56,119 bases of DNA from Candidatus Bathyarchaeota archaeon (GTDB lineage: Archaea; Thermoproteota; Bathyarchaeia; Bathyarchaeales; Bathycorpusculaceae). Every line of letters begins with the position of its first letter. Within the stretch, counting starts at the first letter, position 1. Positions 1 through 56,119 of the stretch are shown here, piece after piece. The position numbers and the translations under genes are program-made. The notes below the pieces were generated by a model that worked only from the letters and a program-made list of their open reading frames with translations, did no database searches and had not been told where the DNA came from. The DNA lies in contig PLNS01000004.1 of the NCBI GenBank assembly GCA_003141855.1, positions 1-56,119 on the forward strand, given 5' to 3'.

Positions 1-84
1 TTTAAGTTATTCAACACAGCACAAACAGCTTTTTTGAAATTTCATAGGCTTTTACTTAAGCATTATAGGGTAGCAGGGCTTGTT

Positions 85-573
85 CTATATTTGATTAAGT
101 TCTTTAAGATAAGCGTCAAGACATTTAGTTTTGGCTGCTATAAGGTAAATCGAAAAAGCATACACAAAAACTATAACTAATCCAACCAAAAACATCAAAA
201 GAAAACCTTTAATTATTAACAACAAAAACAGGGCTTCAGATATTCCTAGCAAAAATCCAGAACTAACACGTATCCAGTTATTGCTCTCTCTTAGTTTTGC
301 ACTCTGCGTAAACCAATCGACTGTAGCGACAAGTGGCAAAAAAGAAATAACAGGAAGATAAAACTCAATTGGGAAACCAAAGCCAAATGCGTTTGCTGCA
401 AAAATCCCTATTATCCCTAAACCTGTTCCTGTGCATCTTGAACAAAGGTGAACCCTTTTTCCCTTAAAACTCAAGCGAATAGTTCGATGAAGCCTGTCTG
501 GTGGATGATGTGAGCCAATTAGAAATAACAGATAGCGCCAATTTTGTTTGACCATTTTTTTCTCTAACTGCAC
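85..573 (-). CDS. DUF2085-type membrane protein
   Basis: Predicted 162-residue integral membrane protein. Near the N-terminus it carries the HHPPDRLHRTI stretch followed by a CSRCTGTGLG motif, the pattern I associate with the DUF2085 family; the two close cysteines could bind a metal. About four hydrophobic segments follow (roughly residues 50-72, 75-90, 100-120 and 122-148). Function unknown. An alternative start is the second Met, 18 bases downstream. It lies downstream of the release-factor gene on the same strand, separated by about 230 bases, so it probably has its own promoter. Confidence 0.72.
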   Translation of the reverse strand: MQLEKKMVKQNWRYLLFLIGSHHPPDRLHRTIRLSFKGKRVHLCSRCTGTGLGIIGIFAANAFGFGFPIEFYLPVISFLPLVATVDWFTQSAKLRESNNWIRVSSGFLLGISEALFLLLIIKGFLLMFLVGLVIVFVYAFSIYLIAAKTKCLDAYLKELNQI

Positions 574-802
574 CTTTTCCAGTTATGACTGTTATTGTCT
601 TGAATTGAACCCAGATATTTACTGGGATGTTGATTCTTAAAGATTTAAGGAATTGCTTGTGTGAGGCGAAGATAAAAGAAAGTTACCAATTGGACGTGAG
701 ACCTGAAGCCGGGCGAATTTATGTTGTTTTGAGGTTTCAGCCTTTAAATAAGGGGGGTCTAGTCTGCTCAGAGCATACAGTTTAGCGCTTAAAAATTTGA
801 GT
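574..802. other. Intergenic with CTTTAAATAAGGGG motif
   Basis: Spacer between the minus-strand aRF1 and DUF2085 genes. It has no convincing ORF. It holds one copy (about 741-756) of a dispersed motif, CCTTTAAATAAGGGG, that recurs in other intergenic spaces of the window. CCTT and AAGG can pair around an AT-rich loop. Confidence 0.5.
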
Positions 803-2071
803 TTAGCCTTGCATTTTAAACCTTAGAATCGCCGCGATGCCGCCGAAAGCGTTCTTTAGCATCTGTCCCTCTTCCGTTTCACCCGAAATAATCTCAACCT
901 CAGTGTTTGAGAGCTCAGCTAATTCACCCAAGTCGTCAACGACATCTTTTTTGTCCACTATAGTCATGGATGGTGCTTTGCATCCTGCACAGGCTTTCCC
1001 AGCTAAGCCCTTCTCAAAATCAGCTACTTCCTTGCCTTTAACGGTATGTTGCTCTTCAAAGCCACAAGCACCGCATTTAATGGTAACGCGAACCAAATCC
1101 AAATCCTCAGACATCAACACCGTCCGCACAGCGCCATTCTGCAGCAGTCGCCGTACTTCTGCTTCACCATACGTTATCATGCCTGTGTCGTGGCCGACTT
1201 CGTAGAGGAATTTCTGCATGACCTCTTTTTCTTCGATATAGCGGACTTTCCGCATGATTTCAGGCGCTTTATCCACCACTTCCTTAACACCCTGCTCCTC
1301 CACATAAGCGGTGTCAACGGTATCTAGGATTTTGTTTTTTAGTTGGTAGTTGAGGTAGTCGCCTTTTTCAAAATCAAATTTGGTTGGTCCAGGACCACCC
1401 AGAATAATGCCTTTCAGGGTGTCGATTGGCAACAATATGTCGTTGGCATGCTTGCCCACACGTGTGAAATACTCGTTTAGCTGCATGTCACGCATACGTT
1501 CATAACGCCTAGCTGATTGACCACCAGCCTTGGTCTTGCCTGCAACACCCGAATGCATCTGCCTCACAATCTGCAAACGTTTACCCTGTAAAGTCGCAAT
1601 CGTAGCATTCGACGCATCCACGAGTATAATGCCATAGGTTTCTTTCTCCCGCAACATCTCCTGCAGATACTCGGTGTGGAAGCGTGAGTCGCAGCGGTAG
1701 AGGAAAATTTTGATGGGTTCAGGGGGAACGATGACGTAGGCTTCCATGCGTTCGGTTCCTGGCGCGTCTCCTTCCTGCAGTAGGGCACCGGTAAAAATCA
1801 CTATGCCCTTTTCGCCTGGGTCTTTGAAAAGTTTGAGTTTTTGCTGTGCTTTAGTGATGGCGTCGAGGACGTTTTTTCGTGTTACGTTGGATTTGATGTT
1901 GCTGGCTGTGCCGTATTCGTTGCGTAGAAGGTTTAGGGCGTCGCTGATTTGTTTGCCTGGTGGAACGTAGACGGTGATGAGTTCGGTGTGGCTGCCCTCT
2001 TTGTTGGCTAGGGTGTTTAATGTTTTTCTCAGCCTGAATAGTTCAAGGGACGACTTTTTCGCGGTACTCAA
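803..2071 (-). CDS. prf1: Peptide chain release factor aRF1
   Basis: Archaeal class-1 release factor, which reads all three stop codons in the ribosomal A site and triggers peptidyl-tRNA hydrolysis. The 422-residue protein is of normal family length. The stop-codon recognition motif NIKS is at residues 58-61, YRCDSRF (YxCxxxF type) at about 125-131, and the catalytic GGQ loop at 183-185, followed by the conserved SARRYERMRD helix. The C-terminal domain carries a zinc-ribbon-like CGACGFEE...CAGC set. The start is a TTG (TTG AGT ACC), with a GTGAAG stretch upstream. It is monocistronic in this window, between ftr and the DUF2085 gene. Confidence 0.97.
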   Translation of the reverse strand: MSTAKKSSLELFRLRKTLNTLANKEGSHTELITVYVPPGKQISDALNLLRNEYGTASNIKSNVTRKNVLDAITKAQQKLKLFKDPGEKGIVIFTGALLQEGDAPGTERMEAYVIVPPEPIKIFLYRCDSRFHTEYLQEMLREKETYGIILVDASNATIATLQGKRLQIVRQMHSGVAGKTKAGGQSARRYERMRDMQLNEYFTRVGKHANDILLPIDTLKGIILGGPGPTKFDFEKGDYLNYQLKNKILDTVDTAYVEEQGVKEVVDKAPEIMRKVRYIEEKEVMQKFLYEVGHDTGMITYGEAEVRRLLQNGAVRTVLMSEDLDLVRVTIKCGACGFEEQHTVKGKEVADFEKGLAGKACAGCKAPSMTIVDKKDVVDDLGELAELSNTEVEIISGETEEGQMLKNAFGGIAAILRFKMQG

Positions 2072-2151
2072 ATAACTTCACTGTAGACGCTTAACTTGTT
2101 AACTAACGTTAAAAGGAGTCAAATAAAAGTTCCGACTTAAAAAACGGAAGC

Positions 2152-3165
2152 TTAGGCTTTTGGTTTAGCTGGCGGTGCCGCCGCGGGCTCGGGCATGGGT
2201 GCCCCGATGGCTTCTCTGAGATAAGCTTTGAACGGACCCAGTTTTCCACCATAGTTTCCAGACGAAATCTTCACTACGCCTGGAATACCGGCAGCTGCCG
2301 TCACACCTACTTTCATGCCCTTTTTAACTGCGTCAAGTGATAAGCCGTTCATAACAATTTCATAAACGCAAGTTACGCCTTCTGGAACAACAGAGTCAGG
2401 CACAAGAGTACGCAAGGTTGGACAGTACGGATGGTTAGTTGAAGCTTTCAGTTTGTATTTTAGCGAGCCAGCTTTGCTTCCTGCACGGCAAACTCCGCCT
2501 GGAAACTGCATTATTACGTCAGGGGCATTTGCGCGGATTGCGTCTGCTGCTGCTTCAGCCGCTTTAAGTCCTGAGGGCTGATCTTTTGCGAAAATCATAA
2601 AGTTGCCGCCTGCAACTGCTTCCATAGCGCCAAAACCGTCTTCAACGATGAAACTGCCTTCCATGACTGGGATTCTCCAGCATTTTCTTCCGCCGACCAT
2701 CGCTTTTTTCTGGAAGCCGTCGCCGAAGTATCGGAGGCTGCTGCCGACGTTTAGGGTGCGTTTGCCTGTTAAGCCGTTGAAGGCTGCGGTTGTTGGACAA
2801 GTCAGGGTGCATTGCCCGATACGCTGCATAAGTTGATGTTTGAGTTCGAAGCGGTCACGATTATAAATTTGGATAAGTACACCGGGTCGTTTGTCCGGTG
2901 TCTGGTCTGCTGGAACAGCTCGTTCGATTGCTGCTTCCGCAGTCGCCTCAATTACGCTTGTGGCAAAACCTATAGTTAGGCTTGCGGCAATTTGTGCCCA
3001 TTTCTCGTTTTGAGCTGTAATCAAAACTCGTCCTGCCCAAAGCCCGAACATTTCAGCAAACGTGTCTTGAATCTGTACAACGTTGCCTGAAGGTGATTTT
3101 ACAAGGAACATTTTTGTGCTTTCGTCATAGCTTTGGATTTCAAGCTTGTTAGTGTTTGAAGACAT
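2152..3165 (-). CDS. ftr: Formylmethanofuran:H4MPT formyltransferase
   Basis: Cytosolic enzyme that moves a formyl group between formylmethanofuran and tetrahydromethanopterin, a step of the archaeal methyl branch of the Wood-Ljungdahl pathway and of methanogenesis or formyl oxidation. The 337-residue protein shows the Ftr hallmarks: the GQCTLTCPTTAAFNG segment, the GDGFQKK and GGRKCWRIPVMEGSF region, and FPGGVCRAGSKAGS. It is longer than the roughly 297 residues typical of methanogen Ftr, mainly from an N-terminal extension and an Ala/Pro-rich C-terminal tail. The start is ATG with an AAGGTC ribosome site. No other pathway gene is adjacent, so the rest must lie elsewhere. Confidence 0.95.
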   Translation of the reverse strand: MSSNTNKLEIQSYDESTKMFLVKSPSGNVVQIQDTFAEMFGLWAGRVLITAQNEKWAQIAASLTIGFATSVIEATAEAAIERAVPADQTPDKRPGVLIQIYNRDRFELKHQLMQRIGQCTLTCPTTAAFNGLTGKRTLNVGSSLRYFGDGFQKKAMVGGRKCWRIPVMEGSFIVEDGFGAMEAVAGGNFMIFAKDQPSGLKAAEAAADAIRANAPDVIMQFPGGVCRAGSKAGSLKYKLKASTNHPYCPTLRTLVPDSVVPEGVTCVYEIVMNGLSLDAVKKGMKVGVTAAAGIPGVVKISSGNYGGKLGPFKAYLREAIGAPMPEPAAAPPAKPKA

Positions 3166-3336
3166 TAAAGGGACCTTGCCAGTTCTGTTGGGAATTGTAT
3201 AATTTAAGAGTTTTCATGGTTTTCCAAGTTTCAACTTGACTAATTTTTAGATTCCAACTTTAAATTCATGGAGTATTCGCTTAAAAATGCGGGCTTTTCT
3301 TCTTTCTTTATTCTTTAGGTATGGACGGCTCCAAGA

Positions 3337-3358
3337 GACCTCCCCTATAGGTTTCTGC
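3337..3358 (-). repeat. Dispersed repeat, copy 3 (partial)
   Basis: On the minus strand this reads GCAGAAACCTATAGGGG followed by AGGTC. It shares its first 17 bases with the longer copies at 8442 and 17653 but lacks their hairpin half. It lies between ftr and the orphan VapB gene. Confidence 0.6.
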
Positions 3359-3416
3359 AATGATTAACTATTAGGCTCCAACTATGGTTTGATGGCGGAT
3401 GCCGAGAAAGATAATC

Positions 3417-3638
3417 TTACCTAGAAACAAATCGCTCTCTATCTTCTCTTACCTGCAAAAATACTTCATCTATATCGTCGCCTGCCCATTTGCCTGAAAA
3501 CTCCAGAAGCGGTTTCTTTTTCCGTTCGCCTGCAACCCTTAAAACAACGTCTGAAAAAGATTCGCCTGATTTCTTGAGTTGTTTTAATGTTTGGTATGAT
3601 TCGTTGGAGAGCGAGATCACTTTAGTCATGTTTAACAC
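3417..3638 (-). CDS. Orphan VapB-type antitoxin
   Basis: A 73-residue protein that reads like the small archaeal VapB (DUF217) antitoxins: an N-terminal MTKVISLSNESYQTLKQL strand-helix DNA-binding segment, the GESFSDVVLR motif, then an acidic tail expected to wrap a PIN-domain toxin. VapC normally starts directly downstream or overlaps the antitoxin. The roughly 250 bases downstream on this strand (to 3166) contain no VapC-like ORF, so the antitoxin is solitary. The second Met (3629) is an equally good start. It sits just outside the tRNA-Thr-bracketed island. Confidence 0.7.
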   Translation of the reverse strand: MLNMTKVISLSNESYQTLKQLKKSGESFSDVVLRVAGERKKKPLLEFSGKWAGDDIDEVFLQVREDRERFVSR

Positions 3639-3697
3639 ACTATCCGTGTATGCGTATTAAAAATTTAGGTGTAGTTGGCAACAAACTTGCTCTAAGA

Positions 3698-3750
3698 TGT
3701 GGAGCATTCGGCGGGATTTGGACCCGCAACCATTACCTTACCAAGGCAAC
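3698..3750 (-). repeat. tRNA-Thr 3' fragment (attachment-site relic)
   Basis: Fifty-three bases that match, with three mismatches, the 3' half of the intact tRNA-Thr(GGT) gene at 5542-5618, from the anticodon stem through the T arm and acceptor strand to CCA. The orientation is the same. This is the pattern left when an element integrates into the 3' half of a tRNA gene. The 1.8 kb between the two copies would be the inserted DNA. One mismatch breaks an acceptor base pair, consistent with no selection on the fragment. Confidence 0.85.
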
Positions 3751-3813
3751 ATACAACTTTCTTTAGACAGCGAATTTCTTTTTCAAGAATTGACATGCTT
3801 TTTTGGCGTCAAA

Positions 3814-3821
3814 CTTTATAT
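3814..3821 (+). promoter_or_regulatory. TATA box for hicBA
   Basis: CTTTATAT lies about 37-44 bases upstream of the ATG at 3858. A transcript starting about 25 bases downstream would have a very short leader containing the GAGGGG ribosome site. Confidence 0.5.
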
Positions 3822-3857
3822 CGTTTAGGTGTCTCTTTTATGGTAAGAGGGGAATTT

Positions 3858-4082
3858 ATGGTGGAAATTAAGGGTAGAAAGTTTACTGTAATTTTGAGGG
3901 AGGAGCCTGAAGGTGGCTACTCAGCGCAATGCCTTGAACTTCCCGGAGCAATCAGCGAAGGAGAAAACCGCAAAGAAACCCTCGCCAACATTAAAGAAGC
4001 CATCGAAGGCTACTTGGAAGCCTTCCCTGAGGAAGTTGACCAGCTTAAAAGAAAGAAAGAGCTGGTGGAAATAACTGTCTGA
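3858..4082 (+). CDS. hicB: HicB-family antitoxin
   Basis: Small antitoxin of about 74 residues with the HicB fold: a strand KFTVILREEPEGGYSAQC followed by LELPGAISEGENRKETLANIKEAIEGYLE. HicB binds and inhibits the HicA mRNA interferase and usually represses the operon. I chose the ATG at 3858 because GAGGGG lies just upstream and a TATA box lies at 3814; an upstream in-frame ATG at 3840 would add six residues. It ends five bases before hicA. The hicB-hicA order is the reverse of the commonest arrangement. No extra C-terminal DNA-binding domain is visible. Located inside the tRNA-Thr-bracketed island. Confidence 0.85.
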   Translation: MVEIKGRKFTVILREEPEGGYSAQCLELPGAISEGENRKETLANIKEAIEGYLEAFPEEVDQLKRKKELVEITV

Positions 4083-4086
4083 AAAG

Positions 4087-4302
4087 TTGCCCTCTGCTTC
4101 TTGGCAAAAAGTCATTAAGGCTCTCACAAAAGCTGGATTCAAAGTCGTAAGACAGAAAGGTAGCCACATATTTTTAACCGATGGAAAACACAAACTCACA
4201 GTTCCACGTCATAACCCTATCAAGAAAGGCACACTTCTCTCAATCATACAACAAGCAGGATTAACAAGAGAAGAATTTCTTGAACTCATTGGTACCCAAT
4301 AA
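4087..4302 (+). CDS. hicA: HicA-family mRNA interferase toxin
   Basis: A 71-residue protein matching HicA (YcfA-like) toxins: a double-stranded-RNA-binding-like fold with the GFKVVRQKGSHIFL segment, whose His is the expected catalytic residue, followed by KLTVPRHNPIKKGTLLSIIQQAGL. HicA cleaves mRNA and is neutralised by HicB, encoded four bases upstream. The start is a TTG (TTG CCC TCT), since no ATG lies before the conserved core. Both residues and length suggest an intact toxin. The pair may serve as a maintenance module for the small integrated element. Confidence 0.88.
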   Translation: MPSASWQKVIKALTKAGFKVVRQKGSHIFLTDGKHKLTVPRHNPIKKGTLLSIIQQAGLTREEFLELIGTQ

Positions 4303-4359
4303 AATAACCAATATTTTGGATGTGAGGGCAACATGCCTGGCTTACAAATCATAGTAAAG

Positions 4360-4367
4360 TTTATATG
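4360..4367 (+). promoter_or_regulatory. TATA box for winged-helix gene
   Basis: TTTATATG follows an AAAG stretch. It lies about 43 bases before GTG 4403 and 55 before TTG 4415, consistent with a promoter separate from hicBA. Confidence 0.45.
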
Positions 4368-4402
4368 TAAACCGTATGTAAGATACATTAGCACTAACTT
4401 AG

Positions 4403-5233
4403 GTGTGTAGAACATTGGGCGAAGAATCAGATGTTGAATTAAGAAACGAAGAAACGGGGATCAATATTCCTCACCCTATTCAAACAATTCAGGTTATCAA
4501 TGGAGTTATCAAAGTCCTGTACAATTATAAGCGCCCAGTTTCGTACAAGGATATTTCGACCGCTTGCAGCATACATCCATTTAACGTTAGCCAAGCCCTA
4601 AGCAGCGCTTCAGATATAGGATTAACCCGAAGCCCCGGAAGAGGGCTTTACACCCTTACAGAGGAAGGAAAAGAGTATGCAAGACTTCTTCAGTTCGGTA
4701 AGGAGGAAGAAGCAAAAGTTTTGCTTAAGAAAATAATTGTAAAGAATCTTAAGTGGACAGAAATTCTTACTTTTCTTAATGCAACAAGAGGGCAAGAGCG
4801 GAACCCCCTTGACTTGGTTATGGAAGTTGAGCGTATCAGTGGCAAACAATGGAAGCCTTCAATGAGATCAAGAATAGAAAGTGGCTTAATTTCAATTCTT
4901 GAATTTGCAGGTTTTATAGTGAAACAGGGATCTAAAATTATACCAGTAGGGGAACCCATAGATTCTGCCACTTTCTCCGATGTTGCAATGGCTGTGGCAA
5001 TGGATACATTAGCGAACAGCCGAACAAGCCAAGCTATGACTTCAAAAGAGAATAAAACTGGAAAGGGTTTTGCGCAATTATCTTCTGACATTTATATTTT
5101 CCAAATCAAGGAAGACTTGGATAGTATCGATTTTGCAGAAAGCCAATTCAAGAGTTGGATTGAATTCCTAAAGCGGAAACTTCAGAAAGAAAAGCAAGAG
5201 GCTCAGCAAAGTGAAGGAGTTCCAAACCAGTAG
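4403..5233 (+). CDS. Winged-helix protein of the tRNA-Thr island
   Basis: A 276-residue protein not recognised as a named family. Residues about 28-90 look like a winged helix: VINGVIKVLYNYKRPVSY, the VSQALSSASDIGLTRS recognition region, then a wing GRGLYTLTEEG. The middle (about 100-185) could be a second winged-helix-like repeat (WTEILTFLNATRG...LISILEFAGFIVKQG). The C-terminus is charged and coiled-coil-like (KRKLQKEKQEAQQ). It may be a regulator or replication-type protein of the island; this is inference. Start GTG at 4403; TTG at 4415 is a good alternative because AGGTG lies about 10 bases before it. Confidence 0.6.
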   Translation: MCRTLGEESDVELRNEETGINIPHPIQTIQVINGVIKVLYNYKRPVSYKDISTACSIHPFNVSQALSSASDIGLTRSPGRGLYTLTEEGKEYARLLQFGKEEEAKVLLKKIIVKNLKWTEILTFLNATRGQERNPLDLVMEVERISGKQWKPSMRSRIESGLISILEFAGFIVKQGSKIIPVGEPIDSATFSDVAMAVAMDTLANSRTSQAMTSKENKTGKGFAQLSSDIYIFQIKEDLDSIDFAESQFKSWIEFLKRKLQKEKQEAQQSEGVPNQ

Positions 5234-5268
5234 CGTTACAGGAGTGCCAGTGCCAGTGGAATCCAGCA

Positions 5269-5403
5269 TAACTGTATCGCAATCTGTGCTCCTTCATGCT
5301 GACAAGCCTCTATTATGCTTCAACCCTAATTTAAGGCTCTCGCTTGTAAGGTGAAATAAGAAATGCCAAAGACAGGTTATACTTGTTTAACTGTATCGCA
5401 ATC
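5269..5403 (+). repeat. 16-base direct repeat pair
   Basis: TAACTGTATCGCAATC occurs at 5269-5284 and 5388-5403. The second copy encodes LTVSQS near the start of the small RHH protein. The first could be the 5' remnant of a duplicated copy of that gene, since it also reads ITVSQS in an open short frame. Confidence 0.55.
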
Positions 5404-5521
5404 GCTAAAAGAAAGAATGAATGCAAAGGTGGAAGAATTAGGATATGCTGGTGTCCCAAGTTTAATTGAGGATATGCTCAGAAATAGTACCAGTACTGTT
5501 ACTAGTACCAACAAACTCTAA
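5363..5521 (+). CDS. Tiny ribbon-helix-helix-like protein
   Basis: A 52-residue protein starting ATG CCA AAG. The N-terminal strand YTCLTVSQSLKERMNAKVEELG followed by a helix GVPSLIEDMLRN fits the CopG/Arc-like ribbon-helix-helix DNA-binding fold; the tail is Ser/Thr-rich. Such proteins often act as plasmid or virus copy regulators or as antitoxins. It is the last gene of the island, 21 bases from the 3' CCA end of the tRNA-Thr gene that bounds it. Confidence 0.55.
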   Translation: MPKTGYTCLTVSQSLKERMNAKVEELGYAGVPSLIEDMLRNSTSTVTSTNKL

Positions 5522-5541
5522 ATGTGCTTGATTTTGGGAAG

Positions 5542-5618
5542 TGGAGCCTTCGGCGGGATTTGGACCCGCGACCATTACCTTACCAAGGTAACGCCCCACC
5601 GGACTAGGCTACGAAGGC
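5542..5618 (-). tRNA. tRNA-Thr(GGT)
   Basis: Full cloverleaf on the minus strand. Acceptor GCCTTCG pairs with CGAAGGC; the D arm is GCCT...GGGC; the anticodon stem TTACC/GGTAA encloses loop TTGGTAA, giving anticodon GGT; T arm GCGGG-TCCAAAT-CCCGC; discriminator T. CCA is encoded at 5542-5544. No intron. Its 3' half is duplicated at 3698-3750. Confidence 0.95.
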
Positions 5619-5784
5619 AAACCAATTTCTCTTTACAACAAACGTGCAATATGCAATAAAGAGCTTACGGTCAACCAGCCCTATCCGACGATGTAAACCT
5701 GCAAAAATAACGCTGAAACTGGAATTGAGGGGGTAAATAAATATTAAAGGAGGCAAACCGTATTGTCACAGAGCTCAAGTTTGT

Positions 5785-5872
5785 GCAGGGGTCTCCAAGC
5801 CAGGTCAACGGAGTAGGGCTTAGGACCCTATCGCGTAGGCGTTCGTGGGTTCGAATCCCACCCCCTGCACCA
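5785..5872 (+). tRNA. tRNA-Leu(TAG)
   Basis: Type II tRNA. Acceptor GCAGGGG pairs with CCCCTGC; anticodon stem TAGGG/CCCTA encloses loop CTTAGGA, giving anticodon TAG; a long variable arm follows; T arm GTGGG-TTCGAAT-CCCAC. CCA is encoded (5870-5872). No intron. A near-match to its last 26 bases (24/26) recurs at 9439-9464. Confidence 0.96.
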
Positions 5873-6663
5873 CTATAAGCAAAACGTATGGGGGTCCCAA
5901 CGGGTGATGCTTTTGGCTTTATGTGTTAAAGTTTGCGTTTTCTAAAGATTTTTGCGCGTTTTGATATGGACTTGGGCGGTGTTTTCGCTTGTACGCTTTT
6001 ATTGAAACTATTTTGGGACAGCGTAAATAATCAAAGATGTCCTCTCTCGAGATTGTGTACAGAGAGCCATGTTTTGATACCATTAACTAGACCTACACGA
6101 TAGTTAGCTTTGACGCTTAAGAATCTTGATTAGCGCTCTCGTTAAAAAAGAAAAAAATAGAGAAATAAATGTGCCTATACCGAAGTTTTACTTTTTCTTT
6201 GCTGGGGCTTTCTTTTCTTCTTTCTTTGGTTCTGGTTTCTTAGCCACTAATACAACCTCGGGATTCTACATATGTCAGTAATTGTATTTAAAATTTGTTA
6301 AAGCCCACTCTGTATTTGAGAACTCTTTAATTGAAATCGCGAGAATTAAGCCATAAAATCTCTGAAAGTTTCTGGGTTTCGATTGCTTGCCTTGGACAAA
6401 CCATTTAGAAGTGAATGATAATTGATGCAGAGGTAGAAATTATTAACTGCGTAAGCGGAATGTAAATAATATGGGAATCGGGGCATCTTTCTTATTCAAT
6501 TAAATGGTTTATTTCGAATAGATTGTAATTTGGAGCCAAAAATGCCCTGCCTGTTTCAATTTAGAAACAAAAAAAGAAGATGTTGCGTTTTTAATTCAGA
6601 GGAAAAAGATAACAAAGCTTAATATTGCCTTAAAAAGAAAAAGAGGCTGCGGAGAAAGTCGAT
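5873..6663. other. Long non-coding stretch downstream of tRNA-Leu
   Basis: About 790 bases without a convincing gene apart from the very small lysine-rich frame at 6188-6247. The sequence is AT-rich and has no clear repeats. It separates tRNA-Leu from the histone gene and may include decayed mobile DNA. Confidence 0.4.
6188..6247 (-). CDS. Possible 19-residue Lys/Glu/Pro-rich peptide
   Basis: A GTG-started frame encoding an extremely basic peptide made of K, P, E and A (VAKKPEPKKEEKKAP...). It could be a genuine small protein or the tail of an eroded gene, since lysine-rich tails of this kind occur on archaeal ribosomal and chromatin proteins. No family assigned; support is compositional only. 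Confidence 0.25.
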   Translation of the reverse strand: MAKKPEPKKEEKKAPAKKK

Positions 6664-6885
6664 ATGAACGAATTGGTAATGGCTGTAGCTCCAATGCATA
6701 GATTATGTAAGAAAGCTGGAGCAGACAGGGTGAGTGAAGCAGCAGCGAAGGAGCTTGCAAAAGTTCTCGAGGAGATTGGCGTTAGGATTGCTAAAGAAGC
6801 ACTTGATTATGCCATTCATGCCCGAAGAAAAACCATTAAAGCGAAAGACATTGAGATAGCTACTAGAAAAGTCATAGGAAAATAG
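6664..6885 (+). CDS. Archaeal histone, HMf family
   Basis: A 73-residue histone-fold protein that dimerises and wraps DNA. The fold is clear: alpha-1 PMHRLCKKAGADRVSEAA, long alpha-2 AKELAKVLEEIGVRIAKEALDYAIHARRKTI, and the final KAKDIEIATRKVI helix, with the RK-TIKAKDI loop that contacts DNA. Family length is about 66-70, so there is only a short N-terminal extension; Met6 (6679) is an alternative start. Two cysteine-free helices and a single Cys in alpha-1 are visible. It lies inside the segment between tRNA-Leu and its decayed 3' copy, next to phage-tail-like genes, so it may be either chromosomal or element-borne. Confidence 0.93.
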   Translation: MNELVMAVAPMHRLCKKAGADRVSEAAAKELAKVLEEIGVRIAKEALDYAIHARRKTIKAKDIEIATRKVIGK

Positions 6886-7136
6886 TAATCTAATAACTCA
6901 AGCGCGCCTTTTCTTCTTTTTGAATGGAAAATAGCGTATAGCCAGCTATGCTTTTGTTCGCAGAATTAGCTTCGTTAGGCGCTTATGAAAACCTGTAGCA
7001 GCAGTCACGGCATAGGTAACGCTGAATCTCTCTTAAACTGGTGTACCTTATCCTTTGTATGACCTTTGACTGCCACAAGTCAAACCGTAAACGTAATAAG
7101 TTTAACTTGTGAAAGAGAAGAGGCGGTGGAAAGTGT

Positions 7137-7634
7137 ATGCCGCAGTTTACTGTTAACCCTAGTCGATTTGATCCTTACAAGAAATTCAAGTTCATAATCA
7201 AGTGGGATAATAAGGTCGTTGCTGGCGTCTCCAAAATGAGTCCGCTGAAACGAACCACAGACGTCATCACGCACCGCGAAGGAGGCGACGCAAACGTCGA
7301 GCGAAAATCTCCGGGCAAAACCCATTACGACCATATTGTTTTGGAGCGGGGCGTAACACATGATCCTGAGTTTGAGGCTTGGGCAAATTTGGTGTTTAGC
7401 AAGAGTAGTGGTTCCATGTCTCTTAAGAACTTCCGCAAAGACATAGTCATTGAATTACTTAACGAAGCGGGAGTTCCGGTGATAGCTTACAAGGTTTATC
7501 GGTGCTGGGTCTCAGAGTACGTTGCCCTGCCTGAATTGGATGCGGGAGAAAACGCAGTTGCCATACAAAGTATAACGATTGAGCATGAGGGCTGGGAAAG
7601 AGACACCGGAGTAGCTGAACCCAAAGAAACATAG
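7137..7634 (+). CDS. Contractile injection system / phage tail tube protein (gp19-like)
   Basis: A 165-residue protein of the T4 gp19-like tail-tube family, which stacks as hexameric rings to form the inner tube of phage tails and extracellular contractile injection systems. Family-typical stretches are DPYKKFKFIIKWDNKVVAGVSKMSPLKRTT, HREGGDANVERKSPGKTHYD, LERGVTHDPEFEAWANLV and the C-terminal IEHEGWERD. ATG start; the preceding GGCGGTGGAAAG may act as ribosome site. It is followed 24 bases later by the tube-adaptor gene. No sheath, baseplate, spike or ATPase gene lies in the window, which is unusual. Confidence 0.9.
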   Translation: MPQFTVNPSRFDPYKKFKFIIKWDNKVVAGVSKMSPLKRTTDVITHREGGDANVERKSPGKTHYDHIVLERGVTHDPEFEAWANLVFSKSSGSMSLKNFRKDIVIELLNEAGVPVIAYKVYRCWVSEYVALPELDAGENAVAIQSITIEHEGWERDTGVAEPKET

Positions 7635-7658
7635 AACCGCCAAGGTAGATGCAAATAC

Positions 7659-8336
7659 TTGCCGAGCCAACCCAGCATCAACAAAGGAACCCTAATCCTG
7701 CTCGCCCCCAACGCAAAAGATGCCTCTGTCTCCTCAAAAAATGTCTTTTTTGCCTTCCAATACAACCCAGACAAACTCCTCCATACGTTCAACCAAGCTG
7801 TGGCCTCCGCACTTGGCGCAAACACGTCCGCAGACCCACAAGGCAACCCAGCAGAGCTTTTCAACTTAACATTTGAACTCGACAGCGTGGATATTGATGC
7901 ACCCTCTCAAAATCAGAGTTCAGCGAGTCTTGGTCTCCACCCAGCTTTGGCTATGCTGGAGCTAATGATGCAGCCTCAGGTTGTAGGCAAGCAAACGTCA
8001 ATGCCTATTGTCGTGTTCTCTTGGGGAGCAAAACGGGCAGTGGCAGTTCGCTTCGTCAGCATGAGCATCGAAGAAAAGTCTTTTGACGTCACTTTAAACC
8101 CGACGAGGGCAAGCGTTACCTTATGTTTGAGAGTGCTTGATGCCACGGAGATCAACAACAATCCGGGCGCCCGCGACGTCTGTTTGAGTCATCAGAGTGT
8201 GCGAGCAACTCTGGTTGACGCGTATAAGCTGCAAACAGGGCAGGCTAATCCTCAGGCTGCCAGCGATAAATCAAGTGTTTCGGCTTCGGTAGCTGCTGCT
8301 TCGGGCGTTCAAAGTAAAACGAAAATAAGTGCCTGA
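7659..8336 (+). CDS. CIS tube adaptor protein (CIS_tube / Afp7-like)
   Basis: A 225-residue protein resembling the tube-initiator or adaptor proteins of extracellular contractile injection systems: an early strand GTLILLAPNAKD, the diagnostic FFAFQYNPDKLLHTFN stretch, a region LTFELDSVDIDAP, then LHPALAMLELMMQP and the VRFVSMSIEEKSFDVTLNPTRASVTLCLRVL block. Many relatives end in a LysM domain; here the C-terminus is instead a low-complexity Ser/Ala tail with no LysM. Start TTG at 7659 with AAGGTAG upstream. Probably co-transcribed with the tail tube gene. Function in the absence of a sheath is unknown. Confidence 0.82.
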   Translation: MPSQPSINKGTLILLAPNAKDASVSSKNVFFAFQYNPDKLLHTFNQAVASALGANTSADPQGNPAELFNLTFELDSVDIDAPSQNQSSASLGLHPALAMLELMMQPQVVGKQTSMPIVVFSWGAKRAVAVRFVSMSIEEKSFDVTLNPTRASVTLCLRVLDATEINNNPGARDVCLSHQSVRATLVDAYKLQTGQANPQAASDKSSVSASVAAASGVQSKTKISA

Positions 8337-8351
8337 GCGTCTTTGGATTGA

Positions 8352-8440
8352 GGATAGATTTTGTATCCATAGCAACCAACCAAACATGTTTCTACAAAGG
8401 TAACAGGATAGTCGTCGTGGTTGGTTGGATAGAAATACGA
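8352..8440 (+). repeat. Inverted and direct repeats near CIS genes
   Basis: TATCCATAGCAACCAACCA (8364-8382) and TGGTTGGTTGGATA (8418-8431) form an inverted repeat. GGATAGATTTTGTAT at 8352-8366 recurs at 9225-9239, there preceded by GGTTGGTT. The two copies flank the secreted-protein gene 8622-9086. Confidence 0.6.
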
Positions 8441-8441
8441 T

Positions 8442-8494
8442 GCAGAAACCTATAGGGGGTAGGTAGCTATTGGCTGTTTCAGTCGCCAAAAAGC
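8442..8494 (+). repeat. Dispersed repeat, copy 1
   Basis: Begins GCAGAAACCTATAGGGGGTA, then GGT, followed by a GCTATTGGC...GCCAAAAAGC imperfect hairpin. The first 23 bases are identical to copy 2 at 17653. The hairpin differs in sequence but keeps pairing. Confidence 0.7.
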
Positions 8495-8514
8495 ATGCTT
8501 GAAAATCGCTAAGA

Positions 8515-8552
8515 GGGGTAGGTTGGTATTGGTGTTTTCTGCGGCTATTAGC
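8515..8552 (+). repeat. Dispersed repeat, copy 1b (second half)
   Basis: GGGGTAGGT is followed by GGTATTGGTGTTTTCT and GGCTATTAGC, resembling the second half of copies 1 and 2 only. Confidence 0.5.
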
Positions 8553-8621
8553 ATGTTAGGTTGTGTGTAGCCAGCTGCGTGCGCCTTTTTTTTAGCTGTT
8601 GACTTTCCCGTTTTTTGGCGG

Positions 8622-9086
8622 TTAAGCGGTGCCAGATATGACTATGTTGAAGCTAAAGTCGGATAATGAACCTGTGTCCGCTGCTACTTTCAGGATGAGT
8701 GTTGCAGGCACAATTGAACCTGCCTCTAAAGTGGTTCCTTCTTGGCTCCAAGTTAAAGTTAGGGGTGAACTGGCAAATGAGGGATTCCAATTTATTGTTA
8801 TCATTTTTAGTGTTTCGGAGACGTTGCCTGTATTTTTGATGTAGATGGTTTTGGTTGCGGTGCTACCTTGGCCTAAGTTGCCCCAGTCAACGTTTGTGCA
8901 GGTGGTTGTGGCTTCTGGGTTGCTGTAGACGCCTATGTCGACGGTGCTGGTTATTTTGCCGCCGACGTTTACGCTGGCTGGAATGTTTTGCTGGGCAGTT
9001 AGTACACCTGCCATTACAGCTGAGAGCGCTATTGCGATGAAGACTAAGGCGATTAAGGAAATTAGGGCTGCTTTTTTAAGTTTCAT
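8622..9086 (-). CDS. Secreted beta-sandwich surface protein
   Basis: A 154-residue exported protein. The N-terminus is a charged MKLKK start and a long hydrophobic segment (residues 6-30) acting as signal peptide or anchor. The rest is Thr/Ser/Asn-rich and beta-strand-like, with IKNTGNVSETLKM and a TLEAGSIVPATLILKV stretch typical of Ig-like or camelysin/TasA-type surface proteins. The family is not certain. ATG start. The upstream DNA contains AT-rich TATA-like sequence near 9135-9160 (minus strand). Direct repeats (8352 and 9225) flank the gene, suggesting insertion. Confidence 0.65.
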   Translation of the reverse strand: MKLKKAALISLIALVFIAIALSAVMAGVLTAQQNIPASVNVGGKITSTVDIGVYSNPEATTTCTNVDWGNLGQGSTATKTIYIKNTGNVSETLKMITINWNPSFASSPLTLTWSQEGTTLEAGSIVPATLILKVAADTGSLSDFSFNIVISGTA

Positions 9087-9216
9087 TTGTTTCCAAGGCT
9101 ATGGCGTATCACGTCTTATTAAACGCTACATATTGTAGATACATTTTATAGATTAACAAAACAACCGCGCAACAAAAAAAAACATCAGGACCAGCCCATA
9201 AGCAAGAGTTTTTGAG

Positions 9217-9240
9217 GGTTGGTTGGATAGATTTTGTATT
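9217..9240 (+). repeat. Direct repeat partner of 8352
   Basis: GGTTGGTTGGATAGA is followed by TTTTGTATT; 15 bases (GGATAGATTTTGTAT) are identical to 8352-8366, and GGTTGGTTGGATAGA matches 8419-8433. Confidence 0.65.
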
Positions 9241-9372
9241 CGACATGGTGAACCACCGTGAACAACCACAGATACCACCTTTGGATGTTCAGTTTATTCA
9301 ATTTGTGGTTGCTGCTGAACTTAAAATTATGCACTAAACTTGGATGCCAAGAGTCAGCGGTATAGTCAACTC

Positions 9373-9464
9373 GAAGGGTCGCCAGATTGGTTTGCACAAA
9401 AAAGGGGATTTTTGAGGGTGATACCTCCAGCGCTTTAGGGGTTCAAATCCCATCCCCTGCACCA
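9373..9464 (+). pseudogene. Decayed tRNA-Leu copy
   Basis: A degraded tRNA-Leu-like sequence. GGTCGCCAGATTGG resembles a D arm, TTGAGGG looks like a Leu(GAG) anticodon loop, and GGGTTCAAATCCCAT-CCCCTGC-ACCA is a near-complete T arm and acceptor end. The 5' acceptor strand (CGAAGGG) pairs only 4 of 7 with CCCCTGC, the anticodon stem is broken and the T stem has a mismatch. Probably the far boundary left by integration at tRNA-Leu, or an eroded tRNA gene. Confidence 0.7.
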
Positions 9465-9536
9465 TACGTTGAAATTGCCCGCAGATTTGTCGCCCAAAAG
9501 CTTCAGCTTATTTTTCCATGTTCAAGTATCTTTAGA

Positions 9537-10277
9537 TTATTTGGCTATGAACCGAGCGGACAAAACAAGTACGCCGCCGACTAAGAAAACCAATGGCCCA
9601 ATTCCCGTCATCGTTATCAGGGCTATTATCCATCCGACTCCTATCACCAGTGCAAGTATTCCTGAAATCCAAGCAAACCTGCGCCTAAGTAGACCCAGAG
9701 CCCCGATTATTATCGAAATAGGCGAGCCAACAAGGGCGAGGAGACCAAATATCACTGTTACGGTAGAGGCTGAAACCGTATTGCTGACAACTGACAAGTT
9801 GACAGTGCCAAAATAGACTCCGATTAACGGGAAATTAGTGTTGGATAACCATGAAAGAAAAATACCTGACAGCATGACTAAGACGCCCGCTCCAACTACG
9901 GTACGGTGCTTTTTAGTTATGGGTTTTGGAGGATGCTTCATTTGCTCTTCAAGCGTTTTCTTTTCTATAAGACTTGCAATTACGGCGAAATTGAACAAGA
10001 GCAAGATGATTCCAAGAGGGGGCAATAGACCTAATAACAAAAAACCCACGAGCAACTGAAAGATGGAGTTCCCATAAAAGTACCCTTTCCTTTTCACCTT
10101 GAATGCGTTTAGGCTTATGTTAACGACTGTTAAAGCTAGAATGACTCCGCAGATTCCTGCAAGAAGATAATTCGACATTTCTTTCTCAGGTCCGATATCG
10201 GTTGATATCAGAACCACCGATAGCGCTACAAGGATTGCATCTCTTACTGTTTGAATAACTCTGCTTATCTTGCGCAT
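9537..10277 (-). CDS. Polytopic membrane protein, unknown
   Basis: A 246-residue protein with about six hydrophobic segments. Two near the N-terminus (roughly 12-27 and 36-58), two after a basic VKRKG loop (about 70-100), a basic loop with EEQMKHPPKPITKKHR, then four short ones to the C-terminus. The last segments are Gly/Val-rich. No family recognised and no catalytic motif seen. It lies between two decayed tRNA 3' remnants (9373-9464 and 10488-10563), so it may be part of a transferred segment. ATG start. Confidence 0.6.
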   Translation of the reverse strand: MRKISRVIQTVRDAILVALSVVLISTDIGPEKEMSNYLLAGICGVILALTVVNISLNAFKVKRKGYFYGNSIFQLLVGFLLLGLLPPLGIILLLFNFAVIASLIEKKTLEEQMKHPPKPITKKHRTVVGAGVLVMLSGIFLSWLSNTNFPLIGVYFGTVNLSVVSNTVSASTVTVIFGLLALVGSPISIIIGALGLLRRRFAWISGILALVIGVGWIIALITMTGIGPLVFLVGGVLVLSARFIAK

Positions 10278-10728
10278 AGTGTCTGATGCAATAAAAGTTC
10301 ATTTAAAACTTTCCCATATCAAAGTGAAGATAAACACAAAAAAATGGTGAAGATGTATCAGCCAACGTACTGTTTAATGAGACCACATTACAACCAGAGC
10401 CATCCAACGTTTGTGTTTACGTCGCATAACGCAACAGAGTGTCGAGTGATGCTCTAAGACTGCAAAATGAACCGTCTCATCATATTTGGAGGCCAGTCGA
10501 GTAGCGTAAAAAAGGATTTGCGGGTGGTTTTCTCCACTGGCTTTGGCGGTTCGCCCTGCACCATTACAAACAACATAAGATAATCCAAAAACGTGTTTTT
10601 TTAAGTAGAAAACCTTATCTTTAAACAAAACAAGTTTTATTGTAGGACTTTTTACCATAAAGAGGACGATTTGTCTTTAGACAAACCAAATAGGAAATGA
10701 AAAAGTCTCGCTGAGTAGGATGTAAATA
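10278..10728. other. Intergenic with second tRNA remnant
   Basis: About 450 bases upstream of the aIF2-alpha gene. Apart from the tRNA-like remnant at 10488-10563 I see no gene. A TTTAAACAAAACAAG stretch at about 10620-10635 is AT-rich but not a clear promoter; the final 100 bases must contain the aif2A promoter. Confidence 0.45.
10488..10563 (+). pseudogene. Second decayed tRNA remnant
   Basis: GGAGGCCAGTCGAGTAGCG, AAAAAAGGATTT and GGCTTTGGCGGTTC followed by CCCTGCACCA parallel the decayed copy at 9373-9464 in the same order, but about ten bases of the T loop and stem are missing. It is best read as a further-eroded relative of that copy. Confidence 0.55.
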
Positions 10729-11517
10729 ATGTCTGAACATAAACCTGAATGGCCTGAATCGGGCGACCTAGTAATCGCCTCGATAGAAAGCGTGATGGAT
10801 TACGGAGCATACGCTAACCTAGACGAGTACAGCCGAAGAGGATTTCTACACATCTCCGAAATCTCCAGCGCCCGCATAAGAAACATCCGCGACTTTGTGC
10901 GCGAAAACCAAAAAATGGTCCTCAAAGTCCTCCGAGTGGACGTTGAAAAAGGACACATCGACCTATCATTAAGACGCGTAACCAAACGTGAACGAATCGA
11001 AAAAATCAAATCCTGGAAAAAAGACCGCAAAGGCGATGCCCTCCTTCATGCAGTCGCAGAGAAAACTGGCTTACCCATACATGAAGTATACCAGAAAGCA
11101 GGAGTTATCCTCGAAGAAAAATACGGCTTATACGATGGCTTCGAAAAAGTAGTAAAAGAAGGCATAGAAGTCCTAACTAAACTCGAAATTCCCGAAGACC
11201 TCGCCAAAGTCATCGCCCAAGTTGCAGAAGAACGCATAAAAATTAAGACCGTGAAAGTCAAGGGCGTCATTGAGGTTCGCTGCATGAAGCCAAACGGTGT
11301 CCGATGTATCCAAGAAGCATTCAGCGGCGCCAAGAAAGCACAAGAAGCAAAAGACGCCAAAATTGAATTCTCTGTCATCGCTGCCCCAAAATACAGTGTT
11401 GAAGTTTCAGCTGATAATTGGAAACGTGCCGAAGAAGTGCTCGATAAGGTAAGCGAAAACGTAGTTACCAATATCACTAAATCAGGCGGGCACGGGACTT
11501 TTAAGAGAGAGAAATAG
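10729..11517 (+). CDS. Translation initiation factor aIF2 subunit alpha
   Basis: Alpha subunit of the heterotrimer that brings initiator tRNA to the small ribosomal subunit. The 262-residue protein has the S1/OB domain at residues about 10-85 (GDLVIASIESVMDYGAYANLDEY, GFLHISEIS, VEKGHIDLSLRRV), the helical middle domain (KGDALLHAVAEKTGLPIHEVYQ) and the C-terminal alpha-beta domain (IEVRCMKPNGVRCIQEAF, YSVEVSADNWKRAEEVL). Length is normal. ATG start. In many archaea it sits between rpl44e/rps27e and nop10; here it is preceded by tRNA remnants and followed by an unknown small gene, so the usual cluster is broken. Confidence 0.96.
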   Translation: MSEHKPEWPESGDLVIASIESVMDYGAYANLDEYSRRGFLHISEISSARIRNIRDFVRENQKMVLKVLRVDVEKGHIDLSLRRVTKRERIEKIKSWKKDRKGDALLHAVAEKTGLPIHEVYQKAGVILEEKYGLYDGFEKVVKEGIEVLTKLEIPEDLAKVIAQVAEERIKIKTVKVKGVIEVRCMKPNGVRCIQEAFSGAKKAQEAKDAKIEFSVIAAPKYSVEVSADNWKRAEEVLDKVSENVVTNITKSGGHGTFKREK

Positions 11518-11528
11518 TAGGTGAAAAC

Positions 11529-11903
11529 TTGAGAGAATCAACTGAGAAATTAGAATGGGGTCAAGTGGAGAAGATTGGTAAAGGGACGAAGGCAAACTAT
11601 GATTCAAAAAAGAAGGCTCTTACTTTTTGCTTTAACCGAGGTCCCGATACATCGAGCGAGCTTTTGAGAACCTCGCGTGAACTCTTAATGAAGGAGCTAA
11701 GCGAATTGGGCTATGCCAGTCGCATGAAGTACAACGGAGAAGTCGTTGTTGATTGCGTTCAAGAGAATGATGTGGTTCTGGTCAAGAAAAACCACAAACT
11801 CATGATTCGCCTAAACAAGAAGCAAGCTGAAGAAAAAGTCAAATCTCCCTCAGAATCAGTCGACTCTATGAGTGAGAGTCAAAGCAGAATAAAATTTTCG
11901 TAA
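11529..11903 (+). CDS. Small protein downstream of aIF2-alpha, unknown
   Basis: A 124-residue, Lys/Glu/Ser-rich cytosolic protein starting with TTG 11 bases after the aIF2-alpha stop, so probably co-transcribed. It contains an alpha/beta core (KLEWGQVEKIGKGTKANYD, ELLMKELSELGYASRMKY, EVVVDCVQENDVVLVKK) and a charged Ser-rich tail. I do not recognise the family. The position normally taken by nop10 suggests a link to translation, but that is inference only. Confidence 0.6.
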   Translation: MRESTEKLEWGQVEKIGKGTKANYDSKKKALTFCFNRGPDTSSELLRTSRELLMKELSELGYASRMKYNGEVVVDCVQENDVVLVKKNHKLMIRLNKKQAEEKVKSPSESVDSMSESQSRIKFS

Positions 11904-11936
11904 ATTCCCCCTAAAATATCTGACTTTAGACTGTAG

Positions 11937-11978
11937 ATGGCAATTTCAGCTATTGCCATTGCCCCTTATTTAAAGGGG
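11937..11978. terminator. Two adjacent hairpins (terminator or repeat)
   Basis: ATGGCAAT / ATTGCCAT (11937-11944 and 11952-11959) is a perfect 8-base stem with a 7-base loop. Directly after it CCCCTT / AAGGGG (11962-11967 and 11973-11978) forms a second stem, then a GTTTTT run. It fits transcription termination for the aIF2-alpha operon. The second stem is also a copy of the dispersed CTTTAAATAAGGGG motif. Confidence 0.5.
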
Positions 11979-12025
11979 GTTTTTGGGAAAACAACTAAAT
12001 ACTTGACTATGGCAATGTTAGAGTC

Positions 12026-12718
12026 ATGGCTATTAAAAGTAAAGGTTCATCTAAGAAAGTGTACATTGCCATCTTTCTTCTAGTTATACTAATTGTGGCA
12101 ACTGCCGCAATAATTTATGTAACCCAACCTGGCACCGTTAAGGCAACTGTAGGCGTATATGTTGGTGACAGCTTTACTTATAGCATTATGGGCACATCAA
12201 CTTTGACGGCTCCAGAGGCAGTAGAAACCCCTGGTTTCTCGCAATATAATCAAACAGATTACTATAAGCTTACAATAACAGGTGTGAATGGCACTTCAGT
12301 TTCGCTTGATACACTGTGGCGATTCATAAACGGAACAGAAGTAACTGGCAAGCAAACAATTGATTTGTCAAATGGACAGGAAACCGTCTCGAACGGATTC
12401 TGGGCTATTTACTCATCTAACCTAAACGTAGGTGATTTGCTTCGCCCCATTGGTTTTGACAAGCAAATAGTAAACGCAACCGCCTCCCAAACATATGCTA
12501 ACAGCACCCGGCCAAGAAACTTTTGGTTTATCGAAAGCCAGTTCGAGGATACGAGAGATCCAACTCACAGTACATTAATGGATGTCTTAAACCAAATCTA
12601 CTTTGATAAACAAACCGGCATGCTTGACACATTAAACAGCATTTCATACTACAACAACCCCCTGAAAACCGAAGCCATCACTTGGAAGCTCATCAGCTGC
12701 ACAGTTTGGGATGTCTAA
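12026..12718 (+). CDS. Membrane-anchored extracellular protein, unknown
   Basis: A 230-residue protein with a basic start (KSKGSSKKVY) and one N-terminal hydrophobic segment (about 13-33), after which the chain is extracellular: many N-x-S/T sequons (for example NQTD, NGTS, NGTE, NATA, NSTR) and beta-strand character (VGVYVGDSFTYSIMG). The domain is unrecognised; similar exported Asn/Thr-rich proteins are common in archaea. It is a single gene, tail-to-tail with aconitase. Confidence 0.65.
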   Translation: MAIKSKGSSKKVYIAIFLLVILIVATAAIIYVTQPGTVKATVGVYVGDSFTYSIMGTSTLTAPEAVETPGFSQYNQTDYYKLTITGVNGTSVSLDTLWRFINGTEVTGKQTIDLSNGQETVSNGFWAIYSSNLNVGDLLRPIGFDKQIVNATASQTYANSTRPRNFWFIESQFEDTRDPTHSTLMDVLNQIYFDKQTGMLDTLNSISYYNNPLKTEAITWKLISCTVWDV

Positions 12719-12759
12719 GTCCTCTCCCATTTCTCGGCGAATCGCAAGGAAGATAATAA

Positions 12760-14727
12760 TTATTTTTGTTTTGCCTTTATGGCAGCCAGTTTTCCGCCTG
12801 CTTTAACCATGCTTTTCTCCAAGTCACTGAGGCATAAAGTAACCTCTATGGTTGTGCCCTTGGTTAGGTTCTTTACGCAAAGTTGTTCTTTTAGCTCTGT
12901 AAATTCCATATCCAGTACGTCAGCTTGCGCAATGCCCAAGTAATCGTGCTTATCAGTGAAGGCTAAAGGTAGTATTCCGAAATTGACCAAGTTAGCCATG
13001 TGTATTCTGGCGAAGGACTTGGTGATGACAGCTTTCACGCCCAGATATTTTGGTGCCAATGCTGCATGTTCACGCGAGGAGCCTTGACCATAGTTTTCGC
13101 CGCCCACAATGAATCCGCCGCCTCTTTCAAGTGCACGATTGGCGAAGGTTTTGTCAATGTGGATGAAGGTGTATTTGCTTATTTCTGGGATGTTGCTTCT
13201 CAGGGACATGATTTCGGAGCCGCCTGGAAGGATGTCGTCGGTTGAGATGTTGTCGCCGACTTTGAGCAAGACTTCGCCTGTTAATTTGTTGGGTAACGGT
13301 TGGAATGTGGGTAGGGGTTTAATGTTGGGGCCCATCACTACTTTGCCTGTTGCTTTGAGGCTTGGATAGATGAACATGGCGTCGCTTAACACAAACCTTT
13401 CAGGCATTGCTATCTCAGGGTATTTGCCGAGTTTTCTCGGGTCAGTTATTTTTCCAGTGATTGCTGCTGCAACCGCCGTTTCAGGACTAACCAAATAGAC
13501 TTTTGCGTCTTGGGTTCCGGAGCGTCCCTTGAAGTTGCGGTTGAACGTTCGAAGCGACACGCCCTCGCTTGTGGGGGCTTGCCCGATTCCAATGCATGGA
13601 CCGCAAGCGTTTTCCAAGATTCTGGCGCCCGACTCGATTAAAGGTTCAAGCTCACCCGTAGCTGCTAGATTTTGCATGGCTTGCCTTGAGCCCGCTGAGA
13701 CGGTTAGGCTTGTGTTTTCGCTGATTTTTTTGCCCTTCAGCAGTGCGGAGACGATTTTTAGGTCTCGCAGCGATGAGTTGGTGCAGCTTCCGATGCAGAC
13801 TTGGTCGACTGGGGTTCCTTCTAGTTCGCTTACGGCTTTTACGTTGTCGGGACTGTGGGGCAGGGCAATTAACGGTTCAACCTTTGCGAGGTCGATGTCA
13901 AGCGTCTCAGCGTATTTTGCTCCGTCGTCCGCTTTAAGCTCCGTCCATTGGTTTTCTCGTCCTTGCCCACGCAAGAAAGCCCTCGTGGTTTCGTCTGAGG
14001 GAAAGATGGATGTGGTGGCTCCCGTTTCCGTGCCCATGTTCGTTATCGTGCCGCGTTCTGGGACGCTTAGCGTTTTGGCTCCTGGACCATAATACTCGAG
14101 GATTTTGTTTACTCCGCCTTTGACGGTTAGTTGTTTTAGGATTTGGAGTATGAGGTCTTTGGCTGAAACAAACGGCGAGAGCTTGCCGGTCAGTTTTATT
14201 CCTGTGATGCTGGGCATTTCAAGGTAGAAGGGTTCTCCAGCCATGGCTGCGGCAACATCTAAGCCTCCAGCGCCAATGGCAATCATGCCCATGCCGCCTG
14301 CGGTTGGGGTGTGGCTGTCGCTGCCCAGAAGCGTAGCGTTTGGCTTGGCGAAGCGTTCAAGGTAGAGTTGGTGGCAGATGCCGTTGCCCGGACGCGAAAA
14401 GACGATGCCGTATTTGGCTGCGACTCCTTGCAAGTAGCGGTGGTCATCGGCGTTGCGGAAATCGTTCTGCAGCATGTTGTGGTCAACAAAGCTCAGGCTC
14501 AGTTCTGTTTTGACTTTGGGTATGCCCATGGCTTCAAACTCAAGGTAAGCCAACGTGCCTGTGGAGTCCTGAGTTAATGTGTGGTCTATTTTTAGGGCAA
14601 TCTCTTCACCTGGCTCCATTTTTCCTTGAGATAGGTGTTTGGCGATGACTTTTTCCGCAATAGTCTTTTTCACTTGTTTATCCCTCTTGATGTTGTAATG
14701 CTCGAAGTAACTGTTATTATACGCCAA
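12760..14727 (-). CDS. acnA: Aconitate hydratase
   Basis: Cytosolic [4Fe-4S] enzyme interconverting citrate and isocitrate. The 655-residue protein matches the shorter, mitochondrial/archaeal-type aconitases. The swivel domain follows the three core domains. Cluster cysteines are in CIGSCTNSS and ACGPCIG; conserved stretches include DHTLTQDSTG, LGSDSHTPTAGGMG, GGENYGQGSSREHAA. Start TTG GCG TAT. No citrate synthase or isocitrate dehydrogenase is nearby. A homoaconitase or isopropylmalate isomerase role is less likely because both large and small domains are fused in one chain. Confidence 0.94.
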   Translation of the reverse strand: MAYNNSYFEHYNIKRDKQVKKTIAEKVIAKHLSQGKMEPGEEIALKIDHTLTQDSTGTLAYLEFEAMGIPKVKTELSLSFVDHNMLQNDFRNADDHRYLQGVAAKYGIVFSRPGNGICHQLYLERFAKPNATLLGSDSHTPTAGGMGMIAIGAGGLDVAAAMAGEPFYLEMPSITGIKLTGKLSPFVSAKDLILQILKQLTVKGGVNKILEYYGPGAKTLSVPERGTITNMGTETGATTSIFPSDETTRAFLRGQGRENQWTELKADDGAKYAETLDIDLAKVEPLIALPHSPDNVKAVSELEGTPVDQVCIGSCTNSSLRDLKIVSALLKGKKISENTSLTVSAGSRQAMQNLAATGELEPLIESGARILENACGPCIGIGQAPTSEGVSLRTFNRNFKGRSGTQDAKVYLVSPETAVAAAITGKITDPRKLGKYPEIAMPERFVLSDAMFIYPSLKATGKVVMGPNIKPLPTFQPLPNKLTGEVLLKVGDNISTDDILPGGSEIMSLRSNIPEISKYTFIHIDKTFANRALERGGGFIVGGENYGQGSSREHAALAPKYLGVKAVITKSFARIHMANLVNFGILPLAFTDKHDYLGIAQADVLDMEFTELKEQLCVKNLTKGTTIEVTLCLSDLEKSMVKAGGKLAAIKAKQK

Positions 14728-14839
14728 ATTGGAAGACCAGAAATTTTAAGGTTCGCATGCGACTTGAAGCTTTAAACCCTTTTTTAACGGAAAAAATGAA
14801 ATAGTTAAGCACTAACACCTATAGCAAGAGGCATGGCTA

Positions 14840-15607
14840 TTGTCGTTTAAGGAAAAAATGGAAGAAACCGCAAAACAGAAGGGTTCACGGATTGTTTTAG
14901 CGTTAGATTTCCCCTTTGAGGCTCCGTTGAACAAAACGAAGATTCTTGCTAAAGCCCAAAGCGTACTTGAAGCCGTGCACCCATATATTTGTGCTGTAAA
15001 AATAAACCATCACCTTGTTCTTCCATTTGGCACCTTTGACGGCGTACAAAAACTGGTTGAGAAAATTCATGCGAAAGGTCTGCTTGCAATCATGGATGCT
15101 AAAGTCAACGATATAGGTAGCACCAACCAAATAATTGCCGAGTATTATTTTGTGGCGGGCTTTGACGCCATAATCGCCAATCCGTTCGTAGGTTGGGAAG
15201 AGGGTTTGAAACCGCTCTTTGAAGTTTCAAAGCGGCTTAATCGAGGCGTAATTCTTCTAACCTACATGAGCCACAAGGGCGCAAGCGAAGGCTACGGCCA
15301 AACCATAATCGACCCTGAAACTGGCGAAAAAACGCTTCAGTATGTTTCTTTTGCCAAAAAAGCGTTGAAGTGGGGTGCGGATGGAGTAGTGGTTGGAGCA
15401 ACGGTGCCAGAAAAAATAGCTGAGGTTAAGCGGATTCTTGGAGATAAGGTTGCTATTTATTCGCCTGGTGTGGGTGCTCAGGGTGGGGTTGCGGAAACAG
15501 CGCTGAAGGCAGGCGCCAACTACTTAATCGTTGGAAGAGAAATAACTATGGCAGATGATGCCGCGCAAGCCGCGCGAAAGCTTTGTGCATCAATAAAAGG
15601 TGTTTAG
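14840..15607 (+). CDS. pyrF: Orotidine 5'-phosphate decarboxylase
   Basis: Last step of UMP synthesis: decarboxylation of OMP. The 255-residue TIM barrel shows the active-site motif DAKVNDIG at about residues 90-97, the early LALD strand with substrate-binding Asp, AVKINHHLVLPFG (Lys), the ILLTYMSHKGA loop, and the C-terminal YLIVGREI phosphate-binding Arg. Start TTG TCG TTT AAG; no better start lies downstream before the barrel. It is divergent from aconitase, with an AT-rich intergenic sequence (AGCTTTAAACCC) usable as TATA region. Not in a pyr operon here. Confidence 0.95.
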   Translation: MSFKEKMEETAKQKGSRIVLALDFPFEAPLNKTKILAKAQSVLEAVHPYICAVKINHHLVLPFGTFDGVQKLVEKIHAKGLLAIMDAKVNDIGSTNQIIAEYYFVAGFDAIIANPFVGWEEGLKPLFEVSKRLNRGVILLTYMSHKGASEGYGQTIIDPETGEKTLQYVSFAKKALKWGADGVVVGATVPEKIAEVKRILGDKVAIYSPGVGAQGGVAETALKAGANYLIVGREITMADDAAQAARKLCASIKGV

Positions 15608-15614
15608 AGCGGTT

Positions 15615-15767
15615 TTATCTGCGTTTGTTTTCCCAGAGCTCTTTTTTGAGCAAATCACGAACCGAAGACCTAATCACGCTGCTTCTGCTCGGATACATGT
15701 TCGCTCGGACTAATTCATCTAACCCTTCCAGGTAAGCTTCTGGTAACAGGACTGTTACGAGTTTCAC
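15615..15767 (-). CDS. 50-residue ribbon-helix-helix regulator
   Basis: A GTG-started small protein: MKLVTVLLPEAYLEGLDELVR is the DNA-contacting strand and first helix, and YPSRSSVIRSSVRDLLKKELW is the helix-turn-helix of archaeal CopG-family RHH proteins. A GGGAGGAT ribosome site lies upstream. Its stop codon is eight bases from the convergent pyrF stop. Upstream AT-rich palindromic DNA (TATATCATGCATATAACATG, 15790-15810) could be both promoter and self-operator. Confidence 0.75.
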   Translation of the reverse strand: MKLVTVLLPEAYLEGLDELVRANMYPSRSSVIRSSVRDLLKKELWENKRR

Positions 15768-15847
15768 TTTGTTTTATCCTCCCTCAAACTATATCATGCA
15801 TATAACATGTGGCAGATATAAGAGTTAGTATAGCAAACCGTAACTAA

Positions 15848-16690
15848 TCATAGTTGTCGAAGCTGATTTAATGTTCCCAAGCATGTGCCATCTAAGAGAT
15901 AAAGTTCAGCATCATCCACATCCACCGCTTCCGAACGCAAAACAGGCCCAATCAACGCTTTGCCGCCGATTTCTTTTCTGGGTCGGGTTTCGTTTACTGG
16001 TCTGCCGCCGAGAAAATCGTTGAAGCTGGGCATTATGAAAATCTCCGATGCCTTCGGTCGGATGTTGTAATGTTTCTTTAACGTTTCAGCTACCGATCCC
16101 TCGATTTTTACGCCATTTTTTCTCAAAAGAATCCTCGCCAAGGCTTCAGTGTCGCATTTTGCTTTCATCCAAACTTGCCTTGTAATTTTACAGCCCGTTG
16201 GGTCACGGAAAACCACCACTGGATGCAGGTGCCCCATAACCAACGTTTTGCATCCCATCAGCGCTGACGAAGGCCACTTGTGTCCATGAAAAACCCCCAC
16301 ATCACCTATCACTGCTCCAGTTGCAGGCAAAAACTCGACGTTTTCTGGTAGTAGCGGTTCTAGGTTGGCGTCATGGTTACCGCGTACAATAGATATGCTG
16401 CTAATGTAGCCTTGGAGTTTGGTGAAAAAGTCGGGGATGTCTTGCCACTCGCCAAATTCGTGTGAAACAACCGTGTACTTCACGTCGCCAAGAATAACTA
16501 TGGCGTCAGGTTTGTACTCGGTAATAATCGCGGTTAACTTGTTTAGAATTTTTGGCGTTTGGCTTGGCACATGGATGCCTTTTTCTTGAAGCTGCATTTC
16601 CCAGCCCAGGTGCGGGTCAGCGATAAGGAGAGTTTTGGTTTTATCAGTTTTTACTAGGGCTGCAGGATGGGGCAAGAGCAAATTTAACAT
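15848..16690 (-). CDS. Metallophosphoesterase
   Basis: A 280-residue calcineurin-type phosphoesterase. Metal-binding motifs in order are DPHLGWE, GDVK, GNHD, HGHKWP and GHLHP, like archaeal YfcE/DR1281-related nucleases and phosphodiesterases (COG1407-type). A C-terminal extension of about 90 residues has no clear motif. Its ATG overlaps the stop of the upstream FBPase/IMPase gene by one base (TAATG), so translation is coupled. The substrate is unknown. Confidence 0.9.
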   Translation of the reverse strand: MLNLLLPHPAALVKTDKTKTLLIADPHLGWEMQLQEKGIHVPSQTPKILNKLTAIITEYKPDAIVILGDVKYTVVSHEFGEWQDIPDFFTKLQGYISSISIVRGNHDANLEPLLPENVEFLPATGAVIGDVGVFHGHKWPSSALMGCKTLVMGHLHPVVVFRDPTGCKITRQVWMKAKCDTEALARILLRKNGVKIEGSVAETLKKHYNIRPKASEIFIMPSFNDFLGGRPVNETRPRKEIGGKALIGPVLRSEAVDVDDAELYLLDGTCLGTLNQLRQL

Positions 16691-17514
16691 TAGGGTTTAA
16701 CCAAGCTTACGATTTTTTGGTGAATTTGCATGTTGCCTGAAGCTATGAAACTCATCTTTTGTTTGGGGTCCAACTTTACGTTTAATGTTTGGTTGTCGGG
16801 GGTAGTTACTATTCCGCCTGCCTCCTTCACGATGAGGAAGCCAGCGGCAACATCTGTGGCGCGGATTTTTCCCCTTAAATCAATGAACGCGTCCGTTAAG
16901 CCGTTAGCTACATAGCAAACTTCAAGTGCGTTGGCGCCAAAATGCCGAATGTGCTTTGTATTCTCGATTAACGCGGTGACTTTTGGAACCACTGCTTTGG
17001 CTTTGAAGGTGTTTAAATCTAAACCCACCACTGCCTCATCCAAAAACGCCGTTTTTGACGATTCCATCTTTTCGCCATCCCGATATGCGCCTTCGCCTTT
17101 AAACGCCGTATACGTTACATCATGGGAAAGGTCAACAACCATGCCAGCGTAGACGTCGGCGAGTTCGGGTTTGTGGGAAACGGCGATTGAGGAAGCGTAG
17201 AAGGGTAAGCCATGCATCAAATTCGTGGTTCCATCTATGGGGTCAACGGTTAAAAAGCACTCCTCGGGTGCGCCGCCGAATTTCTTTATGCCAGACTCCT
17301 CGCTGATTAATGTGAAGGAAACGTCGTGGTGCTGGAGAGTGTCGATTATGGCTGTTTCAGCCGCCAAATCCACCGGTTTCATGGCGTCTCCGCCAGCACC
17401 CATTCCCAGGTTAGGTTGGGGTTGTTTTAGAGTTTTGAGGCAGGGCTGGATGTTGGTTTGTATGTTGTTTTTGCATTCTATGAGGATTTGTTGCCAGTCG
17501 GTTGGGTTTTTCAT
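16690..17514 (-). CDS. suhB: Inositol monophosphatase / fructose-1,6-bisphosphatase
   Basis: Mg2+-dependent phosphatase of the IMPase superfamily; archaeal members often hydrolyse both inositol-1-phosphate and fructose-1,6-bisphosphate (type IV FBPase). In the 274-residue protein the metal-binding motifs are EESG, VDPIDGTTNL and ATDVAAGFLIVKEAGG. The archaeal form could serve gluconeogenesis or inositol lipid synthesis; sequence alone does not decide. ATG start. Operon with the downstream phosphoesterase (one-base overlap). Confidence 0.9.
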   Translation of the reverse strand: MKNPTDWQQILIECKNNIQTNIQPCLKTLKQPQPNLGMGAGGDAMKPVDLAAETAIIDTLQHHDVSFTLISEESGIKKFGGAPEECFLTVDPIDGTTNLMHGLPFYASSIAVSHKPELADVYAGMVVDLSHDVTYTAFKGEGAYRDGEKMESSKTAFLDEAVVGLDLNTFKAKAVVPKVTALIENTKHIRHFGANALEVCYVANGLTDAFIDLRGKIRATDVAAGFLIVKEAGGIVTTPDNQTLNVKLDPKQKMSFIASGNMQIHQKIVSLVKP

Positions 17515-17853
17515 TGCTTAACCTTCAGTTTCTATATTGCGCGTCAAGTTGATAAAGACTATATCAAACATTAGTTCCACAAAAATATGGTTCACTCAAT
17601 TGTTAATCCTGAACTATTCAGCGGCATATTTGGATCCTAATAGAGGTTCTATGCAGAAACCTATAGGGGGTAGGTCGCTATTGGCGTTTTCTATGGTCAA
17701 TAGCAGTTAAAAAACAATAAGCCCACTATCAATTAGAAACAAAGGCTCCTTGGACATTACTTGTTGGCAGTGGCTGCAATAGGGGATAAAACGTTGGTTT
17801 TGGAAAAAGCTCTTATGCCATGGTAACGAGTATCTTCAACAAGAGAGGGAACC
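17515..17853. other. Divergent intergenic with dispersed repeat
   Basis: About 340 bases between the divergent FBPase and glycosyltransferase genes. It holds dispersed repeat copy 2 (17653-17704). No other gene seen. Promoters for both directions must lie here. Confidence 0.5.
17653..17704 (+). repeat. Dispersed repeat, copy 2
   Basis: Begins GCAGAAACCTATAGGGGGTA then GGT. GCTATTG (17677-17683) pairs perfectly with CAATAGC (17698-17704) around a 14-base loop. Closest to copy 1 at 8442. Confidence 0.75.
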
Positions 17854-19104
17854 ATGGTTAACTTCTCGTCTATCAAACGCGAGATAACAATTTTAGCCGT
17901 GTTGCTTTTCGTTGCCTTCATAGTTAGGGTTCTCTTGTTTTCCCTGCAAGGATACCCCATAGACACAAACGATTTTATCTCTTGGTTTAACACGGCAGCT
18001 GAACATGGCATAAGACCCTTCTATTCTGTTGCTGGATACGTTGATTATCCACCTTTCAACGTCTACATCTTCTGGGCATTTGGCTCGTTAGCCAACGCAT
18101 TAGGCGTCAGCATGGCAAGCATGATTAAGTTCGTGCCAAACCTTTTCGATTTAGCCACTGCAGGGTTGATTTACGTTTTTGTTAGAAAACAAGCAACCTT
18201 CAAAGTAGCGCTTGTATCGACGGCGCTTTACGCTTTTAACCCAGCCGTAATCTACAACACGGCGGTATGGGGCCAATTTGACGCGGTCTACACTTTCTTC
18301 CTTATCCTCTCGCTTATGCTTGCGCTAAAATCTAAACCCATACCCTCAGCAGTAATCTTCGCATTGGGGCTTCTAACCAAGCCTCAAGGAATAGCATTGC
18401 TTCCTTTGGTTGCCCTTTTGATTTACAAGAAAAACGGTTGGAAACAACTAGCCTATTCCGTGCTGGCGTTTACTGCAACGGTTTTCTTGGTTGTGCTTCC
18501 CTTCGAGGGCATCGGCAACCCAGTTACCTTCTTAATAAAAAATTACTCAACTGGCTATATGTACTATAACGTGACATCGGTTAACGCTTTCAACTTATGG
18601 GGCCTGTTTGCCTTATGGATGAAGGATGGATACCTCTTCTTTGTAGGATGGGCACTGTTCGGCGCTGTAGCCGTCTTTACCCTGTACATGGTTCATAAGC
18701 GGCTTAAGGTTTCAGGAGATTTAATTGCGGTTTTTGCAGCGTTTATGTTGTTTTTCGCGTTCTTTATGTTGCCGACAAGGATTCATGAACGGTACCTGTT
18801 TCCAGCCATAAGCGTTTTGGCTCTTATGTTTCCGCTTCTCAAAAAGGCACGCCCGCTGTATGTGGTTTTGACAGCGACTTTTCTAATCAACCAAGCTTAC
18901 GTTCTTTACTGGCTCAATGTTTCCTATCCTAATGCTGGCCCTAATTTAACTGGGGACCCAGTGGTTCTAGCGGTAAGCGTTATTAATTTAATAATGTTCC
19001 TTTATGCTTCAGTGCTGATGTGGGATGAACTTAAAGGAAGACAATCGCTCAAAACACAAGCCTCTAAATTAAGCCAAACCCAACAGGCAGGTGAGCCCAA
19101 ATAA
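17854..19104 (+). CDS. GT-C glycosyltransferase (GT87/PIG-M-like)
   Basis: A 416-residue polytopic protein with about ten membrane segments. A luminal-type loop near residues 32-55 with DTNDFISWFNTAAEHG and a nearby DYPPFN motif matches GT-C fold mannosyltransferases that use dolichyl-phosphate sugars. Later GLLTKPQGIALLP and PTRIHERYLFPA are typical of this group. ATG start with GAGAGGGA ribosome site. It is first in an apparent three-gene operon with a PMT-family enzyme and a DPM-synthase-like enzyme, so the likely role is surface glycan or protein glycosylation. Confidence 0.82.
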   Translation: MVNFSSIKREITILAVLLFVAFIVRVLLFSLQGYPIDTNDFISWFNTAAEHGIRPFYSVAGYVDYPPFNVYIFWAFGSLANALGVSMASMIKFVPNLFDLATAGLIYVFVRKQATFKVALVSTALYAFNPAVIYNTAVWGQFDAVYTFFLILSLMLALKSKPIPSAVIFALGLLTKPQGIALLPLVALLIYKKNGWKQLAYSVLAFTATVFLVVLPFEGIGNPVTFLIKNYSTGYMYYNVTSVNAFNLWGLFALWMKDGYLFFVGWALFGAVAVFTLYMVHKRLKVSGDLIAVFAAFMLFFAFFMLPTRIHERYLFPAISVLALMFPLLKKARPLYVVLTATFLINQAYVLYWLNVSYPNAGPNLTGDPVVLAVSVINLIMFLYASVLMWDELKGRQSLKTQASKLSQTQQAGEPK

Positions 19105-19148
19105 ACATCGGATTAAAAATAACCAAAAAAGACCTCATAACTATTGTT

Positions 19149-20957
19149 TTGCTGTCGATAGTCTTCTTCGGCATAGCCGCTTGGAACGTAGGTGCATTTA
19201 ATGCGCCAGTCACGAATTGGCAGAGCACCCAAAACGAAAATTTCTACGTCAACTTGGGCTCGAATCAGCAAGTTCAGAATGTTTATTTTTGGGTTAAAAG
19301 CGGCAACGCCACGGTCTCAGTATATTCAGGTGTTCCTGGAAACTGGAGTTACATAGGACAATTCGCACTTCAACCAAGAGGCACAGACTACTCGGTTTAC
19401 CAAAGCTTAAGTTTGAATGTTAACACGCAATTTTTAGATTTCAACGTTCAACCAGTGACATATGATTCTCAACCTATGTTCTCCAACTGGGGCATAACCA
19501 ACCCCACTGACCAAGCACCATCACCCTTCATACAAGTCACTGAAATCGGATTAGAAAACCAAACCAACCAGCAAATCCCAATAGTTGGAATTATGGGCGA
19601 AAACACCACCGATGCAACTCTGGTTAAATTGGTTGATGAGCAGAACAAACTCGAGATTCCTCCGACTTACATGTCAAAAATGTACTTTGACGAGGTCTAC
19701 TTTGCCAGGGCTGCAGAAAACTATGCAAACCATCAGATACCTGATGAAAGGACACATCCGCCTCTAGGAAAAATCATTCAAGCCACGGGAGTAGCGGTTT
19801 TCGGTGAAACGCCGTTTGGTTGGCGAATAATGGGCGTCGTATTCGCAACCTTGATGATTCCCTTAATGTATCTGTTGGGAAAGAAACTTTTTGGAACGTG
19901 GATTGGCGGTTTTTCACCGGCGTTTTTGTTTGCATTTGACTTTATGCATTTCACGATGGCGCGGATAGGCACGGTTGATACTTACGTTGTGTTCTTCTCG
20001 TTGCTTTCCCAACTGTTCTTTTTGATTTATTTCATGAACGTGGTTAAGGGCGGGTGGAAAACTTCTGTTCTGCCACTATTTTTAGCCGTGGTTTTCTTTG
20101 CGCTGGGATTTTCAACGAAGTGGTTTGTGCTCTATAGCGCGTTGGGTTTGCTTGCGCTGCTGGTAGCAATCAGGTTTAAGGACCTCACAAAACTAAAGAG
20201 CAGCTTGAGCGCGAAGTACGTCGCTTTCTTTGACCACCCGTTCTGGCTGTTGCTGGGATTTGTCGGTATTGTAGCCGTCATTTACTTTGCAACCTACATT
20301 CCCGAAATGCTTGCTGGCGACTCGTTCCCGACGATTATTAATTTGCAGTTCGCCATGTTTAGTTTCCATTCAGGCACTGTAACTGATCCTGCTTCGGCTC
20401 CTTGGTGGTCTTGGCCTTTTATGTTCAGGTTAGATGGAGTAAATGTTCCAAGATGGTTTGACATATCTTACCTGCCTAACAATACAGTTTCCACAATCTC
20501 CGTTTTTGGTAACCCAGTGGTTTGGTGGGTTGGCTTTGCGTTAATGCTTGTGCTTACGGAGAGAGCTATTCATGGAAGAGAATTGCTAGCAAACTTGTGG
20601 AGCCGAATATCGAAGTCATCTGCACGCCAACGCATCAGTATACGCGCCAAGGGTTGGGATTTACCGGCGATATTCATAGTTGTCGTGTTCTTCTTCTCAT
20701 GGTTGCCCTACGTTTTCATCTCAAGAGCAACCTACATTTACCATTTCTACCTCAGCGTACCCCTGCTTTGCTTAGCAATAACGTACTTCATTAACAAATA
20801 CTGGAACACCCGTGTAGGAAAGGTTGCTGCTATAGCCATATTTGCTGGTACTATAGCAATGTTTGTGCTCTTTTACCCAGTGATTTCGGGTGCACCCGTT
20901 TCAACTTCGTATGTTCACAGTTATCTAAAATGGTTCCCAAGCTGGTATTTCGCGTAA
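19149..20957 (+). CDS. PMT-family protein mannosyltransferase (GT39)
   Basis: A 602-residue membrane glycosyltransferase. A long extracellular N-terminal segment is followed by the catalytic DEVYFARAAENY loop and THPPLGKIIQATG, hallmarks of dolichyl-phosphate-mannose protein mannosyltransferases, and then by many membrane helices. The annotated start TTG at 19149 falls inside the first hydrophobic segment. The frame stays open upstream to a stop at 19092-19094 and encodes GLKITKKDL, a more sensible positive-inside N-terminus, but holds only ATA, TTA or ATC codons there; the true start is therefore unclear. It ends by overlapping the next gene (TAATG). Confidence 0.85.
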   Translation: MLSIVFFGIAAWNVGAFNAPVTNWQSTQNENFYVNLGSNQQVQNVYFWVKSGNATVSVYSGVPGNWSYIGQFALQPRGTDYSVYQSLSLNVNTQFLDFNVQPVTYDSQPMFSNWGITNPTDQAPSPFIQVTEIGLENQTNQQIPIVGIMGENTTDATLVKLVDEQNKLEIPPTYMSKMYFDEVYFARAAENYANHQIPDERTHPPLGKIIQATGVAVFGETPFGWRIMGVVFATLMIPLMYLLGKKLFGTWIGGFSPAFLFAFDFMHFTMARIGTVDTYVVFFSLLSQLFFLIYFMNVVKGGWKTSVLPLFLAVVFFALGFSTKWFVLYSALGLLALLVAIRFKDLTKLKSSLSAKYVAFFDHPFWLLLGFVGIVAVIYFATYIPEMLAGDSFPTIINLQFAMFSFHSGTVTDPASAPWWSWPFMFRLDGVNVPRWFDISYLPNNTVSTISVFGNPVVWWVGFALMLVLTERAIHGRELLANLWSRISKSSARQRISIRAKGWDLPAIFIVVVFFFSWLPYVFISRATYIYHFYLSVPLLCLAITYFINKYWNTRVGKVAAIAIFAGTIAMFVLFYPVISGAPVSTSYVHSYLKWFPSWYFA

Positions 20958-21700
20958 TGACCACACCAAATAGCCCCAGCAAGACAGTGCAGGTTTCAGT
21001 GGTGCTTCCCGCCTACAACGAAGTAGACTACCTGCAGCCAGCAGTGGAAAAAACCATGCAAGCTCTAAACGAGTTCGCGGATTCCTATGAGATAGTAATA
21101 GCTGAAGACGGAAGCACCGACGGCACCGCCGAACGCGCCGAGGAACTAACGCAGCAATACCCGTGCGTTAGGCATATTCACAGGGAAAAGCGCTTGGGAA
21201 GGGGAACGGCGCTCAACAACGCGTTTAAGCAAAGCATCGGCGAAGTTCTGGTTTACATGGATTTGGATTTAGCCACGGATCTTAATTATCTTAAGCCTCT
21301 GGTTGAAGCCATCACAGTTGAAGGATACGATTTCTCAACGGGTTCTAGGATGCTTAGTGAAAGCAAGGCTGAACGTACCTTTAGCAGAGGCATCAGCTCT
21401 AAAACTTACAATTTCCTCGTCAGGCACATGCTTGGCTCTAAACTTCGAGACCACCAATGTGGCTTCAAAGCCTTCAAGAGAGAACCGCTCATGGAGTTGC
21501 TGGATGAAGTGGAGGCGACTCACTGGTTTTGGGACACAGAAATAATGGTGAGAGCGCATCGTCACGGCTTTAGGATAAAAGAGATTGCGGTGGAATGGAA
21601 GAGTGGCAAAGACACCAAAGTTAACCTATTCAAGGATTCTTGGAATATGTTCTGGCAGATAATGGGGCTCTGGTGGAACCTAAAAATAAAGAAAAAATAG
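20957..21700 (+). CDS. Dolichyl-phosphate mannose synthase-like GT2
   Basis: GT-A fold glycosyltransferase of family 2, about 247 residues. VSVVLPAYNEVDYLQPAVEKT is the nucleotide-sugar strand; AEDGSTDGTAE and the DLDLATDLNYL region give the DxD-type metal site; DHQCGFKAFKRE and THWFWDTEI are conserved in DPM/DPG synthases. No C-terminal membrane anchor. ATG at 20957 overlaps the preceding stop; a GTG at 20930 would add nine residues. It would make the dolichyl-phosphate sugar donor used by the two upstream GT-C enzymes. Confidence 0.9.
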   Translation: MTTPNSPSKTVQVSVVLPAYNEVDYLQPAVEKTMQALNEFADSYEIVIAEDGSTDGTAERAEELTQQYPCVRHIHREKRLGRGTALNNAFKQSIGEVLVYMDLDLATDLNYLKPLVEAITVEGYDFSTGSRMLSESKAERTFSRGISSKTYNFLVRHMLGSKLRDHQCGFKAFKREPLMELLDEVEATHWFWDTEIMVRAHRHGFRIKEIAVEWKSGKDTKVNLFKDSWNMFWQIMGLWWNLKIKKK

Positions 21701-21702
21701 GT

Positions 21703-22203
21703 TTATCGTTTGGCTAAGAGCACGAACGCCCTAGCGACCAATGCTAACCCGAAGATGAGTATTATTCCAGCCCAGAAAACAAACCATTCGCTCTGTATTG
21801 TCATGTTCATCAGGTAAGTTGTTATTAGGTAGCTTGCACCGAGCCAGAAGACGATGTTTTCGATGGTCTCCGCTTTACGTGAAACGGGCGAATGCAGCCC
21901 GACTCTTAGCATCAAGATTACGATTTCCAAGATGCCTATGCCTATGCTAAGCTGGAAAGCTGCAGTGTAGAGGTTCATGTGGGCGGCTGGGTTGACAGGC
22001 GCAGGCAAAGAGATGCCGATGCTGGGAACTGGCGCAAGCGTGAGGGACGTGAAAAAGTTTATCAAGCCATCCAAAAGGTTGTCAGATATATGGATGTAGT
22101 AAACCAAAGCTATGATTATGAAGACGGAGCCGATGTAGATGGCACTAAACAGGTTTTCTTTTTTCTTATCTGTTAACGCCTGCGGGTTTAAGGTATGCAT
22201 CAA
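21703..22203 (-). CDS. Four-helix membrane protein, unknown
   Basis: A 166-residue protein with four membrane segments (about 20-40, 74-95, 112-132 and 138-160). No motif recognised. Convergent with the glycosyltransferase operon, with two bases between the stops. ATG start. Confidence 0.6.
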   Translation of the reverse strand: MMHTLNPQALTDKKKENLFSAIYIGSVFIIIALVYYIHISDNLLDGLINFFTSLTLAPVPSIGISLPAPVNPAAHMNLYTAAFQLSIGIGILEIVILMLRVGLHSPVSRKAETIENIVFWLGASYLITTYLMNMTIQSEWFVFWAGIILIFGLALVARAFVLLAKR

Positions 22204-22269
22204 GCTGTTTTTTCTCCATTCGAAAATAGATTATTCAGCAAATATACGTTTCTCTTTAAGTGAGAAAGT

Positions 22270-22283
22270 GCATATTTTAAATA
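22270..22283 (+). promoter_or_regulatory. TATA region for zinc-ribbon gene
   Basis: CATATTTTAAATAC lies about 40 bases before the ATG at 22320, with GGGATGAG as the ribosome site. Confidence 0.5.
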
Positions 22284-22319
22284 CTAAAAGCTGATAAAAT
22301 AATATTGGGATGAGATTTC

Positions 22320-22739
22320 ATGTCGTATTGTCCGAATTGTGGCAATAAAATTGATGAAACGATGGTTTTCTGCCCACGTTGCGGGGCATCATTAAAAGGC
22401 ACTCCGCCAGGTCAACCAGCACCAGCGCCTGCTCAGCCTTATCGCAGAAGAAATGAGAAATCGGAAAAGAACGAGAAACAAGAAAAGCAGGAAAAACAGG
22501 AGCGTCCTGAAAGGGGTGAAAAGCAAGAGAAGGGCGAGCAGGGGTTCATCGGCTTTTTAATCGGCGGTTTAATACTTATTACGCTGGGTCTTTTCTCGGT
22601 GCTGCAATTAAGTGGTTATTTCACTGCAAATTCAGGACAAAGCTGGGCTATTATGCTGTTGATTATCGGCGTAATCATCATAATTGGCGCTATCTACGTG
22701 GCTATGGGAGCGCGGAAACGTTCGCCAAAGCCGTCTTAG
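22320..22739 (+). CDS. Zinc-ribbon membrane protein
   Basis: A 139-residue protein. The N-terminus is a zinc ribbon (YCPNCGNKIDETMVFCPRCG, residues 4-23), then a Pro/Ala linker, then an unusual charged low-complexity stretch with repeated EKQEK units (about 44-73), then two membrane segments (about 77-97 and 108-130) and a basic tail. The zinc_ribbon_2 family domain is common in archaeal membrane proteins of unknown role. Its stop overlaps the convergent GH3-like gene. Confidence 0.75.
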   Translation: MSYCPNCGNKIDETMVFCPRCGASLKGTPPGQPAPAPAQPYRRRNEKSEKNEKQEKQEKQERPERGEKQEKGEQGFIGFLIGGLILITLGLFSVLQLSGYFTANSGQSWAIMLLIIGVIIIIGAIYVAMGARKRSPKPS

Positions 22740-23875
22740 ACTATCCAGCCTAAAAACGCTCGGTACAACCTGTGCTCCAGAAGCGTTAAAGCTTTCTTTC
22801 TTCCGAACACGCGGTAATGGTTTTTTCCTGCCGCTTCAATCAAGTCTCCCATGTCGTAGCGTGGAAACATGCATGAGGAAACGATTAGCCTGCCCCATTC
22901 GCCGCGTTTAAGTTCATGAAGCATCTTCACGCCTTTGCCCGTTGCAACTTCGAAAAGGTACGAGTCGTAGTTGGGGGTTATGTAGGGTAAATCGTCTAGT
23001 TGCTGACCGAAGACACCTTCCGTGGCAGTGTACATCTCCACAATCGGCACGTCACCGAAATACCTCTTGAGGATTGGTCCATACTTGAAGTGGATTTTGG
23101 GCACGCTGGTGCAGAAGAGTGCTTGGGTTTTCCATAAGTCGGCTGGTTTTTTTCCGTACTTCCGTTTAACGTATCTGGCGAAGGACAAAATCACAGGGGT
23201 TACGCCCATTGCTGCGGTTACGTTTTGGTTAAGCGCCATCTGGTAGGCAAGCTCGAACCTTTTTTCCCAATCCTTCCTGCCGACTCCGCAGCCTAAAGCA
23301 TCGATTTCCTCTTGGCGGGGCAGAAGGCTGACCCTGTCGAACATTGGGTTAAGCCGCGCGTAGGTGCCTGAACTGTAGCCGTAGGTGACTTGTTTGCCGT
23401 CGATGTCCATGGTGTGGACGTTAGAGGGAAAATTCAAGTTGAGGATGACGCCCAGAAAAACTTCGTAGTTCTTTTTTCTAACTGCATAGTTTATGAGTCC
23501 TCTTGCACCGCAACTGTAGATTTGTTTAAGGTGGGTTTGGGTTGCGGGGAGGACCTTGGATTTTCCCGTTGAGCCTCGGGTCATAACCCAGCATTCGGGC
23601 GGTTCAGACAAAAAAGCCTTGTAACTTCGTTCTTTTACCTGTGTCAGATACGAGATGAGTCCTGAATAGTTAATTATGGGAAAATTAGCCCGATAATCAG
23701 CAATGCCCGTCACTTGGGAAGCGTTGTGGCTTGCACCGTATTCCGTGCAACCGTATTTCTCCGCCAAATCAGCCAGCACCTGCTCTTGGGCTCTCCGGGG
23801 ATTCTCTATGGAATCGTACCATGGCTGGACGTACGGTCGCAGGATACTGTTGATGCTATCTTCATCAGGCAACAT
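22736..23875 (-). CDS. GH3-like acyl-adenylating enzyme
   Basis: About 379 residues from the ATG chosen here (MLPDEDSIN); an upstream frame to 23938 adds a less plausible N-terminus. It resembles the GH3 branch of the adenylate-forming enzymes: an ATP-binding GSTGKSK loop after CWVMTR, then TATEGVFGQ and PNYDSYLFEV, matching the ATEG/adenine-binding and substrate region, and the RYDMGDLIE stretch with the invariant Asp that binds ribose. GH3 enzymes conjugate acids with amino acids in plants. The bacterial and archaeal roles are mostly unknown. The C-terminal subdomain looks short. Divergent from the R15P isomerase gene. Confidence 0.75.
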   Translation of the reverse strand: MLPDEDSINSILRPYVQPWYDSIENPRRAQEQVLADLAEKYGCTEYGASHNASQVTGIADYRANFPIINYSGLISYLTQVKERSYKAFLSEPPECWVMTRGSTGKSKVLPATQTHLKQIYSCGARGLINYAVRKKNYEVFLGVILNLNFPSNVHTMDIDGKQVTYGYSSGTYARLNPMFDRVSLLPRQEEIDALGCGVGRKDWEKRFELAYQMALNQNVTAAMGVTPVILSFARYVKRKYGKKPADLWKTQALFCTSVPKIHFKYGPILKRYFGDVPIVEMYTATEGVFGQQLDDLPYITPNYDSYLFEVATGKGVKMLHELKRGEWGRLIVSSCMFPRYDMGDLIEAAGKNHYRVFGRKKALTLLEHRLYRAFLGWIV

Positions 23876-23958
23876 AACGCTCACTATCAGTTTGTTATGT
23901 ATTTGCTTATATGCTTCTCCACAAATAATTAAAAACAAAGCCGTTCAAGTTGAAGATT

Positions 23959-24876
23959 ATGGCAGAAACAATCCGCTCAACAGCTGAAAAAATAAGAAAA
24001 CTCCAAGTTCAAGGCGCCAGAAACGTCGCCATAGCCGCCGTCAAAGCCATCCAAACCCAAGCAGAACAAACAAAAGCAAAAAACAAAACCCAATTCCTAC
24101 AAGAACTCAAAGAAGCCCAAACCATCTTTTCGGCGTCCAGAGAAACCGAACCCTTGATGCGCAACGCAATCCGCTGGATAATCATCCAAACCCAAACTGC
24201 CAACACAGAAAAGGTTGATGCCTTGAGCCAAAATGTGAGTTTAAACGTCAGCCAATTCCTCAAGGATTTGGAGGTTTCAAGAGAGCAGACCGCAGAAATA
24301 GGAGCCAAACGAATCCGCGACGGCTCCGTTGTTTTTACGCATTGCCACTCCTCAACCGTAACACGTTTACTTGCTAAAGCCAAGGCGGACGGCAATAACT
24401 TTAAGGTAATCTGCACCGAAACCCGCCCTGCGTTTCAGGGAAGAATAACGGCCAAAGAAATGGTGGAGCTTGGCATCGAAACCACCTTTATCGTTGATTC
24501 GGCAGCACGAACGTTCATGGGAAACGTTGACGTTGTAGTCGTGGGAGCAGACGCCATCACTTCGGAAGGCAACGTGGTTAACAAGATTGGCTCAAGCGGA
24601 ATCGCGGTTTTAGCCCACGAAGCCAGAAAACCATTCTACGTTGTTTCTGAACTTCTAAAGTTCGACCCAGCAACCCTCCGAGGCGAATGCGAGAAGATTG
24701 AGCAGCGAAACTCAAACGAAGTCTGGAGCGAAGCGCCCCAAAAACTGTTGGTGTGCAACCCCGCCTTCGACGTAACCCCAAACCGCTACATTCACGGCTT
24801 AATCTGCGAAGAAGGCATAATCGCACCCCAAGCCATCGTTGAGGTTATGCGCCGAAGGTACCCATGGATTTTCTAA
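23959..24876 (+). CDS. Ribose-1,5-bisphosphate isomerase
   Basis: Converts ribose 1,5-bisphosphate to ribulose 1,5-bisphosphate, the step between AMP phosphorylase and RuBisCO in the archaeal AMP pathway. The roughly 305-residue protein belongs to the eIF2B-alpha/MtnA superfamily: FTHCHSSTVTRLLAKA, CTETRPAFQGR, VVVVGADAIT, GNVVNKIGS and the C-terminal DVTPNRYIHGLICEEGII. I chose ATG 23959; TTG 23950 is possible. The pathway partners rbcL and AMP phosphorylase lie within 7 kb, which supports this over MtnA or true eIF2B. Confidence 0.92.
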   Translation: MAETIRSTAEKIRKLQVQGARNVAIAAVKAIQTQAEQTKAKNKTQFLQELKEAQTIFSASRETEPLMRNAIRWIIIQTQTANTEKVDALSQNVSLNVSQFLKDLEVSREQTAEIGAKRIRDGSVVFTHCHSSTVTRLLAKAKADGNNFKVICTETRPAFQGRITAKEMVELGIETTFIVDSAARTFMGNVDVVVVGADAITSEGNVVNKIGSSGIAVLAHEARKPFYVVSELLKFDPATLRGECEKIEQRNSNEVWSEAPQKLLVCNPAFDVTPNRYIHGLICEEGIIAPQAIVEVMRRRYPWIF

Positions 24877-24966
24877 TTGATTAGTGATAATCCTGTATAA
24901 GGCAGGACCCTATTCGCCAATCGAAAAGTTGAAAAAAATAAAAAGGGAGAGATTGGTTTTTTTGCT

Positions 24967-27579
24967 TTATGGGATTTGTGGTCGTTTCCTAAGTACTAGC
25001 ACTGTCATTAGACCAACAGCCACTATGGCTATGAATAAGCCAATGATTGCTGGTACAAAGTACAGGTCAGCAGCTGATTGTGTTTGCTCGATGACAGGTG
25101 CGGTGGTAACATCTGGTGCTGCGTCGATAACAAAGGCGCTTTGAGCAAATGAGCCCCAATACGCCTTTGAGCCAGCGAAGGTGACGTAGACTGTGTATTT
25201 TCCTGGAATGTCGGGTGTCCAATTAAGGCTGTAGACTCCGTTTGCGTCACTTGTGGTTGTACCGATGTTTCTGGAGTTGCCGTTAGCATCGATCACATCG
25301 ATTATGACTGGTACACCGGTTGCGTTGGATGGGCGATCGAATTGCTTGTATACGTATAGCATCCATTCGCTTTGGCTTTCGTCAGATACCGCTGGTACGC
25401 CGTTGGGGAACCGAGTTTTCATAGAGTTGTCGTTTGTTCCTGGGGAAGTGTCGGTTACCATGCCTTCCACTAGGATGCTGCTTCCTTGCACTGTTACTTT
25501 GGGCGAAGCTGTGACTGTTAATTCGGTTGGTCCTTTGCCGATAGCCCAGACTTGTTGGTCGTAGGTGTCCATTGTAGCTATGATGCTGTCACCGATGATT
25601 CCGTTGCCACCCCACCGGGTTTGACGGAACATGCCGTTTTCGCGCCAGATTTGACTTCCGTCGGTTGCGTTAATGCAGACGAATGGTCCGCCTCGTGGTA
25701 CTGGCTGTTCAGCAGAGTGTTCGAGTGTGCCGATGTAGATTTTTCCGTCAGCTATTATGTCTATCCAGCCCCACCAGTTTTCACCGGTGACCGGTTCCTT
25801 GTATGGATCAGACATTGTGTATGTCCAAGCGGTTTTGCCTGTGGATAGGTCATAGGCGTATAGTATGCCGCCGACGCCGACTGAGTAGAGTTTGCCGTAT
25901 GCAAAGTACCATGTGTGCTCTGCGTTGCCCCAGCCGTAAGCATCTAAGTAGATTTCAGAGTTCGTTGCCCAGAGGTAGGATCCGTCAATAACGCTAAAGG
26001 CGTAGTGGGTTCGTAGTTCTTTGTCCCATACTCCGATTACGCCGTTTCCATATGTGCTGTCTTTAACGTAGTTAGTTGCTTGTGTATAGGCTAAAGTGTT
26101 AGAACCTTCGCTCCATTCTGTTGGTGGTGTCCAATGCTTGTCGAATAGAACTGCACCCTCATGTCCTTTTGATATGTCTAGTGACCATACTCTGACGTCT
26201 GTTCGGTTGAATTGCATTCCAACTATTCTGTCTTCAATGTAGATCTTCAGTGCTGCTCCACCGATTCCGCTGGTAGGTGTTAAGCCCGTTGGGATCGTTG
26301 CGTTCCATGTGTAGGATCGTGGGTTTGTTCCGTTCAAGCCTGGATAACGAGATGGGTTTGACAATGCATTTCCATGAGCTGTGTTACCCCAGCTGCCATA
26401 GTCGGGTGTGCCGATAACTGCATTCTGTAGTCCACAGTCCGTTGAGTTCCAGAGGGCCATCCAGCCACGGGTATAATCGATTTGTAGGATTAGGATTTCG
26501 CCGCTGGGTCCAAAGAATCGTGTGCCTGAGGGGACATTGGCGATCCTCATTTGCTCATTGCCAGTGAAGGGGTCGAACGCAGACCAATAGGTGTATCCTT
26601 CGTTCACGTTTGGTGTGCTTGGATCGTCAGCTACTCGACCGGTGGTATCCCAGATGTATGAGTATGTGCCGTCATAGTTGTAGCTGTTGAAGTAGAAGAT
26701 TTGGCCGAATGATAGAGTTGTGGTGTTTCTGAACATCGATTGTTCCCCAGTGTGCAAGTCGACTTGAATGATTGCTGGTGCCTTTTCTTGTCGGGTATCT
26801 GTTCTTTGGTAGTAAAGTATTCCGTTGAGTATAACTGCGCCTGGGAATTTGCCTTCGTATGCGTCGCCTGCTTCAGCGCTTGATGGAACCTGTCCGTCGC
26901 CCCATAGACCACCCATTAGGCCTCCGGTGGTTATTGGGTGTGCCCAGAGTACGTGGGCTGTTTCTGGCGCGTCGTCGTTGTAGAGTGCTAATGAGTTATC
27001 TGGTCTCTGAACCCAGTTGCCTGAGATAGAGTACCATTCTCTTAGCTGTGGGTCGATTGGGCGGCTCCAGTAGTCTGTTGGAAGAGCGTGACCTGGGTAG
27101 AATGGCAAGGGGTCTTGCTGTACAGTCATGTTCATTGTTGCGGTGCTTGCTTTCATTATAGTTCCTTTGGTAATCGTTGCACCGGATTCACTGCTGGTGA
27201 AAGTTAATGGACTGGGCTGTTCTGGGAAGTTTGTCGTTAATTTGTATGTGCCGACTTCTGTGGGTGTGAATTGTGTATAGGTTGAGCCTGTGGAGTCTGT
27301 TGTGAAGGGTCCAAGTGTTTGGTTTGTGCCATCAGGTTTGGTTACGGTTACCGTTATGCCTGTCCAACCATAGTTAACTGAGCCTAGCTGCTGTAGAATT
27401 CCCATTTTTATGAGTGTTACCTGTCCAACGCCTATTGGATTAGGAATGGCGTCGATGATGGGGTAAGTTTTCAGTGTTGGAGTTGTTTGTGCTTGTACTT
27501 GCGGGATAGGCATAACTGCCGCTATGGATGCAATGAACGCTGCTATTAGCAGAATTGCAAATATTTTCTTAAAGTTCAT
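24967..27579 (-). CDS. Secreted PQQ-like beta-propeller surface protein
   Basis: About 870 residues from ATG 27579, chosen because AGAGGAAAATAAA precedes it and MNFKKIFAILLIAAFIASIAAV is a clear signal peptide; the frame extends further upstream to 27648. An Ig-like N-terminal domain follows, then a propeller built from repeated units with GKTAWTY, NATDGSQIW, DGSYLWA and LHTGEQ motifs (PQQ/PQQ-like repeats), a second Ig-like domain with VTVTASPKVTVQGSS, and a C-terminal membrane helix (PAIIGLFIAIVAVGLMTVL) with an Arg/Lys end. It is probably anchored outside the cell membrane. The substrate is unknown. Confidence 0.85.
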   Translation of the reverse strand: MNFKKIFAILLIAAFIASIAAVMPIPQVQAQTTPTLKTYPIIDAIPNPIGVGQVTLIKMGILQQLGSVNYGWTGITVTVTKPDGTNQTLGPFTTDSTGSTYTQFTPTEVGTYKLTTNFPEQPSPLTFTSSESGATITKGTIMKASTATMNMTVQQDPLPFYPGHALPTDYWSRPIDPQLREWYSISGNWVQRPDNSLALYNDDAPETAHVLWAHPITTGGLMGGLWGDGQVPSSAEAGDAYEGKFPGAVILNGILYYQRTDTRQEKAPAIIQVDLHTGEQSMFRNTTTLSFGQIFYFNSYNYDGTYSYIWDTTGRVADDPSTPNVNEGYTYWSAFDPFTGNEQMRIANVPSGTRFFGPSGEILILQIDYTRGWMALWNSTDCGLQNAVIGTPDYGSWGNTAHGNALSNPSRYPGLNGTNPRSYTWNATIPTGLTPTSGIGGAALKIYIEDRIVGMQFNRTDVRVWSLDISKGHEGAVLFDKHWTPPTEWSEGSNTLAYTQATNYVKDSTYGNGVIGVWDKELRTHYAFSVIDGSYLWATNSEIYLDAYGWGNAEHTWYFAYGKLYSVGVGGILYAYDLSTGKTAWTYTMSDPYKEPVTGENWWGWIDIIADGKIYIGTLEHSAEQPVPRGGPFVCINATDGSQIWRENGMFRQTRWGGNGIIGDSIIATMDTYDQQVWAIGKGPTELTVTASPKVTVQGSSILVEGMVTDTSPGTNDNSMKTRFPNGVPAVSDESQSEWMLYVYKQFDRPSNATGVPVIIDVIDANGNSRNIGTTTSDANGVYSLNWTPDIPGKYTVYVTFAGSKAYWGSFAQSAFVIDAAPDVTTAPVIEQTQSAADLYFVPAIIGLFIAIVAVGLMTVLVLRKRPQIP

Positions 27580-27959
27580 TTTATTTTCCTCTTTGCATTT
27601 TTCTTTTTTTTTCATTTTGTATAAGCAGACCATGTTTTGTTCAAACAATAGCTTGCTTATCCCTAGTTTATATCGCGTAAATCGTTTATAACACTGAGTG
27701 GCAAGGGGGCACTGTCACAGGAAAAAATAGCTAATTTCTTATGGTAATTGGCTAAAATGGCGAGTTTTATACATCACAAGAAGCGAGAAACACCGTAACA
27801 AAGATTGTTAATGGAGCGTACAGCTGACGTATTACTCTACACAAGGAACAGGTTGTTCCAACGCCGGGACACCGAAGCACACCCTTCTTTAAATAAGGGG
27901 AGGGGAGGTCACCGCAAAGAGAGTCTGGGTTCTGCTAGAACAGGGACCGATAGACCACT
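27580..27959. other. Intergenic with TATA/G-run motif
   Basis: About 380 bases between the PQQ-protein start and the end of rbcL. It holds CTTTAAATAAGGGG at 27887-27900, followed by AGGGGAGGTC; a similar G-rich block occurs in reverse at 49499-49523. No CDS seen. The promoter of the surface-protein gene should lie near 27600-27680 on the minus strand. Confidence 0.45.
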
Positions 27960-29183
27960 TTATGCTTTCCATTGTTTTAGCGCGGAGGCAAGTTCTCGAT
28001 GATTTTTCGCGTATTCATCAAGAGTCCTGCCTTCCAAAGTGGCGTCGACGGCTTGACGCATGGCTTTAGCGCCGCAGATTGTTCCATGCGGATGCCCATG
28101 GATGCCGCCGCCTGCTTGTATGACAAAGTCGTTGCCGAAAGTCTCCATCAAAGCAGGAACCAGTCGAGGGTGGAGTCCGCCCGAGGCAACTGGCAAAACA
28201 GGCTTCAAATCGCCCAACTCTGCTTTGCAAACCTCAATGTTCTCCATGACTTCCGCTTTAGTCTCTGACATTTTGCCAACAACAGTGCCCACATGGAGTT
28301 GGTCAACACCGATTACCCTCGCAACAGTGGCGATGGGTTTCATGGCGATGCCGTGCACGTGGTTCTTGGTAAAAGCTGCATGTCCCGCACGGTGGGCGTG
28401 GATGACGAGTTTGAGGTTTTGTTCTCTTAGGGTTTGAAGCGCCGACCAACCGCAGGTTAAGATATCCACCATAACGTATTCGCCGCCTTGATCAACGACG
28501 GTTTGGGCGCGTTTGACCATGGTGTCGGTTTCGGCGGTGATGTTAATCATGTAGACTTTGCGTTCACCCGTCTCCTCCTGCGCCTTGTCGCGGCTCTCCA
28601 ACGTTTGCGTTAAGCGCTCTTCGAAGGGGTTGAATTTTTGGCTGCTCAGGTTCTCGTCATCCTTTACGATGTCACAACCGCCATACCAAGCCTCGTAAGC
28701 AACTTTGGCATGGTCTTTAGTTTCTAACCCAAGTTTCGGCTTGATGATTGTGCCGACGAGGGGGCGTTTTGGGACTTTGAGGAGTTGGCGGATTCCAGCG
28801 ATGCCAAAAGCGGGACCTTTAAAGCTGGTTAGGAGTTGTCTGGGAAATTCTATGTTGAGTAAGCGCAGGTTTTTTAGTGCTTTTAGCCCGAAAACGTTTC
28901 CTGCCACGCTGCTTAGGATGTTTGGCATGTTCGCTTGCTCGAAGAGTTCATTGGGATAGGCGATTTTGACTACGCTGCCGTCTATGTCGTAGACGTGCGC
29001 CGCCAGCCGCTTAACGTAAGGTTGCTCAGTCGTTAGTTCTGTCCATGTGCCAACGGAACTTTCTGCCGCCACACCGCCCGCGGCTTCTTTTAGGCTTATG
29101 CCTTCAGGCTCAACGTAAAAAGTGCAGATTAAATCGGTTTCTTTTGGCTCGTAAGCTAAATCCACAAAGTCAAGATACTTCAA
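27960..29183 (-). CDS. rbcL: Form III ribulose-bisphosphate carboxylase
   Basis: Carboxylates RuBP to two 3-phosphoglycerate; in archaea with AMP phosphorylase and R15P isomerase it feeds AMP ribose into central carbon. The 407-residue protein keeps the active-site residues: GTIIKPKLGL with Lys148, KDDEN with the carbamylated Lys174, Asp176 and Glu177, HAHRAGH, VVGK Lys304 (loop 6), ASGGLHP and the GGGIHGHP phosphate site. No deletions in these motifs, so it is a true RuBisCO rather than a RuBisCO-like protein. ATG start. No small subunit. Divergent from the AMP phosphorylase gene across about 77 bases. Confidence 0.96.
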   Translation of the reverse strand: MKYLDFVDLAYEPKETDLICTFYVEPEGISLKEAAGGVAAESSVGTWTELTTEQPYVKRLAAHVYDIDGSVVKIAYPNELFEQANMPNILSSVAGNVFGLKALKNLRLLNIEFPRQLLTSFKGPAFGIAGIRQLLKVPKRPLVGTIIKPKLGLETKDHAKVAYEAWYGGCDIVKDDENLSSQKFNPFEERLTQTLESRDKAQEETGERKVYMINITAETDTMVKRAQTVVDQGGEYVMVDILTCGWSALQTLREQNLKLVIHAHRAGHAAFTKNHVHGIAMKPIATVARVIGVDQLHVGTVVGKMSETKAEVMENIEVCKAELGDLKPVLPVASGGLHPRLVPALMETFGNDFVIQAGGGIHGHPHGTICGAKAMRQAVDATLEGRTLDEYAKNHRELASALKQWKA

Positions 29184-29260
29184 ATAGGAATCCTCGCAGT
29201 TATTGAGAACCGTTGTTTCCTTAAAATCTTTAACTATTCCCCAACCTAATTGGTATTGAC

Positions 29261-30814
29261 GTGTTTCAGATGGAACTCATCGTTGAAGTCTTAATGATCA
29301 CCACAGGCGGCAGCAGAATCGCCATCCTAAGCGAACAAAGCGCCAATCTCCTTGGCGTGCACAGTTCCGACAGAATAAAAATAACCTGCAACAACCAAGA
29401 AATGATTGCCATCGCCAACATCGCTGCGCATTTTCCCCAAAACCGCATCGGACTCTACGAGGAAACCGTCGCAGCGCTCGGAGTGAAAGAGGACGAAAAG
29501 GTTAAGGTACAGTTGGCTCCACTTCCCGAATCACTCTTCAACATTAGAGCTAAACTGCATGGAGAACGCTTACTCGAAAAAGACATCATGGCTATCGTGA
29601 AGGATGTGGTTGAGAGGCATTTGAGCACGGTTGAAATCGCCGCCTTCCTAACTGCACTTAGCATTCATGGACTTAGCACGGGCGAGACCGAAGCCCTATC
29701 AAGGGCAATGATTTCCACGGGCAAAACACTCAGTTTCGGCAAAGGACCCATCCTTGACAAACACAGCGTCGGTGGCATTCCCGGCGACAAAACCTCCATG
29801 ATAGTCGTGCCCATTGTGGCGGCTGCAGGCTTCACCATCCCCAAAACCTCCTCGCGCGCGATTACGTCTCCCGCTGGAACGGCAGACCGAGTGGAAACTC
29901 TCTGCCCAGTCAACCTATCCATCAACGAAATCAAGAACGTCGTAGCGAAAACCAACGGGTGCCTGGTTTGGGGCGGCTCTTTGGAGCTTGCGCCAGCCGA
30001 CGACCTTTTCATCCAAGTCGAATATCCACTGGGAATTGACCCTATGCTTTTGCCCTCGATTCTGAGCAAGAAAAAAGCCATCGGCGCCACACACGTTGTC
30101 ATCGACATCCCAACTGGCATGGGCGCAAAAATCAAGACTCGAACAGAAGCGTATGCTTTGGCTTCGGATTTTGTGGATTTGGGGAAACGTTTAGGCTTAA
30201 ACATTCAATGCGCCTTAACTTATGGCGATCAACCGTTGGGCTGCGGCATCGGACCTGCTTTGGAAGCGAAGGAAGCGTTGATGACTCTTATGGGTGGTGG
30301 TCCGCCTGACTTGCGCGAGAAAGCCGTCAGCCTCTCAAGCATGCTATTTGAGATGGTTGGAGTCGAAAATAGCCGAGCCATGGCGGAGGACATGATTGAT
30401 TCGGGTAAGGCAATGAAGAAAATGCGTGAAATTATTGCTGCTCAAGGCGGAAACCCAGCGGTTAAGCCTGAAGATTTACCTGTAGGGCATGAATCGGCTG
30501 TGATGCGGTCGGAGCTGGCGGGGAAAGTTCTCTGGCTTAGCACAGATGATATTGTGCGGATTGCGCGTGAGGCTGGAGCGCCTAAAGAGAAGGGTGCAGG
30601 CGTTGTTCTGCATGCAAAGTTAGGCGGTACCGTGCATAAAAACGGCGTCTTGTTTGAAATTTACGCGGAGAGAAGTAGCAAGTTGGCTTCGGCTCTGGAG
30701 CTTGCGGGGCAATTGTCGCCGATTGTGCTGAGCAAGAAGCCAGAGGAAAAGATGATTTTAGATAGAATACCAGAGAAAATAACGCGCGAGAAAACGTTTA
30801 TGCTCGATAGGTAA
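29261..30814 (+). CDS. deoA: AMP phosphorylase
   Basis: Phosphorolyses AMP (and CMP or UMP) to ribose 1,5-bisphosphate plus base, the first step of the archaeal AMP pathway. The 517-residue protein has the extra N-terminal domain (residues about 1-90) typical of archaeal AMPpase, then the thymidine-phosphorylase fold: KHSVGGIPGDKTSM phosphate site, TSSRAITSPAGTADR, GGSLELAPADD and a C-terminal region. Distinct from bacterial thymidine phosphorylase in length. The start may be TTG 29261 or the in-frame ATG at 29270. Divergent from rbcL, so the two genes may share a regulatory region. Confidence 0.93.
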   Translation: MFQMELIVEVLMITTGGSRIAILSEQSANLLGVHSSDRIKITCNNQEMIAIANIAAHFPQNRIGLYEETVAALGVKEDEKVKVQLAPLPESLFNIRAKLHGERLLEKDIMAIVKDVVERHLSTVEIAAFLTALSIHGLSTGETEALSRAMISTGKTLSFGKGPILDKHSVGGIPGDKTSMIVVPIVAAAGFTIPKTSSRAITSPAGTADRVETLCPVNLSINEIKNVVAKTNGCLVWGGSLELAPADDLFIQVEYPLGIDPMLLPSILSKKKAIGATHVVIDIPTGMGAKIKTRTEAYALASDFVDLGKRLGLNIQCALTYGDQPLGCGIGPALEAKEALMTLMGGGPPDLREKAVSLSSMLFEMVGVENSRAMAEDMIDSGKAMKKMREIIAAQGGNPAVKPEDLPVGHESAVMRSELAGKVLWLSTDDIVRIAREAGAPKEKGAGVVLHAKLGGTVHKNGVLFEIYAERSSKLASALELAGQLSPIVLSKKPEEKMILDRIPEKITREKTFMLDR

Positions 30815-30824
30815 GCGCTTTTTT

Positions 30825-31190
30825 TTATCTTGTTATTGCGCCACCTATTAGGCCGCCGATTGCTGAAACTATGCCTGCAAATAGCGCAAGTAAAATCGCT
30901 ACTAAACCTACTGTTAAACCTGCTAAGCCCCCAAATATTGCTCCTGCAAATCCAGATGTGACTCCTCCCAAGATTGCGAACCCAAAGAACGCTAAAATTG
31001 CCACTAGGATGCCGCCGAATATGCCTGCGAGAAAACCAGCAAGTAATCCTCTACCTGCACCACGGGTGATTAGTCCAGCTATTATGCCGCCTACGAATCC
31101 ACCTATCAAATGACCGATTCCTGGAAAGAAAAATGCCAAAACTAACGTTACCAAAAATCCTATGAAGGCTCCTAACCAAATGCTTCCCAA
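30825..31190 (-). CDS. Glycine-zipper membrane protein (DUF5518-like) A
   Basis: A 121-residue protein made almost wholly of Gly/Ala-rich membrane helices with regular GxxxG spacing (GGFVGGIIAG, AGFLAGIFGGIL, GAIFGGLAGL, SAIGGLIGGAITR). The pattern matches the DUF5518-like archaeal membrane family. Start TTG GGA AGC with GGTGGTGAG upstream. It is the paralogue of the adjacent 31328-31717 protein, with the same C-terminal AIGGLIGGA-TR motif. Confidence 0.7.
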   Translation of the reverse strand: MGSIWLGAFIGFLVTLVLAFFFPGIGHLIGGFVGGIIAGLITRGAGRGLLAGFLAGIFGGILVAILAFFGFAILGGVTSGFAGAIFGGLAGLTVGLVAILLALFAGIVSAIGGLIGGAITR

Positions 31191-31327
31191 ATCTTCTCAC
31201 CACCTTCAAGTGAATGCACAATTTTTAACTAAAGCAAATACCGTTGGCTATTCAAATAATGCTTTGTTGGTGTACGGGTGCAATTACAAAAAGAAAAGGA
31301 TGCTTTGGCGGGTATTTGTTGTTTTAA

Positions 31328-31717
31328 TTATCTTGTTACTGCTCCGCCGATTAATCCGCCTATGGCTGAAATCACCGAGACAAAAACACCCAAGATGAGA
31401 ACTATTATCCCAAGTGCCAATCCCGCTAAGCCACCGAACAGTACGCCAAGAAAACCGTGTGTGATTCCGCCGACCAAGACAAAGCCGAGAAATGCCAAGA
31501 TTGCTAATACAATGGCGCTCAATACGCCCGCGAGGAAACCCGCGATTGCTCCTCCGATTATGCCTCTTGCTATTAATCCTGCCACTATTCCGCCGATGAA
31601 GCCGCCGAGGATGTACCCGACACCTGGATAGATTAAGCTAAGGATTACGGTTATTATGAAGCCTACGAAAGCGCCCAATCCGATGCTGCCCAAACTTTTC
31701 ACCAACAACCGTTGCAT
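31328..31717 (-). CDS. Glycine-zipper membrane protein (DUF5518-like) B
   Basis: About 129 residues from the Met at 31717 (MQRLLVKSLGSIGLG), preferred because the upstream part of the open frame, which overlaps the next gene, looks spurious. Same architecture as the neighbour A: GAFVGFIITVIL, GGFIGGIVAGLIARG, GFLAGVLSAI, AIGGLIGGAVTR. It is a tandem duplication. Gly-zipper helices suggest tight packing or oligomerisation in the membrane. Function unknown. Confidence 0.7.
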   Translation of the reverse strand: MQRLLVKSLGSIGLGAFVGFIITVILSLIYPGVGYILGGFIGGIVAGLIARGIIGGAIAGFLAGVLSAIVLAILAFLGFVLVGGITHGFLGVLFGGLAGLALGIIVLILGVFVSVISAIGGLIGGAVTR

Positions 31718-31748
31718 AGAAAAAAGAAAAAAAATAAAAAGGTTCTCT

Positions 31749-32447
31749 TTAGCGCGCCCGTGAATTACGCACTTTAGGCTCAAGCAAAGTCCATAGCCAC
31801 TCGGTAAATTCCTGAAGGTTCTTTGTTTGTATGTGGACGTCTCCGGGACCCGTGATTTGGGTGACTAAGCCTTCGCCGCCAAGCAAGGTTTCTTTTAAGC
31901 CGCCGAACCGTGTGACTTTGTAGCTGCAGGATTCGCTAAAGCCGACCAAGTGAAAGTTGTCAACAATCAAGGTTTGTCCCGGCTGCAGGGAATGCGTATC
32001 AATTGCGCCGAAGGTGTTGATGAACATTTGTCCGCTGCCTGTTGCTTTAAGCATGAATAAACCTTGTCCAAAGAGACCTTTAGTGAAGCCTTCCCATTTT
32101 ATGTCTAAGTCTACGCCTTGTGTGGATGCGATGTATGCGGATTTCTGAATAACGTAGCCACTGCCGGGTGCAATGTCGAGTTGCTTGATGTCGCCTACAG
32201 GTGCGGCAACAAAGCCTGCTTCTGCGGGTCCGTTTGTGGCGGTGTAGTCGTTGACCCAGAAGGATTGTCCGCCGATGAGGCTTAAGCCTAAGGTTCCAAG
32301 GAGGCTTTTTTCTCGTTTACGAGTGTGCACTTCGATGGTTGGGTCCATGTAGGTCATGGCGCCTGATTCAGCCATGATGGTTTCGCCTTGGTCAAGGGTA
32401 GCGACCAGCATAGCGTATGAGGGCTTATACTTTACTTCAAACTTCAT
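31749..32447 (-). CDS. AIM24 / TIGR00266-family protein
   Basis: A 232-residue beta-rich protein: VKYKPSYAMLVATLDQGETIMAESGAMTYMDP is the family start, followed by GQSFWVNDYTATNGPAE, PGDIKQLDIAPGSGYVIQKSAYIAS and GLFMLKATGSGQMFINTFG. Family role unclear (mitochondrial AIM24; bacterial membrane-associated). Upstream region carries TTTATAAG, a TATA box about 27-34 bases before ATG, and an AGGAG ribosome site. Confidence 0.88.
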   Translation of the reverse strand: MKFEVKYKPSYAMLVATLDQGETIMAESGAMTYMDPTIEVHTRKREKSLLGTLGLSLIGGQSFWVNDYTATNGPAEAGFVAAPVGDIKQLDIAPGSGYVIQKSAYIASTQGVDLDIKWEGFTKGLFGQGLFMLKATGSGQMFINTFGAIDTHSLQPGQTLIVDNFHLVGFSESCSYKVTRFGGLKETLLGGEGLVTQITGPGDVHIQTKNLQEFTEWLWTLLEPKVRNSRAR

Positions 32448-32545
32448 AGTTTTTTACTCCTAACATGCGTTACTTATAAATGATGGTTGTACAAGTTTCT
32501 TTATAAAATTAAGTTAAAGGGCTTATCTAAAAGGCTTGGCGTAAA
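32448..32545. promoter_or_regulatory. Divergent promoter region with two TATA boxes
   Basis: Region between the AIM24 gene and the membrane protein on the plus strand. CTTATAAA at 32473-32480 (TATA on the minus strand) and the palindromic TTTATAAA at 32500-32507, usable in either direction, about 39 bases before the plus-strand ATG. Confidence 0.5.
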
Positions 32546-33232
32546 ATGGCTGGTTCCGTTAGAGTAATCTTAAAGAAAATATTCAGCTTAGCGCTGATTT
32601 TCAATGCGCTCATTACTTTAGCGGTTGTTGCTGGAATCCTGTTTGGTTTCTACAAATCTTACCCTTATTGGCATCCCTTCGCACCCTACCTGCTTGACGG
32701 AAACCTGTTTTGGCTCGCCATGGCGGCTGCAGTGATTAATATTTTTCCCAGCGCATGCATAGGTCGCGCTTTACATACAGGAAGATTCCTGTTTCACCAC
32801 TACGTTTACGGCTTTTTAGTCCTTTTATCCTCTTCCGCGTTTGTTGTGTTGTTTACCTCCGTTTCTCTAGTCAGCCTTTTTCTGATAACTTCAAGTAACT
32901 TGGCAGTTAATGTTGGGCGCTTTTTTATTTTGGGAGGGTTAACTTTGCTACTGGATGATTTGCCTGATGTTTCAGAACGAATCGAATCCTCCTTGAACTG
33001 GGTAAAGTCTAAAGCGTGTCAGGTGAGAAGATTTCTTTATGCACTTCAATTGTTGACGGGTGCGGCTTCACTTTATCTTTTAGTTTCCGTCTCAATCACG
33101 ACAATCCAAAACCCTGCGCGAGCGTTTTCCAACTCTTTCTTAATCGGCACCCTAATAGTGACCAGCATTACTTCTTTGGCTTGTGTGAAAAGAAAGGCAT
33201 GGCTAAAAATCACACCGCCTGAATGCGTTTAG
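32546..33232 (+). CDS. Polytopic membrane protein, unknown
   Basis: A 228-residue protein with about six membrane segments (about 8-28, 48-68, 77-110, 120-140, 165-185 and 190-210). Partly resembles archaeal membrane proteins of unknown function; no motif recognised. ATG start; its stop overlaps the convergent NERD gene by four bases. Confidence 0.6.
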   Translation: MAGSVRVILKKIFSLALIFNALITLAVVAGILFGFYKSYPYWHPFAPYLLDGNLFWLAMAAAVINIFPSACIGRALHTGRFLFHHYVYGFLVLLSSSAFVVLFTSVSLVSLFLITSSNLAVNVGRFFILGGLTLLLDDLPDVSERIESSLNWVKSKACQVRRFLYALQLLTGAASLYLLVSVSITTIQNPARAFSNSFLIGTLIVTSITSLACVKRKAWLKITPPECV

Positions 33233-33945
33233 TGTTTTTGTTTGAGGATTTCTTTTCCGATGGCTTCTAGCTGTTCACGGGAGATGCTTCTCGAGCTTCT
33301 GTAAGCTGTTATGTGGTTGGGCAGTTGGAAAAGCTTGAGGATGGGCACTGCGGGGTTGTTCAGGTGAAGGGCGGCATGGTTGTTTGTGAAGACCACTATA
33401 CCTTCAACCCATATGCCCATCGGTCTTAGATTGGGTGAGTTGCCGATTATGTGCTTGATTTTGGCGGCGTTCCGTTTAACCTGTCGGCTTGGGCTTGAGG
33501 AAAAGTTGCGTTTGCCAGCTCTCTGCCATTCGTCGCCGTTGCAGGAGATTTTGCCGCTCCAATTCTTAGTCTCCAAAACGAAAACGCCGTTGGGTCCCAA
33601 AACGATGTGGTCGATGTCTCCGCCGCCGTCACGCAAGTACAGGTCGTTTAGGAGGTAGTAGTCGTCGTTTAGTTTGCTGGTTAAGAGTCTGGCTACTTGT
33701 TTTTCACCTTCCCAGCCGCCGCTGTAGATGCGGTACTTGCGTAGGTAAAAGTAGAAGCCGATTAGGGGTGCAAGCGAGAGGAGCAAGCCTGCTTCTTCTA
33801 AAATGCCCACTTGCGACGTGGAGAGCACTCGCAGGGTTAGGGCAAAAAGGATGACGCCGAATATGAGGACGCTGAGGGCTGCTTTAGCAAGGTTTTTTCG
33901 GACTTGGTTTTTGAGGTAGCTGCTTGAGCCTTTAATTTTTCGCAT
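33229..33945 (-). CDS. NERD-domain membrane protein
   Basis: A 238-residue protein with two N-terminal membrane segments (about 19-38 and 48-68) and a cytosolic NERD (nuclease-related) domain: GEKQVARLLTSKL, GGDIDHIVLGPNGVFVLETKNWSG (Asp, then E-x-K as in PD-(D/E)XK folds), and SPSRQVKRNAAKIKHII. NERD proteins are thought to process DNA or to be defence-linked; activity is unproven. ATG start. Confidence 0.85.
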   Translation of the reverse strand: MRKIKGSSSYLKNQVRKNLAKAALSVLIFGVILFALTLRVLSTSQVGILEEAGLLLSLAPLIGFYFYLRKYRIYSGGWEGEKQVARLLTSKLNDDYYLLNDLYLRDGGGDIDHIVLGPNGVFVLETKNWSGKISCNGDEWQRAGKRNFSSSPSRQVKRNAAKIKHIIGNSPNLRPMGIWVEGIVVFTNNHAALHLNNPAVPILKLFQLPNHITAYRSSRSISREQLEAIGKEILKQKH

Positions 33946-34022
33946 TGGCTGTTGATTGGTTTTGAACCTATATTACCGTATGGCAACTCAAGTCAATTTC
34001 TAACCAATGAAGCCGTGTCTTT

Positions 34023-34064
34023 GCTGTTCTTTTTGCGGAACACACTGTTCCTTCAGGAGAGCTA
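34023..34064 (+). ncRNA. Structured leader element, copy A
   Basis: Forty-two bases, 36 identical to copy B at 36275-36316, beginning GCTGTTCTTT and ending GGAGAGCTA. GGAAC-(5)-GTTCC gives a perfect inner stem. The outer AGCT/AGCTA pairing is weaker than in copy B. It lies 39 bases upstream of the ATG of the surface protein 34103-35047. Possible 5' UTR regulator; inference. Confidence 0.55.
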
Positions 34065-34102
34065 TTAGTGGCATATCTAATCTTGTCCAGCGGTGAAAAT
34101 GT

Positions 34103-35047
34103 ATGGCATTAAAGAGAGCGAATGATAGAACGGTAAAGTTGTTAATGCTCTGTTTATTGGCGGCATGTATGCTGGGTCCATTTTTGTTGACAGGTGTAAA
34201 AGCGCAAGGTAGCGGAGTCACTGTTGGCTATTGGCCGCTAGATAAAGTAGAAGCGAGCGGTTACAACACAGTAACCCCTGATGCGGCAAGCGTAAACGCC
34301 GGCATTTTAGCGGGCACTCCAGAGCCGACGCTTGTGGATGGCAAATTTGACAAAGCCATGCAGTTCAACGGAGACAACTTCGTTTATGTCCCCATCAAAT
34401 TCGTCGTTGGCTTCCCACCCACACCCCAACCAATCTACGTACCTATCTCAACAAACCTTGACGTGCAAAAATACATACAAGTTGAAGCCTGGATTAACGT
34501 TCCAGGGTACAAGAATGCAACCTACAACAACATCGTGGTTAAATGCACTCATCTAGACCAAGCCTGCGCTTGGCAGAACGCCACCAGAGTCCTCGGTTTA
34601 ACCCTGAGAGCGGGAACACCTGCAAATGGCGAACAGTACGTTGAGGGAGCACTTAGCGGTTTCGTGTTAACCGACAGCGGATTCAACGAAATCGTGACTA
34701 AACAAGCTGTTCCTCTCAACCAGTGGGTTAACGTTGAATTCACAAGGACTTCCACTGGCATGCACCTATACGTCAACGGCCATGAACAAGACGTCAACGT
34801 GATTCAGGGAGTCCAAAACCCGCAAGGCAACATAGTGAACGGCACAGAATACTACTTTGGACACGACGGATTAGCAACAATCGACGATGTTCGCATCACA
34901 GACTTGGCGCCAGCAAAAGTGAATGAGGATGCATTTGACATTGGACCAAATGTCATGGTTGCGGTGATAGTGGTTTCAGTGATTTTCGCCATAGCATGGC
35001 TACTTCGCAGAGCGATTCAACTGTGGCTTATTCGACCCAAAATCTAA
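34103..35047 (+). CDS. LamG-like secreted protein with C-terminal anchor
   Basis: A 314-residue exported protein. Signal peptide at about 10-35 ending ...VKAQG; a concanavalin/LamG-like sandwich (about 45-275) with GYWPLDKVEASG, KAMQFNGDNFVYVP, YIQVEAWI, QWVNVEFTRTSTGMHLYVNG and YYFGHDG, the classic carbohydrate-binding jelly-roll signs; and a C-terminal membrane helix (about 285-305) with Arg-rich end. Probably anchored on the cell surface. Preceded by structured element A. Confidence 0.8.
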   Translation: MALKRANDRTVKLLMLCLLAACMLGPFLLTGVKAQGSGVTVGYWPLDKVEASGYNTVTPDAASVNAGILAGTPEPTLVDGKFDKAMQFNGDNFVYVPIKFVVGFPPTPQPIYVPISTNLDVQKYIQVEAWINVPGYKNATYNNIVVKCTHLDQACAWQNATRVLGLTLRAGTPANGEQYVEGALSGFVLTDSGFNEIVTKQAVPLNQWVNVEFTRTSTGMHLYVNGHEQDVNVIQGVQNPQGNIVNGTEYYFGHDGLATIDDVRITDLAPAKVNEDAFDIGPNVMVAVIVVSVIFAIAWLLRRAIQLWLIRPKI

Positions 35048-35065
35048 ACCAAGGAGAGCTAAATC

Positions 35066-36238
35066 GTGGGTACAACGCTAAAGCTGCTTGAGTTGATGCT
35101 TCGCCAAAAACTCTTAGGTCAGGGTTTGAAGGGCGACCCCAACACTCCCCTAATTGTTTCTTACGCTGTAACCCGAGCCTGCAACCTAAGCTGCCTACAT
35201 TGCCACGTCTCAGCCCGGGAAGCCATGCCTGATGAGCTTAATGTGAAAGAGGCGATGCATGCGATAGATGAGATGGCGAACCTTGGAACCCAAGCGGTAA
35301 TTTTCAGCGGCGGTGAACCCTTGCTGCGGAAGGATTTCATTTTGAGGCTTGCTCAATACTGCGAAGACAACGGCATCATACCCGCCATGCTCTCAAATGG
35401 GCTGTTAATCACTCCTCACGTAGCTTTGCAACTGAAAGATGCAGGAATCAAAGCGATAGGCATACCGATTGACTCGGTTGTTCCTGCAAACCACGACCAC
35501 CTCAGAAACTTGCCGGGCACCTTCAAAAAAGCAGTTTCAGCCATCCAAACATGCATAGACCTTGACTTAGAAGTAATCGTAACCACCATGGCATTGAAAG
35601 ACACGTTCAACGAGATGCCTAAGCGCATAGAGTTTTTAGCCAGCTTAGGTGTGGATGAGGTTGCCGTTTACGACTTGATTCCTGTTGGACGCGGAAAAGA
35701 CATAATGGATCAAGCGATGAGTCAAGAGCAACGCGTCAGCCTAATTCGGTGGTTGCAGGCGATGCAGGAGGATACAGAAATGGTTTTCACCATGTCAGGA
35801 GGAATACCGCTCTACCCCGAAATCGCCATGGAAATGCACCGCTCACACGGCACCAAACCCAAAGACCTCCTCATCAAAGAGTTCTGGATACACCATGGCG
35901 TCGGATGCCACGCAGGAACCCTATACTTTAGTTTGCGCCCCAACGGAGACGTTTACCCATGCACTTTTCTGCCTATTAAAGTTGGGAACATCCGAGAGCA
36001 AAGCCTAACCGACATCTGGCGCAACTCAAAAGTCCTCAATACTCTTAGACAAAGAAGTAATCTGAAGGGGAAATGCGGAGCCTGCGAATATCGAGAGAGT
36101 TGCGGTGGATGTAGAGGCAGAGCATACGCGTGCACAGGCGACTACTTGGAAACAGACCCAGTTTGCCTCCACGACCTGATGGTGGAAGAGAAGGTTTCTC
36201 CAGCTGACGTGAAGCGATTCGGATGGTGTGTCGGATAA
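35066..36238 (+). CDS. Radical SAM / SPASM protein, AhbC/AhbD/NirJ-like
   Basis: A 390-residue radical SAM enzyme. The cluster motif CxxxCxxC is in TRACNLSCLHC (Cys39, 43, 46); FSGGEPLLRKD is the GGEP SAM motif; the C-terminal SPASM domain has CHAGTLYFSLRPNGDVYPC and CGACEYRESCGGCRGRAYACTGD...DPVC. The final motif resembles AhbC/AhbD and NirJ heme-decarboxylase types and other cofactor or peptide maturases, so the substrate is not certain. GTG start, 18 bases after the LamG-like gene, so likely co-transcribed. No heme genes nearby. Confidence 0.85.
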   Translation: MGTTLKLLELMLRQKLLGQGLKGDPNTPLIVSYAVTRACNLSCLHCHVSAREAMPDELNVKEAMHAIDEMANLGTQAVIFSGGEPLLRKDFILRLAQYCEDNGIIPAMLSNGLLITPHVALQLKDAGIKAIGIPIDSVVPANHDHLRNLPGTFKKAVSAIQTCIDLDLEVIVTTMALKDTFNEMPKRIEFLASLGVDEVAVYDLIPVGRGKDIMDQAMSQEQRVSLIRWLQAMQEDTEMVFTMSGGIPLYPEIAMEMHRSHGTKPKDLLIKEFWIHHGVGCHAGTLYFSLRPNGDVYPCTFLPIKVGNIREQSLTDIWRNSKVLNTLRQRSNLKGKCGACEYRESCGGCRGRAYACTGDYLETDPVCLHDLMVEEKVSPADVKRFGWCVG

Positions 36239-36274
36239 ACCCCATGTTTCCGCATTTCGTTTCACTTATTTTTA

Positions 36275-36316
36275 GCTGTTCTTTCTGCGGAACGCTCTGT
36301 TCCGTGGGGAGAGCTA
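36275..36316 (+). ncRNA. Structured leader element, copy B
   Basis: Matches copy A (34023) at 36 of 42 bases. TTTTAGCT (36270-36277) pairs perfectly with AGCTAAAA (36312-36319) as an 8-base outer stem around the GGAAC/GTTCC hairpin. It ends 40 bases before the ATG of the NosD-like gene, which has a strong AAGGAGGAG ribosome site. It could also be a terminator for the gene upstream. Confidence 0.6.
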
Positions 36317-36356
36317 AAAGTTACTTTCAACCATTTGTAAGGAGGAGCGCATAAAC

Positions 36357-37541
36357 ATGAACATGAATAAGAACATGGCGTTAGCTTTAGTTCTTCTTTG
36401 CCTAACCAGTTTAGGGGCACTTCAATGTGTAAAGTCACAATCAACAAGCAACGTATTCATCAATCCAGATGGCTCCGTTTCAGGAACCAGCGATATTCAG
36501 CACAGTGGCAACCTGTATACTCTAGCAGGCAACATCTATGATCAAATTCTTGTCATTGAAAGCAATAATATAGTTGTTGACGGGGGCGGTTTCACTCTCC
36601 AAGGAGCAGGCGGTTGGGGCGCCGCAGGAGTGGCAGGCAAAGAATCCTCAGCAGCCATAAACCTCACATGCAGCAATGTGACGATCCAAAACTTCAAGAT
36701 AACGGGTTGGGAAGTGGGAATTTACTGCCCATATAATAATAACACGATTACCAGCAATTTTATCAGTGAAACCAGAAGCTGTATAGCAATCTACGCTGAC
36801 AACTATAACGTCGTTGGAAACTATTTGGCAAACAGCATCGATGGAGTCCTCGACAAAGGAAACAACGATATCTTCTCGAAAAACTGGATACTCAACGATT
36901 GGCAGGCTTTCTTGATTTATTATCAATCTTCAGGGCACATCATAACGGGGAACAGGATAGAGAACAATACCGAAGCAATCAACACCTACAACGGTCAAGG
37001 CTTAGAAATCTACCATAACAACTTCATAAATAACCAAAAGAATGTGGCAACAATAAGTGATGCTTTTTCTGCTCCGCTTGGTGGAAGTGGAGGGACCTTG
37101 CCACCGTGGGATAACGGCAAAGAAGGCAACTACTGGAGCAACTATACGGGCGTTGACGCAAACCATGACGGCATAGGCGACACACCATACGTAGTTAGAA
37201 GTGATATTTACACAGTCGATAGATATCCACTCATCCCACCGCTCGATATTCCTGAGCCATCGGTAACACCAACGTTTGCAAGTGCCTTGCCTTCACCAGA
37301 CACTTCGTCAACGCCTCCATTAAACGGCGATACAAACCTCTCAAATTCAACCGCAACAACCCAACCGTCAGGTTCCTCTTCAACAGGAGAGAAAAACACG
37401 CAACTGCAAGTCACACTTGCCATAATAGCTGCCGCATTAGCCGTTTACCTGATAGTGCTAATTGCCATTGGAACTTTTAGAAGCAAAAAATCAAACAAAT
37501 GCAAACTCGAAAATCAAGAGCAAAATTCACAAAAACAATAA
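36357..37541 (+). CDS. NosD-like secreted beta-helix protein
   Basis: A 394-residue exported protein. Signal peptide at about 1-30; right-handed parallel beta-helix (about 55-255) with repeating N/I/V strands and motifs LEIYHNNFINNQ and YWSNYTGVDANHDGIGDTPYVV, which are diagnostic of NosD/CASH periplasmic copper-binding-like proteins; a Ser/Thr/Pro linker (about 295-345); a C-terminal membrane helix (about 350-372) and a basic tail. Sugar- or surface-related role is inferred. ATG start with excellent ribosome site. Confidence 0.82.
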   Translation: MNMNKNMALALVLLCLTSLGALQCVKSQSTSNVFINPDGSVSGTSDIQHSGNLYTLAGNIYDQILVIESNNIVVDGGGFTLQGAGGWGAAGVAGKESSAAINLTCSNVTIQNFKITGWEVGIYCPYNNNTITSNFISETRSCIAIYADNYNVVGNYLANSIDGVLDKGNNDIFSKNWILNDWQAFLIYYQSSGHIITGNRIENNTEAINTYNGQGLEIYHNNFINNQKNVATISDAFSAPLGGSGGTLPPWDNGKEGNYWSNYTGVDANHDGIGDTPYVVRSDIYTVDRYPLIPPLDIPEPSVTPTFASALPSPDTSSTPPLNGDTNLSNSTATTQPSGSSSTGEKNTQLQVTLAIIAAALAVYLIVLIAIGTFRSKKSNKCKLENQEQNSQKQ

Positions 37542-37717
37542 ACTGCACAGACTTGGAAACGCAAAAGAAGGGGGCAGGTCAAAAGAGCACTAGCCCTTTC
37601 CAATCAGCCATTAATCCGCCTTCAAATAAGGGGGCCATAGTTTTTTTCGCAGGCGACAGTTTTACTTTTTTGGCAATCAACAATAGTCGCTTAAAGCATT
37701 GTGGAATGGGTTTAGTG

Positions 37718-37873
37718 TTATACTGGTCTTCGTCCTGTAATGAGCCAAACGATTAGAATGATGATTGCAACCACCAACAGAATATGTATCAAAAAGCCGA
37801 TGGCAGGGATTAGAATCCAGCCGAAAAGCCAAATCAGAATCACTATAAGGGCTATCCACAAGAGTATAGACAT
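37718..37873 (-). CDS. Small membrane protein, lmo0937/DUF5670-like
   Basis: A 51-residue protein starting ATG TCT ATA, two hydrophobic segments (MSILLWIALIVILIWLFG and a HILLVVAIIILIVW run) and an RRPV end. The WLFGWxxxPAxGxLIHxLL pattern is that of small lmo0937-family membrane proteins. Convergent with the NosD-like gene. Confidence 0.75.
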   Translation of the reverse strand: MSILLWIALIVILIWLFGWILIPAIGFLIHILLVVAIIILIVWLITGRRPV

Positions 37874-37991
37874 GGTCAAAACCTAACTTACCATGGACAA
37901 TTGTTCGCTATTTTAATATGTGTGACTGCAAATAATCAACCACACAAAATTTTGCTTTATCCACACTAAAAAACAGAAGAAAATTAACCCG

Positions 37992-38705
37992 TCACTTTCT
38001 TAGCTTCTCGATTTTCTCCACAGCGCCACTTGTCCCAACGTAAACAATGTCGGTTAAGCCAACGAAAAATCCTGTTTCAACAACGCCTGGAATCATCTTC
38101 ACCTTAACTTCTAACTCCGCAGGATTCTGTATTTCGCCAAAGTATGTGTCCAAGATGGCGTTTCCGTTGTCGGTTATTACTGGGCCAAGTTTGCCTTTGC
38201 CTTCACGAACAGTAGGTTTCCCGCCAACAGCAGCGATTTTTCGTTCAACCAGTGAAATAGCAAATGGCAAAACCTCAATAGGCACAACCTGATTGTTTTC
38301 GCCTAATAGTTTGACTTTTTTCTGTTCATCAGCGATTATAATGTTAAGCTTGGAGGCTGCTGCAACAATCTTTTCCCTCGCCATTGCCGCACCCATACCC
38401 TTGATTAAGTTCAATTCAGGGGTCACTTGATCGGCGCCGTCAATTGTCACGTTGATTTCTGGATGCTCATCCAACGTTGTTATCGGTATTCCACATTTAA
38501 CTGCTAACAGGAAAGCTTGGTAAGAGGTTGGAATGCCCATGATGCGCAGGTTTTCCCGTTTGATTCGCTCGCCCAGTGCTTCGATAGCGAAGGCTGCTGT
38601 GCTTCCACTTCCTAAACCAACAATAAAGCCGTCTTTAACGTGCTTAACCGCTTCCAATGCAGCTTTTTGTTTTGCTTCTTGAATTGGATCAAGGTTAGCT
38701 GTCAA
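37992..38705 (-). CDS. rpiA: Ribose-5-phosphate isomerase A
   Basis: Interconverts ribose-5-phosphate and ribulose-5-phosphate. The 237-residue protein shows the phosphate-binding GLGSGSTA loop, IDGADQVTPELNLIKGMGAAMAREKIVAAAS and DEQKKV, the full RpiA active-site set. Length normal. ATG start within the overlapping end of the upstream coiled-coil gene (11-base overlap), so they are co-transcribed. Links ribose metabolism to the AMP pathway further upstream. Confidence 0.96.
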   Translation of the reverse strand: MTANLDPIQEAKQKAALEAVKHVKDGFIVGLGSGSTAAFAIEALGERIKRENLRIMGIPTSYQAFLLAVKCGIPITTLDEHPEINVTIDGADQVTPELNLIKGMGAAMAREKIVAAASKLNIIIADEQKKVKLLGENNQVVPIEVLPFAISLVERKIAAVGGKPTVREGKGKLGPVITDNGNAILDTYFGEIQNPAELEVKVKMIPGVVETGFFVGLTDIVYVGTSGAVEKIEKLRK

Positions 38706-39444
38706 TTTCCATCTGCCCCAGTTTATCTAACACTTTCTCAACTTCACTACGGATTGATTCTATGCGTCTTTCAGCTTCCGTTTTAGCGTCAGGTTTCTCT
38801 TCTTGCGGTTTGCGTTTCTTCTTGGGTTTCTCTTCGCCGCTTGCTGGTGCTTCTGTATCATCGTCCTCTTCTTCCTCATCCCTCTCCATTTGTGGTGGTG
38901 TTTGCGAAGGCATTTTTATGGGGATTTCACGGATTGGTTTTACGTCAATTCGTATTCTGAGCTCTTCAACTTTGCTGGTTAATTCTCCGAAGCGTTCACT
39001 GAAGAGTTTCATGAGGTCTTCCTGCATACCCTCAAGCTCATGCAAGGCAACAATGCCTTCGTCTTTCGAAATTGATTCTTTAATGGTGTTCATCCTGTTT
39101 TTGTAAAGGCTTGCTAATTTCTCTCGTTCTTGCTCGGTAATTTTGCCTTCAGCGTGAGCTTCATAGAGTCGCCTTATGGCATCTCCCAGAATGTCTCGCT
39201 CTAAATCGAGTATGCGCAGTTCATCTTTTGCACTGGAAGCCATCGTTGTTTGGACGCTTTTAGAAATTTTAAAAGGCAAATTGGTATATTCGGGGTCTAG
39301 GTCTGTGTTTTGTTTCTGCAGCGTTTTTTTAACAGGTGACGGTTTTTTCCCGTATTTTCTCATGGCAAAAATTACTGTTCCAGAAGCGATGATTACCACT
39401 AACAATACTGCCGTTACTGTTATCGGGTCATCATACCAAACCAA
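38695..39444 (-). CDS. Membrane-anchored coiled-coil protein, unknown
   Basis: A 249-residue protein. One N-terminal membrane segment (about 8-28), long charged coiled coil (about 75-165) with LHELEGMQEDLMKLFSERFGEL, a very acidic stretch EEEEDDDTE, a Lys/Glu-rich linker and a final helix. No family recognised. Overlaps rpiA by 11 bases. Confidence 0.65.
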   Translation of the reverse strand: MVWYDDPITVTAVLLVVIIASGTVIFAMRKYGKKPSPVKKTLQKQNTDLDPEYTNLPFKISKSVQTTMASSAKDELRILDLERDILGDAIRRLYEAHAEGKITEQEREKLASLYKNRMNTIKESISKDEGIVALHELEGMQEDLMKLFSERFGELTSKVEELRIRIDVKPIREIPIKMPSQTPPQMERDEEEEDDDTEAPASGEEKPKKKRKPQEEKPDAKTEAERRIESIRSEVEKVLDKLGQMEIDS

Positions 39445-39896
39445 GCCATGCCATCCTCGGTATCTTCATTGTGCACCATGCATATATTAATTAATATAAT
39501 CGTTATGTGTTGCGTTTCAAGTTTAAATAAATATTGCAAGCTTCAGGGCGTTTATCGCTTTTTTGTGGGCACCAAGCTTTGGGGCTATTTGCGATTTTTT
39601 GTTTTTGTCTCTTTATGTGGGTGTGGGCTTTTTAGGGCTGCCACACGTCAGGTTGTGGATTGGGTTGCATTTTGAGGTTGGGTTGCTTTTCAACGTCTGT
39701 TTCGATGTGAGAAATCCGATTTCCTCCACACGCCAAACATGACTTCATGTTTAAGAGGTCAGGATGTGGATGTGAAAGCATGTTAAGCTTGCCTTAGAAT
39801 CCACAAGTTACCCAACATCACTAAACAGCACAATGCAACCTAAGGAGGTTTTAATAGGCAGAATCATGCCCTAGTATACAATTAGAGTTGAAGATT
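39445..39896. other. Intergenic with palindrome
   Basis: About 450 bases without a convincing gene. A TTAATTAATATAATCG stretch near 39485-39500 may be the promoter of the minus-strand operon. AAACATGA-CT-TCATGTTT (39735-39752) is a near-perfect 18-base palindrome, a possible operator for a dimeric regulator. Confidence 0.4.
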
Positions 39897-40229
39897 ATGC
39901 TGTTTAAGCATAAGAGCGTTGTAAAAGTGGACATGGCGGATTTGGATGCGGAGAAAACGAACCTATCAAATTTCTTGTCCAGCCAATACAAAGTAAATTC
40001 AACGACAACTTCTAAGGGCTTGGAACTAAATATGGAAGATGCTCAGATTTCATCGGTTGTAGTGATGGTAAAAAAATTTATTCACCACAAGAATCTAAAC
40101 AGCACACACGGAGTTAACGCAGAAAATAACGTCGTCAAAATCTACAAATTCAAAGGCACCGCCAAGAAAAAAGAAAAACACGAAAAAGGCGCAGCCCACC
40201 AAAACATTACACAAAGCTGGGGACTATAA
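39897..40229 (+). CDS. Small conserved-looking protein, unknown
   Basis: A 110-residue protein from ATG 39897 (an upstream TTG at 39888 adds three residues). Alternating alpha/beta segments (HKSVVKVDMADLDAEKTNLSNFLSSQ, GLELNMEDAQISSVVVMVKKFIHHKNL) followed by a strongly basic tail (GTAKKKEKHEKG). The tail suggests nucleic acid contact. No family recognised. GGAGG lies upstream at about 39843, with a TTTTAATA sequence just after it that may be its TATA box. Confidence 0.5.
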   Translation: MLFKHKSVVKVDMADLDAEKTNLSNFLSSQYKVNSTTTSKGLELNMEDAQISSVVVMVKKFIHHKNLNSTHGVNAENNVVKIYKFKGTAKKKEKHEKGAAHQNITQSWGL

Positions 40230-40655
40230 AACACACTCACCCATGTCTAAGATGCAAATAAACCCCCGACCTCTTAGGTGCAAGTCAAGCGTTTTTTTCT
40301 AGTATTAGAAGAAGGCAAAGACCCCCTATACTCATCTTCTTCCAGCGAACTTTGAGGGCAATTGCTTTTTGGCTTCTGCGTCAGGGTTAGGTTGCAGGCT
40401 GGTTGTGGAGACCACCACAAGCAACACAAAAAACAACATAGAAAAAACGTTCGCTGCTCTCCCACGACCCCCCTCCCCCTATAAAAAGGCAAAAAAAGCC
40501 CAAATATCAACCACTATAGGTCCACCGCCGGTCTCTACCTATACGTCGAGCAGTTTTTAACCAATCACCACAAGCGACAAAAGTTAGTACTTCTGAGCAC
40601 GTTGTAACTCTCATTACTAAATTTTAATAAATGCCGTTTGATATGGCTATTAGGA
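40230..40655. other. Intergenic, no gene seen
   Basis: About 425 bases. A G/C-run (CCCCCTCCCCCTATAAAAAGG near 40466-40490, part of the dispersed G-run motif family in reverse) and the promoter region of the next gene (AAATTTTAATAAATG near 40619-40633) are visible. A minus-strand open frame at 40274-40510 has no protein-like character. Confidence 0.4.
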
Positions 40656-41888
40656 ATGTCTATGAGCGCAGAGGAAAGCGAACGAGAAGAAGAACCAATC
40701 GAAAGAAATTGCAGCAGATGCGATGAGTGTGGTTACCTAAAAGAAATGATTGATTGCCCCAGATGTGAAGAAGACATGGAGGAGAAAGGCGTTGCTCCTG
40801 GCTGGCTCCATAGAGAATGTTGTGAAGACATTTTTCTAGAGGATCCCAAAGGTTGTGGAGAATGTTGTCAAAATACTGAGTTTGGAGACAATGTAAGAAA
40901 GCATTTTGAAGCTTGCGTTAACCTTCAGAAGCTCAATAAGTCAACAACCAAACAAGGCATTGAAATCTTCAAGCCTGAGGAGGATAGCTATATTATCACT
41001 GCTCAAATGGATAAGTTGATTGAGCCTTTAAAGCCAGTTAATGTTGTAGCAGAGACCTTTTTGGACTTAGATGCGGAACTCTTGTACGTTAAGGATAATC
41101 AAAAGAATATTATTGAGTACCCCCTCAGTGTTTTTCGGGAGGTAAAAGAACGATTTTCAGAACTTTCCGGTTACGAACCAGAGTTGTTTTATAGCACAAG
41201 CAAAGGCTTCCTATTTATTGTTTATCACATAGGTGACGTATTTTATGGCGGGGTAATCTCTGGTCCGAGTGTAGAAGAAACCGAAAATACCCGCAAAGAC
41301 GGTCTTTATATTGCATTAAAAGCTAAAGAAAAGTATTACCAAGCTGAGCGCTTCTTTGATGTAAAAGTAAGCCCTAATAGGGAAGAGCTAAAAATAAAAA
41401 TTCAGTCGCTCTCCGAAGATGACTTAATCAAAGTGGTCCTTGTACCAACCCTTTGCGCTCAGGGTTTCAAGGGTGTAAAACCAGTTTCATTCCATGGTCC
41501 TGGTGAGAAAGGAGGCGATTTTTCTCCTTTCTATAAAATTGAGGAATTCGGAAAAATAATTTACTATTCGGCGCAGGTGAAAGCGGTAAAAATTCACGCT
41601 AAATCAGCAAAGCATGAAGGTAATGTAAATGAGCTAATTAATCAAATGGATGAGTTATTCCGAACTAGTTTTAACAGTCTAACAGGTAATGCTCAAACTA
41701 GAATTACGCGTGCCTTTATCTTTTTGTCACAACAAATTGCACCCGACGCTAGAGACCAACTCTTTTACAAATATGAAAACAGACAAGTTGTGACCATAGT
41801 CGAAATAGATGATGTTGTTACAGCAGTCATTGATGCAGGCATAGCCGATCAAATAGTTAATTACGTTAATACAAAAGAGACATCCTAA
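40656..41888 (+). CDS. Zinc-finger plus PD-(D/E)XK nuclease-like protein
   Basis: About 410 residues from ATG 40656. The N-terminus carries a dense cysteine cluster (Cys at about 19, 22, 25, 34, 37, 55, 56, 67, 70, 71) suggesting one or two zinc-binding knuckles. The middle is alpha/beta. The C-terminus (about 250-330) resembles Mrr-like restriction endonucleases: an LxxxGFKGVKPV lead-in, then FHGPGEKGGDF (Glu284, Asp288) and YYSAQVKA (Gln-x-Lys309), the order D/E...QxK. I could not place the middle domain. TATA-like sequence at about 40619-40632 supports this start. Convergent and overlapping with a HEPN-like gene. Confidence 0.65.
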   Translation: MSMSAEESEREEEPIERNCSRCDECGYLKEMIDCPRCEEDMEEKGVAPGWLHRECCEDIFLEDPKGCGECCQNTEFGDNVRKHFEACVNLQKLNKSTTKQGIEIFKPEEDSYIITAQMDKLIEPLKPVNVVAETFLDLDAELLYVKDNQKNIIEYPLSVFREVKERFSELSGYEPELFYSTSKGFLFIVYHIGDVFYGGVISGPSVEETENTRKDGLYIALKAKEKYYQAERFFDVKVSPNREELKIKIQSLSEDDLIKVVLVPTLCAQGFKGVKPVSFHGPGEKGGDFSPFYKIEEFGKIIYYSAQVKAVKIHAKSAKHEGNVNELINQMDELFRTSFNSLTGNAQTRITRAFIFLSQQIAPDARDQLFYKYENRQVVTIVEIDDVVTAVIDAGIADQIVNYVNTKETS

Positions 41889-42595
41889 CTGTAAGAATTT
41901 GTTTCTGGGTTATTGTCCCCAATTTTTTGGGGTTTACCGTCGGTAACCGCATACAGCATGTGTATAGTGTACATAGAAGCTGACATTTGCTGCATAAAAT
42001 ACAGTAATTCACCCAATTTTTCTTCAGAAATAGGTATCCCGCGACATCGTATAGTTCCGCTTTCTTGTATATTATAGTATAGATGTGCAACAGCATTTCT
42101 TAATTCAACTATGTCATTTCTTCGATCATGAATTTCCTGAAATCCATGCTTTCCTAAGAATTCTAGCTTACGACTAAGGCTTATTCGTTCTAGTTCACGT
42201 AAGTTTGTAATATCTGCACCATTTTTGCCTACAGTGATTTTGTTGCCATCTAGAATTAAAAGAAACGCGATAAAGTTAACGTCTGGTGTGAATATTCCTT
42301 CGACCATTGTTAGAAATAATGTATGCAACCGAAATGCGATAACTTGTTTTCTATTACACTTATCGAGATTCGACTCGTTATTTAATGCCCTTATGTTCAA
42401 AAAATTTTCCATTCTTTGCTCGGTCAGATTTATTTGTTCTATTGAAGCCTTAAGAAAGTTCTCGCCAAGTTTTTGCCCAGCATTCAAGAAAAGAGGGTTA
42501 ACCTTTTCATAAAAATGTTTGGCATATTCGAAATCGCAACCGGAAGCTTGACATATTTTCTTAAGATGTCGGTAATCCATCTGATTTTTATCCAT
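41885..42595 (-). CDS. HEPN-like protein (putative RNase)
   Basis: A 236-residue mainly alpha-helical protein. Residues 166-171 are RNAVAH, the RNxxxH motif of HEPN-fold RNases, within a helix HDRRNDIVELRNAVAHLYY; other helices surround it. HEPN proteins are commonly toxins or effectors in defence systems. No partner nucleotidyltransferase (MNT) is adjacent. Tail-to-tail with the nuclease-like gene, sharing four bases at the stops, which makes separate promoters necessary. ATG start. Confidence 0.55.
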   Translation of the reverse strand: MDKNQMDYRHLKKICQASGCDFEYAKHFYEKVNPLFLNAGQKLGENFLKASIEQINLTEQRMENFLNIRALNNESNLDKCNRKQVIAFRLHTLFLTMVEGIFTPDVNFIAFLLILDGNKITVGKNGADITNLRELERISLSRKLEFLGKHGFQEIHDRRNDIVELRNAVAHLYYNIQESGTIRCRGIPISEEKLGELLYFMQQMSASMYTIHMLYAVTDGKPQKIGDNNPETNSYS

Positions 42596-42982
42596 TGAGT
42601 AGGTTGAACCCCCTTGTAAAATGGGTTTCTTGTACAGTATGTTACCTTATTAGTTATAGCTTGCGATACTAACGGTTATCGATCTAACGACCTTTTTCCA
42701 TTGGTCTTTAAACAAAAGAAAATGAGTGGATTGATTTTGAGCTTTCAATATAAAAGTATACTTGCAAAAATGTACCTTTTAAGTTACAATCGAAGTTTTT
42801 AATATAACAAAATGGCGATTTCTTTAAGGAATACCCATTTGTGTGTTGTAATTGCCTCGTACCTAAAAGCAGAAAACCTGTTAGTTTTCTTAGAGCTAGT
42901 CCTAAGCCAACACGGAGTTTAAAAACAAAAGCAATTCAGCGGCACTAGGTTTAAATCTTCAAGCTCTACACAGCAACTAATT
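42596..42982. other. Intergenic, AT-rich
   Basis: About 387 bases of AT-rich DNA between the HEPN-like gene and the radical SAM operon. No ORF or clear repeat seen. Promoters for both divergent genes should be here. Confidence 0.4.
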
Positions 42983-43336
42983 ATGAGAATCTTACCAATC
43001 CTTGGCGGCATTGCAGTTGCAGTCTTGTTCTTTTTTGCAGTTATCTTTGCGCTTGCCGCTTCCGTACAAGCCACAACAGCAAGGCTGGCTACAAGCGGCA
43101 TCCTCTTCATAGTTGGGCTTGCAGTAATCGTCGGCATCTACTACACCATACGCAAACCCAAAACCATCATCCAGCGTTTGGAGGTTTCGGGGCAGATGGC
43201 GGCAGCCCAAATTAAATGTCCCAACTGCGGCGGATCCATAAGCGCTGACCAAATAAAGATTGAGTCAGGCGTGCCATACGTTAAATGTCCCTACTGCGGC
43301 ACCACGTTTGAGGTTACTGAGGAACCAAAATGGTAA
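42983..43336 (+). CDS. Two-helix membrane protein with C-terminal zinc ribbon
   Basis: A 117-residue protein. Two membrane helices (about 5-26 and 35-56) and a cytosolic zinc ribbon (IKCPNCGGSISADQI...VKCPYCGTTFEV). Its stop (TAA at 43334-43336) overlaps the ATG of the next gene by seven bases, so translation is coupled. First gene of the three-gene cysteine-tail operon; possibly an assembly or membrane partner. Confidence 0.75.
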   Translation: MRILPILGGIAVAVLFFFAVIFALAASVQATTARLATSGILFIVGLAVIVGIYYTIRKPKTIIQRLEVSGQMAAAQIKCPNCGGSISADQIKIESGVPYVKCPYCGTTFEVTEEPKW

Positions 43337-44964
43337 AACCTACACTGCTTGTTATCATTGCATTGTTAGCCTTGACGCTGGCAGTTTCAGTTGCAAGCAG
43401 TGTCAACGCCCAAAACTTAGTGTACAGTGTGGACCATGAGTGGGCGCAAATCTTCATCAACCAAGATGGCACCATCGACTTAACCTACAACATAACCGTG
43501 TCTGTGTCCTCGGGAGTTATGCATGGGTTCTATGTTGGGCAGCCAAAAGCCGACTTCACTGTAGGCCAAGGAGTAGACCAATACGGAAACACACTCCAAG
43601 TTCTCGATAAAAGTAGCGGCAGCGACTACCGAGTTGACGTGACACTAAACCAGCCCTTAACCGCTGGGCAATCCGTTTGGTTCCAAGTCACAACCAACGT
43701 TGCAGGAATGATAAGCAACGACACCCAAAACCCAGGCAACTATGGCATGCAGTTTATTCCCCAATGGGACACCGCTGTTCCGATTAGTGATGTGCGGGTG
43801 CAGATTGTGTTGCCTCCAGATGTGACCGTACCCGACGTGAAAACTACCCAGAACTTCTACAATGGCACTTCAACTGTGCAGGGGCAGTTGGCGGTTTACT
43901 GGGAAAAACCAGTCATACAAGCCAATGAACAGTTTTTGGTGGGCGTTTCTTTTCCAGCCAGATTCATGCCCAATTACGTACCCAGCCCATCGGGAGGCGG
44001 CATAGACTTTGGAATTTTCGGTGCCATTCTAGGAGTTATTGGAGTCCTGGTTGCAATTGTCATTATAGTTTTGGTGTTTAGGGCGCTAAGTAAAAGCTCC
44101 TATGCATCGCCCAAGGTGAGCATGGAAACGTTGGGGGTTAAACGTGGCTTAACAGCTGTGGAAGCATCATACCTTATGGATCTAAAGCCACCCCAAATAG
44201 TAACTGAAATCCTCTACAGCCTACTGCAGAAGAGGGCAGTTTGGGCTCAAGAAACTAAACCATCGCTTAAACTGAAAGTGTTGCCGCCGTTTGACAATAA
44301 AACTGGTCCAAAAGACAATCCCCTGCGATATTACGAAATCGATTTCCTCAATTCCTTGAAGCCCGATGGAACTCTCGACGAAGAGAAACTTGCGCACACC
44401 ATCATGTTCCTTCGCGACACGGTGGAGCAGAAGCTGCAGGGTTACAGCCGAAAAGACACCGTTGACTACTACAGAAAAATCGCATCTCAAGCTTGGGCTC
44501 AAGTGGAGCAAGCGGGTACGGTTGAGTTGGCATCGAATGCTTATGATGAGCAACTGCTCTGGCTGATGCTTGACCCCAACCAGCGGACACGTACAGAAAC
44601 TGTGTTCAGAGATAGGGTTATCCAGCCGAATCCGCTGTGGTTCTGGTGGTGGTACGGCTACACCATTTATCATCCGCATCCCACGTACATCCCAAATGTT
44701 AACGTGCCAGCACAATCAGCAAAGCCGCCAGCTATTCCAGGAGCCGATTTCGCAAACACAATCGCCACATCTGTCGAGAAAACTTCAAACAACATCGTAG
44801 TCAACTTAGAAAAATTCGCCAACGCCATCGTTCCGCCGCCGCCAAAAGCTTCCCATGACCCAGCTCATCCTAAAGCGGACTGCGTTTGTGCGTGTGCTGC
44901 ATGTGCTTGTGCCTGCGCTTGCGTCTCGTGTGCTTGTGCATGTGCAGGTGGAGGAGGACACTAA
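43330..44964 (+). CDS. DUF2207-like membrane protein with Cys-alternating tail
   Basis: A 544-residue protein. Signal peptide (about 1-26), a beta-rich extracellular domain (about 30-210), a membrane helix (about 232-256: FGAILGVIGVLVAIVIIVLVF), a cytosolic domain (about 270-510) of DUF2207 type, and a low-complexity tail from residue 518: ten cysteines at 518, 520, 522, 525, 527, 529, 531, 534, 536 and 538, separated mostly by Ala, then GGGGH. Blocks of 3, 4 and 3 cysteines are spaced by AA and VS. The tail is read from clean TGC/TGT codons with no frameshift. The next gene is a radical SAM enzyme with a peptide-binding domain. Confidence 0.85.
   Translation: MVKPTLLVIIALLALTLAVSVASSVNAQNLVYSVDHEWAQIFINQDGTIDLTYNITVSVSSGVMHGFYVGQPKADFTVGQGVDQYGNTLQVLDKSSGSDYRVDVTLNQPLTAGQSVWFQVTTNVAGMISNDTQNPGNYGMQFIPQWDTAVPISDVRVQIVLPPDVTVPDVKTTQNFYNGTSTVQGQLAVYWEKPVIQANEQFLVGVSFPARFMPNYVPSPSGGGIDFGIFGAILGVIGVLVAIVIIVLVFRALSKSSYASPKVSMETLGVKRGLTAVEASYLMDLKPPQIVTEILYSLLQKRAVWAQETKPSLKLKVLPPFDNKTGPKDNPLRYYEIDFLNSLKPDGTLDEEKLAHTIMFLRDTVEQKLQGYSRKDTVDYYRKIASQAWAQVEQAGTVELASNAYDEQLLWLMLDPNQRTRTETVFRDRVIQPNPLWFWWWYGYTIYHPHPTYIPNVNVPAQSAKPPAIPGADFANTIATSVEKTSNNIVVNLEKFANAIVPPPPKASHDPAHPKADCVCACAACACACACVSCACACAGGGGH
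44881..44964 (+). other. Cys-alternating tail coding segment
   Basis: Encodes 10 Cys in 21 residues followed by GGGGH and the stop. The codons are mixed TGC/TGT and GCT/GCC/GCA, so the pattern is protein-level, not a simple DNA repeat. Candidate target of post-translational thioether formation. Confidence 0.7.
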
Positions 44965-44966
44965 AA

Positions 44967-46301
44967 ATGAGTTTTCTAAAGAAAAAGACAATCCCGTTTG
45001 GAAGATACACTTACCGTGGAACTGACAAGTTCGCAGGCATGTCCTTGCAGCTACGTGTTGAGGCAAGTGGACAAGGCGTCATGGTGATTAACGGCGATAG
45101 AATTCTGCATCTTAATCATACGGCTACTGCGTTGGCTTACTTTTTCGTGCAGGGCTTGCCCGAAAAAGATGTGGTGAAAAAAATTCGGGGCATGTACCGT
45201 GTTAATGCTGAAACCGCCAAGGCTGATTACGAAAAACTTGTTTACACAGTAAGCACGCTTGCGCAGACCGCGAAAATTGACCCCGTGAGCTTTCTTGAAA
45301 TCGAAAAGATGGAGCCTTTCAGCTACCAGTATTCAGCGCCGCTGCGCATGGATTTGGCTTTGACGTTTAGGTGCCAAAACGACTGCGTGCACTGTTATGC
45401 TGGCGGACCACACGAAACACCCGAACTGACAACGACGCAGTGGAAAAGCGTAATTGACAAGCTCAGCGAAATCGGCGTCTTCATCTTAACCTTCACGGGT
45501 GGCGAACCCACGCTGCGGGAAGATTTGCCTGAACTGTTACTGTACGCTCAAAACAAGGGCATGGTAACTGGGTTAATCAGTAATGGGCGACGGCTCAAGG
45601 ATAAAGCGTATGTGGATGTGCTTGAAAAATCAGGCTTAGACTTTGTGCAGGTAACGTTGGAATCTCACAAGCCACAAGTTCATGACAAAATGACGAGCGA
45701 GAAGGGCAGTTGGAAAGAAACCGTCGCAGGAATCCAAAATGCAGTGCAATCGCAAATTTACGTTTCAACCAACACAACGCTAAGCAAACACAACGCAGCA
45801 GACTTCCTCACAACCGTCGACTACATTAAAGCGCTTGGTGTGGATGCGTTTGGCTGCAACAGCCTCATCTACTCAGGCAAAGCCCCAGATGCAAGTGAAG
45901 AATTCGCCCTATCCGTCGAAGATTTAAAGCTGCTTTTGCCGAAAATTCGAGACAAAGCCCACATGATTGGCTTAAAGTTCCTCTGGTACACGCCAACCCA
46001 GTACTGCCACTTTGACCCCGTTCAACTGGGCTTAGGCGTTAAAACCTGCACAGCGGCCATGATAAACGCGTGCGTGGGACCAAACGGCGACGTTTACCCA
46101 TGCCAAAGCTACTTTGAAAGCCTCGGAAACATCCTAACTGAGCCTTGGGAGAAGATTTGGCACCACCCCTTGGCAGAAAAACTCCGAAACCGAGAATATG
46201 CCGAGGAAAAATGCAAGGATTGCTCGCAGCTGCAGGTCTGTGGTGGCGGATGCCCCTTGGAACTTCAAAACAAAGAGCACCAATGTACCCAGACAGGATA
46301 A
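44967..46301 (+). CDS. Radical SAM / SPASM peptide maturase with PqqD-like domain
   Basis: A 444-residue enzyme from ATG 44967, two bases after the upstream stop. Residues about 25-105 look like a PqqD-like RiPP recognition element (GVMVINGDRILHLNHTATALAYFF...LVYTVSTLAQT). The radical SAM core has CxxxCxxC in FRCQNDCVHC (Cys136, 140, 143) and FTGGEPTLRED; the C-terminal SPASM domain has CTAAMINACVGPNGDVYPC and CKDCSQLQVCGGGC for auxiliary Fe-S clusters. Such enzymes install thioether bonds from Cys in peptides. The neighbouring protein with ten C-terminal cysteines is the obvious candidate substrate; this is inference. Confidence 0.9.
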   Translation: MSFLKKKTIPFGRYTYRGTDKFAGMSLQLRVEASGQGVMVINGDRILHLNHTATALAYFFVQGLPEKDVVKKIRGMYRVNAETAKADYEKLVYTVSTLAQTAKIDPVSFLEIEKMEPFSYQYSAPLRMDLALTFRCQNDCVHCYAGGPHETPELTTTQWKSVIDKLSEIGVFILTFTGGEPTLREDLPELLLYAQNKGMVTGLISNGRRLKDKAYVDVLEKSGLDFVQVTLESHKPQVHDKMTSEKGSWKETVAGIQNAVQSQIYVSTNTTLSKHNAADFLTTVDYIKALGVDAFGCNSLIYSGKAPDASEEFALSVEDLKLLLPKIRDKAHMIGLKFLWYTPTQYCHFDPVQLGLGVKTCTAAMINACVGPNGDVYPCQSYFESLGNILTEPWEKIWHHPLAEKLRNREYAEEKCKDCSQLQVCGGGCPLELQNKEHQCTQTG

Positions 46302-46366
46302 TTTATCTTTAGCAAGCTACCATTCTCTTCTTAGGCAAATAGCGCTGGTTTGTGAGTTTAGAGAGA

Positions 46367-47602
46367 ATGGCTCAAACGGAAAGATGCAGGCTTATTGTTT
46401 TCGATGTAGAAGGAGTACTGATTCCTAAAAACCGCTTCATTTTTGAAGTAGGCAAAACTTTAGGTTTCCTCGGGCTAGTTAAACTTCTTTTCTTCGGTCT
46501 TCTCTATGAAGTAGGCATTTTGAAGTTAGAATCAGCCTTAAGACACATTTTCAAGGATATGAAAGGCATTAAACTTGAAACCCTACTGTTTATTTTCGGC
46601 AAGATTCCAGCTACACCTTATCTGCAAAACTTTTTTTGCCAGCTTAAAGCACGCAAATGCAAGATAGCCCTAATTAGTTCAGGGATACCCACAATCATCG
46701 TTAAGAAATTGGCGACGGCGTTAGGTGCAGATTACGCTTATGGAGTTGAAGTTGAAACCAAGGATGAGAAGTTAACGGGTGAAATCTGGGGCGACGCAAT
46801 CACAAAGAACGGAAAGCAAAAGATTTTGTGTGACATCTTGAATCGAGAAAATTTACGATTGAGCGATTGTATTGTTGTTGCTGACGACCGAAATAACCGT
46901 TGCATTTTCATGCCAGGGATGTTAAAAATCGGTTTTAACCCTGATTTTGTTATAAGAGTTAAGGCTGACCGAGTTGTTAGTAGTAAACTTTCAGGAATCC
47001 TGCCAATTATTGATGGGAAAAAGCATAAGCGTTCTTTTCCGTCAACGAATGATCTTGTAAGAGAAGACATTCATGCTTCAGGATTTTTTATGCCAGTCAT
47101 TGCGGGCCTGATCGGTATTCCCGTTGTGGCCTCGATAATCATCTTCATCTCCATTGTTTATACTGCGTCTGAGCTTTCGCGTTTGGAGGGACGTGAATTG
47201 CCCTTGGTTTCCGCGATTACGCGTCATGCGGCTTCGCAGTCGGAGTTGTATGGTTTTGCTGCGGCACCGCTTTACTTTGCTTTTGGGATAGTAGCGACTT
47301 TGCTTCTTTTCCCCACCCGCGCAGGCGGTGCAGCCATCGCAATTTTCTGCTTCGGTGACAGTGCAGCTTCGCTTTTCGGAGGATTAATTTCTACTTCGTT
47401 ACCGTTTAACAAGGGGAAGACTTGGGAAGGTTCATTGGCGGGGTTCATTTTTGCTTTTTTGGCTGGGTCGTTCTTTGTTTCACCATGGTTAGCTTTGGCT
47501 GGGGCAGCGATTGCCATGACCATTGAGGTTTTGCCTTTGCCAGTGAACGATAATGTTTTGATTCCGATGATTACGGGTGCAGCGTTAACTTTGCTGGTCT
47601 AA
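46367..47602 (+). CDS. HAD phosphatase fused to SEC59/DGK1-like kinase domain
   Basis: About 411 residues from ATG 46367 (GTG at 46352 is an alternative). The N-terminal half is a HAD phosphatase of SerB type: VFDVEGVLIP (DxE instead of DxD nucleophile pair), LISSGIP, and VVADDRNN. The C-terminal half (about 240-410) has six or so membrane helices with GDSAASLFGG and GKTWEGSLAGF, hallmarks of SEC59/DGK1/VTE5 dolichol/lipid kinases that use CTP. The fusion suggests a polyprenol-phosphate or lipid phosphate turnover enzyme. It follows the radical SAM operon by 65 bases. Confidence 0.8.
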   Translation: MAQTERCRLIVFDVEGVLIPKNRFIFEVGKTLGFLGLVKLLFFGLLYEVGILKLESALRHIFKDMKGIKLETLLFIFGKIPATPYLQNFFCQLKARKCKIALISSGIPTIIVKKLATALGADYAYGVEVETKDEKLTGEIWGDAITKNGKQKILCDILNRENLRLSDCIVVADDRNNRCIFMPGMLKIGFNPDFVIRVKADRVVSSKLSGILPIIDGKKHKRSFPSTNDLVREDIHASGFFMPVIAGLIGIPVVASIIIFISIVYTASELSRLEGRELPLVSAITRHAASQSELYGFAAAPLYFAFGIVATLLLFPTRAGGAAIAIFCFGDSAASLFGGLISTSLPFNKGKTWEGSLAGFIFAFLAGSFFVSPWLALAGAAIAMTIEVLPLPVNDNVLIPMITGAALTLLV

Positions 47603-47648
47603 ACGAAATATCGCTTTCTCAATGATTCATACTTTAATTTTCTAAAAA

Positions 47649-47903
47649 TTATTTCTTGGTCTGGGAACTGATTAAGTCGTGTTTTTGTTGGTGGGTTAAC
47701 TTTTTAATTTCCCGCTCCCGCTTCATCGCGCTACTTCTTGAATTAAAAAGCTCCACATACGCAATTTTTTGCGGTCTGTGGGCTTTGGTGTATTTTGCCC
47801 CTTTCCCATTTTCATGCTGCCTTGTTCTTTCATCCAAGTCTTTGGTGTAACCCGTATAGAAGCTTCCATCCATGCAGAGCAAAATGTAAACGTAAAACGA
47901 CAT
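47649..47903 (-). CDS. GIY-YIG nuclease-domain protein
   Basis: An 84-residue protein from ATG 47903 (MSFYVYILLC); a longer upstream frame overlaps the next gene and looks spurious. GIY-YIG family hallmarks: YVYILLCMDGSFYTGYTKDLDERTRQHENGKGAKYT and ...AYVELFNSRSSAMKREREIKKL, as in UPF0213/YhbQ-like proteins. It starts seven bases downstream of the PD-(D/E)XK-like gene stop, so the two form an operon. Confidence 0.88.
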   Translation of the reverse strand: MSFYVYILLCMDGSFYTGYTKDLDERTRQHENGKGAKYTKAHRPQKIAYVELFNSRSSAMKREREIKKLTHQQKHDLISSQTKK

Positions 47904-47910
47904 TCGCGAT

Positions 47911-48591
47911 TTAGTGCTCCTTGACCTCGATTGGCAGGTAATCGTAAACGATGCCTTTCTGCATGGCTCTTTTGAGGTAGGCTTCCGGATCAATTTCCTG
48001 CACTTTCCCCCGGTCCACATCGATTATGTAGATTTCTTGGATGCGCGCATTTCGGATTTCCTCAAGGGTCACGGGTGGTTTTTGGTAGTAGGCGTCGCAG
48101 AGCTTTTTGATTTGCTCTATTTCTTGGTCTGTGCGGTTTCTGGGCGGCTTGGCTAATGTAGGTGGAAAAGGCAGAATGTAGTGCGGCGGTACGCCTAAAG
48201 CGAATTTTCCTGCGAAGCTGCTGTAGCGGATTATTTTGCTTGCTAACCGCGCGGTCGTGTAAGTTAATGGTGCCAATGCGTTTTCGGGTGGGATGAAGCC
48301 TGTTTCTACTTCAACAATTAGGTTTCCCAACCCTTTGATTCCGTATAAGTCGCAGGTTAAGATTTCGTTTAGGGGGTATTCAAGTTGGACTTCGTAGCCT
48401 TTTTGGATTAGGTATTTGGCGCATACGAGTTCCATTACGGAGTGGTTGATTTTTACAACGTTTTCTTTTTGGAGTTTGATTAGCCAGTCTTTTAGCATGT
48501 TGAGTTTGTTTTCAACTTCTGGGGCAGCACCACAGGTTAACCTGGATAGAAGAACGGTTAAGTCGTTTTCGAATTTTTCCCTGTTACTCAT
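47911..48591 (-). CDS. PD-(D/E)XK nuclease-like protein
   Basis: A 226-residue protein. Residues 64-95 include EVQLEYPLNEILTCDLYG and NLIVEVETGFI, an E...D...ExE pattern like restriction-endonuclease-fold proteins. A helical N-terminus (about 1-60) and a Pro-rich C-terminal stretch follow (PPRNRTDQEIEQIKKL, PPVTLEEIRN). Not closely recognised. Upstream CTTTATATATTAAA (minus strand, 48646-48659) is a plausible TATA box. Co-transcribed with the GIY-YIG gene. Confidence 0.6.
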   Translation of the reverse strand: MSNREKFENDLTVLLSRLTCGAAPEVENKLNMLKDWLIKLQKENVVKINHSVMELVCAKYLIQKGYEVQLEYPLNEILTCDLYGIKGLGNLIVEVETGFIPPENALAPLTYTTARLASKIIRYSSFAGKFALGVPPHYILPFPPTLAKPPRNRTDQEIEQIKKLCDAYYQKPPVTLEEIRNARIQEIYIIDVDRGKVQEIDPEAYLKRAMQKGIVYDYLPIEVKEH

Positions 48592-49028
48592 CGTGCTTCC
48601 TTGCCAACTTGCTGGCTAACAACTTCTGGTACTTAACTAGTCGAATTTAATATATAAAGCCAAAAAACGACTAACCCATAGTTTACAAGTTGATGTTGTC
48701 ATTATTTCCTTAAATAAGATACATGATTGTCTGTTTATGCTTGATGTTCCATGGTTTTTTGTCTAAATTTGTGTCTAACCATCAATTCCGCTTACCGAGT
48801 TTTTAGTGCTCTTTGTATAAGAATCTTAAATACAAACAAAAAATCACTAGTTATCAACCAAGTTGAGGAGTAAGCTGAATCAACGAGTTTTAGAACAGTA
48901 GTCAACATTAACTAGCCGTTTTAGTGGGTTCTTGCGATTGCATCAACGGGATTTTCTTTTGCGGTTTAGTTAACATATGGCTGAACTTTTCTGGTTGCTC
49001 AGGCTTAGCCTCAACTTGGCGCTCATTT
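48592..49028. other. Intergenic, no gene seen
   Basis: About 437 bases of AT-rich sequence upstream of the PD-(D/E)XK gene (promoter near 48650). A minus-strand open stretch near 48915-49020 lacks a start codon. No further structure found. Confidence 0.4.
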
Positions 49029-49220
49029 TTACTGTTTTAGGGCAGAGAGTAGAAGCCGCGTGTTGGGAACGTCGACTTCAACGATTTTGCAGCCTTTGAA
49101 CTCTTTTGCTTCGCCCATAATGTTCTTGACTGTTACGTTGTCGCCTTCCACTTTAGCGTAAATGGCATCTTTGAATTGGATTTTTCCGTTTAAGATTACG
49201 TTAAATTCACACATAGCCAA
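49029..49220 (-). CDS. CooT-like small protein
   Basis: A 63-residue protein (ATG 49220 or second Met). MCEFNVILNGKIQFKDAIYAKVEGDNVTVKNIMGEAKEFKGCKIVEVDV resembles the CooT / DUF2-type small nickel-binding proteins, with the N-terminal Cys as likely metal ligand. It lies alone between nuclease and topoisomerase clusters. Confidence 0.6.
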   Translation of the reverse strand: MAMCEFNVILNGKIQFKDAIYAKVEGDNVTVKNIMGEAKEFKGCKIVEVDVPNTRLLLSALKQ

Positions 49221-49662
49221 TCACAGGTAAGGAAAAATGGTTTTCTTGGTTATAAGCGCTTTGAGCAAAAACACCGAATTATTTGGAAAAAGGCTAAACT
49301 CTAGTGCTCAAAGCAGACTATACCCCCTTATTTATACCCTCAACAACTGCTGAGATTAAAATTTAGGTAATGAGCATTCATTTAGAAGAAGCGATTTTTT
49401 AATAGCCCTTGTGTAGGAATACTTGTGCTCTTTCATCATTTGCTAGGGCGCTGCTTTGTTGCTTCAAAATTTCCCTGTAAGAACCTCTGCATCTCTGAGT
49501 GACCTCCCCCTCCCTTATATAAAGAAACAATTGCTGAGTAAGTTTGAATTTTCAGAAGTTGGGGTAAGGTGAGGGGTTAGTCCCTCTCTCTTTTTGTTCT
49601 TGATTGAGAAGTGTTTTCTGTGCTTATAGGGGATATTTCGGTTTTCGTAATATATTCAAGCG
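49221..49662. other. Intergenic with G-run motif copies
   Basis: About 440 bases with two reverse copies of the dispersed motif: CCCCCTTATTTATA (49323-49336) and CCTCCCCCTCCCTTATATAAAG (49502-49523). No gene seen. Confidence 0.45.
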
Positions 49663-49944
49663 TTAGCTTGGCTTTAACTTTAAAAGTTGTTCTGCTTGCT
49701 GTTTTCCCAAGCCCTTTACGGACAGCTGTTTTTCTTTAGAAGTAAAACCTGAGGCAAGCTCAACCTTCACATGCAAAAGCTTCGTGAATTCTTTTATGAT
49801 TTCCTTGTTTACTTTGCCCTTGACTGGTTCCTCCGTGGAGTAAACAACAATCTCGTTGCCGTCAAGCTCTATCTTAAACTTGGGGGAGTTGGGTTTTACA
49901 AAAACTTTGATGGTTACCCCGTCTTTGCTTTCGCTGATGCTCAT
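49663..49944 (-). CDS. DUF167 (YggU-like) protein
   Basis: About 93 residues from ATG 49944. VTIKVFVKPNSPKFKIELDGNEIVVYSTEEPVKGKVNKEIIKEFTKLLHV...GFTSKEKQLSVKG is the DUF167 pattern. Function unknown, widely conserved. The ATG overlaps by a few bases the end of topoisomerase IB (stop at 49941), so the two are co-transcribed. Confidence 0.85.
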   Translation of the reverse strand: MSISESKDGVTIKVFVKPNSPKFKIELDGNEIVVYSTEEPVKGKVNKEIIKEFTKLLHVKVELASGFTSKEKQLSVKGLGKQQAEQLLKLKPS

Positions 49945-51563
49945 GCAGTGATGCACTCAGGTTGTGCTTTGCCCGTTTGCAGTGCCCAGCTGAACTTGTT
50001 GCGTAGGGTTTGGGGGTAGAATTTTTCAATGTCGAATTTGACTTTCTTTGCCCATTTCACGTACGCAGTCGGGTCAATGTACGATTTAAGCGAAGTGCCC
50101 AAGTTGTATTCGCGGGTTAGCTTTGTTAATTCAATGTCCAGCTTGGCTCTTTCAATTCGGGTTTCAAGCGACTCGGTCTTTTTGCCCTCGGCTTTTTTCG
50201 CTTTCAGTTGCTGCTGAAGGTTTTTGAGGTTTTCTTCCTTATGGACTACTCGTTCGTCAAAGGTCGGCGGAATCTTGCGTTTGTGGTTTGCTAATTCAGC
50301 GACTTTGAAGTTTGCCATTTTTGCAGCGAAACTCTTCCTGTAGTCTGGGTCGTCTTTGGTTACTCCGCTCTTTTCCAGTTCTTCTTTTACGGTTTTTGTG
50401 CATCGCCATGTGCGGAAGACTTTAGCGGTTAACTTTGGCATTTTCTCGGAGAGGAATCTGGAGACTTTTTTGGAGTCGACGCCTTGGAAGAGGTATTCTT
50501 GGTTTGGGTCATTCATGAACTCTTGAATATTTCTGATAACTTCTGGCGGTGCCTTATACTGTTTAACCCATCGCACGCTGTCTTTGCCTAAGAAGTCGAA
50601 GTGGATGGTGTCGCCTTCAATCTTGATGTGCTCCTTTCTAAGCGTGATTGCGCCTACGGTGTCGGCTTCGTCTGGGTCTTTTTCGTCGCCAACCCTCATG
50701 TTAGGCACCAAAATAAGCCACGACACAGTCGCAACCTTGCGCCTATTATCATCTTTGTCGTCTAAATTCTTGAGGATGTGCGCCTCGATTTGCTTGATTT
50801 GTTTGCCCAACGTTTCGGCTTTCTGGAACTTCTCTTTCTCGCGATTCTGCTTTAGGAATGCCGTGTCGGAGAACCAGACGTACTTGATTTTGCCTGTTAG
50901 TTTGTCTTCCCACTTTGCCACGTACATCTTGTTGGGTTCCCAAACGATGCCTTTCCAGTTGCCCGCGGGCTTCGGCATTTCTGGAGGCAAGTTAAGAATA
51001 ATGTCCTCTTCACTTGGGCCGTCCTTCCATTTTCCGCGCTGCGGATGGTCGCCGCGCCCGGCAAAAAGGCAGGATGGCTCCGAAGTCCAGTTAGCAATCT
51101 CAAGTTTTTGGCCGTCAACTTCCGCGTAACCGAACTTTTCCTTGAACGCTAACCGTTTGACTTTGCGTTCTTCCGCTTGCTGCTTTTTGGTTTCTTTGGT
51201 TACGGCTTCTTTGTTTGCTTTGTCTTGCTCGATGAAATTCTTTACTTGGATGAAATCGATTTCCTCATCCCTCGGCGAATTATCGATATTAGATAAGTAC
51301 TTTGAAGAGTAGCCATCCAAGAAAGCTGCTTGAGGGTTCTCTTTTTTGAGTTGCCCAAGGAATTCTTTCATGAAGTTCTTTTTGAAAAGGTTGTCTGGCG
51401 GAGAAACTGTTGATAGGGCTTTTCTTGTCCATGCAACCGCCATCTGCTCGCTTTTAGGCGTTAGCTTTACGGTTTGGCCTTGGATTTTGACGCTAAAGCC
51501 TTTGTAATCGTAAGGCGGAACGAATATGCCGTTATGTTTCAAGCTTTTCATAACGTGTTTCAT
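49941..51563 (-). CDS. Eukaryote-type DNA topoisomerase IB
   Basis: Relaxes both positive and negative supercoils by a 3'-phosphotyrosine intermediate. The 540-residue protein resembles the core plus C-terminal domains of eukaryotic Top1: HNGIFVPPYDYKGFSVKI start, FDFLGKDSVRW (active-site Lys), KVFRTWRCT (Arg), ANHKRKIPPTFD (His) and GTSLKSYIDPTAY with the catalytic Tyr near 495. A coiled-coil linker separates core and C-terminus. ATG start. Found in Thaumarchaeota, Bathyarchaeota and relatives, supporting the taxon. Confidence 0.95.
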   Translation of the reverse strand: MKHVMKSLKHNGIFVPPYDYKGFSVKIQGQTVKLTPKSEQMAVAWTRKALSTVSPPDNLFKKNFMKEFLGQLKKENPQAAFLDGYSSKYLSNIDNSPRDEEIDFIQVKNFIEQDKANKEAVTKETKKQQAEERKVKRLAFKEKFGYAEVDGQKLEIANWTSEPSCLFAGRGDHPQRGKWKDGPSEEDIILNLPPEMPKPAGNWKGIVWEPNKMYVAKWEDKLTGKIKYVWFSDTAFLKQNREKEKFQKAETLGKQIKQIEAHILKNLDDKDDNRRKVATVSWLILVPNMRVGDEKDPDEADTVGAITLRKEHIKIEGDTIHFDFLGKDSVRWVKQYKAPPEVIRNIQEFMNDPNQEYLFQGVDSKKVSRFLSEKMPKLTAKVFRTWRCTKTVKEELEKSGVTKDDPDYRKSFAAKMANFKVAELANHKRKIPPTFDERVVHKEENLKNLQQQLKAKKAEGKKTESLETRIERAKLDIELTKLTREYNLGTSLKSYIDPTAYVKWAKKVKFDIEKFYPQTLRNKFSWALQTGKAQPECITA

Positions 51564-51710
51564 TAACTAACCCCATTTTGCGGCACAAAGTTTCTTCCTT
51601 AGCCACCTATTAGCTTTTACATGCTTTTTTTATCTTTCGATGCTAAGCTGCAACTTTCAATAACCTCATCTGTGCAACTTAAAAACCTTCAGCAAAACAC
51701 CATGCATTAT

Positions 51711-52118
51711 TCAGGAAAAAAACGTTTTCTGCCGTTTTGCAGCCCTGTCACTCTGCAATTTCTTGTAAACCAAATCCACATTTTTCCGTTCAACATAGCC
51801 CTTGTGTGGGCGAAAACCCCCTGAGAATCCTCCGGGGATGTGCATGAGTTCATGAATCAAAGTTCTCTCTTTATCCTCAGCAGACATCTTGTCAAAAATC
51901 TCCGAAATAACCTCGATCGTGTAGGATGGCGGAAGGTTTAGAACGCCATGCCAAATCTTGCCTAACCCGTGAATTCGGGCGATGGTGCGCCGTGCCTTGG
52001 AGCCTTTGCTTCGCACGCAAAAAACAAACTGCGGCACGACATGGTAGAACTCGCATTCCTGCGCTAACTGGTCAACTTGTTTTTTGATTTCTGGAGCCTC
52101 AAAATACTTTATCGGCAC
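51711..52118 (-). CDS. Putative metallopeptidase
   Basis: A 135-residue protein with HELMH (TLIHELMHIPGGFSGGF), zinc-metallopeptidase motif, plus a downstream HKG that may supply the third ligand, and a basic N-terminal region. Resembles COG4900-type predicted metallopeptidases. It lies between topoisomerase IB and the P-type ATPase. Confidence 0.8.
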   Translation of the reverse strand: MPIKYFEAPEIKKQVDQLAQECEFYHVVPQFVFCVRSKGSKARRTIARIHGLGKIWHGVLNLPPSYTIEVISEIFDKMSAEDKERTLIHELMHIPGGFSGGFRPHKGYVERKNVDLVYKKLQSDRAAKRQKTFFS

Positions 52119-52168
52119 TGCAATACCCTCTCCCGTTTACCTTCTGATATGTTGTTTGGGTTAAAAAG

Positions 52169-54781
52169 CTAAGTGTTTTTCCGCAGAATTTTCGCAAGTT
52201 CCATCCAGAAGGTAGCCACAAACGACACGGCAATGACTAGAGCCCAATCCTGCAAGCTTAAACCAGTAATCTGCAGGGACGTCTGTATGAATGGCAATGA
52301 GGTGCCTGCAAGTAAGGTCACAAACACAAGCAGTGCCCACAGTAGCATGACTTTGTTTGAAAGCAAACCTTCCTTTATCAGCGGTTCGCGTTCCGAGCGG
52401 AAGTTCAGTGCAAGGAAAATGTGCCCAAACATCCACGTCGCAAACGCCACCGTCCGAGCGTAAGGTAAACTTTGCGTTATATACCATGCGAACAGGAAAG
52501 TTGCCGTGACAGCTATAAAGAGGCCCAATGCCCCCAAAAATAGGGTTCTTAGCATGGACTTGTTGAGGAATTTCTCTTTTGGGCTGATGGGCGGCTTTTG
52601 CATAGTTCCCGTTTCTTCGGGTTCAGCGACAAAGGTGGCGGAGGCTGCTAAATCCATGAAGAGTTCGAGCACTATGATTTGTATTGGAGCAAACGGAAGC
52701 GGAATGCCCAGGATGATTGGGACAATGAAGATGGAAACTAACGCTACCTTGCATGCTAAGTAGTAGCGGACGCCCTTGCGTAGGTTGCCGAACAATTTGC
52801 GGCCTTCCTTCACGGCTGTTTCAATCGTGGCAAAGTTGTCGTCGGTCAGTATCATGCTTGCCGCTTCTTTCGCAACATCCGTTCCGCGGATGCCCATCGC
52901 AATCCCGATGTGGGCTTCTTTTAGCGCTGGAGCATCGTTAATGCCGTCGCCCGTGACTGCTACGACTTCGCCGTTCTCCTTGAGCAGCCTGACCAGACGC
53001 AGCTTGTCCTCAGGAGCCACTCGGGCAAAAACAAACGTGTGCTTCAACGCTTCTTTCAAGTCAGCGTCGGTCATTTTTGCGATTTCGCTGCCCGTTAACA
53101 CGTTTGCGCTGTTTATGCCGACTTGGCTGGCGATTGTCCTTGCGGTTTCAGGGTGGTCTCCTGTAATCATGATCACTTTGATTCCTGCTTCTTGGCAAGT
53201 CTTGATGGCGCCCCTGACTTCTTTGCGAGGCGGGTCGATGAAGCCTATGACGCCGACGAAGACGATGTCTCGCTCAAGGCTCTCCTTGTTGGACGCTGAA
53301 TCGGCTGGTAATCGGTGGTACCCAAAAGCCAGAAGACGCTCGCCTGAACGCGCCATCTGCGCTATTACCCCAAGAACTTCACTTCTTAAGGCATCCGTGA
53401 GCGGTGCCTCTTCGCCTCCGAGCAAAATTTTACTGGAGTTTTCAAGGATTTTCTCGGGTGCACCACTGGACAGAGCAATCAAGGAGTTGCCGTACTGGTA
53501 AACGTAGGAGGCGAGTTTGCGTTTAACATCAAAGCTTAATTCATCTTTAAGAACCCAATCTTTCGACAGGGCTTGAACATCGATGCCGTCTTGCTTTAAG
53601 CGTTGCAGGATTGCTTGAGCCATAGGATTATCCAACCCAGCGGTTCCTGCCATGTCGCGGATGGCGTCGCTTGCCAAAAGACCCGTTCTTAATGCCGCTT
53701 TCTCATTTTCCTTAAACTCGCCCGTTGAGCGTATGGCGCCGTCAAAATAGAAGTGCTCAACCCTCATCTCGTTCTCCGTAATCGTGCCCGTCTTGTCTGT
53801 GGCAATGACGGTTACGGTTCCAAGAGTTTCCGCCCCAAGCAAACGCTTCACAATGGCGCCCTTGCGCGATAATGCATAGCTGCCGACGCCCAAAACCATC
53901 GTGATTATAATGGGAAGCTCTTCGGGGATAACCACAAACGCCAAAGACAACCCGTAAAGCACAGCCTCTCCAGGATTAGGCTGCAAACCCCTAACATAGC
54001 TTAGAACTGGGATTAATATGGCGAAGAAGAGCGCAACCCAAACCAGCGTTTTCGAAAGTTGCTTCATGGCTAATTGGAGGGCGGTTTTGGGTTCTTTGAC
54101 GGCTTTTGTTATGCCTGCGACCCTTCCAAGCTCCGTGCTTACGCCCGTGGCGGTTACGAGCGCTTTTGCCCTTCCACGTGTAATTACGGTTCCAGTGAAA
54201 AGCATATTTGTTTGGTCGGTGATTCTGGTTTCACTCGGCAACACTGCGGCGGCATCTTTGGCAGCTGGGAACGATTCGCCCGTCAACGAGGACTCATCAA
54301 CTTCTAACCCGTAAGCCTCAAGAATTCGAGCATCCGCTGGAACTCTTTGCCCCACCTTCAAAAGCAAAATGTCGCCTGGAACCAAAAACGCCGTCTGAAC
54401 CTCTACAGGTTGACCGTTTCTAAGCACCAAAGCGGTCGGCGGCGCCAATTGCCCAAGCGCTGAAATGGAGCGCTTAGCCCTGTACTCGTTCCAAACTTCA
54501 GCCAAGACAAGGATGATGATTATCACGATGATTGTTAGGGCGTCGGTTAAACTGCCCAGGACACTGTAGAGCACTCCAACCGCAATCAATAGTAGAATCA
54601 TGGGTTCAGTGATTTCTTCCTTTAAAATGCCAAGGAAGCGGATTTCCTTTTCCTCAACGAGAGTGTTTTTTCCGTGCTGGGTTAGCCGCTGTGCTGCCTC
54701 TTGGTCTGTTAAGCCCCTTTCAGGGTTAACGCCTAACGCCCGTGTCAGTTTTTGTGTGTCTTTTGAATGCGATTGGCTCAT
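52169..54781 (-). CDS. P-type cation-transporting ATPase
   Basis: An 870-residue pump of the P2A/Ca2+-ATPase type. In order: N-terminal cation-ATPase domain; TGES actuator loop (SSLTGESFPAAK); M4 IPEELP variant of the PEGLP motif; the phosphorylated Asp in DKTGTITENE; the nucleotide domain with KRKLASY and SSGAPEKIL; MITGDHPETA and the TGDGINDAPALKEA hinge; and six C-terminal helices. The substrate is probably Ca2+ or another cation but is not proven. ATG start. Normal length. Confidence 0.93.
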   Translation of the reverse strand: MSQSHSKDTQKLTRALGVNPERGLTDQEAAQRLTQHGKNTLVEEKEIRFLGILKEEITEPMILLLIAVGVLYSVLGSLTDALTIIVIIIILVLAEVWNEYRAKRSISALGQLAPPTALVLRNGQPVEVQTAFLVPGDILLLKVGQRVPADARILEAYGLEVDESSLTGESFPAAKDAAAVLPSETRITDQTNMLFTGTVITRGRAKALVTATGVSTELGRVAGITKAVKEPKTALQLAMKQLSKTLVWVALFFAILIPVLSYVRGLQPNPGEAVLYGLSLAFVVIPEELPIIITMVLGVGSYALSRKGAIVKRLLGAETLGTVTVIATDKTGTITENEMRVEHFYFDGAIRSTGEFKENEKAALRTGLLASDAIRDMAGTAGLDNPMAQAILQRLKQDGIDVQALSKDWVLKDELSFDVKRKLASYVYQYGNSLIALSSGAPEKILENSSKILLGGEEAPLTDALRSEVLGVIAQMARSGERLLAFGYHRLPADSASNKESLERDIVFVGVIGFIDPPRKEVRGAIKTCQEAGIKVIMITGDHPETARTIASQVGINSANVLTGSEIAKMTDADLKEALKHTFVFARVAPEDKLRLVRLLKENGEVVAVTGDGINDAPALKEAHIGIAMGIRGTDVAKEAASMILTDDNFATIETAVKEGRKLFGNLRKGVRYYLACKVALVSIFIVPIILGIPLPFAPIQIIVLELFMDLAASATFVAEPEETGTMQKPPISPKEKFLNKSMLRTLFLGALGLFIAVTATFLFAWYITQSLPYARTVAFATWMFGHIFLALNFRSEREPLIKEGLLSNKVMLLWALLVFVTLLAGTSLPFIQTSLQITGLSLQDWALVIAVSFVATFWMELAKILRKNT

Positions 54782-55115
54782 CGGCAGTTCCTAAACCTAT
54801 AGGTTTGAGATAATTACTAAAGGTTGCGAAAGCGACCATGCCCTAAAAAGATTGCGCAGGTAATCGGTAGAATTTAGAGAGCTCAAAGTTTTCCTTTTTC
54901 ACTGTTTATGCTACTTGCAGTCTTGATTGCATAAAAAACTGTTGCCAAAAACAAGATAACGATGGTTTTAAGCTTAATTACTATGAGAAAGCTTGCATTG
55001 GTGCATTGTAAGCAATCGCCAAACTGCAATTTGTTTTTTGCAAACAATTTTTGGCTTATTATGCAAAACTTTATAACCGCGCCAAACGTTTTGTGTCTAA
55101 AAAGGTAGAAGCAAA
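54782..55115. promoter_or_regulatory. Intergenic with strong TATA box
   Basis: About 334 bases; the TATA box CTTTATAA (55069-55076) lies about 40 bases before the ATG at 55116, with AAGGTAG as ribosome site. The upstream half also holds AAACCTATAGGTTT near 54790-54803, a small palindrome related to the CCTATAGG repeat core. Confidence 0.6.
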
Positions 55116-56036
55116 ATGAAATTCGGTACATACATGTTTGAAGCAAAGAAAGTTCCAGGCTTCGATTATGACCTTTTCCGAGTAAAACCAGAAGTAGGCA
55201 GACGAATGCCGCCAAAAGCTGACATGCACAGCAACATCGCAATCTTCGGAGACAACGTAACCGCTCGTATCCACCCAGACTGGATTTCACAATCAGATTT
55301 AGGCCCCGCATGGAGAACCAACGACAACTTTAACGTTCGCTGGGAAGTACTCTGTGCAACCCAACCCGAACACCGCGCAGAACAACTTGACTACATCGAA
55401 GACGTTGCACGCAAAAGCCAAGGAATCTGGCTAAACAGCATCCACTTCGCAGAACACGGCCACTGCACATGCCCACGATGCAAAGATCTATGGAAGAAAA
55501 GCGGCTTAAGCTGGTACGAATGGCGAAGAAAAGAAGTCACCAACTACATGGCACAAGTAAGCGACCGCGTACGCAACAGAGCAAAGAAAAAATTCGTCAT
55601 CGGCGTCCTCCCAGACCCAGTTACAAACTATGAACGCTTCGGCGTCAACTTCGACGACCTAGCACCACTAACCGACGAATTCCTCGTTGTAATGTTCAAC
55701 AAAAACTACGCTACACCATGGTACAACGAAATGCTTACACGTAACTTCAAGAAACTCTTCAAAGACGTCCCACTCAACATTGCATTATACGTTATCGGTC
55801 CAGGCGACGACCCCAAAGAAACACCAACCCCTGCTGAGCTCTTAACAGTCTCAGTCCGCATGGCACGCGCAGGAGTAGACGGACTCCTATACCTCACAGA
55901 CAAAGCAGCACAAATGCAAGAATTCCAAAAAGCAGCAATCTCCCAAAAAGATGTTCGCGAACGCCTAAAGAGCTACGGCGGAAAAGCAGGTCAAGAAGTT
56001 CTCGACTTAGTCACAAGTTGGGAAAAGATCGTATAA
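55116..56036 (+). CDS. TIM-barrel-like protein with CxxC motif, unknown
   Basis: A 306-residue cytosolic-looking protein with no signal peptide. An alternating beta/alpha pattern with conserved-looking GIWLNSIHFAEHGHCTCPRC-W (a CxCPxC cluster), FVIGVLPDP, DEFLVVMFNKN and GVDGLLYLTDKAAQ suggests a TIM barrel related to glycoside-hydrolase-like folds. The family is not recognised. Codon use is strongly C-ending and the promoter and terminator are unusually clear, suggesting high expression. ATG start. Confidence 0.6.
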   Translation: MKFGTYMFEAKKVPGFDYDLFRVKPEVGRRMPPKADMHSNIAIFGDNVTARIHPDWISQSDLGPAWRTNDNFNVRWEVLCATQPEHRAEQLDYIEDVARKSQGIWLNSIHFAEHGHCTCPRCKDLWKKSGLSWYEWRRKEVTNYMAQVSDRVRNRAKKKFVIGVLPDPVTNYERFGVNFDDLAPLTDEFLVVMFNKNYATPWYNEMLTRNFKKLFKDVPLNIALYVIGPGDDPKETPTPAELLTVSVRMARAGVDGLLYLTDKAAQMQEFQKAAISQKDVRERLKSYGGKAGQEVLDLVTSWEKIV

Positions 56037-56060
56037 TAAGCCTTCACAAGAAACAATGCA

Positions 56061-56109
56061 GGCAGAAACAACCTATAGTGGTGAAAACCACCAAGGCTGC
56101 CCTTTTTAT
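56061..56109 (+). terminator. Nested hairpin terminator
   Basis: GGCAG / CTGCC (56061-56065 and 56097-56101) encloses CCT/AGG and a GTGGT-GAAA-ACCAC hairpin (56078-56091), followed by TTTTTATTT. Fits transcription termination of the preceding gene. Its 5' part GCAGAAACAACCTATAG also echoes the dispersed repeat. Confidence 0.7.
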
Positions 56110-56119
56110 TTAATTCATT

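Follow-up and report, generated by a model that had tools for sequence, protein, structure and literature searches.

The locus described here raises the question of whether a radical SAM enzyme modifies a cysteine-rich tail in place on a full-length membrane protein encoded by the adjoining gene, instead of on a small cleaved peptide. The window, i.e., the whole analysed stretch of 56,119 nucleotides from a Candidatus Bathyarchaeota archaeon, belongs to a genome of 2.39 Mb, whose nearest relatives in public data are MAGs labelled Bathyarchaeota. Three genes follow one another on the forward strand, with the spacing of -7 and +2 already given in the first-pass annotation and confirmed to the base: a gene for a membrane-anchored zinc-ribbon protein of 117 residues (42983..43336), a gene for a DUF2207-like membrane protein of 544 residues, the proposed substrate (43330..44964), which shares 7 bases with the former, and a gene for a radical SAM/SPASM enzyme of 444 residues, the proposed maturase, which starts with an ATG at 44967, 2 bases past the preceding stop codon, and ends at 46301. 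The zinc-ribbon protein, recognized from its NCBIfam match, its hydropathy and its homologues, consists of two TM segments predicted from hydropathy, followed by a CPNC...CPYC arrangement that corresponds to an MJ0042-type zinc finger (27 bits vs a cut-off of 20.9) and whose four cysteines are invariant across 24 homologues. The zinc-ribbon gene also occurs upstream of several Chloroflexota copies of the system.

The proposed modification site, delineated by its conservation, is the C-terminal tail CVCACAACACACACVSCACACAGGGGH of the membrane protein (residues 518-544; 44881..44961, forward strand), in which ten cysteines alternate with alanines in blocks of 3-4-3 ahead of a terminal GGGGH, exactly as first described from the translation. 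The membrane protein was found in 73 of the 251 genomes of the class Bathyarchaeia. Among 56 Bathyarchaeial copies the tail is nearly invariant and is the best conserved part of a protein whose overall identity to the window copy drops to about 36% in the family alignment. The identical peptide CACACACVSCACAC is encoded by 78 different DNA sequences that vary almost exclusively at third codon positions, and the entropies of the first, second and third codon positions of the tail, calculated over 105 distinct DNA copies, amount to 0.09, 0.15 and 1.43 bits, respectively. Low entropy at the first two positions and high entropy at the third denote a conserved peptide and not a DNA repeat; selection on the tail thus operates at the peptide level. 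A chance origin or a DNA repeat is ruled out by this codon-position test, together with the fact that the CxCxCxC DNA pattern has a single match in the whole genome.

An archaeal DUF2207 protein with such an enzyme had initially been regarded as an oddity, a view that did not survive a wider survey. In a scan across phyla with one genome per species, to which pattern searches added further copies, the same tail was recovered from other Thermoproteota, Theionarchaea, MAGs labelled Thermococci and Methanomicrobia, Chloroflexi and Bacillota-type bacteria. Depending on the lineage, the cysteines are grouped in blocks of 3-4-3, 3-3-3, 2-4-3, 4-3, 5-3, 4-4 or 2-3-4. They alternate with small residues, and the blocks are constantly separated by two residues (VS, AG, DS, AA and others).

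With respect to the protein that bears the tail, the DUF2207 label (PF09972) falls below the Pfam threshold for the window protein itself (E 0.0025, 18.5 bits, cut-off 24.4) and for its relatives (20-23 bits), and finds its support in a Chloroflexota paralogue that carries a Cys tail of a different kind and passes the cut-off with 25.5 bits; the assignment of the window protein otherwise relies on the family alignment and on homologues in both Archaea and Bacteria. A useful control comes from the canonical DUF2207 proteins encoded in other families within the class Bathyarchaeia. Cysteine is absent from the last 60 residues of all 26 of them; 23 end in tails like GGGFGGGGGFGGGGAGAR, one of these being Gly/Arg-rich, and the other three are apparently cut off or misread. 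As in the Cys-tail proteins with their DUF2207-like domain, a low-complexity C-terminal tail ending in GGGAR/GGGVR follows their DUF2207 domain, but this tail is built from GGGFGGGG repeats devoid of cysteine and is not preceded by the helix described below. The shared GGGAR/GGGVR terminus suggests that the Cys-Ala tail takes the place of the Gly/Phe one seen in ordinary DUF2207 proteins. The 26 genomes with canonical proteins do not overlap at all with the 73 Cys-tail genomes, a mutual exclusion that is not independent evidence genome by genome, since both tail forms track lineage. As for function, a DUF2207 protein was deleted in Streptococcus mutans to study stress tolerance and the formation of biofilms (PMC10457818).

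Hydropathy analysis of the membrane protein predicts a signal peptide, an acidic extracellular domain and one TM segment (residues 232-250; 44023..44079, forward strand), the latter also indicated by charge and by a predicted helix at 230-253. The C-terminal part that follows this segment, tail included, is probably cytosolic and hence located on the enzyme's side, a topology that is not certain because the tail is hydrophobic and scores as a possible TM segment. The structure model leaves the tail unfolded. Immediately upstream, conservation and the model delineate a pre-tail helix at about residues 466-502 (44725..44835, forward strand), modelled as two helices at 471-489 and 493-500. This element is present in 56 of 56 Bathyarchaeial, 15 of 17 other Thermoproteota and 19 of 20 Chloroflexota Cys-tail proteins vs none of the 26 DUF2207 proteins with Gly/Phe tails, and the RRE-like domain of the enzyme probably docks there. 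It is not recognizable in the Theionarchaea-type and Bacillota proteins, so that recognition may differ in these groups.

The enzyme (44967..46301, forward strand), identified from Pfam and from its nearest structures, contains a radical SAM core (83.8 bits; residues 132-286, 45360..45824) and a SPASM domain (43.8 bits; residues 361-429, 46047..46253), both above the Pfam cut-offs. The cysteines of the CxxxCxxC motif, here CQNDCVHC (Cys 136, 140 and 143), and those of the SPASM domain (Cys 361, 379, 416, 419, 425 and 429) are invariant in 28 homologues. The PqqD-like domain of the architecture first proposed (about residues 12-100, 45000..45266) stays below the cut-off in the window enzyme (E 0.026, 15.3 bits) and is backed by a Chloroflexota orthologue that exceeds it (24.1 bits) and by a model of four strands followed by three helices (pLDDT 88), which is an RRE-like fold; another linked radical SAM enzyme reaches 38 bits. 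By sequence, the nearest solved structures are the sactisynthase SkfB and PqqE, followed by BlsE and SuiB; by fold, they are SkfB, SuiB and CteB, with EpeE and anaerobic sulfatase-maturating enzymes (anSME) also among the matches, and the identity to SkfB is about 22% over the fold alignment. Among the matches listed, none of the curated NCBIfam radical SAM maturase families scores over its cut-off, the best values being 144 bits vs 500 and 120 vs 265, and the Chloroflexota and Bacillota enzymes likewise remain below the family cut-offs. An assignment to the anti-phage viperins (pVip) was discarded, since the PADLOC match (69.8 bits) does not extend beyond the radical SAM core, and since SPASM families score higher. 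Chloroflexota often possess an additional radical SAM-like protein of degenerate type; the single example read from end to end retains a PqqD-like domain and is devoid of the CxxxCxxC motif.

The distribution of the enzyme closely follows that of the tail. In Bathyarchaeia it accompanies the membrane protein in 70 of 73 genomes; of the three genomes with the membrane protein only, two have it at contig ends (G081, G084) and one (G224) retains only its first 130 residues, and the two genomes with the enzyme only (G099 and G018) contain mere fragments. The enzyme gene lies downstream on the same strand in 58 of 60 loci, the remaining two being the contig-end cases. In Chloroflexota it occurs close by in all 15 newly found tail genomes vs none of 40 tail-less genomes, and in Bacillota a family enzyme was found within about 2 kb in all five tail genomes. 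At three loci (L233, L235, L236) the enzyme is not encoded within 6 kb and occurs elsewhere in the genome, and in one small MAG with a tail (L216) it was not found; for any individual MAG, a gene scored as present or absent may be scored wrongly. Fisher tests on the co-occurrence gave 8e-56 and 8e-14, both inflated by the kinship of the genomes and therefore overstating the evidence. The persistence of the pairing through changes in gene order, strand and linkage is more telling. The first-pass annotation had suggested asking whether each Cys-tail homologue has an adjacent enzyme gene, and whether the enzyme is linked to a different small peptide elsewhere. The enzyme proved present save for the contig-end loci, the G224 fragment and L216, and no other small peptide was found as its partner in the genomes examined, the one extra enzyme copy examined that occurs without a tail gene (G041, L160) having lost its FeS motifs. 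The idea of a radical SAM enzyme acting on the tail of a full-length protein thus came through the comparative tests proposed for it.

This pairing bears directly on the reading of the tail as an unmodified thiolate site for metal or iron-sulfur clusters, the enzyme acting elsewhere in the pathway. CxC arrays resemble metallothionein-like thiolate sites, and a zinc-ribbon protein is the partner of the Cys-tail protein, but such a role would leave unexplained the near-exceptionless co-occurrence with an RRE-bearing maturase, the confinement of the pre-tail helix to Cys-tail proteins, and a parallel case observed in one Chloroflexota genome (G592). Besides the Cys-Ala system, this genome encodes a second DUF2207 protein (the 25.5-bit paralogue mentioned above), with a tail of CHSAC/CHDAC-type repeats, whose gene directly adjoins another PqqD-radical SAM-SPASM gene. 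That another kind of Cys tail likewise comes with an RRE-type radical SAM enzyme of its own speaks for such tails being substrates, and a plain thiolate site accordingly appears rather improbable.

The gene content of the loci is equally informative with respect to the fate of the tail. Only the substrate, enzyme and zinc-ribbon genes are widely conserved in the 82 archaeal loci, in which no widely present protease, exporter or immunity gene was found, a composition that makes the release of a peptide unlikely, if only by indirect evidence. An RRE, a SPASM enzyme and a Cys-rich C-terminal core are the usual grammar of RiPPs (PMC8172795), from which it could be proposed that the membrane protein is merely a precursor whose modified tail is cut off and liberated as a RiPP-type peptide. 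Against such a precursor, the whole membrane protein of some 500 residues is conserved across phyla, and the tail displays none of the diversification typical of natural products; along with the lack of conserved processing genes, this renders the proposal very improbable, the least credible of those considered. The best reading is that of a substrate and maturase pair, assisted in many lineages by a zinc-ribbon membrane partner, owing to the conservation of the tail, the near-obligate presence of the enzyme, the architecture of the latter and the lack of a conserved protease or exporter. Judging from these comparative data, it is quite probable that the enzyme modifies the Cys-Ala tail in place on the membrane protein.

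The nature of the modification is less clear, and the chances that it specifically consists of thioether bonds are about even. In view of the closest enzymes, thioethers are the most likely chemistry, and alanine is a known acceptor, as in ruminococcin C1 (PMC8172795). The same enzyme could otherwise modify the tail without forming thioethers, through the epimerization of alternate residues (D-Ala/D-Cys), C-C bonds or other bonds. PoyD-type and EpeE/YydG enzymes epimerize residues, EpeE figures among the fold matches, and the strict alternation of residues in the tail suits a repeated modification. Radical SAM/SPASM enzymes can also perform surprising chemistry on repeats, as exemplified by TvgB, which makes cyclopropylglycine (PMC9062424). 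However, sactisynthases and other cross-linking maturases score higher by both sequence and fold, and the invariant cysteines of the tail point to sulfur chemistry, so that a modification other than thioethers seems unlikely, albeit a more serious contender than an unmodified tail.

Taking thioether formation in place as the preferred reading, the DUF2207-like protein would be embedded in the membrane, its C-terminal half facing the cytosol, where the PqqD-like domain of the enzyme would bind near the C-terminus of the substrate, probably at the pre-tail helix. The enzyme would then modify the Cys-Ala tail, most likely by cross-linking cysteine sulfurs to carbons of other residues, and the tail would become a covalently braced β-hairpin or meander retained on the membrane protein. 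With the two-residue C-x-x-C breaks serving as turns between antiparallel strands, all the cysteines would stay on the same face. Candidate roles for a modified tail include metal binding, redox activity, or self-association comparable to that of the Gly/Phe tails. More tentatively, and with somewhat less than an even chance, these proteins may form a widespread class of cross-linked Cys sheets anchored permanently in the membrane, in which a cytosolic tail is converted into a one-sided thiol/thioether β-meander that acquires a new function there, in metal binding, redox activity or assembly. If the proposal is true, radical SAM enzymes mature Cys arrays not only in small secreted peptides but also on a conserved membrane protein, as a built-in feature of it, in Archaea and Bacteria alike. 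The locus would provide a likely substrate for a group of enzymes that fits no curated family among the matches listed. It would also provide a defined pair of substrate and enzyme, whose target of 20 residues hardly varies, for probing what low-complexity tails do in DUF2207 and TIGR04222 proteins.

The association of the Cys-tail protein with its enzyme appears to be a protein-maturation system not described before: in a partial coverage of the literature, neither a publication on it nor a curated family for it was found, nor any mention of DUF2207 together with radical SAM. The closest analogue comes from a paper on the TIGR04222 membrane proteins, which makes no mention of DUF2207 and proposes, as a prediction only, that their Cys-bearing C-terminal tails are substrates of MNIO (DUF692) enzymes (PMC12452194). 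In both systems, a linked iron enzyme is predicted to act on the low-complexity Cys tail of a full-length membrane protein. They differ in the enzyme, MNIO instead of radical SAM, and in the tails, which in TIGR04222 proteins are Ser/Gly-rich with scattered cysteines and predicted to be periplasmic, whereas the present ones are Cys-Ala tails predicted to be cytosolic. In addition, the TIGR04222 association is loose, MNIO being absent from 490 of 1372 genomes, and mostly restricted to Actinomycetota (PMC12452194), in contrast to the tight pairing observed here in both Archaea and Bacteria. The NCBIfam TIGR04222 model matches neither the window membrane protein (E up to 1) nor a Chloroflexota homologue.

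SkfB, CteB and RumMC, the ruminococcin C maturase, resemble the present enzyme in their RRE-like N-terminus, radical SAM core, SPASM domain and Cys-rich target, but the known substrates of sactipeptide maturases are small, secreted and leader-cleaved (PMC8172795), unlike the present target, a tail borne by a membrane protein. The system would operate much as the maturases of sactipeptides and ranthipeptides do, but these classes are defined by a small leader-cleaved precursor and the partner found here is a conserved membrane protein of 544 residues, so that the system is not filed under them. Another comparison is offered by anSME, SPASM radical SAM enzymes that modify a cysteine (or serine) on a full-length protein. 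The likeness resides in the action, here proposed, of a SPASM radical SAM enzyme on a full-length protein; the anSME target is one residue of a sulfatase, whereas the present system, with no sulfatase, associates an enzyme bearing an RRE-like domain with a whole array of cysteines.

The gene next downstream of the operon (positions 46352-47602 of the window) encodes a HAD domain, identified by Pfam, followed by a membrane region resembling by eye the dolichol kinase/CTP transferases, and it adjoins the operon in 13 of the 82 archaeal loci compared, all of them near relatives.

With respect to the tails themselves, the Cys-Ala stretch of the membrane proteins from two Bacillota genomes (L288 in G880 and L289 in G919) lies within a longer open frame, which runs on into a region judged by eye to be TPM domain-like, so that these proteins may carry the tail internally. 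In another locus, L128 (genome G036), the tail of the membrane protein is intact except for an in-frame TGA in place of its third Cys codon; this TGA could reflect an error in sequencing or a nonsense mutation, or it could encode selenocysteine. Most of the canonical DUF2207 proteins from other Bathyarchaeial families (L298-L323), which are absent from all of the Cys-tail genomes, end in GGGFGGGG-type repeats.

In Chloroflexota, a second, weaker-scoring radical SAM-like protein is encoded near the maturase (L279, 6289-7443), with equivalents in L273, L274, L275, L278 and L280. The one copy examined over its whole length retains the PqqD-like domain and is devoid of both the CxxxCxxC motif and the SPASM cysteines; judging from these missing residues, the protein may be a non-catalytic partner. 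Finally, a second DUF2207 protein with a tail of CHSAC/CHDAC-type repeats is encoded on the minus strand of a Chloroflexota contig (L277, G592:C252, 2646-5794), where the gene immediately downstream is a different PqqD-radical SAM-SPASM gene, and the two possibly represent a parallel tail/maturase pair, built on both Cys and His.
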